A stretch of DNA of 48,286 nt from a virus. The stretch lies in the IMG/VR virus record IMGVR_UViG_3300032323_001529, positions 1 to 48,286 of that record; one strand, written 5' to 3'. The notes beneath the pieces are model-generated. The model made no database searches. It saw only the letters and a program-made list of their open reading frames with translations, and was not told the origin of the DNA. Each line of letters opens with the position of its first letter. The stretch's first letter is position 1. Position numbers and translations under genes: made by a program. Positions 1 through 48,286 of the stretch are shown here, piece after piece.

Positions 1-1
1 C

Positions 2-199
2 TATGAGACCTGGAATGTTGCTCTGTGGATTGGCAATGATTATGGTTTCTACAGTGCAGCTCTGCAGTGTGATGATTATCAGGACTTCGTGAATGCCATG
101 GAGGGCTTGGTTAAAGCTACTCCTGATGGGGTATCATTCAACGATGAGAATCTGAACCACATTGAGCTGAATGATATGATCCAAGAGCTTAAGGGTTGA
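2..199 (+). CDS. Hypothetical phage protein, 5'-truncated by the window edge (DUF7249-like)
   Basis: An open frame runs in from the left edge and stops at a TGA ending at 199, so only the last 65 residues are visible. It opens with YETWNVALWI, then a tyrosine-rich stretch and an acidic C-terminal half ending in IQELKG. The YETWNVALWI motif is one I associate with small phage proteins of the DUF7249 type; that assignment is from memory and no function is known to me. The reading frame is the only long one through this stretch, and the base composition is richer in G+C than the structural genes further right. It probably belongs to a cluster of small accessory genes with the next two ORFs. Confidence 0.6.
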   Translation, partial: YETWNVALWIGNDYGFYSAALQCDDYQDFVNAMEGLVKATPDGVSFNDENLNHIELNDMIQELKG

Positions 200-224
200 T
201 TAACACTTTTTCTCTGATAGATTC

Positions 225-413
225 ATGATGATCACTAACACTGAGACCCGTCCATTCTTCGTTCAACAAGCAAAGTCTGGGAGGTGGAATGTATGGGTCT
301 TTCAGAGAGAAACTGCAGAAGGTTATAAGTATGCCGTCAAGCAAACATTGTCCAATCCTGATGATGCTTATGACTGGGGCTTAAATTACATCAACCATGT
401 CATTCGTTACTGA
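225..413 (+). CDS. Small hypothetical protein (62 aa)
   Basis: A 62-residue frame starts at tandem ATG codons (225 and 228). The protein is aromatic-rich, with GRWNVWVFQRE in the first half and a C-terminal DDAYDWGLNYI stretch, so it is a plausible compact folded domain. I do not recognise the family. It sits 25 bases after the preceding stop, in the same direction, with no obvious Shine-Dalgarno sequence, as is common in cyanophages. Its G+C content matches its left neighbour and differs from the structural genes. Confidence 0.55.
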   Translation: MMITNTETRPFFVQQAKSGRWNVWVFQRETAEGYKYAVKQTLSNPDDAYDWGLNYINHVIRY

Positions 414-450
414 TTCGTCTATTCTCACTGCACACCTAACTAACAACATC

Positions 451-696
451 ATGAGCACTATTGACATCGCAACTGCTACCAAACTCGACCTGCTGATTGC
501 TGACACTCAGGGGCAGCTGAAGTACACTGTGCTCCCCACCCGTAAGGCTCGGAAGTCTGAACTGATCATGAGCCGCACGAATGGCCCTCGGACTAACACG
601 AACCGTCGCGGTCAGGCATACAATGGGCACGCCACACATGCACAGAATGCTGTCACTGAGGGTAACGGTGCAGCATACTTCAAGACTTCTGGTTGA
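451..696 (+). CDS. Small basic hypothetical protein (81 aa)
   Basis: The frame is open from an ATG at 397, but I prefer the internal ATG at 451: the first 18 residues of the long form look unlike the rest, and the 397 start would overlap the preceding gene by 17 bases. The protein then begins MSTIDIATATKLDLLIADTQ. It has a basic middle (LPTRKARKSELIMSRTNGPR) and a Gly/Asn/His-rich tail, which suggests nucleic-acid contact or disorder. No family recognised. This is the most GC-rich coding stretch of the window, about 57% at 541-600. Overlapping frames here (436-639 minus, 581-784 plus) look like shadows created by low stop frequency. Confidence 0.5.
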   Translation: MSTIDIATATKLDLLIADTQGQLKYTVLPTRKARKSELIMSRTNGPRTNTNRRGQAYNGHATHAQNAVTEGNGAAYFKTSG

Positions 697-710
697 GGTC
701 TGGGAGCTTA

Positions 711-747
711 TGTCCCCTCTGAGGCTTATGAGTCATCGGAGGGGACA
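711..747 (+). other. Strong RNA hairpin without a T-tract
   Basis: The arms at 711-722 and 736-747 pair over 12 bp with one G-T wobble, nine of them a perfect match (TGTCCCCTC against GAGGGGACA), around a 13-base loop. It lies 15 bases after the stop codon of the preceding gene. No run of T follows, so it is not a standard intrinsic terminator. It may be a 3'-end stabiliser, a processed RNA structure or a decayed terminator. Confidence 0.6.
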
Positions 748-811
748 CGAATACAGGGGAGAACGAGCATCGGTTCTCGTGTAACTTATGGAGCGATTTG
801 AGCAGTTATGT

Positions 812-851
812 GGCGCGGGGTTTGTGTCGGCGCGGGGCGCGGTGGCCCCCG
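812..851 (+). repeat. GC-rich direct repeat (GGCGCGGGG twice) with adjoining hairpin
   Basis: GGCGCGGGG occurs at 812-820 and again at 829-837, 17 bases apart. The second copy can pair with CCCCG at 847-851 to form a short hairpin. The octamer TCGGCGCG at 827-834 recurs twice in another gap, at 2205-2226. The stretch stands out strongly from the AT-rich genome. Confidence 0.6.
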
Positions 852-972
852 TTTGAAAAAACGCTCACTACCCTAATCTATAACGACCCCAAAAAGCGCT
901 CATAAAGCTTCAATCGATTCAAAAATTTTTTTGCCGGCCATAAAACCTCCATAAGGTTCATTCACCCCCCCT

Positions 973-1014
973 TTGATAAATCGGATCTACATGTTATAAT
1001 TGTATCTTTAAATA
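973..1014 (+). promoter_or_regulatory. Sigma70-like promoter plus overlapping late-promoter-like octamer
   Basis: TTGATA at 973-978 and a perfect TATAAT at 995-1000 are separated by 16 bases, close to the bacterial sigma70 consensus. Just downstream, TTTAAATA at 1007-1014 matches the T4 late-promoter octamer TATAAATA in seven of eight positions. The first gene downstream starts at 1044. The arrangement would allow early transcription by unmodified host polymerase and late transcription by a phage sigma factor. Confidence 0.6.
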
Positions 1015-1043
1015 AAGAAATTCATATATAAAAGTTGAACCGA

Positions 1044-1202
1044 ATGGAATATATGGAACTTAAATTAGATCACTACGAAAAAGATTTACTTATGGATTGT
1101 ATCCAATATCGTTTAGATACTGATAAACTCTTAGTCATTAATGATTCATTGAGAAATGAAATTGATGATCTTCTGATGAAAATTGAAGAAGACTGTGTAT
1201 AA
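1044..1202 (+). CDS. Tiny acidic hypothetical protein (52 aa)
   Basis: ATG at 1044 opens a 52-codon frame ending in TAA at 1202. The protein is acidic and helix-prone, starting MEYMELKLDHYEKDLLMDC and ending in a Glu/Asp-rich stretch (LLMKIEEDCV). It begins 30-44 bases after the two promoter motifs, which supports it being expressed as a leading gene. Its last eight bases overlap the next small gene. I do not recognise the family; small acidic helical proteins are common among phage early genes, but that role is only inference. Confidence 0.6.
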   Translation: MEYMELKLDHYEKDLLMDCIQYRLDTDKLLVINDSLRNEIDDLLMKIEEDCV

Positions 1203-1359
1203 TATTTTTGTAGATCATGAAGTTATTGCAGAGAATGTATTGAAGTGTGATCTTCAGCATAAGATTGAAATGATTCGTGCATATTGCAATTTACTTCCAG
1301 AACATCGTTTTTCGAAGGTTACATACAAGCCCATAAATAACACAGAAACCATTGCATGA
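1195..1359 (+). CDS. Tiny hypothetical protein with GTG start (54 aa)
   Basis: A frame with GTG at 1195 overlaps the end of the previous gene by eight bases and runs to TGA at 1359. The product starts (M)YNIFVDHEVIAENVLKCD and contains a mixed helical region (QHKIEMIRAYCNLLPEHRF). The overlapping start suggests translational coupling. No ATG lies near the start in this frame; the first in-frame ATG is at 1270 and would leave only about 30 residues. Family unknown. Existence rests on the length of the open frame in AT-rich DNA and the tight gene packing. Confidence 0.45.
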   Translation: MYNIFVDHEVIAENVLKCDLQHKIEMIRAYCNLLPEHRFSKVTYKPINNTETIA

Positions 1360-1403
1360 ATTGATTTGTAGTGGTAGAATAACAACGTCGCAATTCTATT
1401 TTT

Positions 1404-2156
1404 ATGTCAAAAGGATTTACAATCAAAGCTACTGTACCTACACCAAAAAAGAATGAGGATGAGTTTGATATTAATGCTGCGAAGGAGATGATTCGCGGCA
1501 AATCAATTGTCTTCTGTCTTCCTGGTCGAGGATGTTCTTACATTTTTCTAAAGAATTTTGTTCAATTGTGTTTTGATCTTGTCCAGAATGGTGCAAGTAT
1601 TCAAATCTCACAGGATTATTCTTCCATGGTTAACTTTGCACGTTGCAAGGTTCTTGGAGCAAATGTTCTCCGTGGTCCTAAACAGATTCCTTGGGATGGT
1701 AAACTGAAGTATGATTACCAACTCTGGATTGATAATGATATTGTTTTCGATACTGAGAAGTTCTATCGTCTCGTTGCAATGGATAAGGACATTGCAGCTG
1801 GTTGGTATATGACCGAAGATGGTCATACGACTTCCGTTGCTCACTGGCTTGAGGAAGATGACTTTAAGAACAATGGCGGAGTTATGAACCATGAGACTGG
1901 TGAAACGATGAAGAAGCGTCGTAAACCCTTTACGGTTGACTATACTGGTTTCGGTTGGGTGTTGATTAAGAACGGAGTCTTTGAGTCTCTTGAGTATCCT
2001 TGGTTTGCTCCAAAGATGCAAGTGTTTGACTCTGGAGAAGTTCAAGATATGTGTGGAGAAGACGTATCGTTCTGTCTTGACGCAATTAAAGCGGGCTTTG
2101 AGATTTGGTGTGATCCTAAGATTCGTGTGGGACACGAAAAGACTCGTATTATCTGA
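1404..2156 (+). CDS. GT-A fold glycosyltransferase-like protein
   Basis: This 250-residue protein looks like a GT-A (family 2-like) nucleotide-sugar glycosyltransferase. A DND motif at residues 110-112, in the context QLWIDNDIVF, matches the metal/nucleotide-binding DxD. GEDVSFC around residues 218-224 matches the acidic catalytic region, and GHEK near residue 244 supplies the usual C-terminal histidine. It would transfer a sugar to an unknown acceptor in the infected cell, perhaps modified phage DNA bases, a virion protein or host surface material; the sequence does not say which. Similar proteins are frequent in cyanophages. An AT-rich hairpin (1375-1398) and a T-run lie directly before the ATG and no Shine-Dalgarno is visible. 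A strong terminator follows, so it may be the last gene of its transcript. Confidence 0.65.
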   Translation: MSKGFTIKATVPTPKKNEDEFDINAAKEMIRGKSIVFCLPGRGCSYIFLKNFVQLCFDLVQNGASIQISQDYSSMVNFARCKVLGANVLRGPKQIPWDGKLKYDYQLWIDNDIVFDTEKFYRLVAMDKDIAAGWYMTEDGHTTSVAHWLEEDDFKNNGGVMNHETGETMKKRRKPFTVDYTGFGWVLIKNGVFESLEYPWFAPKMQVFDSGEVQDMCGEDVSFCLDAIKAGFEIWCDPKIRVGHEKTRII

Positions 2157-2160
2157 TAAC

Positions 2161-2192
2161 CTGGGGATTCTTTGAGATCCCCAGAATTTTTT
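2161..2192 (+). terminator. Intrinsic terminator after the glycosyltransferase-like gene
   Basis: A perfect 8-bp stem (CTGGGGAT at 2161-2168 with ATCCCCAG at 2177-2184) closes an 8-base loop. It is followed by AA and six T residues (2187-2192), five bases past the stop codon at 2156. This is a textbook rho-independent terminator. Confidence 0.9.
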
Positions 2193-2204
2193 AAAGTTTT
2201 ATGT

Positions 2205-2227
2205 TCGGCGCGTTTAAATCGGCGCGT
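2205..2227 (+). repeat. Direct repeat TCGGCGCGT x2 flanking TTTAAA
   Basis: TCGGCGCGT occurs at 2205-2213 and 2219-2227, 14 bases apart, with an A+T spacer containing TTTAAA. It lies between a terminator and the ribosome-binding site (GAGGT, 2241-2245) of the next gene, where a promoter would be expected. The same octamer core appears at 827-834. It could be a protein-binding site; nothing in the sequence identifies the protein. Confidence 0.5.
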
Positions 2228-2251
2228 CAAAATCAATTGTGAGGTATTAAA

Positions 2252-2395
2252 ATGGCTGTAAAAAAATCATCTGGTGCAAAAACTGTAATTGAATCCACTC
2301 CTAAGAAAACTCTTCAAGGTCTTGGAAAACACACCAAATATGCTGCAACGAGTCGTAACAAAGCTCGTAAACCTTATCGAGGTCAAGGTAAATAA
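2252..2395 (+). CDS. Small basic protein (47 aa), conserved-looking
   Basis: ATG at 2252 follows a clear Shine-Dalgarno (GAGGT, 2241-2245) with a six-base spacer, and the frame ends at TAA 2393-2395. The 47-residue product is strongly basic and Ser/Thr/Gly-rich: MAVKKSSGAKTV at the start and RNKARKPYRGQGK at the end, with almost no acidic residues. It is likely disordered and nucleic-acid binding. I recall similar lysine-rich small ORFs near gp25 in T4-like cyanophages but know no function. It is the first gene of the run leading into the baseplate block. Confidence 0.7.
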   Translation: MAVKKSSGAKTVIESTPKKTLQGLGKHTKYAATSRNKARKPYRGQGK

Positions 2396-2410
2396 TCCGA
2401 AAGGAAAAAG

Positions 2411-2428
2411 TCTAAATAATTTTAAATA
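2411..2428 (+). promoter_or_regulatory. Two late-promoter-like octamers
   Basis: TCTAAATA (2411-2418) and TTTAAATA (2421-2428) each match the T4 late octamer TATAAATA at seven of eight positions. The downstream ATG is at 2443, so a transcript from the second motif would have a leader of only about ten bases. AT-rich DNA makes chance matches possible. Confidence 0.4.
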
Positions 2429-2442
2429 AAATTTATACAAAA

Positions 2443-2601
2443 ATGACCGAAGAACAAACACCAAAAGTGGGGCCAACTGCAGCGGATTCTCCAGAACAAC
2501 CCCCAGAAGAAGCAAAAGTTTTTGGATATGATGTTGCATCCAATGCAAGAACAGTTGCTCCACCAAAACCAAATCCTATGTCTCCCCTAGCAGCAGGATA
2601 A
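2443..2601 (+). CDS. Small proline-rich acidic protein (52 aa)
   Basis: A 52-residue frame runs from ATG 2443 to TAA 2601. The product is Pro/Glu/Ala-rich (TEEQTPKVGPTAADSPEQPP at the start, APPKPNPMSPLAAG at the end) and almost certainly disordered. Its stop is one base before the ATG of the next gene (2603), implying co-transcription and coupled translation. No Shine-Dalgarno is visible. Family unknown. Its composition is the opposite of the basic protein encoded just upstream, so the two could interact, but this is speculation. Confidence 0.6.
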   Translation: MTEEQTPKVGPTAADSPEQPPEEAKVFGYDVASNARTVAPPKPNPMSPLAAG

Positions 2602-2602
2602 T

Positions 2603-3070
2603 ATGACCGATAAAGAAGCATACATTCATGAATGGATACATGAAGTATCTAAACAACGACCAGAATTGGGTGGATTTGCGGTTTGCCCCTATGCTTCTTC
2701 ATCAAAAACTTTAATTGTAGAGACTCCGATCGATGACATTACACCCGAGTCGGGGTATGATGTCATCATTTTTATTGTTGAAGATTTTTGGAGACCCGAT
2801 CAGATTAAAAAATGGGTCCAATTTTACAATGAAAAATTCTCTTATTATAAGTTTTTTGAAGATTTATACACAAATCCCACATTTATTAATGGAGTCCAAA
2901 CTAATAATAAAAAATTTAATCTAATTTTATGTCAATCCAAGAGGAAACTGAGTTCAGTTCGTAAAAAATTGTCCGAAACTGAATACTATAGTTTTTGGTC
3001 AAAGGAATATTTGGAACAAATTCTTGGAGAAGACTTAGAAATTGTAAAAGATACAGACATTTCGGGATAG
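2603..3070 (+). CDS. Conserved hypothetical protein, weakly DUF1415-like (155 aa)
   Basis: The 155-residue protein begins with a helix (EAYIHEWIHEVSKQRPE) leading to GGFAVCPYA, which weakly recalls the CPFA signature of the DUF1415 family. A beta-rich centre (YDVIIFIVEDFW) and a basic helical C-terminal half follow, and it ends with an acidic tail. No catalytic residues can be assigned. It starts one base after the preceding stop. In T4 the recombination mediator uvsY lies next to gene 25, but this sequence does not resemble UvsY as I remember it, so I do not transfer that name. Confidence 0.6.
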   Translation: MTDKEAYIHEWIHEVSKQRPELGGFAVCPYASSSKTLIVETPIDDITPESGYDVIIFIVEDFWRPDQIKKWVQFYNEKFSYYKFFEDLYTNPTFINGVQTNNKKFNLILCQSKRKLSSVRKKLSETEYYSFWSKEYLEQILGEDLEIVKDTDISG

Positions 3071-3087
3071 CAACCCCGTAAAAAGTT

Positions 3088-3106
3088 CTGATTTTTTAAT
3101 CAGGAG
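3088..3106 (+). promoter_or_regulatory. Ribosome-binding site partly inside a small hairpin
   Basis: CTGATT (3088-3093) pairs with AATCAG (3098-3103) around a TTTT loop. The 3' arm shares its last AG with the Shine-Dalgarno AGGAG (3102-3106), which sits five bases before the ATG at 3112. The hairpin could modulate access of the ribosome to this strong site. Confidence 0.45.
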
Positions 3107-3111
3107 CTAAA

Positions 3112-3369
3112 ATGTCAAATTTACCAGTCGATAGAGACAAAAATTACATGAGAGAGATGTGGGGAACCACAAAACTAATTACTGACTACGATTCTGTACC
3201 TCAAAATTCAAAAAATAACGAAAAAAAAGTTATTTCAGAAGTAATGTACGATAAAGCACCAAAACATGACTTATTGAAACAAACAGATCTTCATGAAAAA
3301 ATTCGTAATGATGAAGATTATGATGATTGGGAGTATGGGACAGAGCCAATTTACGGAAAAAAGTGGTAA
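3112..3369 (+). CDS. Small charged hypothetical protein (85 aa)
   Basis: The start at 3112 is fixed by an AGGAG Shine-Dalgarno five bases upstream. The 85-residue product is highly charged: a Lys/Asn-rich middle (NSKNNEKKVISE) and an acidic aromatic C-terminus (RNDEDYDDWEYGTEPIYGKKW). No membrane segment or known motif is visible. It lies immediately upstream of gp25 and is separated from it by 37 bases holding a late-promoter-like octamer, so it may be the last gene of the upstream unit. Function unknown; its place beside the baseplate genes only hints at a role in assembly. Confidence 0.6.
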   Translation: MSNLPVDRDKNYMREMWGTTKLITDYDSVPQNSKNNEKKVISEVMYDKAPKHDLLKQTDLHEKIRNDEDYDDWEYGTEPIYGKKW

Positions 3370-3386
3370 AAAGGTATTATACATAT

Positions 3387-3394
3387 AATAAATA
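3387..3394 (+). promoter_or_regulatory. Late-promoter-like octamer before gp25
   Basis: AATAAATA matches TATAAATA at seven of eight positions and lies 16 bases before the gp25 ATG. It sits inside an imperfect inverted repeat (GGTATT 3373-3378, AATACC 3391-3396), which resembles the promoter-in-hairpin arrangement upstream of gp13 but lacks a T-tract. Confidence 0.5.
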
Positions 3395-3409
3395 CCCTTA
3401 GTTTGAGTG

Positions 3410-3808
3410 ATGACTAGGATTTCTCGCAAATTTAAAGATATTAGTCTCTCATTTGCGAGAAATCCTGTGACTAATGACATTCTTTCAATCACAAATGAAG
3501 ATGCCATTAAAAAATCTGTTATAAATTTGGTTAGAACAAGACTGGGCGAACGATTTTATAACTACATTCTTGGAACAGAGATTGAAAATTCTGTATTTGA
3601 ATTGCAATCTCCAACTATTGCATATTCTTTGCAACTTGAAATTGAAACACTCCTTAAAAATTTTGAACCTAGAATTAAAAAAAGTTCTGTGGTTGTCTCA
3701 TATCCAGAAGATTCTAATGATTTGAATGTAAGAATATCCTATGATATTGTTGGTTTGTCGGTTCCTTCTCAAATTATAGAATTTATTTTACAACCAACTA
3801 GAGTCTAA
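3410..3808 (+). CDS. gp25: gp25-like baseplate wedge subunit
   Basis: This 132-residue protein is about the size of T4 gp25. It shows the GPW/gp25 family pattern: a basic N-terminus (TRISRKFKDISLSF), NPVTNDILSITNEDAIKKS, and RTRLGERFYNYILGT, the conserved arginine-rich stretch that precedes the lysozyme-like fold. It is a component of the baseplate wedge that helps join wedge and sheath. The frame can also start at a GTG at 3407; I chose the adjacent ATG at 3410. Its stop overlaps the gp6 start by one base (TAATG), so the two are translationally coupled. The neighbours gp6 and gp8 confirm the assignment. Confidence 0.93.
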   Translation: MTRISRKFKDISLSFARNPVTNDILSITNEDAIKKSVINLVRTRLGERFYNYILGTEIENSVFELQSPTIAYSLQLEIETLLKNFEPRIKKSSVVVSYPEDSNDLNVRISYDIVGLSVPSQIIEFILQPTRV

Positions 3809-5676
3809 TGTCCTTCAATCAATTTACAAACTTAGATTTCCAAGACCTAAGAACACAAATCAAAGATTATTTAAGATCAAACAGTGATTTTACTGATTTT
3901 GATTTTGAAGGATCGAACTTTTCGACTTTAATAGATTTACTTGCTTATAACAGTTATATTACCGCCTTTAACACCAACATGGCGGTCAATGAAGTATTTC
4001 TTGATAGCGCTACTCTTAGAGAAAACGTAGTTTCTCTTGCAAGAAATATTGGATATGTCCCAAGATCTAGAAGGTCTTCTAAAGCTAAAATTAATTTTAC
4101 TGTAGATATGAGTCAAACCGACTCAAGAACAGTTAAAATTGTTGCAGGTCAAGTTGCTTTAGGGGCCGTAAGAGATGGAAATTATATTTTTTCAATTCCA
4201 GATGATATTACATCACCTGTTGATAATAATGGTATTGTAACCTTCAATAATGTAGAGATATATGAAGGTGTTTACTTAACAAGTACATTTGTTGTAGATG
4301 ATTCGCAACCAAATCAACGATTTATTTTACCAAACGCTAATATAGATACAACAACAATTAGAGTTACTTCCAGAAATCAAGTATCTGAGGTTTATACCTC
4401 ATATTCTAATATTTTAAATATTGATGGAAATTCGAGAATTTTCCTGATCCAGGAAATAGAAGATCAAAAATATGAAATTATATTCGGAGATAATATTGTT
4501 GGCAAAAAACCAACCAATGGAAGTGTAATTAATGTTACGTATATTGTAACAAATGGAAGACTTGGAAATGGTTCTTCTAATTTTACTTTTTCTGGAATTT
4601 TAAAAGATAATAATTTGCAGAATGTTACTAGTGGAATCTCTTTAATTAATACTTTAAGTGCTTCGGAAAATGGAGATGACATAGAGTCTATTGATAAGAT
4701 AAAATATCTTGCTCCTCGTGTATACGCTTCTCAGTATCGTGCAGTGACCGCCAATGATTATAAGGGTTTGATTCCATTCATTTATCCAAATGTAGATTCA
4801 GTTACATCTTATGGTGGTGAAGAATTAGATCCCCCTGAATATGGAAAAGTTTTTATTTCTATAAAACCTAGAAATGGAAATTTCTTATCGCAAATTACAA
4901 AACAAGATATATTAAGAACATTAAAACAATATTCTATTGCTGGAATTCAACCAGAAATTATTGATCTATCATATCTTTATGTTGAGTTAGATACTACAAT
5001 TTATTACAATGTAAATAGGTCAACTAATCCTGAATTGGTAAGAACTAAAGTTTTAAATTCATTGATATCTTACTCATCCTCATCCGATGTTAATAGTTTT
5101 GGTGGAAGATTTAAATTTAGTAAGGTTAATGCCCTTATAGATGATACTGATCAGTCAATTACTTCAAACATTACTAAAGTCAGGATGAGAAGAGATTTAA
5201 TTCCTGAGTTAAATAGTAATGCAACATATGAATTATGTTTTGGTAATCAAATACATATCAAAAAGAATGGTTATTCCGTAAAATCTACAGGATTTTTTAT
5301 CAATGGTGTAAGTGATGTTGTTTATATGGCTGATACGCAATTAGATTCCAATTTGGGTAAAATATTTTTCTTTAAATTGGAAAATAATGAACCTGTTATC
5401 GTCAAAAATAACGCTGGAACTATAAATTATAAAAGTGGAGAAGTTCTTTTAGATGTTGTAAAGATTACTGGATCTTCTTTGAATAATGGATTGGTGGAGG
5501 TTCAAGCTATTCCAGAGTCCAATGATATTATTGGATTAAAAGATCTTTATTTACAAGTAGACGTTCAAAATTCTACGGTAAATATAATTGAAGATATTAT
5601 TACTTCTGGTGAAAATATTTCTGCAACATTATTTACCCCAACTTCAAGTTATTTAAACGGAAAATATACAAGATAA
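3808..5676 (+). CDS. gp6: gp6-like baseplate wedge subunit
   Basis: The 622-residue protein is close in length to T4 gp6 (about 660). The N-terminal part (FQDLRTQIKDYLR, then LLAYNSYITAFNTNMAVNE) and the following VSLARNIGYVPRSRRSSKA are typical of the gp6/Baseplate_J-like family. YLAPRVYASQYRAVTANDY around residues 300-318 is the other hallmark, where the chain enters the core after a beta-rich insert. gp6 dimers link neighbouring wedges into the baseplate inner ring. It is one base out from gp25 and two bases before the giant gp7-like gene, as expected for coupled assembly partners. Confidence 0.93.
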   Translation: MSFNQFTNLDFQDLRTQIKDYLRSNSDFTDFDFEGSNFSTLIDLLAYNSYITAFNTNMAVNEVFLDSATLRENVVSLARNIGYVPRSRRSSKAKINFTVDMSQTDSRTVKIVAGQVALGAVRDGNYIFSIPDDITSPVDNNGIVTFNNVEIYEGVYLTSTFVVDDSQPNQRFILPNANIDTTTIRVTSRNQVSEVYTSYSNILNIDGNSRIFLIQEIEDQKYEIIFGDNIVGKKPTNGSVINVTYIVTNGRLGNGSSNFTFSGILKDNNLQNVTSGISLINTLSASENGDDIESIDKIKYLAPRVYASQYRAVTANDYKGLIPFIYPNVDSVTSYGGEELDPPEYGKVFISIKPRNGNFLSQITKQDILRTLKQYSIAGIQPEIIDLSYLYVELDTTIYYNVNRSTNPELVRTKVLNSLISYSSSSDVNSFGGRFKFSKVNALIDDTDQSITSNITKVRMRRDLIPELNSNATYELCFGNQIHIKKNGYSVKSTGFFINGVSDVVYMADTQLDSNLGKIFFFKLENNEPVIVKNNAGTINYKSGEVLLDVVKITGSSLNNGLVEVQAIPESNDIIGLKDLYLQVDVQNSTVNIIEDIITSGENISATLFTPTSSYLNGKYTR

Positions 5677-5677
5677 C

Positions 5678-8600
5678 ATGTCCAACACCAAAAAAGTAAA
5701 AATCAATAATATCCTCCAATCTCAAATTCCTGAGTTTTTGGATGAGGAATCTCCACTTTTTAAAGCCTTTCTTTCAGAATATTATAATTCTTTAGAACAT
5801 TTTTCTGGAGCTATTGATTTATCAATAAATTTGCCTAGTTATAAAAATATTGATAATTTTACTTTTTCAAACTTAAATTCTTCTACACAAACCACTTCTG
5901 AAGTTTTAAGTTTTGATGATGTAATTCTTGTCGATTCTACTGAAGGATGGCCGGACTCTTATGGATTATTGAAAATCAATAATGAGATTATTACTTACAA
6001 AGAAAAAACTTCTAATTCATTTGTAGATTGTATTAGAGGTTTTAGTGGAATAGATAAAATAAAATCTGTCGATGATTCCAAATTTTTAACTTTCTCTTCT
6101 ACTGAAGCTTCAGAACATCCATCTGGTTCTGTTGTAGAAAATTTAAGTAATCTTTTTATTAAAGAATTTTTTGAAAAGTATAAATCTGAATTTTTACCTG
6201 GGTTTGAATCGAGAAATTTTGTAGATGATCTTTCTGTAAAAAATATTTTAATTAGAGCAAAAGATTTTTATACATCAAAAGGAACGGATACTTCGTATAA
6301 AATTCTTTTTAAAATTTTATATAATAAAGATATTGAAATTATCAAACCTCAAGATTTTACGATAATTCCATCTTCAAATTCATATTTCACTACTAAAAAT
6401 ATATTAGTAGAAAAAATTTCAGGTGGAGATCCTACCCAAACTAGAGGTAATTTTTTATTCCAAAATGTTAGTGGTGTTGGAACTGTAAGTGCCTCTATTT
6501 TTAATGTAGAATTTAGACCATTAAGAAATAAAAATTTATATGAAATTTCTTTAGATTCAACTTCTCTATCGGGAGCATTTCAAGTTGCCGGTAAAACTAA
6601 AATTTTAGAAAGTGTTCCAAAAAATTCTGATACTATTATTGTTGACTCAACCATTGGATTCTCCAAATCAGGTAAAATTTTAGTAACTCCTAAAAATTCT
6701 AATACAATAGAATTGTTTTATTCGGATAAGACAAATAATCAATTCTTAGGAGTTACTGGAATAGATAGAGATCTTGACTATGGATTAGATATTATTGAAG
6801 AAAAATTTGCTTTTAGCTACATTGGATTTGGAAATACATCAAGAGTAGACTTCCGAATTGTAAATGTTATAGATTCTATAGATTTTTCTAAAACTTCTAA
6901 TTTAAAAGTAGGAGATAAAGTTACTCTTTCTGGATTTGGAAAAGATTTGAGTGATTCTTTCCAATTCAATTCTTGGATTTACAACATTCCTACAAATCAT
7001 ATAATAAAAAATGTCTCTCAGTTAGATGCAAATAAATTTAGAGTAGTTCTCTATGATAAAGTCTCTTTTTATAAAGATGAAATTATTAAACTAGATGATG
7101 GAATTGAGAATTCTTCCAATGTTTCTATAATTTCTGTAGAATTTGATCCTGGAGATACAATTAGAAAATATTCTAACAGATTAGTAGTTCAAGCTTTAAA
7201 TCCAACGTTTAATCTTTTAAACTCTAGAGTTGTAAAAAAAATAATTTATAAAGCAAATCATAATCGTGGATTTTTTGATGGAATTTCAAAAATTCCATCA
7301 GGAGTTCAGAACACATATGTAGACTCTGAAGATTCCAATTTTTATGTAACATCTACAGGACTACCTAATTATACTCTGTTTATAGAAACTACAGAAAAAA
7401 ATGCATCTAGTTCTGGGGTGGGCATCACAGATACAATATTTTCACAAAACCATAATTTGATTACTGGTGATTCAATTTATTATGATCCAATTTCTAGTAA
7501 TTTTTCTGGAATTTCCACAGGATATTATTTTGTAACTAAACTAAATGACAATACTATCAAATTATCTTATAGTAATACTGATCTTTTTTCTAAAAAATAT
7601 ATAAGTTTTAATTCTGGAATTTCATCTGATAAATTTTTTAAATCTGGATATGAAAATAAAACAATAAAGAATCAAAAATTATTAAAAAAATTTAGATTAA
7701 ACAGAGCTTCTAATGTTTTTGATGACAAAAATGATAGAACAACTAATAATAGACCTGTAGGACTTTTAGCCAATGGAGTTGAATTATTATCTCCAACTCT
7801 TTTTGATGAAAACATTTATTATGGGAAATTAGTATCTATTGATGTTACAAATTCTGGCAGAAATTATGATGTTATCAATGTTGCTCCTTTAGAAATTAAA
7901 GATGATAGTGGATCTAGATCAAAAGCACATGTCAATTTAGTTGGCGAAGTAAAATCAGTTAAAGTAATAACTCCAGGAATTGGTTATCAAACAAAACCAA
8001 AAATTACAATATCTGGTGGAAATGGGTCTGGTTGTATTTTAGAATCTAATTTAATTAAATCTAGAATATCTGTAGGATTTAGACCAGAATCTGCAGTAAA
8101 CACTTCAACTAATGTTATTACTTTTTTAAATAATCATAATTTTGATGATGCTGAAGAAGTAATTTATAGATCTAATGAAAATAGTAATATTGGCGGTTTA
8201 GTTGATGGGTCTAGGTATTTTGTTGGAATCACTAGTTCAAATTCAATTAAAATTTTTAATACTTTTCAAGATGCAGTAAAAAAAGTAAATGAAGTTGATA
8301 TAGTAGGAATTAGTTCTGGATTCCATGTTATAGAAACTATTAAGAGTAAAAATACTATTACTCAAGTATTTGTTAAAGATCCTGGTAAAGGATATTCTAA
8401 TAGAAAAATAAAAGTACCTTCCATTTTAAGTTTAAAAGACAACATTGGAATTAATACCTTTGATTCATATATTTGTGCTACAAATCACCGTTTTTCTGAT
8501 GGCGAATTAGTTGAATACTCAACTACTGGCACTCCAATTGCAGGATTATCTACTCAAATTCAGTATTATGTAAAAGTAATTGACAAAAATAAATTTAAGT

Positions 8601-11600
8601 TATCTGAAGCTGGAATTGGGACAACATCTACTAGAAATAATTATATTGATAATATATTTGTAGAATTTTCCAGTTTGGGAATTGGGACTCACACTATTGG
8701 TTATCCAGCAATAACTGTTTCAGTAGAAGCTTTATCTGCTATTGGATCAACTGATATTGTTCAACCATTATTGGAACCAATAGTTCTTGGTTCAATAACT
8801 GATGTTTATTTGGAAGATGGTGGAGTTTCTTACGGATGCACAGATATTGTAAACTACCATAGAAGACCAAATGTAGGATTTTCTAGCATAATATCCGAAT
8901 GTGTATTGAAACCAATTATTATTAATGGAACTATTAGAGATGTTAAAATTATTAATAGAGGTAGAGGATATAGAAAAGACTCGGACATTATAATTAATGG
9001 GAATGGTCAGTTTGCTCAAATTGATCCAATTATAGAAGATGGTAGAGTTACATCAGTCAATATTATTTCTGGTGGTGTAGGATATGCATCTTCAAATACA
9101 ACTATGGCAGTTGTTAACCGAGGGTCCGATGCAAAATTTTTAGGTAATGTATTTGAGTGGAAAATAAATCAAGTTGTTAAGTCAAGTTCATCAATTTCTG
9201 AAGAAGATGATGGAATTTTATATCCAAGTAAGAACCCTGATTTTGGACTACAATTCATAAATTTCTATATTCCAAAAAAACTCAGATTCCAATTAAATGA
9301 TAATTTTACAGATACTGATTCTGAGAACTTAAATACTCTTTCTCATTCACCTATTCTTGGATTTGCATATGATGGAAATCCAATTTATGGACCATATGGT
9401 TATGATCCGTTATCTGGTGGTTCTATTAGACAAATAAGAACTAGTTATGAGTTAAGGACAAATACCGATCCACTTATCCGTCCACAAGGATTTGAACCTG
9501 GATATTTTATCAATGATTATGTTTATACTGGATCCGGAGACCTTGATGAATATAATGGAAGATGGTGTTTAACACCACAATATCCAGATGGAATTTATGC
9601 TTATTTCATATCCATAAATGTTGAACCAACTGGAAACTCTGTTCCATTATATCCATATGTAATTGGTGAATACTTTAAAGATCAACCGATTAAAGAAAAC
9701 TTTTTACCAGTTTTTAATCAAGATCTTGATATTGGTACTTTAAATATAACTAGAAATGTAGGTCCATATTATTTGAACTTTAATAATTCATATTACGATT
9801 TGATTGATAGAGTTTCTGAAGACTATAAACAAGAATTTAGAATAGATGCAGTTAATTTTTCAGGAATAACTTCAACTTCTATTTTTTCACCTGGTAGAGA
9901 CTATCAAGTTGATGATAGATTGGTAATTGAAAATAAAAATACTTCCGGAAGTGGAGCAAATATTGTAGTTTCAAAAGTTAAGGGATCAGATGTTCTACAG
10001 TTTTCTGTTGTTGATAATAAAATTATCAAGGTTAACTTTGATATTAAATCAAGAAAAGTAATCGGAAAAACTGATGAACCGCATCAATTAGTTAATAATG
10101 AAACTATTGTTCTTACTGGAGTTTCGACTATAACGTCATCTAGTATTCAAGGTAGTCATGTAATAAATGTATTAAACAAAACTATTGAATTACTTGATGA
10201 TATCCAAGATCAATCTGCAACTGGAGTTTCTACTTTTATAACTGTAAAAGATATTTCTGGATTTAAATCAAATAATTTCATTGGTATAGGTACTGAAATT
10301 CTTCATATTACTAGAGTTTCTTCTGAAAGATCTGGATTTTATGTTAATAGAATTCAAAATACTGGCGTTCACACAGCTGGAATTGATGTAGTAAGATTAC
10401 TACCAACGGAGTTTACTTTTGATCTTGAACGATCAAACTCTGACTTTGTTACTTTAGATGAAATTATATTTTTTGATCCCAAAGAGTCTGTTGGAACAGG
10501 TACAGCTGGAGTTATAAGATCTTTGGTTGGTATTGGAACAAGTAGTATAGAATCTAGATTTATTCCACAAAAATCAATTTACATACCAAATCATAAGTTT
10601 TACACTGGTCAACCATTAACTTATTTTTCTGGATTCAATGGTGTACCACTTAAGTATAATAATGTAGGATCAGCTACTTCTATATCTTTTAATGAAGGTC
10701 AAACAGTATATGCAGTAAATTTTGGCGTTGATTATATAGGAATATCCACCATAGGATTTACTAGTAGTGTTGGTGGAATAGGAACAACTTTAAATTGTGT
10801 AGAGTTTGTGAATTTTGACAATATTTTAAATACAGTAGGTGCCTCACATTCATTAACCACAAAAAATTTCCAAGTTACATCAACTTTACAAAGATTCACT
10901 GGAATAGTAACAACTACTACAGATCATAATCTTTTAACTGGTGATGAAATAGAACTAAAAATATTTAATAATCAAACTGACTCTGTAAAAATATTATATA
11001 ATCCAGAAATTAGGAAAATTACTGGAGAGAGAATTGAATTTGCCAATTCTGATATTAATATAAACGAGAATAAAATTGATTTAACTGATACTAATTTAAA
11101 AACCGGTGATAAAGTAGTATATGTTTCTACTAATCCTGCTGATGGATTGCAAAATAATGAAACATATTATATTTTAAAAACAGATTTTGATAATATAAAA
11201 TTATGCAAAAATAGAGTTGACATAAGAAATAATGTAGTAGTAAATATTAATTCTGTTGGTGGATCGTCTCACGGATTTTACTTAATAAATCCCCCATTTC
11301 ATTTTGTTGACGGAAATGTCATTAGATTTGATATTTCGGATGAAAGTATTCTGGATATGTATCTAGAATTTTACTCTGATGTTGATTTTCAAAAGAAATT
11401 AGAAATTATCGGTAATACTGAAATAGGATTTGCAATTAAGAGAAGTGGTGATGCAGGATTTTCGGGATCTTATGTAGATTTGGACACTTCTATTTCAGAA
11501 TTTCCAAAACTACTTTACTATAACTTGTTACCAAAAAGTCCAATAGATGAAAGAAAAAATCAAATCACTTCAGATAACGATGTAATTGGTAATAATAAAG

Positions 11601-14600
11601 TTGTCCTGAAATCTCATATATTGAATAGTAAATTTGTTATTAATAAATCCTCTGATAGAGTATTTAACTTTAATTTAAAAAATAAACCTACTGAATTAGA
11701 AAAAAATTCGTATGCATCATCTACAATTGAATATTTGACCAGTTCTAAAACTGCTTATGGTCCAATATCAAATCTTAAGATTAATTTTTCAGGCAGAAAG
11801 TATGATAAATTGCCATATGTCAGTAATATTATATCCGAAAGAGGTAAGGATGCAGTAATAAAATTAAATTCTCCTCATATTGGAAAAGTAGAATCTTTAG
11901 AAAGAATTAAAGATGGATTTGATTATCCAACGGATCCAACCTTATCTCCTGTATTGAGTGTACCAAGTGTTATAGGAATTAAAGATATTAGGAGAATCGA
12001 TTATATTGGTATTATTACTGGAGGTAAAAATTACAATACTTCACCAACTTTATTTGTAAAAGAAAATACGGAAATTAAGTTGGAACCTCAACTCAGCGGT
12101 GGTTCAATAGTAAAAGTTAATGTTGTTCAAAACGTAACTAACTTATCGCAACCTCTTGATATTATACCGATTTATAATTCTAATGGATATGATATTGACT
12201 TTATTAGTGTTTCTGGAGATCTTGTAACATTAGAACTTGCTAATTCTTCAAATTCAAATCCATTAATTTCTGCGGGATATGGTAAAACTGATTTTATCTT
12301 CCCATTTGAAATTGGGGATCAAATTTTTATCGAAGGTTGTAGACTTACTCCAAATACAAAATCAAAGTCTAATTTTAATTCTTCATCATATGAATATAGA
12401 TTTTTTGAAGTAGTTGGAATAAGTAGTCAGAATAACACTGTTACTTATGATATGACTGGAATATCTACCGGTCTTTTTGGTACATATGATGATGGAGTCA
12501 CTTTGGGGTATGTTGTAAACAAAAAAGATATGCCAGTTTTTGATATGATTTTAGCTGATGATGTTAAATATTTTTCTAAAGAAAGAGTAACTTCAACTAA
12601 GTTTTCTTCCATTGTTATGGAAGATGGATGGGATAATGACTTAAATCAATTAAGAACCAATAATTCTTTTGGTGAATTGAGAACTGGAGATAAAATTACC
12701 GGCGAAGTATCAAAAATAACAGGTACAGTAGAGTATCATGATAGTTTCAGTCTAAGATCTACTTTGGGTCCATTTAGAGATAAAGTGGGAGTTATTGATA
12801 ACTCTGTTGGAATTTTAAATGATTTTAATCAAAGAATTTCCGATAATTTTTATTACCAGAAGTTTTCATACTCAATCAAGAGTGAAATTCCATATGATAT
12901 TTGGAGAGAGTCTGTAAGATCTATTATACACCCATCAGGATTTAAAGAATTTTCTGATTTAGAAATTTATACCAAAGCTACACAAGGAATCGGTAGAACA
13001 ACTAATTTAAAACCATCTGTTCTCGATAAACAATCTTCATTCTTGGTAAATATAGATTCTCACAAGTCACTATATGAAAAAGATAATTTTACCACAGTAT
13101 ATGAAGAAGACTTTTTAGATGATGGTTCAGTTGAAAGAGTATTTTTAAGTGGTGGAATATCTTTAAGAAATTTCATTATCAATAAAACAAATAAAGTCAT
13201 AACAATAGATGATATTAGTGATCAATTTGATGGAACTTCTATTCAAGAATTGGATGGAAGATATGCTGATGCATCTGATCTTTTGGAATTGAATAGATCA
13301 TTTATTCAGGAGGAAGTCGTTGGATTTATTACTTCGTCTTATCCTGGAATAACAACAAATATAGATTGGGATCGTGAGATTTGCAAAAGAGATGTTGGTT
13401 TTATTGTTGATGCAATTTCACATGATATTAAATACAAATCAAATAATAAGTCTGTTGAGGCTGGATTGGCTTACTGGAGTGGATTGGGTACTTCATATGT
13501 CGCTGGAGAGTCTGAAGAAACTATAGCAGGATTTAAGTACATTATTGACTTATCGAAATACGTTATTAACAACGTAGCTATATCTACTTCATATCAAATA
13601 CCTGTATTTACAGAACCTCAACAATTTGACACTAGAATATTGGCAGATACTTCTTGCAGTCCTACTTATAATGAAAATTGTTGTTCTGATGTTTGGTCTG
13701 CAATTGGGAATTATATTGGTATAGTAACATCCATCATTGGAATTGGTACTACTGCTGCTCCCAATGTCACATATCCAAGTATTTCTAGAAGTGGATCAGT
13801 AGTAGGATTAACTACATTTAAATTGAAAAATAAAGGAACCCCATTATTTAAATATGAATTTGATTCATCAGATAGTTCAATAGTCAACATTTCTAATAAC
13901 ACTTTTACATCAATAAATCACAATTTCCAATCTGGACAAGAATTAATTTATGATTATGGAACTGGAGCTCCTATAGGAATTGCTACAACATCTTATGCTG
14001 TTGGTAATTTAGATGTGATTATGCAAGTAGGAAACTATAATGGTACAGCAATTTTTGAAAATGGATATGCACAAGCGGTTACTAGTCCTATATCGGGAAT
14101 TTCTACAGTAGTTGTTCCTGCTGGAATAAGTAATCAGGTATTTTTAAATGTTATTGGATTTGGTACTACTAGTGGAAGTAATGCTAAATTTGATGCACTT
14201 ATTACATATAATACGGGGACAGGTCAACCAATATCAACATCTTTGACATTAGTATCTGGTGGATCTGGATTTAAAGTTGGAGATGTAGTTTCAATAGCTG
14301 GTACTTATTTTAAAGGATCCACACCGACTAATAATTTAAGTTTTACTGTTACCGCAACTGCACCAACTGGAATACAGACAGCAGCAAATAATAGTTACTT
14401 AAATTTACCATCTACTAATACTAATGGATCAGGCGCTATTTTTAATGTTTATCGAGATAATGATGGACGTGTTTCTTTAATTCAGGTCGTAAATGGAGGA
14501 TCTGGATATGCTTCTACATCTGTAGTATCTATTTCTGGGACATATATTGGTGGAAATTCTCCAAATGATAGTATTTCGTTTACACCTTCAGTACTAGGTA

Positions 14601-17600
14601 CAGATAAATTACCGCGAACTTTATTTGTTAATAAAATCGATGATAATAATTTCAGGATTTCTGGATTATCTACTAGTATATTTTTTGATATTGTTGGACT
14701 TGGATCTGGTATACATTCTTTAAAATATAAAGATCCGCTTCCCTCTACAGTTATAACCATTGATGGAATAATACAAACTCAATTGAGAAGAAAATCTTTA
14801 TCAATTACCTTAGATTCTCCAATTTCCACCGCTACAACTTCAGTTATTGAAGTTTCTTCTGGAATTTCATCATTAGCTATTAATGATGTAATCAATATTA
14901 ATTCCGAATATTTACTTGTTAAAAATATAGGTATAGGCTCAACAAATTTTGTAAATGTGGAGAGGGGTTATTTTAATACTACTTCTGGAGTTCATACTGT
15001 AGGAGCTTCTGCAACTATATTCAATGGAGATTACTACATTGATGGGGATGTGATTTACTTTACAACAGCTCCATATGGAAAAATTGGTTCAGTTGGTCTT
15101 GAAACTGGTTCTATTTTTTCTGGTAGAGTTTTTACTAGAAGATTTGATCCTTCAAAACCAGTAGACAAAAATATCATTTTAGATGATATTTCTTTATCTT
15201 TTACTGGAATTGCCGCAACAGAATTTACTTTAAAATCTGGTGGCCAAACAACTACAACTATATTCAATAATGTAAATAATTCATCATTGATTAACAACAA
15301 TCCTTTTATTATTATCAATAATGTCTTCCAAGAACCAAAAGTTGATTATGATATAGATGGTAGTTCGGAAAATGTAATAAGATTTTTATCTGGAACTCCT
15401 AGTGCTGGTAAAATTTCTAAAGTTGCAATTACAACAGGATTTGGTTATGCTCCATTATTACCAGCATCAGCTGTAGCAACAGTATCAGCTGCGGGAACTA
15501 TTTCTGCAATTAATTTGACTGGTCCAGGATCGGGATATAGACAAAATATAAACGTCAGTATTGCATCCACAATTGGAACTGGAGCTAGTATTACTGCATC
15601 TGTTGGTGCTGGTGGTACTGTAACTGGATTTACTATTGTAAACGCTGGTTCTGGTTATACCACCACCTCTCTGCCAACGGTTGTTATTGGTATTCCTACT
15701 GGATATAGTAATCTTGGTGTTGCATACACTGGCGGGAGTTCTGGCGTAGGCCAAGGCGTTAAAATATCAGTATCTGTGGGTCAAGGATCAAGTATTATAT
15801 CATTTAAAATAGATAACCCCGGTATTGGATATAAAGTTGGTGATATATTGTCTGTAATTGGAATAACAACTAATCCCGGATTATCAACTTCATTTAAAGA
15901 ATTTACTTTGACTGTACAAGAAATACAAAATGATAAATTTAATGGATTTTACCCTGGACAATTTATAAAATTTGATGATATATCTTCAAATTTTAATGGC
16001 TTTAGAAGGAAATTTACTTTAAGTGTAACTACAAATAATGTCAGAGAAATATTGAGTCTCAGAACTATACCTGGATCCGATTTAAATATCACCAATAATA
16101 TATTTGTTTACATCAATGATGTTCTACAGACTCCAGAATCTTCATACACATATTCTGGCTCTAGAATAATATTTAAAGAAGCTCCAAAGGAAAATTCTAC
16201 ATGTAGTATTTTATACTATAGAGGTTCTTCTATTGATGTTGAACAAATTGAACCACCTAAAACTATAAAAGAAGGTGATGTAATTATTATTAAGGAAAAT
16301 AAAAATGATTTATTAGATATTGACCAATTTGGTAGAACTGTTAAGAAAATAATATCATCAGACCAATTTGACACTTTCACATATAATAGTATAGGTATAA
16401 CGACTGATTCAACTAAAGATAGACCATTAACTTGGATCAAACAGACTCAAGATAAAATTATAAGTGGTTCACTTTATTCGAAGAGTAGACCAAGTATTAG
16501 AAGTCGTGTTAAACCAAATGCATATGTAATTAAAAAGATACTGCCAACTGACGATGTAATATACATCGATAATGCTTATCCACTATTTTCCGATGTTGAT
16601 TTCGTAGTTGAAGATCTTAGAGATCTTATAATTAGTGAAAATAGAGTAACAGAGTCCGCCATTTGCACTTCTGTAGTTTCTTCTTCATCTTCTGTTTCAT
16701 CAATAGTTATTTCTAGCGGTGGTGTTGGTTATGCTTATACCGAAAGTCCTGTAGTAACAATTTCTAGATCTTCAATAACTAGAAAAGATCCAATCAAAGA
16801 TTGGAAACCAAGTACTGGTATATCCTCTCAATATGATTTAAATTCTATTGCTTATACAGGCAAATATGTCGTTGCTGTTGGAGATAATGATACTTTCGTA
16901 TACAGTTTAAATGGAAGTTCTTGGCAATCTGGATCTATTGGATTTGGAATTACAATAAGTTATAATTCTGTAATTGGAGTCGGTACGAATAGGTATTTTA
17001 CAAGTGGTTCTTATGGGACTGTGGCTAGTGCAGTTTCTGTAGGAAGTACTATTGGACCTTGGAGTGCAATAAATCTTTCAAGAGAAATAGTTACTCCTAC
17101 AGTAGGAGTAACGGGTAGAGTTTCCGCAGGATATACGGGTCCAATATCGGATGTTACGTATTCTCCATATCTAGATACTTTGGTTGTTGTAGGACTAAGT
17201 TCTATATTTAGTGGAGTTGGTATTGGAACTACAACATTAATAAGTAGATTTTCCGGAACATTACAGACACTCAATAGTTTGGCTTATGGTCCATCAAACA
17301 TTATTGCTGTTGGTAATGATTCGGTAATACTTAGTAGTGTAAATGGAGTAATTTGGGAAGATTTATTATCACCAACTACCGTTAACTTAAATAAAGTTAT
17401 TCATGTTGATGGTGAATTCGTAGTTGTTGGCGATCTTGGCACTGTTATTAAATCCACAAATTCATTTACATTTAATTCTGTGACAACAAATATTTCTGAA
17501 GATATTATAGACATTTCATATAATGATTTTTATGTGATATTGACATCATTAGGAAATTTATATTATTCTTTCGATCTCTCAAATTGGGTTCTAAGGGAAA

Positions 17601-18466
17601 CAAATCAAGTTAATACTTTAAGAAGTGGTTTGTTCATTAATGAAATTGGATTGGAAGGTAGATACATTTTTGTTGGATCTTCTGGAACATCAATTTATGC
17701 AGATCCAATTTATAATAGAGCTACTGCTATTTCAAATGTTACTGCGGGAGTCGTTACTTCAGTTACCATTGAAAATGGTGGATTTGGATATTCTCAATCA
17801 AATGTACCATCGGTTCTTATTGAACCAGATTCTCCAAAAACTGAATTTGTCAGATCATTTAAGGTCATGGGTGATTATGGAACGATAATTGGCATTAATA
17901 CTTTTGTTGCAGGAACTCCTGGAATTGGAACAACTTCACCGAAGGTTGAATTCATTCTTAAATCTGAATTTTATGATAACAGCACTCTTGGAATCGGATA
18001 TTCTTCATTAAATTCTTTTGGTATTACTTATAGTCAATTATCTAAAGGAGACTATTTTGTAATTACCGATAGTAATGTAACTGTTGGACATGCTTTAACT
18101 GGTATTACCACCTCTTTAGGTGGAATGTCAAATTATCCAGCTTCTAGAGTTGGAACTTCTACTGAATTTTTGGATGGTGTTTATATTGTTGAACATATCA
18201 CAAATGCTACATTAGGAATAGTAACAGTGACTTGCAATTTTGCTCCAATTGAAGGACCTACAGGTAATTATGTTGAAGTTTATAAACGAGGTGAAAATAA
18301 TACAGGAATTAACACTAATAATTTCTATGGTAAATATAGTTGGTCCAAGATTTTTGATTATGAAAATAGAGTTTTAGGTTCTCCAAAACAATTTGACGTA
18401 TATACAAATAATGGTTTGGTTGGTTTATCAACTGGACCAATGATAAGACGAACAAGAGATTTATAA
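5678..18466 (+). CDS. Giant gp7-position baseplate wedge protein (4262 aa), multi-domain
   Basis: Position between gp6 and gp8 and the N-terminus point to a gp7-like wedge initiator: helical start (QIPEFLDEESPLFKAFLSEYY) and KGTDTSYKILFKILY at about residues 201-215, a motif seen in wedge initiators. The rest is a mosaic. More than a dozen Gly-Tyr repeats (GGxGY, e.g. near 7975, 9073, 14498, 15652, 17784) and several H-x(n)-G-D/E-x-V-x-Y units recur. A YHYH-like domain spans about residues 1225-1332. A module around C2569 (CKRDVGFIVDA) is shared with the tail fibre. Seven Asp-box-like repeats (about 3712-4013) suggest a beta-propeller. T4 gp7 is about 1030 residues, so some 3000 residues are extra and probably form surface or peripheral structures. 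One uninterrupted frame; composition very AT-rich. The gp7 name is inferred mainly from position. Confidence 0.8.
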   Translation: MSNTKKVKINNILQSQIPEFLDEESPLFKAFLSEYYNSLEHFSGAIDLSINLPSYKNIDNFTFSNLNSSTQTTSEVLSFDDVILVDSTEGWPDSYGLLKINNEIITYKEKTSNSFVDCIRGFSGIDKIKSVDDSKFLTFSSTEASEHPSGSVVENLSNLFIKEFFEKYKSEFLPGFESRNFVDDLSVKNILIRAKDFYTSKGTDTSYKILFKILYNKDIEIIKPQDFTIIPSSNSYFTTKNILVEKISGGDPTQTRGNFLFQNVSGVGTVSASIFNVEFRPLRNKNLYEISLDSTSLSGAFQVAGKTKILESVPKNSDTIIVDSTIGFSKSGKILVTPKNSNTIELFYSDKTNNQFLGVTGIDRDLDYGLDIIEEKFAFSYIGFGNTSRVDFRIVNVIDSIDFSKTSNLKVGDKVTLSGFGKDLSDSFQFNSWIYNIPTNHIIKNVSQLDANKFRVVLYDKVSFYKDEIIKLDDGIENSSNVSIISVEFDPGDTIRKYSNRLVVQALNPTFNLLNSRVVKKIIYKANHNRGFFDGISKIPSGVQNTYVDSEDSNFYVTSTGLPNYTLFIETTEKNASSSGVGITDTIFSQNHNLITGDSIYYDPISSNFSGISTGYYFVTKLNDNTIKLSYSNTDLFSKKYISFNSGISSDKFFKSGYENKTIKNQKLLKKFRLNRASNVFDDKNDRTTNNRPVGLLANGVELLSPTLFDENIYYGKLVSIDVTNSGRNYDVINVAPLEIKDDSGSRSKAHVNLVGEVKSVKVITPGIGYQTKPKITISGGNGSGCILESNLIKSRISVGFRPESAVNTSTNVITFLNNHNFDDAEEVIYRSNENSNIGGLVDGSRYFVGITSSNSIKIFNTFQDAVKKVNEVDIVGISSGFHVIETIKSKNTITQVFVKDPGKGYSNRKIKVPSILSLKDNIGINTFDSYICATNHRFSDGELVEYSTTGTPIAGLSTQIQYYVKVIDKNKFKLSEAGIGTTSTRNNYIDNIFVEFSSLGIGTHTIGYPAITVSVEALSAIGSTDIVQPLLEPIVLGSITDVYLEDGGVSYGCTDIVNYHRRPNVGFSSIISECVLKPIIINGTIRDVKIINRGRGYRKDSDIIINGNGQFAQIDPIIEDGRVTSVNIISGGVGYASSNTTMAVVNRGSDAKFLGNVFEWKINQVVKSSSSISEEDDGILYPSKNPDFGLQFINFYIPKKLRFQLNDNFTDTDSENLNTLSHSPILGFAYDGNPIYGPYGYDPLSGGSIRQIRTSYELRTNTDPLIRPQGFEPGYFINDYVYTGSGDLDEYNGRWCLTPQYPDGIYAYFISINVEPTGNSVPLYPYVIGEYFKDQPIKENFLPVFNQDLDIGTLNITRNVGPYYLNFNNSYYDLIDRVSEDYKQEFRIDAVNFSGITSTSIFSPGRDYQVDDRLVIENKNTSGSGANIVVSKVKGSDVLQFSVVDNKIIKVNFDIKSRKVIGKTDEPHQLVNNETIVLTGVSTITSSSIQGSHVINVLNKTIELLDDIQDQSATGVSTFITVKDISGFKSNNFIGIGTEILHITRVSSERSGFYVNRIQNTGVHTAGIDVVRLLPTEFTFDLERSNSDFVTLDEIIFFDPKESVGTGTAGVIRSLVGIGTSSIESRFIPQKSIYIPNHKFYTGQPLTYFSGFNGVPLKYNNVGSATSISFNEGQTVYAVNFGVDYIGISTIGFTSSVGGIGTTLNCVEFVNFDNILNTVGASHSLTTKNFQVTSTLQRFTGIVTTTTDHNLLTGDEIELKIFNNQTDSVKILYNPEIRKITGERIEFANSDININENKIDLTDTNLKTGDKVVYVSTNPADGLQNNETYYILKTDFDNIKLCKNRVDIRNNVVVNINSVGGSSHGFYLINPPFHFVDGNVIRFDISDESILDMYLEFYSDVDFQKKLEIIGNTEIGFAIKRSGDAGFSGSYVDLDTSISEFPKLLYYNLLPKSPIDERKNQITSDNDVIGNNKVVLKSHILNSKFVINKSSDRVFNFNLKNKPTELEKNSYASSTIEYLTSSKTAYGPISNLKINFSGRKYDKLPYVSNIISERGKDAVIKLNSPHIGKVESLERIKDGFDYPTDPTLSPVLSVPSVIGIKDIRRIDYIGIITGGKNYNTSPTLFVKENTEIKLEPQLSGGSIVKVNVVQNVTNLSQPLDIIPIYNSNGYDIDFISVSGDLVTLELANSSNSNPLISAGYGKTDFIFPFEIGDQIFIEGCRLTPNTKSKSNFNSSSYEYRFFEVVGISSQNNTVTYDMTGISTGLFGTYDDGVTLGYVVNKKDMPVFDMILADDVKYFSKERVTSTKFSSIVMEDGWDNDLNQLRTNNSFGELRTGDKITGEVSKITGTVEYHDSFSLRSTLGPFRDKVGVIDNSVGILNDFNQRISDNFYYQKFSYSIKSEIPYDIWRESVRSIIHPSGFKEFSDLEIYTKATQGIGRTTNLKPSVLDKQSSFLVNIDSHKSLYEKDNFTTVYEEDFLDDGSVERVFLSGGISLRNFIINKTNKVITIDDISDQFDGTSIQELDGRYADASDLLELNRSFIQEEVVGFITSSYPGITTNIDWDREICKRDVGFIVDAISHDIKYKSNNKSVEAGLAYWSGLGTSYVAGESEETIAGFKYIIDLSKYVINNVAISTSYQIPVFTEPQQFDTRILADTSCSPTYNENCCSDVWSAIGNYIGIVTSIIGIGTTAAPNVTYPSISRSGSVVGLTTFKLKNKGTPLFKYEFDSSDSSIVNISNNTFTSINHNFQSGQELIYDYGTGAPIGIATTSYAVGNLDVIMQVGNYNGTAIFENGYAQAVTSPISGISTVVVPAGISNQVFLNVIGFGTTSGSNAKFDALITYNTGTGQPISTSLTLVSGGSGFKVGDVVSIAGTYFKGSTPTNNLSFTVTATAPTGIQTAANNSYLNLPSTNTNGSGAIFNVYRDNDGRVSLIQVVNGGSGYASTSVVSISGTYIGGNSPNDSISFTPSVLGTDKLPRTLFVNKIDDNNFRISGLSTSIFFDIVGLGSGIHSLKYKDPLPSTVITIDGIIQTQLRRKSLSITLDSPISTATTSVIEVSSGISSLAINDVININSEYLLVKNIGIGSTNFVNVERGYFNTTSGVHTVGASATIFNGDYYIDGDVIYFTTAPYGKIGSVGLETGSIFSGRVFTRRFDPSKPVDKNIILDDISLSFTGIAATEFTLKSGGQTTTTIFNNVNNSSLINNNPFIIINNVFQEPKVDYDIDGSSENVIRFLSGTPSAGKISKVAITTGFGYAPLLPASAVATVSAAGTISAINLTGPGSGYRQNINVSIASTIGTGASITASVGAGGTVTGFTIVNAGSGYTTTSLPTVVIGIPTGYSNLGVAYTGGSSGVGQGVKISVSVGQGSSIISFKIDNPGIGYKVGDILSVIGITTNPGLSTSFKEFTLTVQEIQNDKFNGFYPGQFIKFDDISSNFNGFRRKFTLSVTTNNVREILSLRTIPGSDLNITNNIFVYINDVLQTPESSYTYSGSRIIFKEAPKENSTCSILYYRGSSIDVEQIEPPKTIKEGDVIIIKENKNDLLDIDQFGRTVKKIISSDQFDTFTYNSIGITTDSTKDRPLTWIKQTQDKIISGSLYSKSRPSIRSRVKPNAYVIKKILPTDDVIYIDNAYPLFSDVDFVVEDLRDLIISENRVTESAICTSVVSSSSSVSSIVISSGGVGYAYTESPVVTISRSSITRKDPIKDWKPSTGISSQYDLNSIAYTGKYVVAVGDNDTFVYSLNGSSWQSGSIGFGITISYNSVIGVGTNRYFTSGSYGTVASAVSVGSTIGPWSAINLSREIVTPTVGVTGRVSAGYTGPISDVTYSPYLDTLVVVGLSSIFSGVGIGTTTLISRFSGTLQTLNSLAYGPSNIIAVGNDSVILSSVNGVIWEDLLSPTTVNLNKVIHVDGEFVVVGDLGTVIKSTNSFTFNSVTTNISEDIIDISYNDFYVILTSLGNLYYSFDLSNWVLRETNQVNTLRSGLFINEIGLEGRYIFVGSSGTSIYADPIYNRATAISNVTAGVVTSVTIENGGFGYSQSNVPSVLIEPDSPKTEFVRSFKVMGDYGTIIGINTFVAGTPGIGTTSPKVEFILKSEFYDNSTLGIGYSSLNSFGITYSQLSKGDYFVITDSNVTVGHALTGITTSLGGMSNYPASRVGTSTEFLDGVYIVEHITNATLGIVTVTCNFAPIEGPTGNYVEVYKRGENNTGINTNNFYGKYSWSKIFDYENRVLGSPKQFDVYTNNGLVGLSTGPMIRRTRDL

Positions 18467-18484
18467 ATTGTAAATAAATAAATA
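18462..18484 (+). promoter_or_regulatory. Cluster of late-promoter-like octamers before gp8
   Basis: TATAAATT (18462-18469), AATAAATA (18473-18480) and AATAAATA (18477-18484) overlap in one 23-base stretch. Each matches TATAAATA at seven of eight positions. The first overlaps the stop codon of the giant gene, and gp8 starts at 18502. A dedicated late promoter here would secure gp8 expression after a nearly 13-kb gene. Confidence 0.55.
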
Positions 18485-18501
18485 AAAACCTCTAATTTAA
18501 A

Positions 18502-20097
18502 ATGCCTGCTATTATATCAGATCAGTTTAGAATTTTAAACGCTGAAAACTTTGTAAAGAATGTTGTTGGCGTGGCTAACACTTCGGACAGGTATTATACC
18601 TTCATTGGTATGCCAAATGCGTTGAATCTTTCTGCTGGTGGTTCTCCAACTTGGATTACCAACACTCCCGCACCTCTAGATGGATTTAAAGAAGAAAATG
18701 AAATAAAGGAAACAATAATTTCTATGAAACAAATTACATCTCAAGATGTAAGAAGGTTGATTAGAAAAAATACATGGATTTCTGGATCTACATATGAAAT
18801 GTATAGACATGATTATAGTATATACAATCCATCTCCTATTACAAATTCACCATCCTTATATGAGTCAAATTACTATGTAATTAATGAGGATTTAAGGGTT
18901 TATATTTGTTTGCAAAATGGAACTGATCCAGAAAATCCAAAGGGCAGACCTTCTTTCGATCAACCAACCTTTATTGATTTAGAACCAAGGGCTGCAGGAA
19001 CTAGTGGAGATGGTTATATTTGGAAATATCTATTTACCATTAAACCATCAGAAATAGTTAAATTTGATTCAATTGAATATATTCCTGTACCAGAAAACTG
19101 GGGTAATAGTAGTGAAAGTATAGCTACAAAAAATAATGCAATTGAAGGTAAAATAGAAATTGTATTGATTAATAATAGAGGTTCAAATTATCAACCAATA
19201 TCAACATCTTTTTCAAATGTGCCAATTTTGGGAGATGGTGATGGGGGAAAAGCGACTATCACTATAGATTCTTTTGGAAAAGTTTCGGAAGTATTTGTAA
19301 CTGAAGGTGGTTCTGGATATACTTACGGAACTATTCAATTTTATCCTGGAGCTCCAGGATCTGGCATTGGTGGACCATTAAGTAGTTTAACTAACACTGG
19401 AATTGGTACTACTTCTATAGCTTCTTTTAATGTTATTATTCCACCTAGGGGTGGACATGGATACGATATCTATAAAGAATTGGGAGCTTATAGAGTTCTT
19501 CTTTATTCTAGATATGAAACTTTGGATAGTAACCCAGATGTTATCTTGGGAAATGACTTTGCTAGAGTTGGAATAATTAAAAATCCAACTATCCGAAATA
19601 GTGATGTTGAAATTTTGAATACTTCTCTTGTAAGTGGATTAAATGCCTTGAAACTTTCTGGAGTAACAACTAATACAACTTATGCTGTAGATTCTGTTAT
19701 TAAACAAACTGTTGGACTAGGATCTACTGCTATTGGATTTGTAGCTTCATGGGATTCTATAACAGGAGTTTTAAAGTATTATCAACCAACAGGATTAGCT
19801 TCCAGTGAATCTGGATTTAGAATTATAAAATTTACTTCAAATCCAGATGTTGGATATGGTACTACAATAAATTGTAGTTCTATAATTGGTCCAGCTTTAT
19901 CGATTGATACTAATTTTAATGGTATTACTACAACAATAAATAATAGAATATATCAGTTAGGCGTGGATTTTGTTTCTGGAATAGGTTCAGCGGAATTTAA
20001 CAAAAAATCCGGAGAAATAATCTACATAGATAATAGAGCTCCTATTCCAAGATCAGCGAGCCAAAAAGAAGATATTAAAATTGTACTGGAGTTCTAA
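18502..20097 (+). CDS. gp8: gp8-like baseplate wedge subunit, enlarged
   Basis: The N-terminal half matches gp8: SDRYYTFIGMPNAL, then QDVRRLIRKNTWISGSTYEMYRHDY, YYVINEDLRVYICLQNG and DGYIWKYLFTIKPSEIVKFDSIEYIPVP are the family's conserved blocks. gp8 binds gp7 in the wedge and helps hold the baseplate periphery. At 531 residues it is well above the T4 size (about 334). The extra length includes a Gly-Tyr module (about residues 215-290, with NNRGSNYQPIS and EGGSGYTYG) of the kind seen in the upstream giant protein. The conserved block GGHGYDIYKELGAYRVLLYSRYE returns after it. The gene follows a late-promoter-like cluster and is six bases before the next ORF. Confidence 0.9.
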   Translation: MPAIISDQFRILNAENFVKNVVGVANTSDRYYTFIGMPNALNLSAGGSPTWITNTPAPLDGFKEENEIKETIISMKQITSQDVRRLIRKNTWISGSTYEMYRHDYSIYNPSPITNSPSLYESNYYVINEDLRVYICLQNGTDPENPKGRPSFDQPTFIDLEPRAAGTSGDGYIWKYLFTIKPSEIVKFDSIEYIPVPENWGNSSESIATKNNAIEGKIEIVLINNRGSNYQPISTSFSNVPILGDGDGGKATITIDSFGKVSEVFVTEGGSGYTYGTIQFYPGAPGSGIGGPLSSLTNTGIGTTSIASFNVIIPPRGGHGYDIYKELGAYRVLLYSRYETLDSNPDVILGNDFARVGIIKNPTIRNSDVEILNTSLVSGLNALKLSGVTTNTTYAVDSVIKQTVGLGSTAIGFVASWDSITGVLKYYQPTGLASSESGFRIIKFTSNPDVGYGTTINCSSIIGPALSIDTNFNGITTTINNRIYQLGVDFVSGIGSAEFNKKSGEIIYIDNRAPIPRSASQKEDIKIVLEF

Positions 20098-20103
20098 GTT
20101 AAA

Positions 20104-23100
20104 ATGGCACAAAACACCAATCTAAATGCTTCTCCATATTTTGATGATTTTGATGCAACAAAAAATTATCAAAGAGTATTATTTAAACCTGGAATTCCTA
20201 TTCAAGCTAGAGAATTAACGACACTCCAGTCAATTCTACAAAACCAAGTTGAAAAATTTGGTAAACATTTTTTTAAAGAGGGTTCAGTAGTTATTCCTGG
20301 TCAGTTAGCTTATGACCCAGATTATTTTTATGTTCAAATTGATCCAACTCACTTAGGTGTACCAGTTTCATTATACATTTCTCAGTTAGTTGGTAGATAT
20401 GTAAAAGGAGAAATTAGTGGAGTTAAAGCCTTAATAGAATCATATATTATTGATCAAGAATCAGAAAATGGAAATTATACATTATATGTAAAATATCAAA
20501 GTTCGGGAGAAACCGATTTCACAATCAATAGTTTTGTTGACGGTGAAAATCTAATTATATTAGAAGATTTGCAATATTCATTAAGTATCATCAGATCTGG
20601 ATCATCATTTGCAACAACTATTGTATCCGAATCTGTTGGATCCGGTTCTGCCGCTAAAATACAAGAAGGAGTATTTTTCATACGAGGATTTTTTGTAGAT
20701 GTTCCATCTCAAACCGTTATTTTAGATCAATATAGTAATTCACCATCTTATAGAATTGGTTTGTTCATTGAAGAATCGATTTCTGTAGCTTCTCAAGCCA
20801 ATCCAGATTTATTTGATAATGCTAGAGGATTTTCTAATTTCGCAGCTCCAGGAGCAGATAGACTTAAAATTACTGCGAGTTTAATTAAAAAAAGTTTAGA
20901 TGACTTCAATGATGAAAATTTTATTGAACTTCTAAGAATAGAAAACGGAATTATTAAAAAGTTTTCAAATGAAACTCAATTTAATTTAATTCGAGATGAA
21001 TTGGCTAGGAGAACATACGATGAATCTGGTGATTATTATGTAAATCCTTTTAAAATTTCCGTTAAAGAATCTTTGAATAATAAGGTTGGGAATAATGGAG
21101 TATATGAATACAATCAATTGACTCAACAAGGAAATATTCCTTCAGATAATTTATTGTCTCTACAAATTTCCCCAGGTAAGGCATATGTTAGGGGATATGA
21201 AGTAGAAACAATAAACACTATTTCAGTGGATTCGGAAAAACCAAGAACAACTGAAAATAAAAATAATGTATCCATCCCATTTAGTTTGGGTAAACAGATA
21301 GAACTTAATAATGTTTATGGATCAACTCCTGTAGGATTTGGGACAACATCTATAGTTCATTTCTATTCAAATAGAACATCTACCCCTGGGTCATCCTCAG
21401 GAATTCAAATTGGTGTAGGTAGAATTTATGATTTAAAACTTAAGAATGCAGAATATAATAATTCATCTACCAAGTTTGAGGGATCTTTTTATGATATTCA
21501 GACTTATAATTATATAAATCTCAATACTCCGGTAAGTATATCAAAACCAGCCTTTATACAAGGTAAGAATAGTGGTGCTACTGGATATCTTGCTTCTAGT
21601 GTATCAAACTCAAATCAAATTATTTTATATCAAGTTTCTGGATCTTTTTCCCTAAATGAATCAATTACTGTAAATGGAGTAGATTCATCATCAATAGTAA
21701 CATCAATTCGTGATTATAACATTTCGGATATAAAACAAGTAGTTGGAACTAATGGTGTATCTTTTACTGCGGATACTATTCTATCTCAAGGTTCTCTTCT
21801 TTCTCCAGCAGGTTCAACCTTTACTATTACTGGCGCATCTGGTGGTGTAAGTACTGTTACAACTTCAAGTTCTACATTTTTTGTTGGTATAAACACTGGT
21901 GATATCTTATCTTATTACACCCAAGGTAATTCAACACCCACTTATAATAGAGTAAAAACAGTAGTAACTACTTCTAATTCTGTAGTTTTGGAAGCAACAA
22001 CAACTGTCGTTGGAGTTTCCAGTGGAAGTTTACCAGTTTCCACAACAAATGTAACTAATATAACTAAAGTTACTCCGCAAATCTTAAATACTAATAATTC
22101 TTATCTATTTTCAATACTTCCCGATCAACATGTTTCGAGCATAGATTTAACAAATTCGGATATCATAATTAAAAAATCTTATCCCGTTACTGTGGTTTCC
22201 AATGGATTGAATGTTACTCTGGAAACTAATTCTAATTATACATTAGAACCTTTTGACGAAGAAGATTACAATCTAACATTTTCTACTGGCGTAGTAGAGT
22301 CTCTTAATTCCCAAAAACTAACAGTTTCTGGAAGAACTGTGACTTTACAAAATATTAGTGCTAATGGAAATGCAACTCTTACAGTAACATTCAGGAAACA
22401 AAATGCAACATCTAAAAATAAAATTTTTAATAGATGTTCCACTTTAGTTGTATCTGGATCTTCTTTAAATTCATCTGGAATTGGATCTACATCCATAAAT
22501 GATGGATTATCCTATAATACTTTTTATGGAACAAGAGTTCAGGACAAGAATATTTCATTGAATGTTCCTGATGTTCAAAATATTTTAGCAATATATGAAT
22601 CTTCGGACCAAAATGATCCAGACCTTCCAAAATTAACTCTTACCAATTTAAATTCAAATATACTTAATAGTATTAAGGGTGAAGCAATTATTGGTGAAAA
22701 AAGTGGATCTGTTGGTTTACTAGTTTCAAATAATGGAACAAACCAAATTGAATTTGTTTACTCAAATGAAAATAGCTTTATAGAAGGTGAAAGTATTATT
22801 TTCCAAGAATCTCAAATAAGAGCAAATGTTGAGACTTTTACTCAGGGAGATCGTGATATTTTATCGGATTATATTCTGAATCAAAATCAAAAATTAGAGT
22901 ATATTGACTATTCATTTATCACAAGAAAAGATGATAGTACTCCACCAACTAGAAGATTAAAAGTAGTTTATAATAATTACGTATTGGATCCAACGGATTC
23001 TGGAGATTTTGTGACCGTAAGTTCTTATGATAAGGAAAGATATTCTTCAGATCTTCCTCAAGTGGATCAATTTTATGCTAGTGATATAATAGATTTAAGA

Positions 23101-26100
23101 CCAAGAGTATTACCATATAATCCACTAACAGCTACAAGTTCTCCTTTTGAATTTGATTCTAGAAGATTTTCTACAGAAAATAATTCGTCTCCACATAATT
23201 TTGGCAAAGATAAATCTATAAATTTATCATATGCATATTATCTTGGTAGAATTGATAGATTATATTTGGATAAAGATGGAAGATTTTTCATTAATAGTGG
23301 AGTTCCATCCATAACACCAAAATTACCAAATAGTATTGACAATGCATTAGAAGTAGCTACAATAACTCTACCTCCTTACGTTTACAATACTAGAGATGTA
23401 AGAGTGGTTCTTTCGAACCATAAAAGATATAGAATGAAAGATATTTCAAATATTGAAAATAGATTAAAAAATGTAGAATATTATACATCTTTATCTTTGT
23501 TGGAATCTGATACTAAGAATTTAACCTTAAGAGACGAACAAACTCAGTTGGATAGATTTAAGTGCGGATTTTTTGTAGATAATTTTAAATCTTTATTCAG
23601 TGGAAATATTTCGGATCCTGCTTATAAATGTAGTATTGACACGGCTGAAGGTCACTTGAGACCACAACATTATACTACATCTATAGATCTACTTCTTGGC
23701 TCCGAATTTGTTATTGGTACAGGAAATACATCCAATCCACAAGCGGATTTGAGATTCGTTAGTAATTTAGGATCTCCAAATATCAAAAAAGTCGGAGATA
23801 TTATTTGTTTAAATTACACTGACACAGTTTTCTTAGAAAATAAATTTGCAACCAGATCAGAAAATGTAAATCCATTCCATGTAGTCAACTGGATTGGTGC
23901 TATAGAATTAAATCCATCCACAGATACATGGATAGAAACTAGAACAAGTCAAAGAACAGTGGATGTTGAGGGCAGCTATGAAAGCGCTATTCAACAACTT
24001 GGTGTTGATACCAATACTGGTTTATCACCTATTGATTGGGGTGCTTGGGAAACTACCTGGACTGGAACTCAAGATATTGGTAGACAAAGTATGGGAAGTA
24101 TATTTGTTGGTACACAACAAGTATCCCAAAGTACAAGTAGAGGTAGTTTCCAAAAAGGTAGAGGAGTTCCACAAACAACCACTACAACTTTTAGAGATCA
24201 ATTTACAAACTTTGAAAATGTTACGACATTAACTACTGAAAAACAAAGTAGACAAGGCATTCAATATAGAGTTGGTGAAAGATTTGATGAAACAAATCTT
24301 GGACCAAGAGTAGTATCTACTGATGTAATTCACACTATGAGATCTAGAAATATTGAATTTATTTCTAGAAGATTAAAACCAAATACCAGACTTTATCCAT
24401 TTTTTGATAATGTAAACATGTCTCAATATGTTATACCAAAACTTATTGAGATTTCCATGATTTCTGGAACTTTTGTAATGGGAGAAACAGTTCAAGGAAC
24501 ATCCGGATCAGTCTCTACAAGATTTAGACTTGCAAAAGCTGATCATAAATATGGTCCATACAACAACCCAACCCAAGTTTTTGTTCAGAATCCATATAAC
24601 ATAACAGAAAACTTATCTACTTCATATTCCACAACTTCAGGTTTATTAAATGTAGATACTGCAAGTTTAGAATTACAATCTGCATCAGGATTTTATGGTT
24701 ATATAGTTCAAAATATGCAATTGGTTGGTCAAACTAGTGGTGCCATTGCTACTGTCCAAAATGTAAGATTGATTACCGATAATGCTGGAACTTTAATTGG
24801 ATCATTGTTCATACCAGATTCTAGACTTCCTTCTACCCCATCCTTTGAAACCGGCACCAAAACATTTTCACTTACAACAAGTGACGTTAATGCCACAATT
24901 ATCGGAACTGTAGATAGTACGGCTGAAACTGTATTTACTTCTGCTGGAACTTTGAATAATGTAGAAGATTCTACCTTAAGAATAAGAAATGCCGATATTT
25001 CTAGAGAAGTTAGAACCGATACTAGAACATTATCTGAACAAAATACTACACTTCAAGCTAACACTTCTTTTTCAAATAGAACCACTACTCAAACTAGATG
25101 GGTAGATCCATTAGCTCAGTCATTTGAGGTTCCTGATACAAATGGAGTTTTCTTAACCAAGTGTGATATTTTCTTTAAAACAAAGGACACATCTGGATTA
25201 CCAGTTACTCTTCAAGTGAGAACAATGCAGACTGGATTGCCAACTCAAACTATATTGCCTTTTGGTGAAGTTGTGTTGGAACCAGAAGAAGTAACTCTTT
25301 CTGAAGACGCTAGTGTACCGACCACATTCACTTTTCCATCACCAGTATATCTTGAAACGGGTAATGCTTATTGTGTAGTTCTATTATCTGCTTCAAATCA
25401 ATATACAGTATGGATTTCAAGAATGGGTGAGGAAGATATAAGTACGATTAATCTTGCAGAATCTGAAAAGATTCTTGTTTCACAACAACCATTGTTAGGT
25501 TCCCTATTCAAATCACAAAATGGAGCTACTTGGGATCCAAGTCAATTGGAAGATCTTAAGTTAAAATTATACAGAGCGAATTTTTATCAAGGAGAAACTA
25601 CTGTAAGATTCTATAACCCAGATCTAGATATTGGAAATAATCAAATTGTTTCATTACGACCAAATCCTCTTGATTGTATTTCCAGATCTTCATTGGTTGG
25701 AATTGCTAAGAGTTTAACTTCGAGTGAAGTTAACAATTTAACTCCAGGAGTAACTATTCTTCAAAGTTCAAATAATAATTTTAGTGGTAAGTTAAAGAGT
25801 GTTGTTGGTGCAATAGGAATAGGAAGTACTTTATCCATTACTTCAGTTGGATCTGGATTTACTTCATCTTCAAGAACATATTCAAATGTTGATTTAGTTG
25901 CATTATCCGGAAGAGGTGTTGGTGGTAAAGTTAATCTAACTGTTTCTGGTGGGGTTGCAGTTGCCGCAACAGTTTCTATAGGAGGAACTGGTTATGCGTA
26001 TGGAGATGCTCTTAGTATAGATTATACAAAAACTGATGGATTTGGTAAAAATTTAATTTTAACTATTTCCAATAACGTAGGAATAATTTCATCCTTCAAC

Positions 26101-27609
26101 TCTTTATTAATTGAAAACATTCAAGGATCTATCATTCAAGATAGTACTTCACAATTAATATATGTTGGAACTTCAGGAACTACAGTTTTATCTGGAGCTA
26201 CTGTAAGATATAATAATAATATAAGTGATGGATTGCATTTTAAAGTAAAACATAATAATCATGGAATGTATTCTTTAAATGATTATGTAACTCTTAGCGG
26301 ACTTGAATCTGATTTAAAACCACAAAAACTCAATTCAAGTTACAATTCTTCTTCTACTGCTAATATAACTTTAAGTGCGGTTGGAATTTTTACAAGTTTT
26401 GAAAATTTACCAGTATCAGCTTTGAATCCTGGATATATTTTAGTCGGAGATGAAATAATTAGATATACTGGTGTAACTACTTCAACAAATAGTTTAACAG
26501 GTGTAACTAGGGGAATTGATTCTACTATTCCAGCATCTTATTCTACATCACAACAAGTATTTAAATATGAATTGAATGGAATTTCTTTGAGAAGAATTAA
26601 TAAAACTCATAGTTTATCGGGAACGGATCACTCAAAATATCCAACTGATTTAGATTATTATTATGTTAAATTAGGTATATCCACAAGTGGAACTGATAGA
26701 TCTGCAGGAAATTCAAATGGATTCCCAGAATTATATTTTAATCAGAATAAGAGTTGTGGATCATATGATCCATTGCAACTAACTTCTTCAAATAGAACAC
26801 CAAAAGCCACACAAAATATACCTTTTAATGTTATCAGACCTAACATTCAGACTTTAACTCCACAATCTACAGGAATATCTGCTAAGATTAGAACTTTTTC
26901 TGGTGGCTCTCCTGATAATAATTCAATAAATGCTTTTGTGGATCAGGGATTTGAAACTATATCTCTTACTTCTAATAATTTCTTGTCAAGTCCAAGAATT
27001 ATTTGTTCTAAAGTTAATGAAAATCAGTTTTTACAAGATTTCCCAGGTAAAAAATCATTCACAATGGAAGTAAACTTATCAACTACTGATTCTAAAGTTT
27101 CTCCTATGATTGATTTGGATAGAGTAAATTTAATTACTGTTGGAAACCGATTAAATTCAAAAATTTCTGATTATTCCAAAGATCCTAGAGTGAACTCATT
27201 GAGAGATGATCCTAGTGCTTGTAGTTATGTTACCAAAATTGTAAGGTTAGAAAGGGGATCTGATAATCTAAAAGTCTTTTTTGACGCTTACCGACATTCA
27301 ACAAGTGATATTCGAGTAATGTATAGATTATTCAGATCAGATACCGATCTATCTACACAATTATATGAACTTTTCCCTGGTTATGATAATTTAGATGAAA
27401 ATAATCAAGTAATAAGTGCAGCAAATAATAATGGAAGACCTGATAGACTAGTATTACCTTCTTCAACTATTGGTGAATTTAAATCATATGAATTTACTGC
27501 TAAAAATCTACCATTATTCAATGGATTCCAAATTAAGATTATTATGAGTGGAACTAATACAACATTCACACCATTAATTAGAGATCTACGTGTAATAGCA
27601 TCCATTTAA
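20104..27609 (+). CDS. Large DUF4815-type virion structural protein (2501 aa)
   Basis: The N-terminus (YFDDFDATKNYQRVLFKPG, IPIQARELTTLQSILQNQVEKFG) is characteristic of DUF4815 phage structural proteins, as are PGKAYVRGYEVETI near residue 358 and IENRLKNVEYYTSLSLLE near 1120. Later blocks include RLKPNTRLYPFFDNVNMSQY (about 1425), then WVDPLAQSFEVPDTNGVF near 1665 with a following beta-sandwich. The C-terminal part carries a Gly-Tyr module (near 25850-26080), a small unit ending VTRGIDST, and a conserved terminal beta domain. It occupies the gp9/gp10 slot of T4, so it is probably a baseplate-peripheral or fibre-attachment protein, though I see no direct homology to those. A Gln/Thr/Ser-rich linker (about 1330-1400) separates the halves. 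The next gene starts two bases after its stop. Confidence 0.82.
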   Translation: MAQNTNLNASPYFDDFDATKNYQRVLFKPGIPIQARELTTLQSILQNQVEKFGKHFFKEGSVVIPGQLAYDPDYFYVQIDPTHLGVPVSLYISQLVGRYVKGEISGVKALIESYIIDQESENGNYTLYVKYQSSGETDFTINSFVDGENLIILEDLQYSLSIIRSGSSFATTIVSESVGSGSAAKIQEGVFFIRGFFVDVPSQTVILDQYSNSPSYRIGLFIEESISVASQANPDLFDNARGFSNFAAPGADRLKITASLIKKSLDDFNDENFIELLRIENGIIKKFSNETQFNLIRDELARRTYDESGDYYVNPFKISVKESLNNKVGNNGVYEYNQLTQQGNIPSDNLLSLQISPGKAYVRGYEVETINTISVDSEKPRTTENKNNVSIPFSLGKQIELNNVYGSTPVGFGTTSIVHFYSNRTSTPGSSSGIQIGVGRIYDLKLKNAEYNNSSTKFEGSFYDIQTYNYINLNTPVSISKPAFIQGKNSGATGYLASSVSNSNQIILYQVSGSFSLNESITVNGVDSSSIVTSIRDYNISDIKQVVGTNGVSFTADTILSQGSLLSPAGSTFTITGASGGVSTVTTSSSTFFVGINTGDILSYYTQGNSTPTYNRVKTVVTTSNSVVLEATTTVVGVSSGSLPVSTTNVTNITKVTPQILNTNNSYLFSILPDQHVSSIDLTNSDIIIKKSYPVTVVSNGLNVTLETNSNYTLEPFDEEDYNLTFSTGVVESLNSQKLTVSGRTVTLQNISANGNATLTVTFRKQNATSKNKIFNRCSTLVVSGSSLNSSGIGSTSINDGLSYNTFYGTRVQDKNISLNVPDVQNILAIYESSDQNDPDLPKLTLTNLNSNILNSIKGEAIIGEKSGSVGLLVSNNGTNQIEFVYSNENSFIEGESIIFQESQIRANVETFTQGDRDILSDYILNQNQKLEYIDYSFITRKDDSTPPTRRLKVVYNNYVLDPTDSGDFVTVSSYDKERYSSDLPQVDQFYASDIIDLRPRVLPYNPLTATSSPFEFDSRRFSTENNSSPHNFGKDKSINLSYAYYLGRIDRLYLDKDGRFFINSGVPSITPKLPNSIDNALEVATITLPPYVYNTRDVRVVLSNHKRYRMKDISNIENRLKNVEYYTSLSLLESDTKNLTLRDEQTQLDRFKCGFFVDNFKSLFSGNISDPAYKCSIDTAEGHLRPQHYTTSIDLLLGSEFVIGTGNTSNPQADLRFVSNLGSPNIKKVGDIICLNYTDTVFLENKFATRSENVNPFHVVNWIGAIELNPSTDTWIETRTSQRTVDVEGSYESAIQQLGVDTNTGLSPIDWGAWETTWTGTQDIGRQSMGSIFVGTQQVSQSTSRGSFQKGRGVPQTTTTTFRDQFTNFENVTTLTTEKQSRQGIQYRVGERFDETNLGPRVVSTDVIHTMRSRNIEFISRRLKPNTRLYPFFDNVNMSQYVIPKLIEISMISGTFVMGETVQGTSGSVSTRFRLAKADHKYGPYNNPTQVFVQNPYNITENLSTSYSTTSGLLNVDTASLELQSASGFYGYIVQNMQLVGQTSGAIATVQNVRLITDNAGTLIGSLFIPDSRLPSTPSFETGTKTFSLTTSDVNATIIGTVDSTAETVFTSAGTLNNVEDSTLRIRNADISREVRTDTRTLSEQNTTLQANTSFSNRTTTQTRWVDPLAQSFEVPDTNGVFLTKCDIFFKTKDTSGLPVTLQVRTMQTGLPTQTILPFGEVVLEPEEVTLSEDASVPTTFTFPSPVYLETGNAYCVVLLSASNQYTVWISRMGEEDISTINLAESEKILVSQQPLLGSLFKSQNGATWDPSQLEDLKLKLYRANFYQGETTVRFYNPDLDIGNNQIVSLRPNPLDCISRSSLVGIAKSLTSSEVNNLTPGVTILQSSNNNFSGKLKSVVGAIGIGSTLSITSVGSGFTSSSRTYSNVDLVALSGRGVGGKVNLTVSGGVAVAATVSIGGTGYAYGDALSIDYTKTDGFGKNLILTISNNVGIISSFNSLLIENIQGSIIQDSTSQLIYVGTSGTTVLSGATVRYNNNISDGLHFKVKHNNHGMYSLNDYVTLSGLESDLKPQKLNSSYNSSSTANITLSAVGIFTSFENLPVSALNPGYILVGDEIIRYTGVTTSTNSLTGVTRGIDSTIPASYSTSQQVFKYELNGISLRRINKTHSLSGTDHSKYPTDLDYYYVKLGISTSGTDRSAGNSNGFPELYFNQNKSCGSYDPLQLTSSNRTPKATQNIPFNVIRPNIQTLTPQSTGISAKIRTFSGGSPDNNSINAFVDQGFETISLTSNNFLSSPRIICSKVNENQFLQDFPGKKSFTMEVNLSTTDSKVSPMIDLDRVNLITVGNRLNSKISDYSKDPRVNSLRDDPSACSYVTKIVRLERGSDNLKVFFDAYRHSTSDIRVMYRLFRSDTDLSTQLYELFPGYDNLDENNQVISAANNNGRPDRLVLPSSTIGEFKSYEFTAKNLPLFNGFQIKIIMSGTNTTFTPLIRDLRVIASI

Positions 27610-27610
27610 A

Positions 27611-27856
27611 ATGAAAATACCGGTAGAAGGAAATCCCAATTTATATCGTGATAGTGAATCTGGAGCAATATTGAATTGTTCGGATATTGATTACATTAAT
27701 TATCAAGAAGTTAAAAAAAAGAAAATCCAAGAAATGCAGGAAATTGATAATTTGAAAAATAAAGTTTCTGAAATAGAGACTATCAAATCCGACTTACTGG
27801 AATTGAAGTCTCTAATGAAAGAACTTGTTTCACAAATGCAGACTAACAATAAATAA
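27611..27856 (+). CDS. Small coiled-coil protein in the tail operon (81 aa)
   Basis: The 81-residue protein has a short N-terminal unit (MKIPVEGNPNLYRDSESGAI, then NCSDIDYINY) followed by a long charged helix from about residue 32 to the end with regular hydrophobic spacing (IDNLKNKVSEIETIKSDLLE), so a coiled coil is likely. I recall similar short proteins beside tail genes in T4-like cyanophages. It could be a chaperone or a trimerisation partner for neighbouring fibre or baseplate components; neither is shown by sequence. It is separated from the preceding giant gene by one base. Confidence 0.7.
   Translation: MKIPVEGNPNLYRDSESGAILNCSDIDYINYQEVKKKKIQEMQEIDNLKNKVSEIETIKSDLLELKSLMKELVSQMQTNNK
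27848..27855 (+). promoter_or_regulatory. Late-promoter-like octamer overlapping a stop codon
   Basis: AATAAATA differs from TATAAATA at one position. Its last two bases are the first two of the TAA ending the coiled-coil gene, and the next start codon is at 27878. Confidence 0.45.
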
Positions 27857-27877
27857 CTAAAAGGACGAATTACAGTA

Positions 27878-28210
27878 ATGGCTGCAAGAAATGTAAATCT
27901 AGTTCTTGAACAGGGGGTTGATTTTCAAGCCACCTTTACGATCAGAAATACTAATAACGCACCATTAAATCTTACTGGTTATAGTGGTATTTCATCCATC
28001 AGAAAACATCCAACATCTTCTACATCGTACCCACTAACTCTTACATTCGTAGATAGGTTAAATGGGAGAATTTCAGTATCTATGGGATATACTTCTACAA
28101 GTGCGATGGAAGGTGGCCGTTATGTTTATGATGTTATTCTTATTTCTCCTAATTCTTACAGAACCAGACCTGTTCAAGGAAATGTTTTGGTAACTCCAGG
28201 AGTATCATAA
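27878..28210 (+). CDS. Small beta-rich virion protein (110 aa)
   Basis: The 110-residue product reads as a single beta-sandwich: NVNLVLEQGVDFQATFTIRN at the start, a central SSIRKHP turn, and VYDVILISPNSYRTRP near the end. This pattern is seen in small phage baseplate or fibre-adaptor domains (BppU-N-like or Ig-like folds), but I cannot assign a family firmly. An AAGGA element lies 12 bases before the ATG, rather far for a strong Shine-Dalgarno. Its stop overlaps the next start by one base, so the pair is probably made in fixed ratio. Confidence 0.65.
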   Translation: MAARNVNLVLEQGVDFQATFTIRNTNNAPLNLTGYSGISSIRKHPTSSTSYPLTLTFVDRLNGRISVSMGYTSTSAMEGGRYVYDVILISPNSYRTRPVQGNVLVTPGVS

Positions 28211-28887
28211 TGGCAGACTACTTAGTAACGTTAAATGAACCTGGTCCATATAGAATTGGTGTTGATTATGAAATACCAACCAAATCTATTCAATATAGTA
28301 ATTTAATATTAGATAATATAAATTCCCAATTTACTGGAGTTGCGCACACTTTTGGATTATATAATTCGGGTGATTCATATGTTCCAATTAACGAACAACA
28401 ATTAATTGTAAGTTTAAATAATGTCGTCTTAGAACCTATACAAGATTTTGTAGTATCTAATAATAACATTATTTTTACTAATGCTCCTGACATTGGTGAT
28501 GATGTTTTTATCATAGCTCTTGCAACCACTGCTGATTTGACAAGAACTATTAATTATGTTATTGACAGCGGATCAATTTCAATGTTACCCGGAAACAAAG
28601 GATCGGTAACTATTGATGTAAGTGGAATTATAGAGTCTTTGGTAATTTTATCAGACCAACAAGGTAATTTAACTATCGATATAAAAAAATCAAATTATTC
28701 AACTTTTCCTACTTTTTCTTCTATTGTTGGAGGCGTGTATCCGCAAATGACAAATTCGAGAAAAGTTCGTGATGATAATTTAATTGGATGGAATAAATCA
28801 ATAGTAGCCGGAGATATATTGACATTTGATGTCATCGCAGTCAACAATATCAATAGATTTTTAATCTCTTTAAAATTAAAATTATAA
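28210..28887 (+). CDS. Virion structural protein with fibre-type beta domain (225 aa)
   Basis: The first half holds a recognisable fibre unit: FTGVAHTFGLYNSG, then EQQLIVSLNNVVLEPIQDF and NIIFTNAPDIGDDVFIIAL, i.e. the "LIVSLNGV.xEP...I.F..AP..GD" pattern found in many phage tail fibres. The second half (PGNKGSVTIDVSGIIESLV and following) is another small beta domain. AGGAG at 28198-28202 gives a good ribosome-binding site inside the previous gene, seven bases before the ATG. It is most likely a distal baseplate or fibre-associated protein. Its stop codon overlaps a perfect late-promoter octamer for the next gene. Confidence 0.7.
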   Translation: MADYLVTLNEPGPYRIGVDYEIPTKSIQYSNLILDNINSQFTGVAHTFGLYNSGDSYVPINEQQLIVSLNNVVLEPIQDFVVSNNNIIFTNAPDIGDDVFIIALATTADLTRTINYVIDSGSISMLPGNKGSVTIDVSGIIESLVILSDQQGNLTIDIKKSNYSTFPTFSSIVGGVYPQMTNSRKVRDDNLIGWNKSIVAGDILTFDVIAVNNINRFLISLKLKL

Positions 28888-28890
28888 ATA
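28883..28890 (+). promoter_or_regulatory. Perfect T4-type late-promoter octamer
   Basis: TATAAATA matches the T4 late consensus at all eight positions and overlaps the preceding stop codon (28885-28887). The next gene starts at 28935 behind a purine-rich Shine-Dalgarno (AGGGGAG), giving a leader of roughly 40 bases. Confidence 0.7.
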
Positions 28891-28934
28891 AAGATAGTTA
28901 TTACACAATCATAGCCTGTAGGGGAGTTGTTTAA

Positions 28935-29942
28935 ATGGCACTATTAGTTCCAAATATTGGAGAACTTGAGTCACTCAGATACTTGGTTGCACAGAACAAC
29001 CATACTGCAAGTCTTGCTGACCAATCTCCTAGAAATTTAGTCTTAAAACTTTTTACTAGTAACACCACTCCAGCTGAGACGGATGTTCCTTCTGCAACGA
29101 GATATTACGAGCCATATGGAATTGGTAATACTAATGCTTATGGATTTGTTCCTACAACCGGTTATCCATATTGCGTAAATAACAGAGCAGATCAAAATTA
29201 TACTTCCCAGACTGGTATTCTTCTTAATGGGTCTCGTTGGAGAATAAATCAAGTTGGTTCGGGTACAACTGCAACATATCCAGAACAGACATTCACATTT
29301 ACTGGAGATGCAGGAGATATTTACGGTTATTATGTAACTCGTGCAAATAACATGCCTGTTGCTGTTCAAGGTAAAGTTCATTATGCTTCTGTTGGTATCG
29401 GAACGACTGTAACAAAAGGAGATAACACTGATCCAGTTATTGGAGTTATTGGAAATTCTTACATTACTGTTGACCCAGACCAAAGTGTAGATGATCTAAC
29501 TTTAGGAATGGTTGTTGGAGGAAATGCTGGAATTCAAACTGGTACTGTAGTAATTGGTGTTGATAGAGCTCTAAAAGTTGTTTATTTGGATAAAGCACTT
29601 ATTGATAACATTCAGGTTGCTACGGATCCTAGTGTAACATTTAGTTTTGGTAAAATAGTTGCTGCAGGACATCAACTTGTTGCCGGAGATGTTCTTTATG
29701 TAGCTGCTGGAACCGGTAATACTACATTAACATCTAATGTTTATACGGTATTTTCTGTACCAAATGCTAATGAGTTCCATACTACTCCAGCTTTAACTCC
29801 TACACCAAACGTTACTGCCGGTTTAAGTACCGCAACTCTCTATAGTTCTGTTATGTATGCTGAAAGATTTACAAATGGCCCATACACCATCCAAAATAAT
29901 GGTGACCAAATCAAGATTACATTAAACGTTGCTCTTGATTGA
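28935..29942 (+). CDS. Virion structural protein (335 aa), cyanophage type
   Basis: The protein opens with MALLVPNIGELESLRYLVAQ, followed by LVLKLFTSNTTPAE, a start I recognise from phage structural proteins where it forms an N-terminal virion-binding domain. The middle is Gly/Thr/Val-rich beta structure (FTGDAGDIYGYYVTRANN), and the C-terminal half has short strands separated by glycine turns. It has its own perfect late-promoter octamer, a strong ribosome-binding site and a following terminator. It is therefore probably an independently controlled, abundant virion component. Exact location in the particle is unknown; gene order suggests the tail tip or fibres. Confidence 0.7.
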   Translation: MALLVPNIGELESLRYLVAQNNHTASLADQSPRNLVLKLFTSNTTPAETDVPSATRYYEPYGIGNTNAYGFVPTTGYPYCVNNRADQNYTSQTGILLNGSRWRINQVGSGTTATYPEQTFTFTGDAGDIYGYYVTRANNMPVAVQGKVHYASVGIGTTVTKGDNTDPVIGVIGNSYITVDPDQSVDDLTLGMVVGGNAGIQTGTVVIGVDRALKVVYLDKALIDNIQVATDPSVTFSFGKIVAAGHQLVAGDVLYVAAGTGNTTLTSNVYTVFSVPNANEFHTTPALTPTPNVTAGLSTATLYSSVMYAERFTNGPYTIQNNGDQIKITLNVALD

Positions 29943-29978
29943 TTTAATTTAATAATCAATATAGTAAGTTATTGGTGG

Positions 29979-30015
29979 GAGGGTTGCTTTTTTATGGCGA
30001 TCCTCTTTCTTTTTT
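29979..30015 (+). terminator. Intrinsic terminator after the 335-aa gene
   Basis: GAGGGTTGC (29979-29987) pairs with GCGATCCTC (29997-30005), nine pairs including two G-T wobbles, around a nine-base loop. A T-rich tract with a single C follows (30006-30015). It lies 37 bases after the stop codon. Confidence 0.8.
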
Positions 30016-30038
30016 AACAAAGTTCTTGGACTACTTGC

Positions 30039-33000
30039 ATGACTGTCTATGTTTATAGTCTAGACAATCCGGAAGTAAATAATCCATATTCTCAAGAAGA
30101 TTATGGATCGATTACTTCTGCCTCAACTTCTCCAGTTGATAGTGGGTCTATAACTGACAGTAATCCGGAATTTAATTTTTTAGAAGATGATTGGTATCTA
30201 ATTTCTGTTTCGGAATCATTAATTCCTTATGGAAATTTAATTACTTTAGATTCATCACAAGAATCTGCAACATATCAATACGTTTCTTCTGGAATATTAT
30301 TTGAATTTGCAACTCAAACTGTTACCGAAAATGTAGTATTTACATGGGTAGGTAATGGTACAGTATTTGAGATAGGTAATGGTCTAGAAAGGACCGTAAA
30401 TGCATATCTGTCTTCTGGTACACTCCGACTGGATACAACCGTCGCAGAGACGGCCTTGGAGTCATTTACAATCGATCCTGCAGAAGATACCGTTCTCTAC
30501 ACAATAACTGGTATCTCCGGATTAAGAGTTACAAACCAAACTCCAGAAGACACTCAACTATTTGTTACTTCTGGAAAAGCTTTAGAATCAGAAACAGAGT
30601 CTTATATTGGAACTGGATTAGCAATATTCTCTGGGTCTGCTCAAGAAAAATTCACAGTTGGTAATTATAATGCCTCCGGCAATTTATTCAGTGTAGATAC
30701 TGCGGAAGAAAGTATCACATATGATTATAATGAATCTTCGATTCAGACTGGAAATATAATTGACTACGGAAATATTGTAGATATTCTCACAGAAGTTTCG
30801 GAGGATTACGGACAAGTTTCGGAAATTCCAGATCCAAAGATAATAGATTTCCAGATTATTTCCGATCAAGTAGAACCAATAATCTATCCATTTGGTGGAA
30901 TGACCATCAGTGGATCTGCCATATATGCTCCAAATTACAGAATTTATATAGATGGTCGTGCAATAGTAAGAGTTGCTTACTCTAACTTTGTCAGCGGAAC
31001 TTTATTTGGATTCTCCAATTTAGATGAAAGTGTTACTTACTCTTATAATGAAAGTTCAATAAACGAAGGAGAATCAGTATATCCGTTTGGCACGATTAAT
31101 ATTGTTAATGGATATAGTCCACAAGAATCTTATCCATGGCTCCCAGAACCCGGAGTTGGAAGATCTTGGAGCTTTACTAGAAAAGGATATCAGGGTGATG
31201 TTGCATTATATTCTCTATCTGGTATCAGTTCTTATAGAGAACTTGCTAATTATTCTTATTTTGGAGATGTACCAACATTAACTATTTCTGGAGAACTTTT
31301 ACACCCATTTATTGACTACACACCTCATTATGGTATTGAAAAAAATATTGGTATTGGAACAACAGGTATTCAAGTATCCGGAACTCTTGTAGAGAAGAAC
31401 ACGGAGTCTTATGTTGGATTAGGTACTTTAACTTTCTCTGAAGTATCTGTAGAGTCTTATTCTGCTCAGACTCCGGAAGACACTCAACTATTTGTTATTT
31501 CTGGAATTTCTGTAGAAAGTGATACTGATTCTTACGTTGGATTAGGTACTTTAACGTTATCTGGAGTTTCTGTAGAAAGTGATACTGATTCTTACGTTGG
31601 ATTAGGTACTTTAACTTTCTCCGGAGTATCGGCAGAAAGTGATACCGATTCTTATATTGGTTTAGGCACGTTAACGTTCTCTGGAGTATCTGTAGAGAAG
31701 AATACGGAGTCTTATGTTGGATTAGGTACTTTAACTTTCTCTGAAGTATCTGTAGAGAGTGATACCGATTCTTATGTTGGATTAGGTACTTTAACCTTCT
31801 CTGGAGTATCTTTAGAATCTTATTCAGCCCAAATTCCAGAAGATACCCAATTATTCCAAATCAGTGGTCAGTCATCATATAATTTAAATCTACAATATAA
31901 AACCACCGAGACTCCACCACCAATAACATTATTCGGTCAACCACTTGTACATCCTAATGTTGATTATACTCCACATTATGGTATTGAGAAAAATATTGGA
32001 GTTGGTACTACTGGAATTAAATTCTTAAGAGGTGTAGGATTTACTTCAGATAGTGAAGGAAATCTTCGTGATGCTAGAACTTATTCCAATGTCTATCCTC
32101 GTAATGATAAGGTTCCAAATACTGGAATCGGCACAATTACTTTCGATCAAACTAATAATACTGCCAAGTATAGTCCGTTAACACCTTATACTGGAACTGG
32201 TCGATTCAATATTGTTAATGGATACAGTCCACAAGAATCTTATCCATGGATTCCAGGACCAGGTGTTGGCAAATCTTGGAGTTTCACAAAATCAAATTAT
32301 AATGGAACTGGTGTTATCTCACTTTCTGGAATTGCATCTACTAGAGAGATTGCAGTTTATGGATATTATGGTAATGATAACAATCCAGGAACTTCTGGAA
32401 CTATATTCATATCACAACAAACAACTCAGTCTATTGAGAAAGAAATAGATTCTTATGTTGGTGTCGGAACTTATTTAATATCTGGTGCATCTATATTAAA
32501 AGAATCAAATGCATATCTTGGATCCGGAATAATTAATATTTCTGGAACTGGTTTAGAGAGTTTATCATCTCAAATTCCAGAAAATGTCCAACTATTTAAT
32601 ATCACTGGAAGTTCTTTCGAAGTTTATTCTGCTCAAACTCCAGAAATTGAAGTTCTTTATGTCATTGGCGGAAGTATTGATGAAAGAACAACCAATTCTT
32701 ATAGTGGAAATGGTTCTGTAACTTTAAGTGGTTCTGCAAGATCAATTGAAATTCCAAATTATCCATCAAGAGGATTAATTAGATTTGTAAAACACGATGT
32801 AGATAATGATTATGATACTTGTGACAATCAGGAAGTTACATCTGATAATCAAGATTCAGCTAATATAAGTTTTGTCAGCAATACACCAGAAAATACTATA
32901 TTATTTACATTCAGTGGTGTTGCATCTACAAGGGAGATTGCAACATATGAATATAATGAGACTATTAATTATACAATTTTCGGATCTTACGAAAAAGTTT

Positions 33001-33560
33001 CGTTTACACATTCAATTATTGGTTTTGGGACAATATTTGAGGTATCTTCTTCATTAGAAAAAAATGTAATCAGTTATGTAGGATCCGGAAGTTTCTCAAC
33101 TTTATCTGGAAGTTCTGAATCATACTCTGCGGAAATATCTGAGTCTACTATATTAATTCAAATTGGTGGATCTGCAGATATTAGAATTCAATTAGAATAT
33201 TCAGTTGTTGGTATTGGATTAGTTAATATTAATGGAAATTCAATTACCAGAAAGATCTCTACTTATGAACAAGTTGGATCTGGAACTGCAACTTTATCCG
33301 GAGAGTTAATTTATCCAGATATTATATTCATCCCATCACCAGATGGATTGGGGACAATTAATATTATTGGTTCTTCAACAAATTCTCTAACCAAAGAATA
33401 TAAAGACACATTTGGCACGTTATTTGGATTCTCTTCTGGATTTGAATCATTTACAAAATCAACTTACATCGGAGTCGGAACAATTTATATTCAAGAAATA
33501 TCGAGTATATCTATTAACAATTCATTCCAAATTCCTAGAACTTATATTGTTATCATTTAA
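30039..33560 (+). CDS. Repeat-rich virion protein (1173 aa), probable fibre or surface protein
   Basis: The chain is almost entirely short degenerate repeats. One type centres on SYVGLGTLTFSGVSVE (20 residues, tandem at 31501-31800); another on SAQTPEDTQLF (near 30541, 31466, 31826, and PENVQLF near 32578). Two larger blocks occur twice: NIVNGYSPQESYPW (31098 and 32208) and DYTPHYGIEKNIG (31315 and 31960). Alternating hydrophobic residues and glycines suggest repeated beta hairpins forming a fibrous or decoration-type structure. The N-terminus (VYVYSLDNPEVNNPY) and DYGSI-like units resemble Tyr-Gly repeat proteins of cyanophages. No enzyme motif or signal peptide is seen. It follows a terminator and precedes the tail fibre with a late-promoter-like octamer between. 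Function inferred only from place and repeats. Confidence 0.7.
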   Translation: MTVYVYSLDNPEVNNPYSQEDYGSITSASTSPVDSGSITDSNPEFNFLEDDWYLISVSESLIPYGNLITLDSSQESATYQYVSSGILFEFATQTVTENVVFTWVGNGTVFEIGNGLERTVNAYLSSGTLRLDTTVAETALESFTIDPAEDTVLYTITGISGLRVTNQTPEDTQLFVTSGKALESETESYIGTGLAIFSGSAQEKFTVGNYNASGNLFSVDTAEESITYDYNESSIQTGNIIDYGNIVDILTEVSEDYGQVSEIPDPKIIDFQIISDQVEPIIYPFGGMTISGSAIYAPNYRIYIDGRAIVRVAYSNFVSGTLFGFSNLDESVTYSYNESSINEGESVYPFGTINIVNGYSPQESYPWLPEPGVGRSWSFTRKGYQGDVALYSLSGISSYRELANYSYFGDVPTLTISGELLHPFIDYTPHYGIEKNIGIGTTGIQVSGTLVEKNTESYVGLGTLTFSEVSVESYSAQTPEDTQLFVISGISVESDTDSYVGLGTLTLSGVSVESDTDSYVGLGTLTFSGVSAESDTDSYIGLGTLTFSGVSVEKNTESYVGLGTLTFSEVSVESDTDSYVGLGTLTFSGVSLESYSAQIPEDTQLFQISGQSSYNLNLQYKTTETPPPITLFGQPLVHPNVDYTPHYGIEKNIGVGTTGIKFLRGVGFTSDSEGNLRDARTYSNVYPRNDKVPNTGIGTITFDQTNNTAKYSPLTPYTGTGRFNIVNGYSPQESYPWIPGPGVGKSWSFTKSNYNGTGVISLSGIASTREIAVYGYYGNDNNPGTSGTIFISQQTTQSIEKEIDSYVGVGTYLISGASILKESNAYLGSGIINISGTGLESLSSQIPENVQLFNITGSSFEVYSAQTPEIEVLYVIGGSIDERTTNSYSGNGSVTLSGSARSIEIPNYPSRGLIRFVKHDVDNDYDTCDNQEVTSDNQDSANISFVSNTPENTILFTFSGVASTREIATYEYNETINYTIFGSYEKVSFTHSIIGFGTIFEVSSSLEKNVISYVGSGSFSTLSGSSESYSAEISESTILIQIGGSADIRIQLEYSVVGIGLVNINGNSITRKISTYEQVGSGTATLSGELIYPDIIFIPSPDGLGTINIIGSSTNSLTKEYKDTFGTLFGFSSGFESFTKSTYIGVGTIYIQEISSISINNSFQIPRTYIVII
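31501..31800 (+). repeat. Five in-frame 60-base tandem repeats within the repeat-rich gene
   Basis: Successive 60-base units begin at 31501, 31561, 31621, 31681 and 31741, each encoding 20 residues of the type ESDTDSYVGLGTLTFSGVSV. Units 1 and 2 are nearly identical. A further partial unit starts at about 31388, and the first part of another (to about 31815) follows the array. Unit 4 and the upstream copy share a different head (EKNTE in place of ESDTD). Confidence 0.92.
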
Positions 33561-33564
33561 TTCT

Positions 33565-33572
33565 GATAAATA
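33565..33572 (+). promoter_or_regulatory. Late-promoter-like octamer before the tail fibre gene
   Basis: GATAAATA matches TATAAATA at seven of eight positions, five bases after the preceding stop codon and 36 bases before the fibre ATG at 33609. It would give the 10-kb fibre gene its own late transcript. Confidence 0.5.
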
Positions 33573-33608
33573 ACTCAGAAGAAATCATAATTTGAGTCGT
33601 ATAGTACT

Positions 33609-36600
33609 ATGACCAAACAGGTACAACTTAGAAGAGGGTCCACATCAGAACATTTAGTATTTACGGGGGCAGTAGGAGAATTAACGATTGATACTAATCT
33701 AGATGTAGCTGTTGTTCATGACGGATCTACACCTGGAGGTCATTATTTAGTGGGCGTTGCTGCCACTCAAAGTATTATTAATAAAGTATCTATTGGTATT
33801 GGTACTAGCGGCACATCAAATGAATTAGAAGTAATTGGAAACGCATATGTTGCAGGTGATATAGCAGCCAGATCTATTTTTATAAACTCTGAAGAACCTG
33901 TAGTTAGAACAGGAATCATAAGCGCTACTCCAAACAATATTATTACGGGTATTGCTACCAATAATATTCGTGTAGGTTATTTTGTTACAAATACAACTGT
34001 TTCCAGTGGTACAACTGTCATATCTATAGGTATAGGTAGCCTTACAGTAAGTAATTTGACATCTGATGCACAGATATCAACATCGGTTTATGTGGCTACA
34101 CCCAATGGCAATCATCTAATTGATCCTTACGTTGGTATTAATACATCCATTTTGACAGTTGGTTATGCTGTTAGTGGACCTGGAGTTCTACCAAATACAA
34201 CAATATCTGGTTTTAGTACGTTTCTTAATGGATCAGTATTTTTATCACAAAATACGGTTGGAACTGTTGGTGTAATAACTGCTTCTGGAACTGTTTCTGT
34301 TGCTGGAACTACTATTACAGGAATTACAACAACCAATTTGCAATCCGGATATTACGTTTTATATGATCCAAGTTTTGGAGCCCCAAACTATACACAAATT
34401 GTATCGATTGGAGTCGGACAAATTGGAGTTAGTACTACAATTACTGCAACGGGAACCAGGAATTTTGAGTTTGGTGTAATTGATACATATTATTTTTCTA
34501 ATTTAGGTATATCTACAAGTTTTAGTTTTACTGACTCAATTTCAGGAAAAGCATTTATTGATATCATCGAAGCTCAAGAAGAATCCGTAGTTAGATTAAA
34601 TGTAACTAATGAATCGAATACGGATATTGCAAGAGTAAATACCGGAATTATTACGACTGGTTTAGTAAATACCGCTTATATAACAAGTGGAATTATTACA
34701 AATACTGGATTGGGTACGGCTACAATTGATCAAGCATATATTAATGTTGGTATTGGTACTACTGTAGGAATTTCCAGTGCAAGATTAAATGAAGCGTATA
34801 TCTCTTCAGGTATCGCAACGAATTTGATTGCTCAATATTTTAATGTAGATACATCTGTTGCAAGTACATCTTTCTTTAATGTTGGTATTGGTACTACTGT
34901 CGGAATTTCTAGTTTAAGATCTAATAATTTATATGTTGATGTTGGTATTGCAACTATAGTAGGAATAAAAACTGCAAGAATTGATAGTTTATTTGTAGAT
35001 AGTGGTATTGCAACTAACTTTACAATTACAAATTTATCATCAACTGATTTATATGCAAATTCTGCCTATATTAATTCTGGTATAATAACTACCGCAGGTA
35101 TCAATACAGTTAATATATCTTTAGCTAATATTGATGTAGGTATAGCTACTAGTTTTAATATAGGTACAAGTTCAATAAATTTAGCTTACATTACTTCTGG
35201 CGTATCATCGACATTTAATATTACTGATACTTATATTGCATCAGCAAATATTAACTCTGGTATTATTACTACCGCTAATATTAATACTTTATATTCATCC
35301 AATACATTCTTTGGGGTTGGTATTGGTACTACCGCAGCGATAAATGAGGCTAGAATTAGTACACTTTACGCAAATTCCGGAATATTAACCTCATCAAGAG
35401 CTGGATTTTCAACTATAAACACTGCGTTTATTAGTACTTCTTATACTAATACTGGATTTGCAACTTATTTTAATGTAACTGGAGTTGGTACTGTTCAGAG
35501 ATTGGAATCCCTAGTTGGTTTCATAACTTATCTAAATGGATCCGATATTAATTATACTGGATTATCTACATTTGGTAATGTCACAATAGGTATTGGAAAT
35601 ACCGATTTAATTGTTTCGGGAGATGCTAGAATTACTGGTATTCTTTCAGTAGGATCAGGTACAGTCAAAATTGATGGAACTAGTTCATCAGTTTCTGGAA
35701 TTAATAGTTTAAGAGTTGCTGCTGGATTTGTCACAAATATTTCCGGTACAAACCTAAACTATTCCGGAATTTCTACTTTAAATCAGGTTGGTGTTTCTAC
35801 GTTATCTTTTGTCGGTATTAATACACTTTTAAATAATCAGGATAAAACTGTAAAAATTGAACTTTCAAACTCTGGAGTTGCAACTAACTACACACTGACT
35901 TTACCTGCAACACCAGGAAGTTCTGGACAAACCTTATCGTTATTAACAGATGGAACTTTAGGATTTACTACGGCTGGACTTTTTGAAAATAGATACTATG
36001 TATCAGCGGTAAATGGTGATGATACTTTTGATGGTAAAGCTCTTCCAGTAAAAACAGTTAAGAGAGCTTCTCAGTTAGCTTCTTTCGATAGTTTCATAAT
36101 CCCTGGACAAAGATATCTAGATGCTGGAGATCTTCTTGAAGCTAATAAAGAATTTATTAAAGAAGAAGTTGTATCATACTTGGAGTTTAATTATGAAAAC
36201 ATTTCTACACAACTTCCAGATTATGATCCAGTAATTTGTAAGAGAGATGTTGGATATCTTGTAGATGCTCTTGTTTATGATATTAGATTTGGCGGAAATT
36301 CAAAGTCAATTGAAGCCGGATTTGCTTATTGGGATATTACTCAAAATCCAGATGTATCTTATGTTGCTGGTGAAGAAGAACAAGCTATTTTTGCATATGA
36401 ATATATCAAGTTCATCGGACAATATGTTATTAATAATCAGTCCCCACCAACATTATACCAAACTACAGTATCCCAAACATTTGATTTTACTGTTTCTACA
36501 GGAGTAAAAGAAGATCCAGCAAATAGTAATACAAATTATTTCCATAGATCTAAAGATGCTAGAAATCTTATTGTAGGTAATAGACAAGAAATTATTGATA

Positions 36601-39600
36601 AGTCATTAGCTTCAGTAGCTCTTGCGGCAACCACTGGATTTTATTTCCCAGGAGAATCTGAGACTAACGAAAGATCAAGATATTATGATTCTTATAAGTT
36701 AATTCAAATCAATAAACAAGAAATTCTTGATAAGTCCATAGCATCTATTGCACTAGGATTTCCAACAGGATTTTATGTTCCTGGTAACGGAATTACTTCT
36801 ACAACTAATGACTCAAGATATTATGATGCTTATAGACTAATTCAGATTAATAAAGACGAAATTGTTGCAACTGCATTAACTGCAATTAATGTTCAGTATC
36901 CAACTCTCTGGACTTCGGGTGTATCTTCATCCAAGTGTCAAAGAGATTTGGGATATTTTGTTGATGCTGTATCAACAGACTTGTTCACTGGTGGTAACAA
37001 TTATGTAAGAGAATTTACTGGATTTTATTTTGTCGGAGTTGGAACTACAAGTTTAGCTGGAGAAGAACAACAAACAATATTTGGTTTCAGAGAAGCTGGA
37101 ACTCAAATGAGAAGAGCGATTACAAATCTTCTCACGAATAAAAATCTTGGAATTTCTAGTGGACCTACGGAATATGGTGGCGGTGGCGGAAACGTAGGTG
37201 TTTCAAATACAACTGCTTGTACTGATGTTCAAAATAGCGTCGTTTCTCTTGTCGGTATCGTAACTGCTGCAATTGGAGCAGCAACAACAAGTGGATTACC
37301 TGCTGTTAATTATGGAGATTTTAATCTCAATGTGATTGGATTTGGTACAACTTCTGGAATTTGGAAGTGTGCAAGAGACACTGGATTCTTTATTGATGCG
37401 GTATCTACCGATGTATTCACTGGTGGTAATAACTATGTAAGATCTTTTACTGGATTCTATTTTACAAATGTTGGAGCTCCACTAGGAAATGGATTAGTTG
37501 GAGAAATTGCACAATCAAACTATGTTTTTGAAAGTGCAAGAGATTACATGAAGAAGGCCATTACAAATCAATTGAATGGTCGTGATTTAACTATTACAGC
37601 AGATCCTGTAACCGGATTTAACACATCACCAAGTTCTTGTTCCAATGTTCAATCAACAATTACATCACTCACTGGTATTGTTACTACGGCTATTGGTTCC
37701 GGAAGTACTACTGGTATTGGAACAACAACCAACTATGGTTATTTCTTAGTAAATTCTACCTTCAATGTCAGTGATTTTGTTGGTATTGGAACTACGAATG
37801 TTGTTGGGGGACGCAAGTGTGCTAGAGATCTAGGATACATTGTTGATGCTATTGCTCAGGACGTATCTTATGGTACAAACCAACACATAATTTATGCAAC
37901 TAAGAAATATTTCAATGGTGCAGGAACAGCGCGAACAGATGGATTATTGGGTGAAGAAGCAATTTCAGCATATGCATTCCAAAGTGCAGGAAAATATGCA
38001 AAACAAGCCGTAACAAACTGGTTAAATTATCAAGATTTAACTATTCAAAATGATGTTGCAATTGGTAATACTAATAAGAACCCAAATGTATGTGCAAATA
38101 CTAGATCTACTATTGATTCTCTTGTTGGAATTATTACAACTGCTGTATTGAGTGGAAGTTTATCTGGAATTGCAACAGTTAATCTTGGACTTACAGATTG
38201 TGCAGATGTAAGATCTGCTCTTGTAAATTATGTCGGTATTATTACAACAATTGTTGGATTTGGTACAACTGCTTCTCCAGAGAAAGTTCTTCCACAAACA
38301 CAATCCAAACCTGTTTGTATTATTGTTGAGGCCGGAGAATATATTGAAGATAACCCAATTCTTCTTTATGATGACGTTGCAGTCATAGGTGACAACCTGA
38401 GAAATACTATTATAAGACCTCTGAACGCTGGTAAAGATCTCTTTAGAGTCAGAAACGGTGTGTATGTAACTGGTTTTGCAATGAAGGATTCAATTGATCA
38501 AGCTGGTATTCCATTGAGTACTTGGGACTATGCAGTTGCATTTGATGATCCAAATGATCCAACAACTTCAAGAGCGGGATATGCAACAAAACTAGATAAA
38601 CCAATTATTTCAAGGTCTCCATACATCCAGAACTGTTCTATCTTATCTTTCTTGGGTGCAAATGGAATTCTGGTTGATGGTAATAAAGTACAAACTCCAA
38701 ATATTCCTGTTGTCAGACAAGAAGCTGAAAAACCACTTGAAGGCGATCAACCTGAACAAGGCAAATCAATGGTTGCAGCTGCATTCACCATGGTTTCTTT
38801 TGGTGGTATTGGTTGGAGAACAATTAACGATGGATATGCACAGGTTGTATCCTGTTTCCAAATCTTCTGTAGATATGGTTCATTAACCCAGTCTGGTGGT
38901 TATCTATCCATTACAAACTCTGCAACTAACTTTGGATTATTTGCTCTCAGATCTACAGGATTTAGTCCAAATTCCTTTAGATTTGATAGAGGAAGAATTG
39001 CTGCTACAGGTACTTCCGGCGGATTAACTACGTTAAAAGTTGTTGGTCTTGGAAGATCTGATCAAGATTTATACGTTGCAAGATTCGTTAATAATGCAAA
39101 TCAAGATCTAACTCAAAACTTCAAATCAGTTCCAATAACATCCGAGTTTGTTGGAACTGCAGTAACTGCAGGTGGATCCGTAAATATTTCAAATGACACT
39201 ATTAATATCACATCACATCCATTTAGTAATGGTGATAGCATAGTTTATTTTGGAGATGAAGGAGTTATACCTAGTAGAATTATTGGTGGATTAGTTAATG
39301 GAAACCAATATTATGTTCTTTATAATGATTCCAATTCATTCAGATTGACAGAAGATGATGGATTAACTAGAATTGTTGATTTGACTTCCGTATCTACCGG
39401 TATTCATACCTTCCAGAAAAATAGTTTTGAGTTTTTTGCATTCTCAGTTCTTGATAGACACAATTCCTACCAAAGATTAACTCTTGCTGGAGTTGGAAGT
39501 ACTGCTAACTTTGTTTCTGGTAGAGAAATTACTCAGACGGTTGTTGGTGGAACAGCAGTTGGTATTGCATACACATATAATCAAACTTCTAGAGAGTTAA

Positions 39601-42600
39601 TTGTTTCAGTTGAACTTTCCGAGGGTGTTAGAAGAAACTTTGCAATTTCTAATGGAACTACAATTCTCAATATAACAGATCATAGCGGAACTCCAATAGG
39701 TGTTGCAGTAACTGTTGTTGCAGGATTGACAACTTATTGGTCAACTAATACTAAGATTGATTCTACTTTAACTGGTCAAAGTATTCAGGGTGTACAAAAT
39801 TTAGCAGAAACTTATAAATTACATTGGCATAGACCATCGATTATTAACTCATCTGGTCATACTTGGGAATATTCCGGATCTGGTATTGATTATAATGCTT
39901 TACCACAAAATGGCGGTAAGACTGATACCAGAACTGAACAAGTTTCTGAACGTGGTGGAAGAGTATTCTCATCCGGTACCAACGAACTTGGTGACTTTAA
40001 GATTGGAGACTTTATTACTGCATTCAACAGAACGGGTAATATTATCTTCAATAATACCGTAACAATCGGTACTCTTGATTCTCTTAGATTATCACTTTCT
40101 GGTGGTGTTTCTATTGAAGAATTCTCCGTGGATTCTGGACTTGGTGATAATGAACTTGGTGGACCATTGAATAAGAGGGTTCCAACTCAACTTGCAACAA
40201 GATCATTCCTTAATAGTAGACTTGGTGGATTTATTGATAAATCTGTATCCACTAATGCTGTTCCTAATGCTATTGTTCAATTAAATGCCATTGGACAGAT
40301 TAATGCTGACCTAATTCCACCTAAAGTTTCCAATTTTTATAGAACACCTTATAATTATGGCAGATTGCAATTACATAACCAAATTCCCGCTTTAGGTCTA
40401 CTAAACGGTGATACTGTTATTGAACCAACATCTCCATATGTTCTTACAAGTGATACTTATTCTCAATATATCATTCTCAATAACAGTACTGTTTACAACT
40501 TCCTAAATGGAGACATTATAGTTAGTGTTCTCAATCAAGGTGAAGTAACTGGTATTGTTACTCGTCCTCCATATATCGGAGTTAATACAAATACAGGAAT
40601 TACTACTGACGCAGGGTTGAGTTTCTCTCAAGTCGGTTATGGAACTACTGGACTTGTAAGAGGTGTAGCACTAACATTGAAATCTCTCAGTGGAGGAAGT
40701 GGATATTCTCAAGCGGGAATTTATACTGGTGTAAGATTTGATACTGCTAGTGGTATTGGTACTGGAATAACAGGTACAATTACAGTTAGTGCTGCAGGTA
40801 CAGTTCAATCTGTTGCAATTAACACTGGCGGTCGTTATTTTGCAGTCAATGACTTACTAACTCTAAATGATCCTACTCCAATTGGTGGTAGAAGTGGCGG
40901 ATCTAATTTTACAATTCAAATTGCCAGTGTAGAAACTAGATTATATATTAATCTTCTTAATAATGCTAAATTTACACCAACGGCCGCCCTTCCAGATTAT
41001 ATTGCAGATAGAAATGCTGTTGCAATTTCAACCAATGTAGGAACTACTACAAGTTTCTCATTCACTGGAACAGGAATTGATGTTGGTGGAAACGTTGATT
41101 TTGTTAATGATAGAATCACCACAGCATTCTTACCCTTTGAGAATGGCGATCCAGTAAAATATACCACTAGTGGAACCCCCGTTACTCCTTTGGTTGCCAA
41201 TGAAGTTTATTATGTCAAAAAAGTTGGAATAAGTTCATACACACTTCATTTAAATTATGCACTTGCAACTCCTATCGATCTTACTGCTTCTGGTACTGGA
41301 ACACAGACATTAACAAGAGTTGCGTTTTCAACAGAAACTAATCAAGTTTCAGTTGCAAACCACGGATTTACTCAAGGTGATCCGATCCAAGTTAATGCAG
41401 CTGCAGGTGTTGGAACTTTACCATCGGGTATTTCTACAGGATTCTACTACTTTGTTGGTTCTGTAACAACAAACTCATTTACTTTACACCAAAGTAGATC
41501 AAGCGCTCTCGTTTCCATTAATGGATTAATATTGGATGAAGTATCATTAAATACAAGTGGAAGTGGTATAGTCTCATTTACGAAACAAAATGTATCTTTG
41601 ACTTCCGTTGTTAATACTTCTGGACAATTATCTTCAAATTGGTCTGCAGTTGGTGGTGGTGATATTGACGCTTCTAATATTATTACTGGTGTCATCAATA
41701 CTACTAGACTTGCTGGTAGTGGTAGTGCAAATAACCAAACGTTCTTAAGAGGAGACTCTGCTTGGGCAAAGGCCGTTTCTTCTGTAGGATTTGGTACAAC
41801 TCAACCAGTACAAGTTAGTGCAACTTCTTCAGATTTAGCTCCAGGTGGTGTCGGAGTTAATACCTACTATGGTAATATTGAAATTAAACTCAATAGAGCT
41901 CTACCAACTATTGATACGTACTCAACAATTGGTGTTGCGCAATTCAAAACATCAACATTTAATGTTGGATCTGATGGTCAAATTCAAATCAAGACATCAT
42001 CTTCTGGTGGTGATGTTGATGCTGCTACTCTTGGAGGTAATAGCTCTTCATATCACCTAGACGTAGCTAATCATCAAGGTACTGTTTCAATTGCAAGAGG
42101 TGGTACTGGATTAACTGGATTGCCACCAAGCGGAGCATTATTATTAGGTAATGGAACAGCGTATACTCTTACTACTACTCCAACATTTACTGGTACTATA
42201 ACAACTAGAGATATTGCAGTCCAAACAGGTTATGATATTTCCTTTACTACAGGAACTTGGACAGGTGAAAAAGCTGGAAAGATCCAATTCTCTAGTAATA
42301 ATCTTTACTTACAGTTCACTACTAGTTTAATTGGTAGAAACTCCAGTGGAACAGATGTATTTACTTTGACTAATGGTGGTAACGTAACATTTACTGGATC
42401 ACTTCAAGGTACTAGATTTACATCCACAGTTACAACTGGAACTGCTCCATTTACTGTATCTTCCACAACTGAGGTTGCAAATCTAAATGCTGCTCTACTA
42501 AATGGTTTTGCATCTGATACTTCAAACACTGCAAATGCAATTGTAAGAAGAGATGCAAGTAATCAAATTTTTGTAGGAAGACTTGAACTTTCTTCTGCAG

Positions 42601-43631
42601 GTTCAACTTCTGCCGCGCAATTGACATTTAGTGGAACTACAAACAATTGGATTACTTTTGGTACAAATGGTGTTGCTGCTCCAGCATTTACTACAAGAAG
42701 TACTGGTACTAAAATTGTTTATTATACTGCTCTGAGCGCGTCTGCAGCGGATTATGCATCGGGCATTGAGGGATCTACATTATGGCATTCAGTTCCAACG
42801 ACTTCTGAACAATTCAGATGGTATGGTGGAACAACTCTTGCTGCAACTCTCACAGGAGCGGGTGCATTAACTCTTGTTGGCGCTCTTTCCGCAACTACTT
42901 TAACATCTACAGTTACAACTGGAACTGCTCCATTTACGGTATCTTCTACAACGAAGGTTACTAACCTAAACGCTGATTTACTTGATGGACTTAATTCCGC
43001 AACAACAGCAACAGGAGACACCATTGTTGCTAGAGATGCTTCCGGTAATATTACTGGTGCGAGAGTTGATGCAACAACTCATAGAGCAACTACATTTGAT
43101 GTTACTGCGGATACAAACAATAGATTACAACAAGGTCTATTAGCATTAAGAAGTACATCACCAACGATTTATCTACGTGATACGGATCATAACGTATCAA
43201 TGATCCACTGTAACTCTAATATTTTCTACATTCTTCGTGGAGCAAATGATACTGAAACGTGGACACAAGTAAATAGTGTATGGCCTTTAGAGATTAATCT
43301 CACCAATAATAATGCAACATTTGGTGGAACAGTAACTGCTTCATCCGACGTAAGATTTAAGAAAAATATTGAAACCATTCAAGATGCACTTAATAAAATT
43401 TTAAACATGCGTGGAGTAACTTTCGAAAGACTTCAAACTCCAGGAACTGAAATTGGTGTAATCGCACAAGAAGTTGAGGAAATCGTACCAGAGGTTGTTA
43501 CAACCGATTCAAATGGCCATAAGTCCGTTGCATATGCAAATATCACTGCATTACTAATTGAAGCAGTTAAGACACAACAGGTTCAAATCAACGAACTTCG
43601 TGAAGAGATTAAAAAACTAAAGGGGGAGTGA
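33609..43631 (+). CDS. Giant tail fibre (3340 aa) with C-terminal peptidase S74 chaperone
   Basis: The N-terminus (QVQLRRGSTSEHLVFTGAVG, ELTIDTN) resembles the virion-binding domain of Mtd-type fibre proteins. Residues about 348-624 are a shaft of degenerate repeats of the AYINSGIATTFNI type. From about 795 (YYVSAVNGDDTFDGK) comes a globular region with four Cys-x-Arg-Asp units (C877, C1110, C1254, C1404). A pectate-lyase-like beta-helix follows (about 1564-1790, VIVEAGEY-type strands). Further beta modules and an ARGGTGLTG unit lead to the end. Residues 3245-3340 are an S74 intramolecular chaperone: SSDVRFKKNI gives the Ser3246/Lys3251 dyad, and a terminal coiled coil (QQVQINELREEIKKL) closes it. 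Autocleavage would remove the last 95 residues after trimerisation. It likely recognises the host surface. The gene precedes gp13, where T4 has its whisker gene. Confidence 0.88.
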   Translation: MTKQVQLRRGSTSEHLVFTGAVGELTIDTNLDVAVVHDGSTPGGHYLVGVAATQSIINKVSIGIGTSGTSNELEVIGNAYVAGDIAARSIFINSEEPVVRTGIISATPNNIITGIATNNIRVGYFVTNTTVSSGTTVISIGIGSLTVSNLTSDAQISTSVYVATPNGNHLIDPYVGINTSILTVGYAVSGPGVLPNTTISGFSTFLNGSVFLSQNTVGTVGVITASGTVSVAGTTITGITTTNLQSGYYVLYDPSFGAPNYTQIVSIGVGQIGVSTTITATGTRNFEFGVIDTYYFSNLGISTSFSFTDSISGKAFIDIIEAQEESVVRLNVTNESNTDIARVNTGIITTGLVNTAYITSGIITNTGLGTATIDQAYINVGIGTTVGISSARLNEAYISSGIATNLIAQYFNVDTSVASTSFFNVGIGTTVGISSLRSNNLYVDVGIATIVGIKTARIDSLFVDSGIATNFTITNLSSTDLYANSAYINSGIITTAGINTVNISLANIDVGIATSFNIGTSSINLAYITSGVSSTFNITDTYIASANINSGIITTANINTLYSSNTFFGVGIGTTAAINEARISTLYANSGILTSSRAGFSTINTAFISTSYTNTGFATYFNVTGVGTVQRLESLVGFITYLNGSDINYTGLSTFGNVTIGIGNTDLIVSGDARITGILSVGSGTVKIDGTSSSVSGINSLRVAAGFVTNISGTNLNYSGISTLNQVGVSTLSFVGINTLLNNQDKTVKIELSNSGVATNYTLTLPATPGSSGQTLSLLTDGTLGFTTAGLFENRYYVSAVNGDDTFDGKALPVKTVKRASQLASFDSFIIPGQRYLDAGDLLEANKEFIKEEVVSYLEFNYENISTQLPDYDPVICKRDVGYLVDALVYDIRFGGNSKSIEAGFAYWDITQNPDVSYVAGEEEQAIFAYEYIKFIGQYVINNQSPPTLYQTTVSQTFDFTVSTGVKEDPANSNTNYFHRSKDARNLIVGNRQEIIDKSLASVALAATTGFYFPGESETNERSRYYDSYKLIQINKQEILDKSIASIALGFPTGFYVPGNGITSTTNDSRYYDAYRLIQINKDEIVATALTAINVQYPTLWTSGVSSSKCQRDLGYFVDAVSTDLFTGGNNYVREFTGFYFVGVGTTSLAGEEQQTIFGFREAGTQMRRAITNLLTNKNLGISSGPTEYGGGGGNVGVSNTTACTDVQNSVVSLVGIVTAAIGAATTSGLPAVNYGDFNLNVIGFGTTSGIWKCARDTGFFIDAVSTDVFTGGNNYVRSFTGFYFTNVGAPLGNGLVGEIAQSNYVFESARDYMKKAITNQLNGRDLTITADPVTGFNTSPSSCSNVQSTITSLTGIVTTAIGSGSTTGIGTTTNYGYFLVNSTFNVSDFVGIGTTNVVGGRKCARDLGYIVDAIAQDVSYGTNQHIIYATKKYFNGAGTARTDGLLGEEAISAYAFQSAGKYAKQAVTNWLNYQDLTIQNDVAIGNTNKNPNVCANTRSTIDSLVGIITTAVLSGSLSGIATVNLGLTDCADVRSALVNYVGIITTIVGFGTTASPEKVLPQTQSKPVCIIVEAGEYIEDNPILLYDDVAVIGDNLRNTIIRPLNAGKDLFRVRNGVYVTGFAMKDSIDQAGIPLSTWDYAVAFDDPNDPTTSRAGYATKLDKPIISRSPYIQNCSILSFLGANGILVDGNKVQTPNIPVVRQEAEKPLEGDQPEQGKSMVAAAFTMVSFGGIGWRTINDGYAQVVSCFQIFCRYGSLTQSGGYLSITNSATNFGLFALRSTGFSPNSFRFDRGRIAATGTSGGLTTLKVVGLGRSDQDLYVARFVNNANQDLTQNFKSVPITSEFVGTAVTAGGSVNISNDTINITSHPFSNGDSIVYFGDEGVIPSRIIGGLVNGNQYYVLYNDSNSFRLTEDDGLTRIVDLTSVSTGIHTFQKNSFEFFAFSVLDRHNSYQRLTLAGVGSTANFVSGREITQTVVGGTAVGIAYTYNQTSRELIVSVELSEGVRRNFAISNGTTILNITDHSGTPIGVAVTVVAGLTTYWSTNTKIDSTLTGQSIQGVQNLAETYKLHWHRPSIINSSGHTWEYSGSGIDYNALPQNGGKTDTRTEQVSERGGRVFSSGTNELGDFKIGDFITAFNRTGNIIFNNTVTIGTLDSLRLSLSGGVSIEEFSVDSGLGDNELGGPLNKRVPTQLATRSFLNSRLGGFIDKSVSTNAVPNAIVQLNAIGQINADLIPPKVSNFYRTPYNYGRLQLHNQIPALGLLNGDTVIEPTSPYVLTSDTYSQYIILNNSTVYNFLNGDIIVSVLNQGEVTGIVTRPPYIGVNTNTGITTDAGLSFSQVGYGTTGLVRGVALTLKSLSGGSGYSQAGIYTGVRFDTASGIGTGITGTITVSAAGTVQSVAINTGGRYFAVNDLLTLNDPTPIGGRSGGSNFTIQIASVETRLYINLLNNAKFTPTAALPDYIADRNAVAISTNVGTTTSFSFTGTGIDVGGNVDFVNDRITTAFLPFENGDPVKYTTSGTPVTPLVANEVYYVKKVGISSYTLHLNYALATPIDLTASGTGTQTLTRVAFSTETNQVSVANHGFTQGDPIQVNAAAGVGTLPSGISTGFYYFVGSVTTNSFTLHQSRSSALVSINGLILDEVSLNTSGSGIVSFTKQNVSLTSVVNTSGQLSSNWSAVGGGDIDASNIITGVINTTRLAGSGSANNQTFLRGDSAWAKAVSSVGFGTTQPVQVSATSSDLAPGGVGVNTYYGNIEIKLNRALPTIDTYSTIGVAQFKTSTFNVGSDGQIQIKTSSSGGDVDAATLGGNSSSYHLDVANHQGTVSIARGGTGLTGLPPSGALLLGNGTAYTLTTTPTFTGTITTRDIAVQTGYDISFTTGTWTGEKAGKIQFSSNNLYLQFTTSLIGRNSSGTDVFTLTNGGNVTFTGSLQGTRFTSTVTTGTAPFTVSSTTEVANLNAALLNGFASDTSNTANAIVRRDASNQIFVGRLELSSAGSTSAAQLTFSGTTNNWITFGTNGVAAPAFTTRSTGTKIVYYTALSASAADYASGIEGSTLWHSVPTTSEQFRWYGGTTLAATLTGAGALTLVGALSATTLTSTVTTGTAPFTVSSTTKVTNLNADLLDGLNSATTATGDTIVARDASGNITGARVDATTHRATTFDVTADTNNRLQQGLLALRSTSPTIYLRDTDHNVSMIHCNSNIFYILRGANDTETWTQVNSVWPLEINLTNNNATFGGTVTASSDVRFKKNIETIQDALNKILNMRGVTFERLQTPGTEIGVIAQEVEEIVPEVVTTDSNGHKSVAYANITALLIEAVKTQQVQINELREEIKKLKGE

Positions 43632-43648
43632 AAACTTAACCCATAAAT

Positions 43649-43656
43649 TATAAATA
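43649..43656 (+). promoter_or_regulatory. Perfect late-promoter octamer inside a terminator arm
   Basis: TATAAATA is a full match to the T4 late consensus. Its last five bases are part of the 5' arm of the terminator at 43652-43682. By T4 spacing, transcription would begin near 43662, within the hairpin, so transcripts from this promoter would lack most of the 5' arm. Confidence 0.7.
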
Positions 43657-43682
43657 CCTCTAGGAAACTAGGGGTATTTTTT
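43652..43682 (+). terminator. Intrinsic terminator ending at the gp13 start codon
   Basis: A 12-bp stem (43652-43663 with 43668-43679, one T-G wobble) is closed by a GAAA loop and ends in six T residues (43677-43682). The gp13 ATG follows at once at 43683. It terminates the tail-fibre transcript. Confidence 0.88.
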
Positions 43683-44513
43683 ATGGCGCAACCATCTAGT
43701 AGAGCGGAGTTGAAAGACTATTGCCTCAAACAATTAGGAAAACCAGTTTTAGAAATAAATGTAGATGATGACCAAATTGATAATTTAATTGATGATGCAA
43801 TTCAATATTACCATGAACGTCATTTTGATGGTATCGATCGTGTATTTTTAAAACATAAACTTACTCCTGCAACTAAAACAACTTTATCCCAACCCGGACC
43901 TGTAGGTTCTGCAACCACTTCGGGTAGTGTCGTTGGAGTTGGATTAACTTCTCTTACTTATGTTGAAGGAGTAAATTATTTACCTCTTCCAGATAGTATT
44001 ATTGGCGTAAATAATATCCTTAAAATTAATTCTAGCACAGTTTCTGATGGTCTGTTTAATATTAAATATCAGTTATTTTTGAATGATGTTTATTATTATG
44101 GTGCATTGGATCTTCTTAACTATGCAATGGTTAAAAGGTATCTTGAAGATTTAGATTTTCTTTTAAATCCTCATGCACAAATTAGATTCAATAAGAAGAA
44201 TCATAAATTATATCTTGATATTGATTGGTCTCAGGTTGGGGAAAATGAGTATGTAATTATTGATTGTTACCGAATCGTTGATCCTTCAGACGCACCAAAA
44301 CTTTATAATGATTGGTGGTTAAAAAAATATCTAACATCCCTCATAAAAAAACAATGGGGGCAAAATATGATAAAGTTTCAGGGTGTTCAACTTCCCGGTG
44401 GTGTTCAACTTAATGGTAGACAAATTTATGATGACGGTGTTGCAGAAATTGAAAAACTTGAACAACAACTCAAAGATGAATATGAATTACCACCACTAGA
44501 TCTCATAGGTTAA
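43683..44513 (+). CDS. gp13: gp13-like neck protein
   Basis: The 276-residue protein begins with a helix typical of gp13 (SRAELKDYCLKQLGKPVLEI), then NVDDDQIDNLIDDAIQYYHERHFDG. The conserved C-terminal blocks are NEYVIIDCYRIVDP, YNDWWLKKYLTSLIKKQWGQN, MIKFQGVQLPGG and VQLNGRQIYDDGV. gp13 and gp14 form the neck that closes the filled head and receives the tail. Length is near that of T4 gp13 (about 309). The ribosome-binding GGGG (43671-43674) lies in the 3' arm of the upstream terminator, eight bases before the ATG. The gp14 gene follows after one base. Confidence 0.93.
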   Translation: MAQPSSRAELKDYCLKQLGKPVLEINVDDDQIDNLIDDAIQYYHERHFDGIDRVFLKHKLTPATKTTLSQPGPVGSATTSGSVVGVGLTSLTYVEGVNYLPLPDSIIGVNNILKINSSTVSDGLFNIKYQLFLNDVYYYGALDLLNYAMVKRYLEDLDFLLNPHAQIRFNKKNHKLYLDIDWSQVGENEYVIIDCYRIVDPSDAPKLYNDWWLKKYLTSLIKKQWGQNMIKFQGVQLPGGVQLNGRQIYDDGVAEIEKLEQQLKDEYELPPLDLIG

Positions 44514-44514
44514 T

Positions 44515-45945
44515 ATGTCACCACTCAACTCTTATTTTTTACAAGGATCTCCGAGTGAGCAAAGACTTATTCAAGATCTAATCAATGAACAACTTAAAAT
44601 GTATGGACAAGATGTTCTATACATGCCCAGAAAAATTGTTGGTGAAAATACAGTCATCAAAGAAATTACTGCTTCAAAATTTGATGATAGTTATAGAATT
44701 GAGGCTTACTTAATGAACTTTGATGGTTTTTCTGGTAATGGAGATTTGTTATTAAAATTTGGTGTTAGAAGTAATGATGAAATAAATCTTGTTATCTCAA
44801 AGGAGAGGTATGATGATTTCATATCCCCTTTGTTGAAATTATGGCCGGAAAATGAAAGGAAACTTGCATATAGACCTCAAGAAGGGGATTTAATTTGGTT
44901 TCCTTTAGATGAATCGTTATTTGAAATTAAATATGTTGAACATAAAAGACCGTTTTATCAACTCAATAATCTTTATGTTTATGAATTGAGGTGTGAAAGG
45001 TTTGAATATGAAGATGAGATTATTGATGTTCCGGAAGTTGATCCAACAGGAATTGAAGTTAATGAATCCGTAAAAGATTTGGGGAACATTTACACTATTC
45101 AAATGGTTGGTGCTGCAGCAACTATTGCAACTGCTACAGTTGGATTTGCTACAACAACTCCAGGTTCCAAATCAGTCCAATATATTGATTTGATTAATGA
45201 TGGATTTGGTTATATTTCAACTCCTACAGTTACAATATCAAAACCACCTGTTGGGGGAATGACTGCAACAGCTGTTGCAATTATGACTAGTAGATCCTCA
45301 AATCAAAGACTATCTATTGATAGAATATTGATTACCAATCCTGGATTTGGATATACGGAACCGCCTAGTGTAACTATTTCTGGTGGTAGTGGATCTGGTG
45401 GAATTGCAACAGCAATTATAAATACTGGAGTTTTGGGAATAATTGGCATATCTTCCGGTGGAGTTGGATATACAACTGTTCCACAAGTAACTATAGATAG
45501 AATTTTTATACCAACAAGTTCTGGAGTTTCTTCGAATATTAATAATGCACAGGCAGAATCGGTATTAAACACAAATGGAGTAGTAGTTGCAGTTCGATAT
45601 TCTAATGCTGGCGCTGGTTATACATTTATGCCGTCAGTAACTTTCACAGATCCTACATCAACTACATTTGGTGATTACGATTATAATGAAATTGTTACCG
45701 GAACTAAAACCGGAACAACTGCGTATGTTAAGAGTTGGGATTATCTTAATAGAGTTCTTAAAGTTGCAATCGTTGATGGAAATTTTGCATTAGGTGAGTC
45801 TATTGTTGGAATAGGTGCAAGTTATAAAGTTTCATCTATAAGAAGTAATGAATTTTTAGATGCATATGCATCAAATATTGAAATAGAACAAGCTGCAGAT
45901 TCTATTGTAGATTTTAGTCAACGCAATCCTTTTGGTGAATACTAA
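44515..45945 (+). CDS. gp14: gp14-like neck protein with an inserted Gly-Tyr repeat region
   Basis: Residues 1 to about 185 match gp14: NSYFLQGSPSEQRLIQDLIN, QDVLYMPRKIVGENTV, and GDLIWFPLDESLFEIKYVEH, followed by FYQLNNLYVYELRCERFEYE. The very end (YASNIEIEQAADSIVDFSQR, NPFGEY) is also conserved. Between about residues 195 and 400 lies an insert of four Gly-Tyr repeats (NDGFGYIS, NPGFGYTEPPSV, SGGVGYTTVP, NAGAGYTFMPS), which explains the length of 476 against about 256 in T4. The insert is related to repeats in gp8 and the gp7-like protein, and would project from the neck ring. The gene is one base after gp13. Confidence 0.92.
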   Translation: MSPLNSYFLQGSPSEQRLIQDLINEQLKMYGQDVLYMPRKIVGENTVIKEITASKFDDSYRIEAYLMNFDGFSGNGDLLLKFGVRSNDEINLVISKERYDDFISPLLKLWPENERKLAYRPQEGDLIWFPLDESLFEIKYVEHKRPFYQLNNLYVYELRCERFEYEDEIIDVPEVDPTGIEVNESVKDLGNIYTIQMVGAAATIATATVGFATTTPGSKSVQYIDLINDGFGYISTPTVTISKPPVGGMTATAVAIMTSRSSNQRLSIDRILITNPGFGYTEPPSVTISGGSGSGGIATAIINTGVLGIIGISSGGVGYTTVPQVTIDRIFIPTSSGVSSNINNAQAESVLNTNGVVVAVRYSNAGAGYTFMPSVTFTDPTSTTFGDYDYNEIVTGTKTGTTAYVKSWDYLNRVLKVAIVDGNFALGESIVGIGASYKVSSIRSNEFLDAYASNIEIEQAADSIVDFSQRNPFGEY

Positions 45946-45949
45946 ATAA
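45942..45949 (+). promoter_or_regulatory. Possible weak late-promoter motif overlapping the gp14 stop
   Basis: CTAAATAA overlaps the gp14 stop codon (45943-45945) and lies 23 bases before the gp15 start. In the matching register it agrees with TATAAATA at six of eight positions, so it is a weak candidate. Confidence 0.25.
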
Positions 45950-45972
45950 TTAATACTCTACTCAAACTTGTT

Positions 45973-47022
45973 ATGATCTCAAATTATTTTTACCACGAAA
46001 TATTGAGAAAGACTATTGTGTCTTTTGGAACTCTTTTTAATGACATTAAGATCAAACACAAAGATAATGCTGGAGATGATTTTAGTATCATTACAGTTCC
46101 GATTGCATATGGACCTGTTCAAAAGTTTTTAGCGAGAATCGAACAAGTTCCTGACCTAAAAAAGAGGGCTGCTATTACTTTACCGAGAATGTCATTTGAA
46201 ATGACAGGAATTTCTTATGATTCAAGTAGAAAGTCCTCTACGATGCAAACTTTTAGGGCAGTAGATCAAGAAAGTGGACAAATGTCTAGGAATTTTTTAC
46301 CAGTTCCTTACAATGTCAATATAAGACTTTCAATTATGTCAAAGTTGAACGAAGATGCTTTGCAAATTGTAGAACAAATTTTACCCTATTTTCAACCTCA
46401 TTTTAATTTAACTATTGATTTGGTTTCGAGTATTGGAGAAAAAAGAGATATTCCAATGATTTTGGAAAATATTACAATGGATGATCAATATGAAGGAGAT
46501 TATACAACTAGAAGAATTTTAATTTATAGTTTAGATTTTACTGCAAAGACATATCTATTTGGACCAACTGCTATCGGAAATGATGCATTAATTAAACAAG
46601 TTCAAGTTGATTATTATACCAACACAAATAAAGTTAATGCTTCTAGACAACTCAGATATATTGCAGAACCTAGAGCTTTGAAAGACTATAATAATGATTC
46701 TACAACAACAATTTCTGCAGATATATCAGAAGAAATTACAGAATTCAATGTATCTGATGCAACTTCATTAATTGAAAAATCATATATTATGATTGGAGAA
46801 GAATCGATGTATATTCGTAAAATTACTGGGAATACTTTATTAGTAAATAGAGGTCAAGATGAAACAACCATTTCTACCCATTCTGAAGGTGATTCGGTCA
46901 ATGTAATTAATTTTACAGATGATGAATTAATAGATCTCGATGATGATTTTGGATTTAGTGAAAATCGTTATGATTTTAACGATGGTAAAATTTATAGTAC
47001 AATTAAGGGAACAGATCTATGA
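45973..47022 (+). CDS. gp15: gp15-like tail terminator/sheath stabiliser, C-terminally extended
   Basis: The family signature is clear: NYFYHEILRKTIVSFGTLFN, then VPIAYGPVQKFLARIEQVPD, TLPRMSFEMTGISYDSSRK and QILPYFQPHFNLTIDL, ending the core with DQYEGDYTTRRILIYSLDF and TAKTYLFGP. gp15 caps the tail tube and sheath and joins the tail to the neck. The protein has 349 residues against about 272 in T4; the added C-terminal part (from about residue 244) contains IGEESMYIRKITGNTLLVNR, a small beta module also found in the giant proteins here, and an acidic tail. Its stop overlaps the gp16 start by four bases (ATGA), implying coupled translation. Confidence 0.93.
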   Translation: MISNYFYHEILRKTIVSFGTLFNDIKIKHKDNAGDDFSIITVPIAYGPVQKFLARIEQVPDLKKRAAITLPRMSFEMTGISYDSSRKSSTMQTFRAVDQESGQMSRNFLPVPYNVNIRLSIMSKLNEDALQIVEQILPYFQPHFNLTIDLVSSIGEKRDIPMILENITMDDQYEGDYTTRRILIYSLDFTAKTYLFGPTAIGNDALIKQVQVDYYTNTNKVNASRQLRYIAEPRALKDYNNDSTTTISADISEEITEFNVSDATSLIEKSYIMIGEESMYIRKITGNTLLVNRGQDETTISTHSEGDSVNVINFTDDELIDLDDDFGFSENRYDFNDGKIYSTIKGTDL

Positions 47023-47450
47023 GTTTTGAAGACATTGATAAAGCTTTAGATATTGAGACTACTCCAATTAAATCGGAAATTGTTAAGTCGGAACAAGTTA
47101 CCATCAATAAAGTTAACGACTCATCTGAACAACTCCAAAAAGATTATGAGTATTCTAGAGGTCAACTTTATTCTATTATAGAAAAGGGCCAAGAGGCAAT
47201 TAATGGCATCCTAGAACTTGCACAAGAATCTGATTCTCCAAGAGCGTATGAGGTTGCTGGACAACTGATTAAAAATGTCGGAGATGTTACAGACAAACTC
47301 CTGGATCTTCAAAAGAAAATGAAAGATATTAATCAGGAACAGAAAGGATCTGCACCAACTAATGTCACCAATAATGCAGTATTCTTGGGATCTACCGCAG
47401 AACTTCAAAAGTTTTTAAAGAGTTCCATGAATCCAGATCTATCTAAATAA
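47019..47450 (+). CDS. gp16: gp16-like small terminase subunit
   Basis: The 143-residue protein is similar in size to T4 gp16 (about 164). It has the expected plan: an acidic N-terminal segment, a central helical hairpin that oligomerises (LQKDYEYSRGQLYSIIEKGQ, EAINGILELAQESDSPRAYE, VAGQLIKNVGDVTDKLLDLQ), and a C-terminal tail with NNAVFLGSTAELQKFLK, conserved in cyanophage small terminases. It recognises phage DNA and regulates the packaging ATPase gp17, which is not in the window. It overlaps gp15 by four bases. Confidence 0.92.
   Translation: MSFEDIDKALDIETTPIKSEIVKSEQVTINKVNDSSEQLQKDYEYSRGQLYSIIEKGQEAINGILELAQESDSPRAYEVAGQLIKNVGDVTDKLLDLQKKMKDINQEQKGSAPTNVTNNAVFLGSTAELQKFLKSSMNPDLSK
47442..47449 (+). 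promoter_or_regulatory. Late-promoter-like octamer at the gp16 stop
   Basis: TCTAAATA matches TATAAATA at seven of eight positions and lies across the last codons of gp16, 24 bases before the next start codon at 47474. Confidence 0.35.
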
Positions 47451-47473
47451 ACATAGGAAACTTATAAAAATAA

Positions 47474-48286
47474 ATGGATAAACTCACCTTTAAAGAGTGG
47501 TCTATTATTGCAGACCTAGAAACAATCGCACCTCTTGGGGAGGATTTTGAGTTTTCCATGGCTCGTGGAGAACTTAAAACTGCACAGGCTGCAATCACCA
47601 GATTGATGACTAAACTTAAAGGTGAAGGTGATTTAGAAGCATGGGTACAATCAAAGATTACAAAAGCTGCGGAGTATCTTGATACTGTAGCTGATCATCT
47701 CTCTCATGGAGAAGATGATACCGAAAGAAAGAAAGAAGTTAAAGAAGGTTTCAAAGGTCATAAATCAGTAGAAGAAATCTCAAAAAAGCATAAAGTATCT
47801 CCAGCAATCATCCAAAAACAACTTGAGATGGGGATGAAGATTGAACATGAACATACCACAGATAATGATGAAGCAATGGATATTGCATTGCAACATTTAG
47901 ATGAAATTCCAAATTACTACTCCAAACTTAAAAAGATGGAGAAAGTAAAGGAAGAATGGACAGAACTTCATGACGCAAATGGTAATACTTTTGCACATGT
48001 TGTTGACATCATTAAAGGTAGTGATTATAAGTTTAAAAGTTTTACTCAACCAATAAATGAAGATGCAGTTGAAGAACTTGAAAGTAGACTTAAAAAATTA
48101 GATGATACTTCTTATGACTCCATTGATAAATTAATGCGTAATATTATGAAAGAACATGATATGACTGCAAAAGAACTACATAATGCATTTGTCAAAAAAC
48201 ATGATAAAACTCCAGATGAATGGATTAAAGGTTTAAATGAAAAATGTTGGGATGGATATAAACAAGTTGGAATGAAAAAGAAGGGA
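47474..48286 (+). CDS. Hypothetical cyanophage protein, 3'-truncated (271 aa seen), DUF5661-like region
   Basis: ATG at 47474 opens a frame with no stop before the window ends. Three parts are visible. Residues 1-85 are helical (ARGELKTAQAAITRLM, then EAWVQSKITKAAEYLDTV), a unit I recognise from cyanophage virion proteins. Residues about 90-160 (SVEEISKKHKVSPAIIQKQL, then IEHEHTTDNDEAMDIALQHL) combine a helix-turn-helix-like stretch with a DUF5661-type HEHT...ALQHL motif. The last part ends with NEKCWDGYKQVGMKKKG, the start of a cyanophage motif that usually continues to PNC. Charge is high throughout. Its location between gp16 and the expected gp17 is unusual relative to T4, where the two are adjacent. 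A packaging or capsid role is only a guess. Confidence 0.65.
   Translation, partial: MDKLTFKEWSIIADLETIAPLGEDFEFSMARGELKTAQAAITRLMTKLKGEGDLEAWVQSKITKAAEYLDTVADHLSHGEDDTERKKEVKEGFKGHKSVEEISKKHKVSPAIIQKQLEMGMKIEHEHTTDNDEAMDIALQHLDEIPNYYSKLKKMEKVKEEWTELHDANGNTFAHVVDIIKGSDYKFKSFTQPINEDAVEELESRLKKLDDTSYDSIDKLMRNIMKEHDMTAKELHNAFVKKHDKTPDEWIKGLNEKCWDGYKQVGMKKKG

Follow-up and report, generated by a model that had tools for sequence, protein, structure and literature searches.

Results

Organization of the gp7 locus

The stretch of DNA analyzed here (the window) comprises the 48,286 nucleotides of IMG/VR record IMGVR_UViG_3300032323_001529 and encodes, in order, gp6, a very large ORF in the position of gp7, gp8, and a 2501-aa DUF4815 protein. 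In a PHROG profile scan, the large ORF matched PHROG 2885, "baseplate wedge subunit", at 2326 bits. The gp6-gp7-gp8 order and the gp7 profile place its product among the T4-type baseplate wedge gp7 proteins, the direct match to T4 gp7 (9f4a) being weak (phmmer, E 7e-4). The baseplate wedge setting proposed for this protein in the initial annotation is therefore borne out by gene order and profiles. A Pfam YHYH domain is present at residues 1217-1315, and the features of the locus are listed in Table 1.

Table 1. Features of the gp7 locus (window positions)
Feature	Position	Strand	Basis
gp6, baseplate wedge (context)	3808..5676	+	Pfam Gp6-like domains, PHROG 219
gp7-position baseplate wedge protein, 4262 aa, propeller-bearing	5678..18466	+	PHROG 2885, phmmer, gene order
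GGxGY repeat preceding the propeller, residues 3662-3696	16661..16765	+	Directly in sequence
Predicted seven-bladed Ycf48-like beta-propeller, residues about 3709-4012	16802..17713	+	AlphaFold2, Foldseek
Short N-terminal strand, residues 3709-3713, at invariant W	16802..16816	+	DSSP strand, model residues 61-64
Blade 1 (LNSIAYTGKYVVAVG...SLNGSSW)	16838..16936	+	Strand order in model; hhalign homology to blades 4 and 5
Blade 2	16961..17092	+	Strand order in model only
Blade 3	17144..17254	+	Strand order in model only
Blade 4 (LNSLAYGPSNIIAVG...SVNGVIW)	17267..17365	+	Model; hhalign with blade 5
Blade 5 (LNKVIHVDGEFVVVG...)	17387..17482	+	Model; hhalign
Blade 6, YYSFDLSNW Asp-box hairpin	17504..17596	+	Model; motif kept in S-SSM7, Sf-FS3, S-SCSM2R
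Blade 7, three strands	17618..17701	+	Model
GGxGY repeat following the propeller, residues 4014-4050	17717..17827	+	Sequence comparison with propeller-less gp7s
Conserved gp7 C-terminal region, common to propeller-less relatives	17723..18463	+	38 phage records
gp8, baseplate wedge (context)	18502..20097	+	Pfam PF09215, E 9e-10

This giant virion gene has been split or fused repeatedly across relatives: it is a single gene in the window and reaches about 5170 aa (15.5 kb) in S-SCSM2R, in S-SSM7 and Sf-FS3 three ORFs of about 3000, 340, and 2500-3000 aa cover the region, and in DSL-LC02 and B23 it forms two ORFs. The space between gp7 and gp8 is occupied in S-SCSM1 by genes for a 2OG-Fe(II) oxygenase and a tail fibre (L108:4782-6135) and in S-B05 by one for a 458-aa "unclassified head protein" (L110:4668-6044); it is empty in the remaining relatives read. 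PHROG 460 (head closure Hc2) was matched both by gp7 residues 3181-3339 (P0001) and by parts of gp8, which suggests a beta module common to several cyanophage virion proteins.

Repeats and Asp-box motifs

The ORF, motifs, and coordinates given in the initial annotation were all correct, and its observation as a whole was confirmed. The strict motif VAVG-x(n)-S-x-N/D-x-W occurs twice in the entire gp7-position protein, both times within the propeller segment; the expectation is 0.007 per shuffled segment, and none of 2000 shuffles reached two occurrences. Blades 1, 4, and 5 are mutually homologous, with hhalign probabilities of 59-96% for the pairs 1-4, 1-5, and 4-5 (96% for blade 4 against blade 5), and all remaining blade pairs scored 16% or less. 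Because hhalign links just these three, the "seven repeats" originally described are poorly founded in sequence, where only repeats 1, 4, and 5 are clear, but the count of seven holds for the units of the predicted structure.

The Asp-box blade hairpins typical of the PF14870-like class are present, in degenerate form in the window and in canonical form in L100 and S-CAM9. The window's SLNGSSW, SVNGVIW, and SFDLSNW ends lack one residue relative to the canonical SxDxGxTW, to which the ends in relatives (SNDGTGW, SSDNGTSW, SSDNGLTW) come closer. The propeller is acidic (11 K+R vs 21 D+E per 300 residues) and has no conserved arginine cluster, just one arginine being invariant inside it in alignment A2. 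YYSFDL and RKDPI served as search patterns, which partly accounts for their conservation in A2.

A closed seven-bladed propeller is predicted

The initial annotation had staked its proposal of a seven-bladed Asp-box propeller on structure prediction, and a closed propeller was indeed predicted. The AlphaFold2 model of residues 3650-4060, computed from alignment A2 (33 sequences), is all beta, with a pLDDT of 90.8 and a pTM of 0.84. Its strands group into seven sets of roughly four each, from which we assigned the blades, and both the model and the Foldseek matches below support a closed, seven-bladed form like that of the Ycf48/HCF136-like class. The tryptophan of the short N-terminal strand is invariant in A2, and in the model this strand probably closes blade 7 as a "velcro". 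The C-terminal region of gp7, modeled in order to locate the propeller within the baseplate, gave a poor model (pLDDT only 65.7) and no fold match.

Kinship with Ycf48/HCF136

Searched against the PDB with Foldseek, the model had 1533 matches below 0.001. Ycf48/HCF136 took all of the top 11 places, with E-values down to 4.4e-11, TM scores (target) up to 0.74, and 14-16% identity, and designed and WD40 propellers came next. Among viral structures (BFVD), the gp7 of S-SSM7 matched best (TM 0.92); the matches ranked next were uncharacterised phage proteins and a BNR protein from Synechococcus phage S-CBWM1.

The comparison with BNR/Ycf48 profiles called for in the initial annotation failed for the window segment alone, which gave no usable match in Pfam, NCBIfam, or PHROG scans and stayed below the curated cut-off of 27 bits for PSII_BNR (Pfam PF14870), but it succeeded for relatives at the same site. 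PSII_BNR scored 27.9 bits in L052, which is 43% identical to the window segment, 30.8 bits at the same gp7 site of DSL-LC03, 32.8 bits in L145, a near-twin of DSL-LC03, and 27.2 bits in L146. Furthermore, the DSL-LC03 domain matched four Ycf48 chains of the PDB by phmmer (E 6e-5 to 1.2e-4), and a profile of subgroup 2 (A6: S-CAM9, S-8S55, DSL-LC03, and relatives) retrieved six Ycf48/HCF136 sequences from the PDB (best E 3.8e-8) and nothing else below 0.1. The corresponding profile of subgroup 1 retrieved just a weak WD40 match (E 0.5). The two subgroups have zero members in common and are homologous (hhalign 99.9%, E 1e-32, 287 columns). Taken together, Foldseek, the subgroup-2 profile, and the PSII_BNR scores of relatives support the proposed kinship with Ycf48/HCF136.

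A fixed insertion site and a single clade of bearers

Near the C-terminus of gp7, two GGxGY repeats enclose the propeller. The span between the flanks is 319-376 aa in 16 gp7s with the propeller, versus 14-38 aa in 10 without it, and in the propeller-less gp7s whose sequence was read the two GGxGY repeats follow one another with a short linker between them. The search for relatives of the C-terminal flank yielded 38 phage records, 14 of which carry the propeller: S-SSM7 (two records), S-SSM6a, Sf-FS3, S-SCSM2R, S-CAM9 (four), S-8S53/55/56, DSL-LC03, and DSL-LC02, the last counted by its span and the look of its repeats only, its Pfam scan being negative. The propeller-less gp7s, each checked singly, are those of P-SSM2, S-SM2, S-SCSM1, Bellamy, S-B05, P-TIM68, SynMITS9220M01, B23, S-T4, and AG-345-D19.

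In a maximum-likelihood tree built from the two flanks without the propeller, the 16 bearers form one clade (UFBoot 100), which is most simply read as a single gain, or a single loss in the sister lineages, with vertical descent afterwards. At least 166 stretches in IMG/VR encode subgroup 1 relatives, and 25 plus 2 stretches carry subgroup 2 relatives; the hosts of isolated relatives are cyanobacteria. When cellular genomes were scanned with a profile, a single locus came up and no cellular donor was found. That locus, on a Rhodobacteraceae MAG contig (L101, NZVE01000039.1), holds the cyanophage gp7 propeller together with its flanks and is probably phage sequence that was binned wrongly.

The propeller diverges faster than its flanks

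Across 91 pairs of bearers, mean identity was 37% in the propeller versus 48% and 50% in the flanks, and the propeller was below both flanks in 89 of these pairs. Within the propeller, conservation is highest in the Asp-box hairpins and B strands and lower in the inter-blade loops. Conservation of the loops, compared face by face, showed no clear split into a conserved and a variable side that would mark a ligand site. The faster divergence of the propeller may also reflect weaker constraint.

Discussion

The fold, the family kinship, the fixed insertion point, the single clade of bearers, and the divergence above that of the flanks are well supported. The explanation that we favor, at about even chances, is that the Ycf48-like propeller is a non-enzymatic, exposed binding module, most likely for a ligand on the host surface. 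This PSII_BNR-type, seven-bladed Asp-box propeller would form a closed module between the two GGxGY repeats of gp7, with its N and C ends brought next to each other by the strand closure of blade 7; with adjacent ends, it could project from the wedge and leave the surrounding chain undisturbed. It would have no enzyme activity and would work as a binding surface, the likeliest ligand being the host surface during adsorption or baseplate rearrangement, and it would add a contact beside those of the tail fibres. An exposed binding module is favored by the fast divergence, by the propellers in fibre proteins elsewhere, and by the baseplate propellers of phi11 and phiKZ. The binding or glycan-contacting role proposed in the initial annotation is plausible, but nothing was found in support of sialidase chemistry. 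As the search turned up no Kyanoviridae baseplate structure, the position and exposure of the module in the virion are inferred. Against this explanation count the ten checked relatives that lack the propeller, the missing family match of the window segment, the poor model of the C-terminal region, the loops with no clear sign of a ligand site, and weaker constraint as another possible cause of the fast divergence. The more specific proposal, that host recognition in this clade lies with a Ycf48-type domain of the gp7 wedge protein as well as with the fibres, so that gp7 helps to choose or grip the Synechococcus host, is tentative and on balance rather doubtful.

Almost as probable as host-surface binding is a part in docking. 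Here the propeller would be a scaffolding or docking module that holds another virion protein (a fibre connector, a neighbouring wedge, or one of the giant fibre-like proteins encoded downstream), with no host contact. In favor of this, both homology and gene order make gp7 a wedge protein. The module was also inherited with its gp7 in one clade and not exchanged between lineages, and receptor-binding modules are often exchanged between lineages. Propellers, Ycf48 included, mostly mediate protein-protein contacts (PMC8038367), which again suits docking; however, the propeller outpaces its flanks in divergence, unlike a surface locked to a partner, and relatives with an empty site have the same neighbours, gp8 and the large downstream protein.

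The remaining readings are far less probable. Sialidases (GH33) have six blades, a RIP motif, and an arginine triad, whereas the window domain has seven predicted blades, no RIP motif, and almost no arginine that is conserved. An enzyme that attacks the host envelope, as a sialidase or by cleaving other glycosides, is thus very improbable, even though Asp-boxes are common in sialidases and some phage Asp-box proteins have been so read from annotation (PMC4802629); the closest structures are the non-enzymatic Ycf48 proteins, and glycosidases appear at E 0.1 or worse. A Ycf48 mimic acting on host photosystem II would fit the top matches, which are Ycf48 by both fold and profile, and the cyanobacterial hosts of isolated relatives, but we give this reading still less credence: the propeller is embedded in a 4262-aa virion protein, the domain is acidic and the six-arginine D1-binding patch is missing, and phages whose hosts are not photosynthetic have similar propellers too. 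The weakness in sequence of four of the seven repeats would suit a low-complexity beta protein with repeats arisen by chance and no propeller, but against the high-confidence model, the PDB matches, and the Pfam hits among relatives, this reading is the least credible of all.

To our knowledge, little has been established about which receptors T4-like cyanophages use and which of their parts bind them, and their very large gp7 proteins are unexplained. The presence or absence of the propeller divides otherwise similar phages, and because it is a discrete module, modeled with high confidence and expressible alone, it makes the question of gp7 function testable. The assignment also corrects annotations such as "large exoprotein" or "hypothetical protein", for example in S-SCSM2R and S-SSM6a. 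The initial annotation went too far in regarding such a domain as undescribed for a baseplate protein: baseplate propellers are already known, with phiKZ gp131C and phi11 Gp45 described (PMC4901313), as are Ycf48-like propellers in phage fibre proteins. The literature searched gave no description of a Ycf48-type propeller within a T4-type gp7, which to that extent is new.

Comparison with known systems

The same module, in the same position, is present in the gp7s of S-SSM7, Sf-FS3, S-SCSM2R, S-CAM9, S-8S53/55/56, and DSL-LC03; identity in the propeller is 23-42%, and none is annotated as a propeller. Propellers of the same type, in fibre or free-standing proteins and not as wedge inserts, are found in the BNR protein of S-CBWM1, in the T7-type tail fibre gp039 of Caulobacter phage KSC (Pfam Phage_T7_tail at the N-terminus, propeller-like repeats in the C-terminal half), and in a gene cluster of DSL-LC01 that encodes collagen-like fibres. 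The DSL-LC01 protein (L117:3875-4744) is a free-standing, very regular Asp-box repeat protein annotated as a photosystem II assembly factor, and the stated host of this phage is an Actinomycetia, not a cyanobacterium.

PMC4901313 presents phiKZ gp131C (PDB 4GBF) as a seven-bladed propeller at the baseplate periphery of a myophage and as a proposed receptor-binding or degrading domain; by that description it resembles the gp7 propeller, but it is the C-terminal domain of a peripheral baseplate protein in a distant phage and not an insert in gp7. The receptor-binding protein Gp45 of phi11 carries a baseplate propeller that serves host recognition (PMC4901313); it has five blades, unlike the seven of the gp7 propeller, and belongs to a homotrimeric siphophage protein with a cavity that fits GlcNAc. 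Ycf48/HCF136 (PF14870; PDB 2xbg, 5ojr, 8am5) shares the seven-bladed Asp-box propeller with gp7. However, Ycf48 is a free lumenal (lipo)protein whose conserved patch of six arginines binds D1 (PMC10403576), whereas the gp7 propeller, about 15% identical, is an acidic module that occupies residues 3709-4012 of a virion protein.
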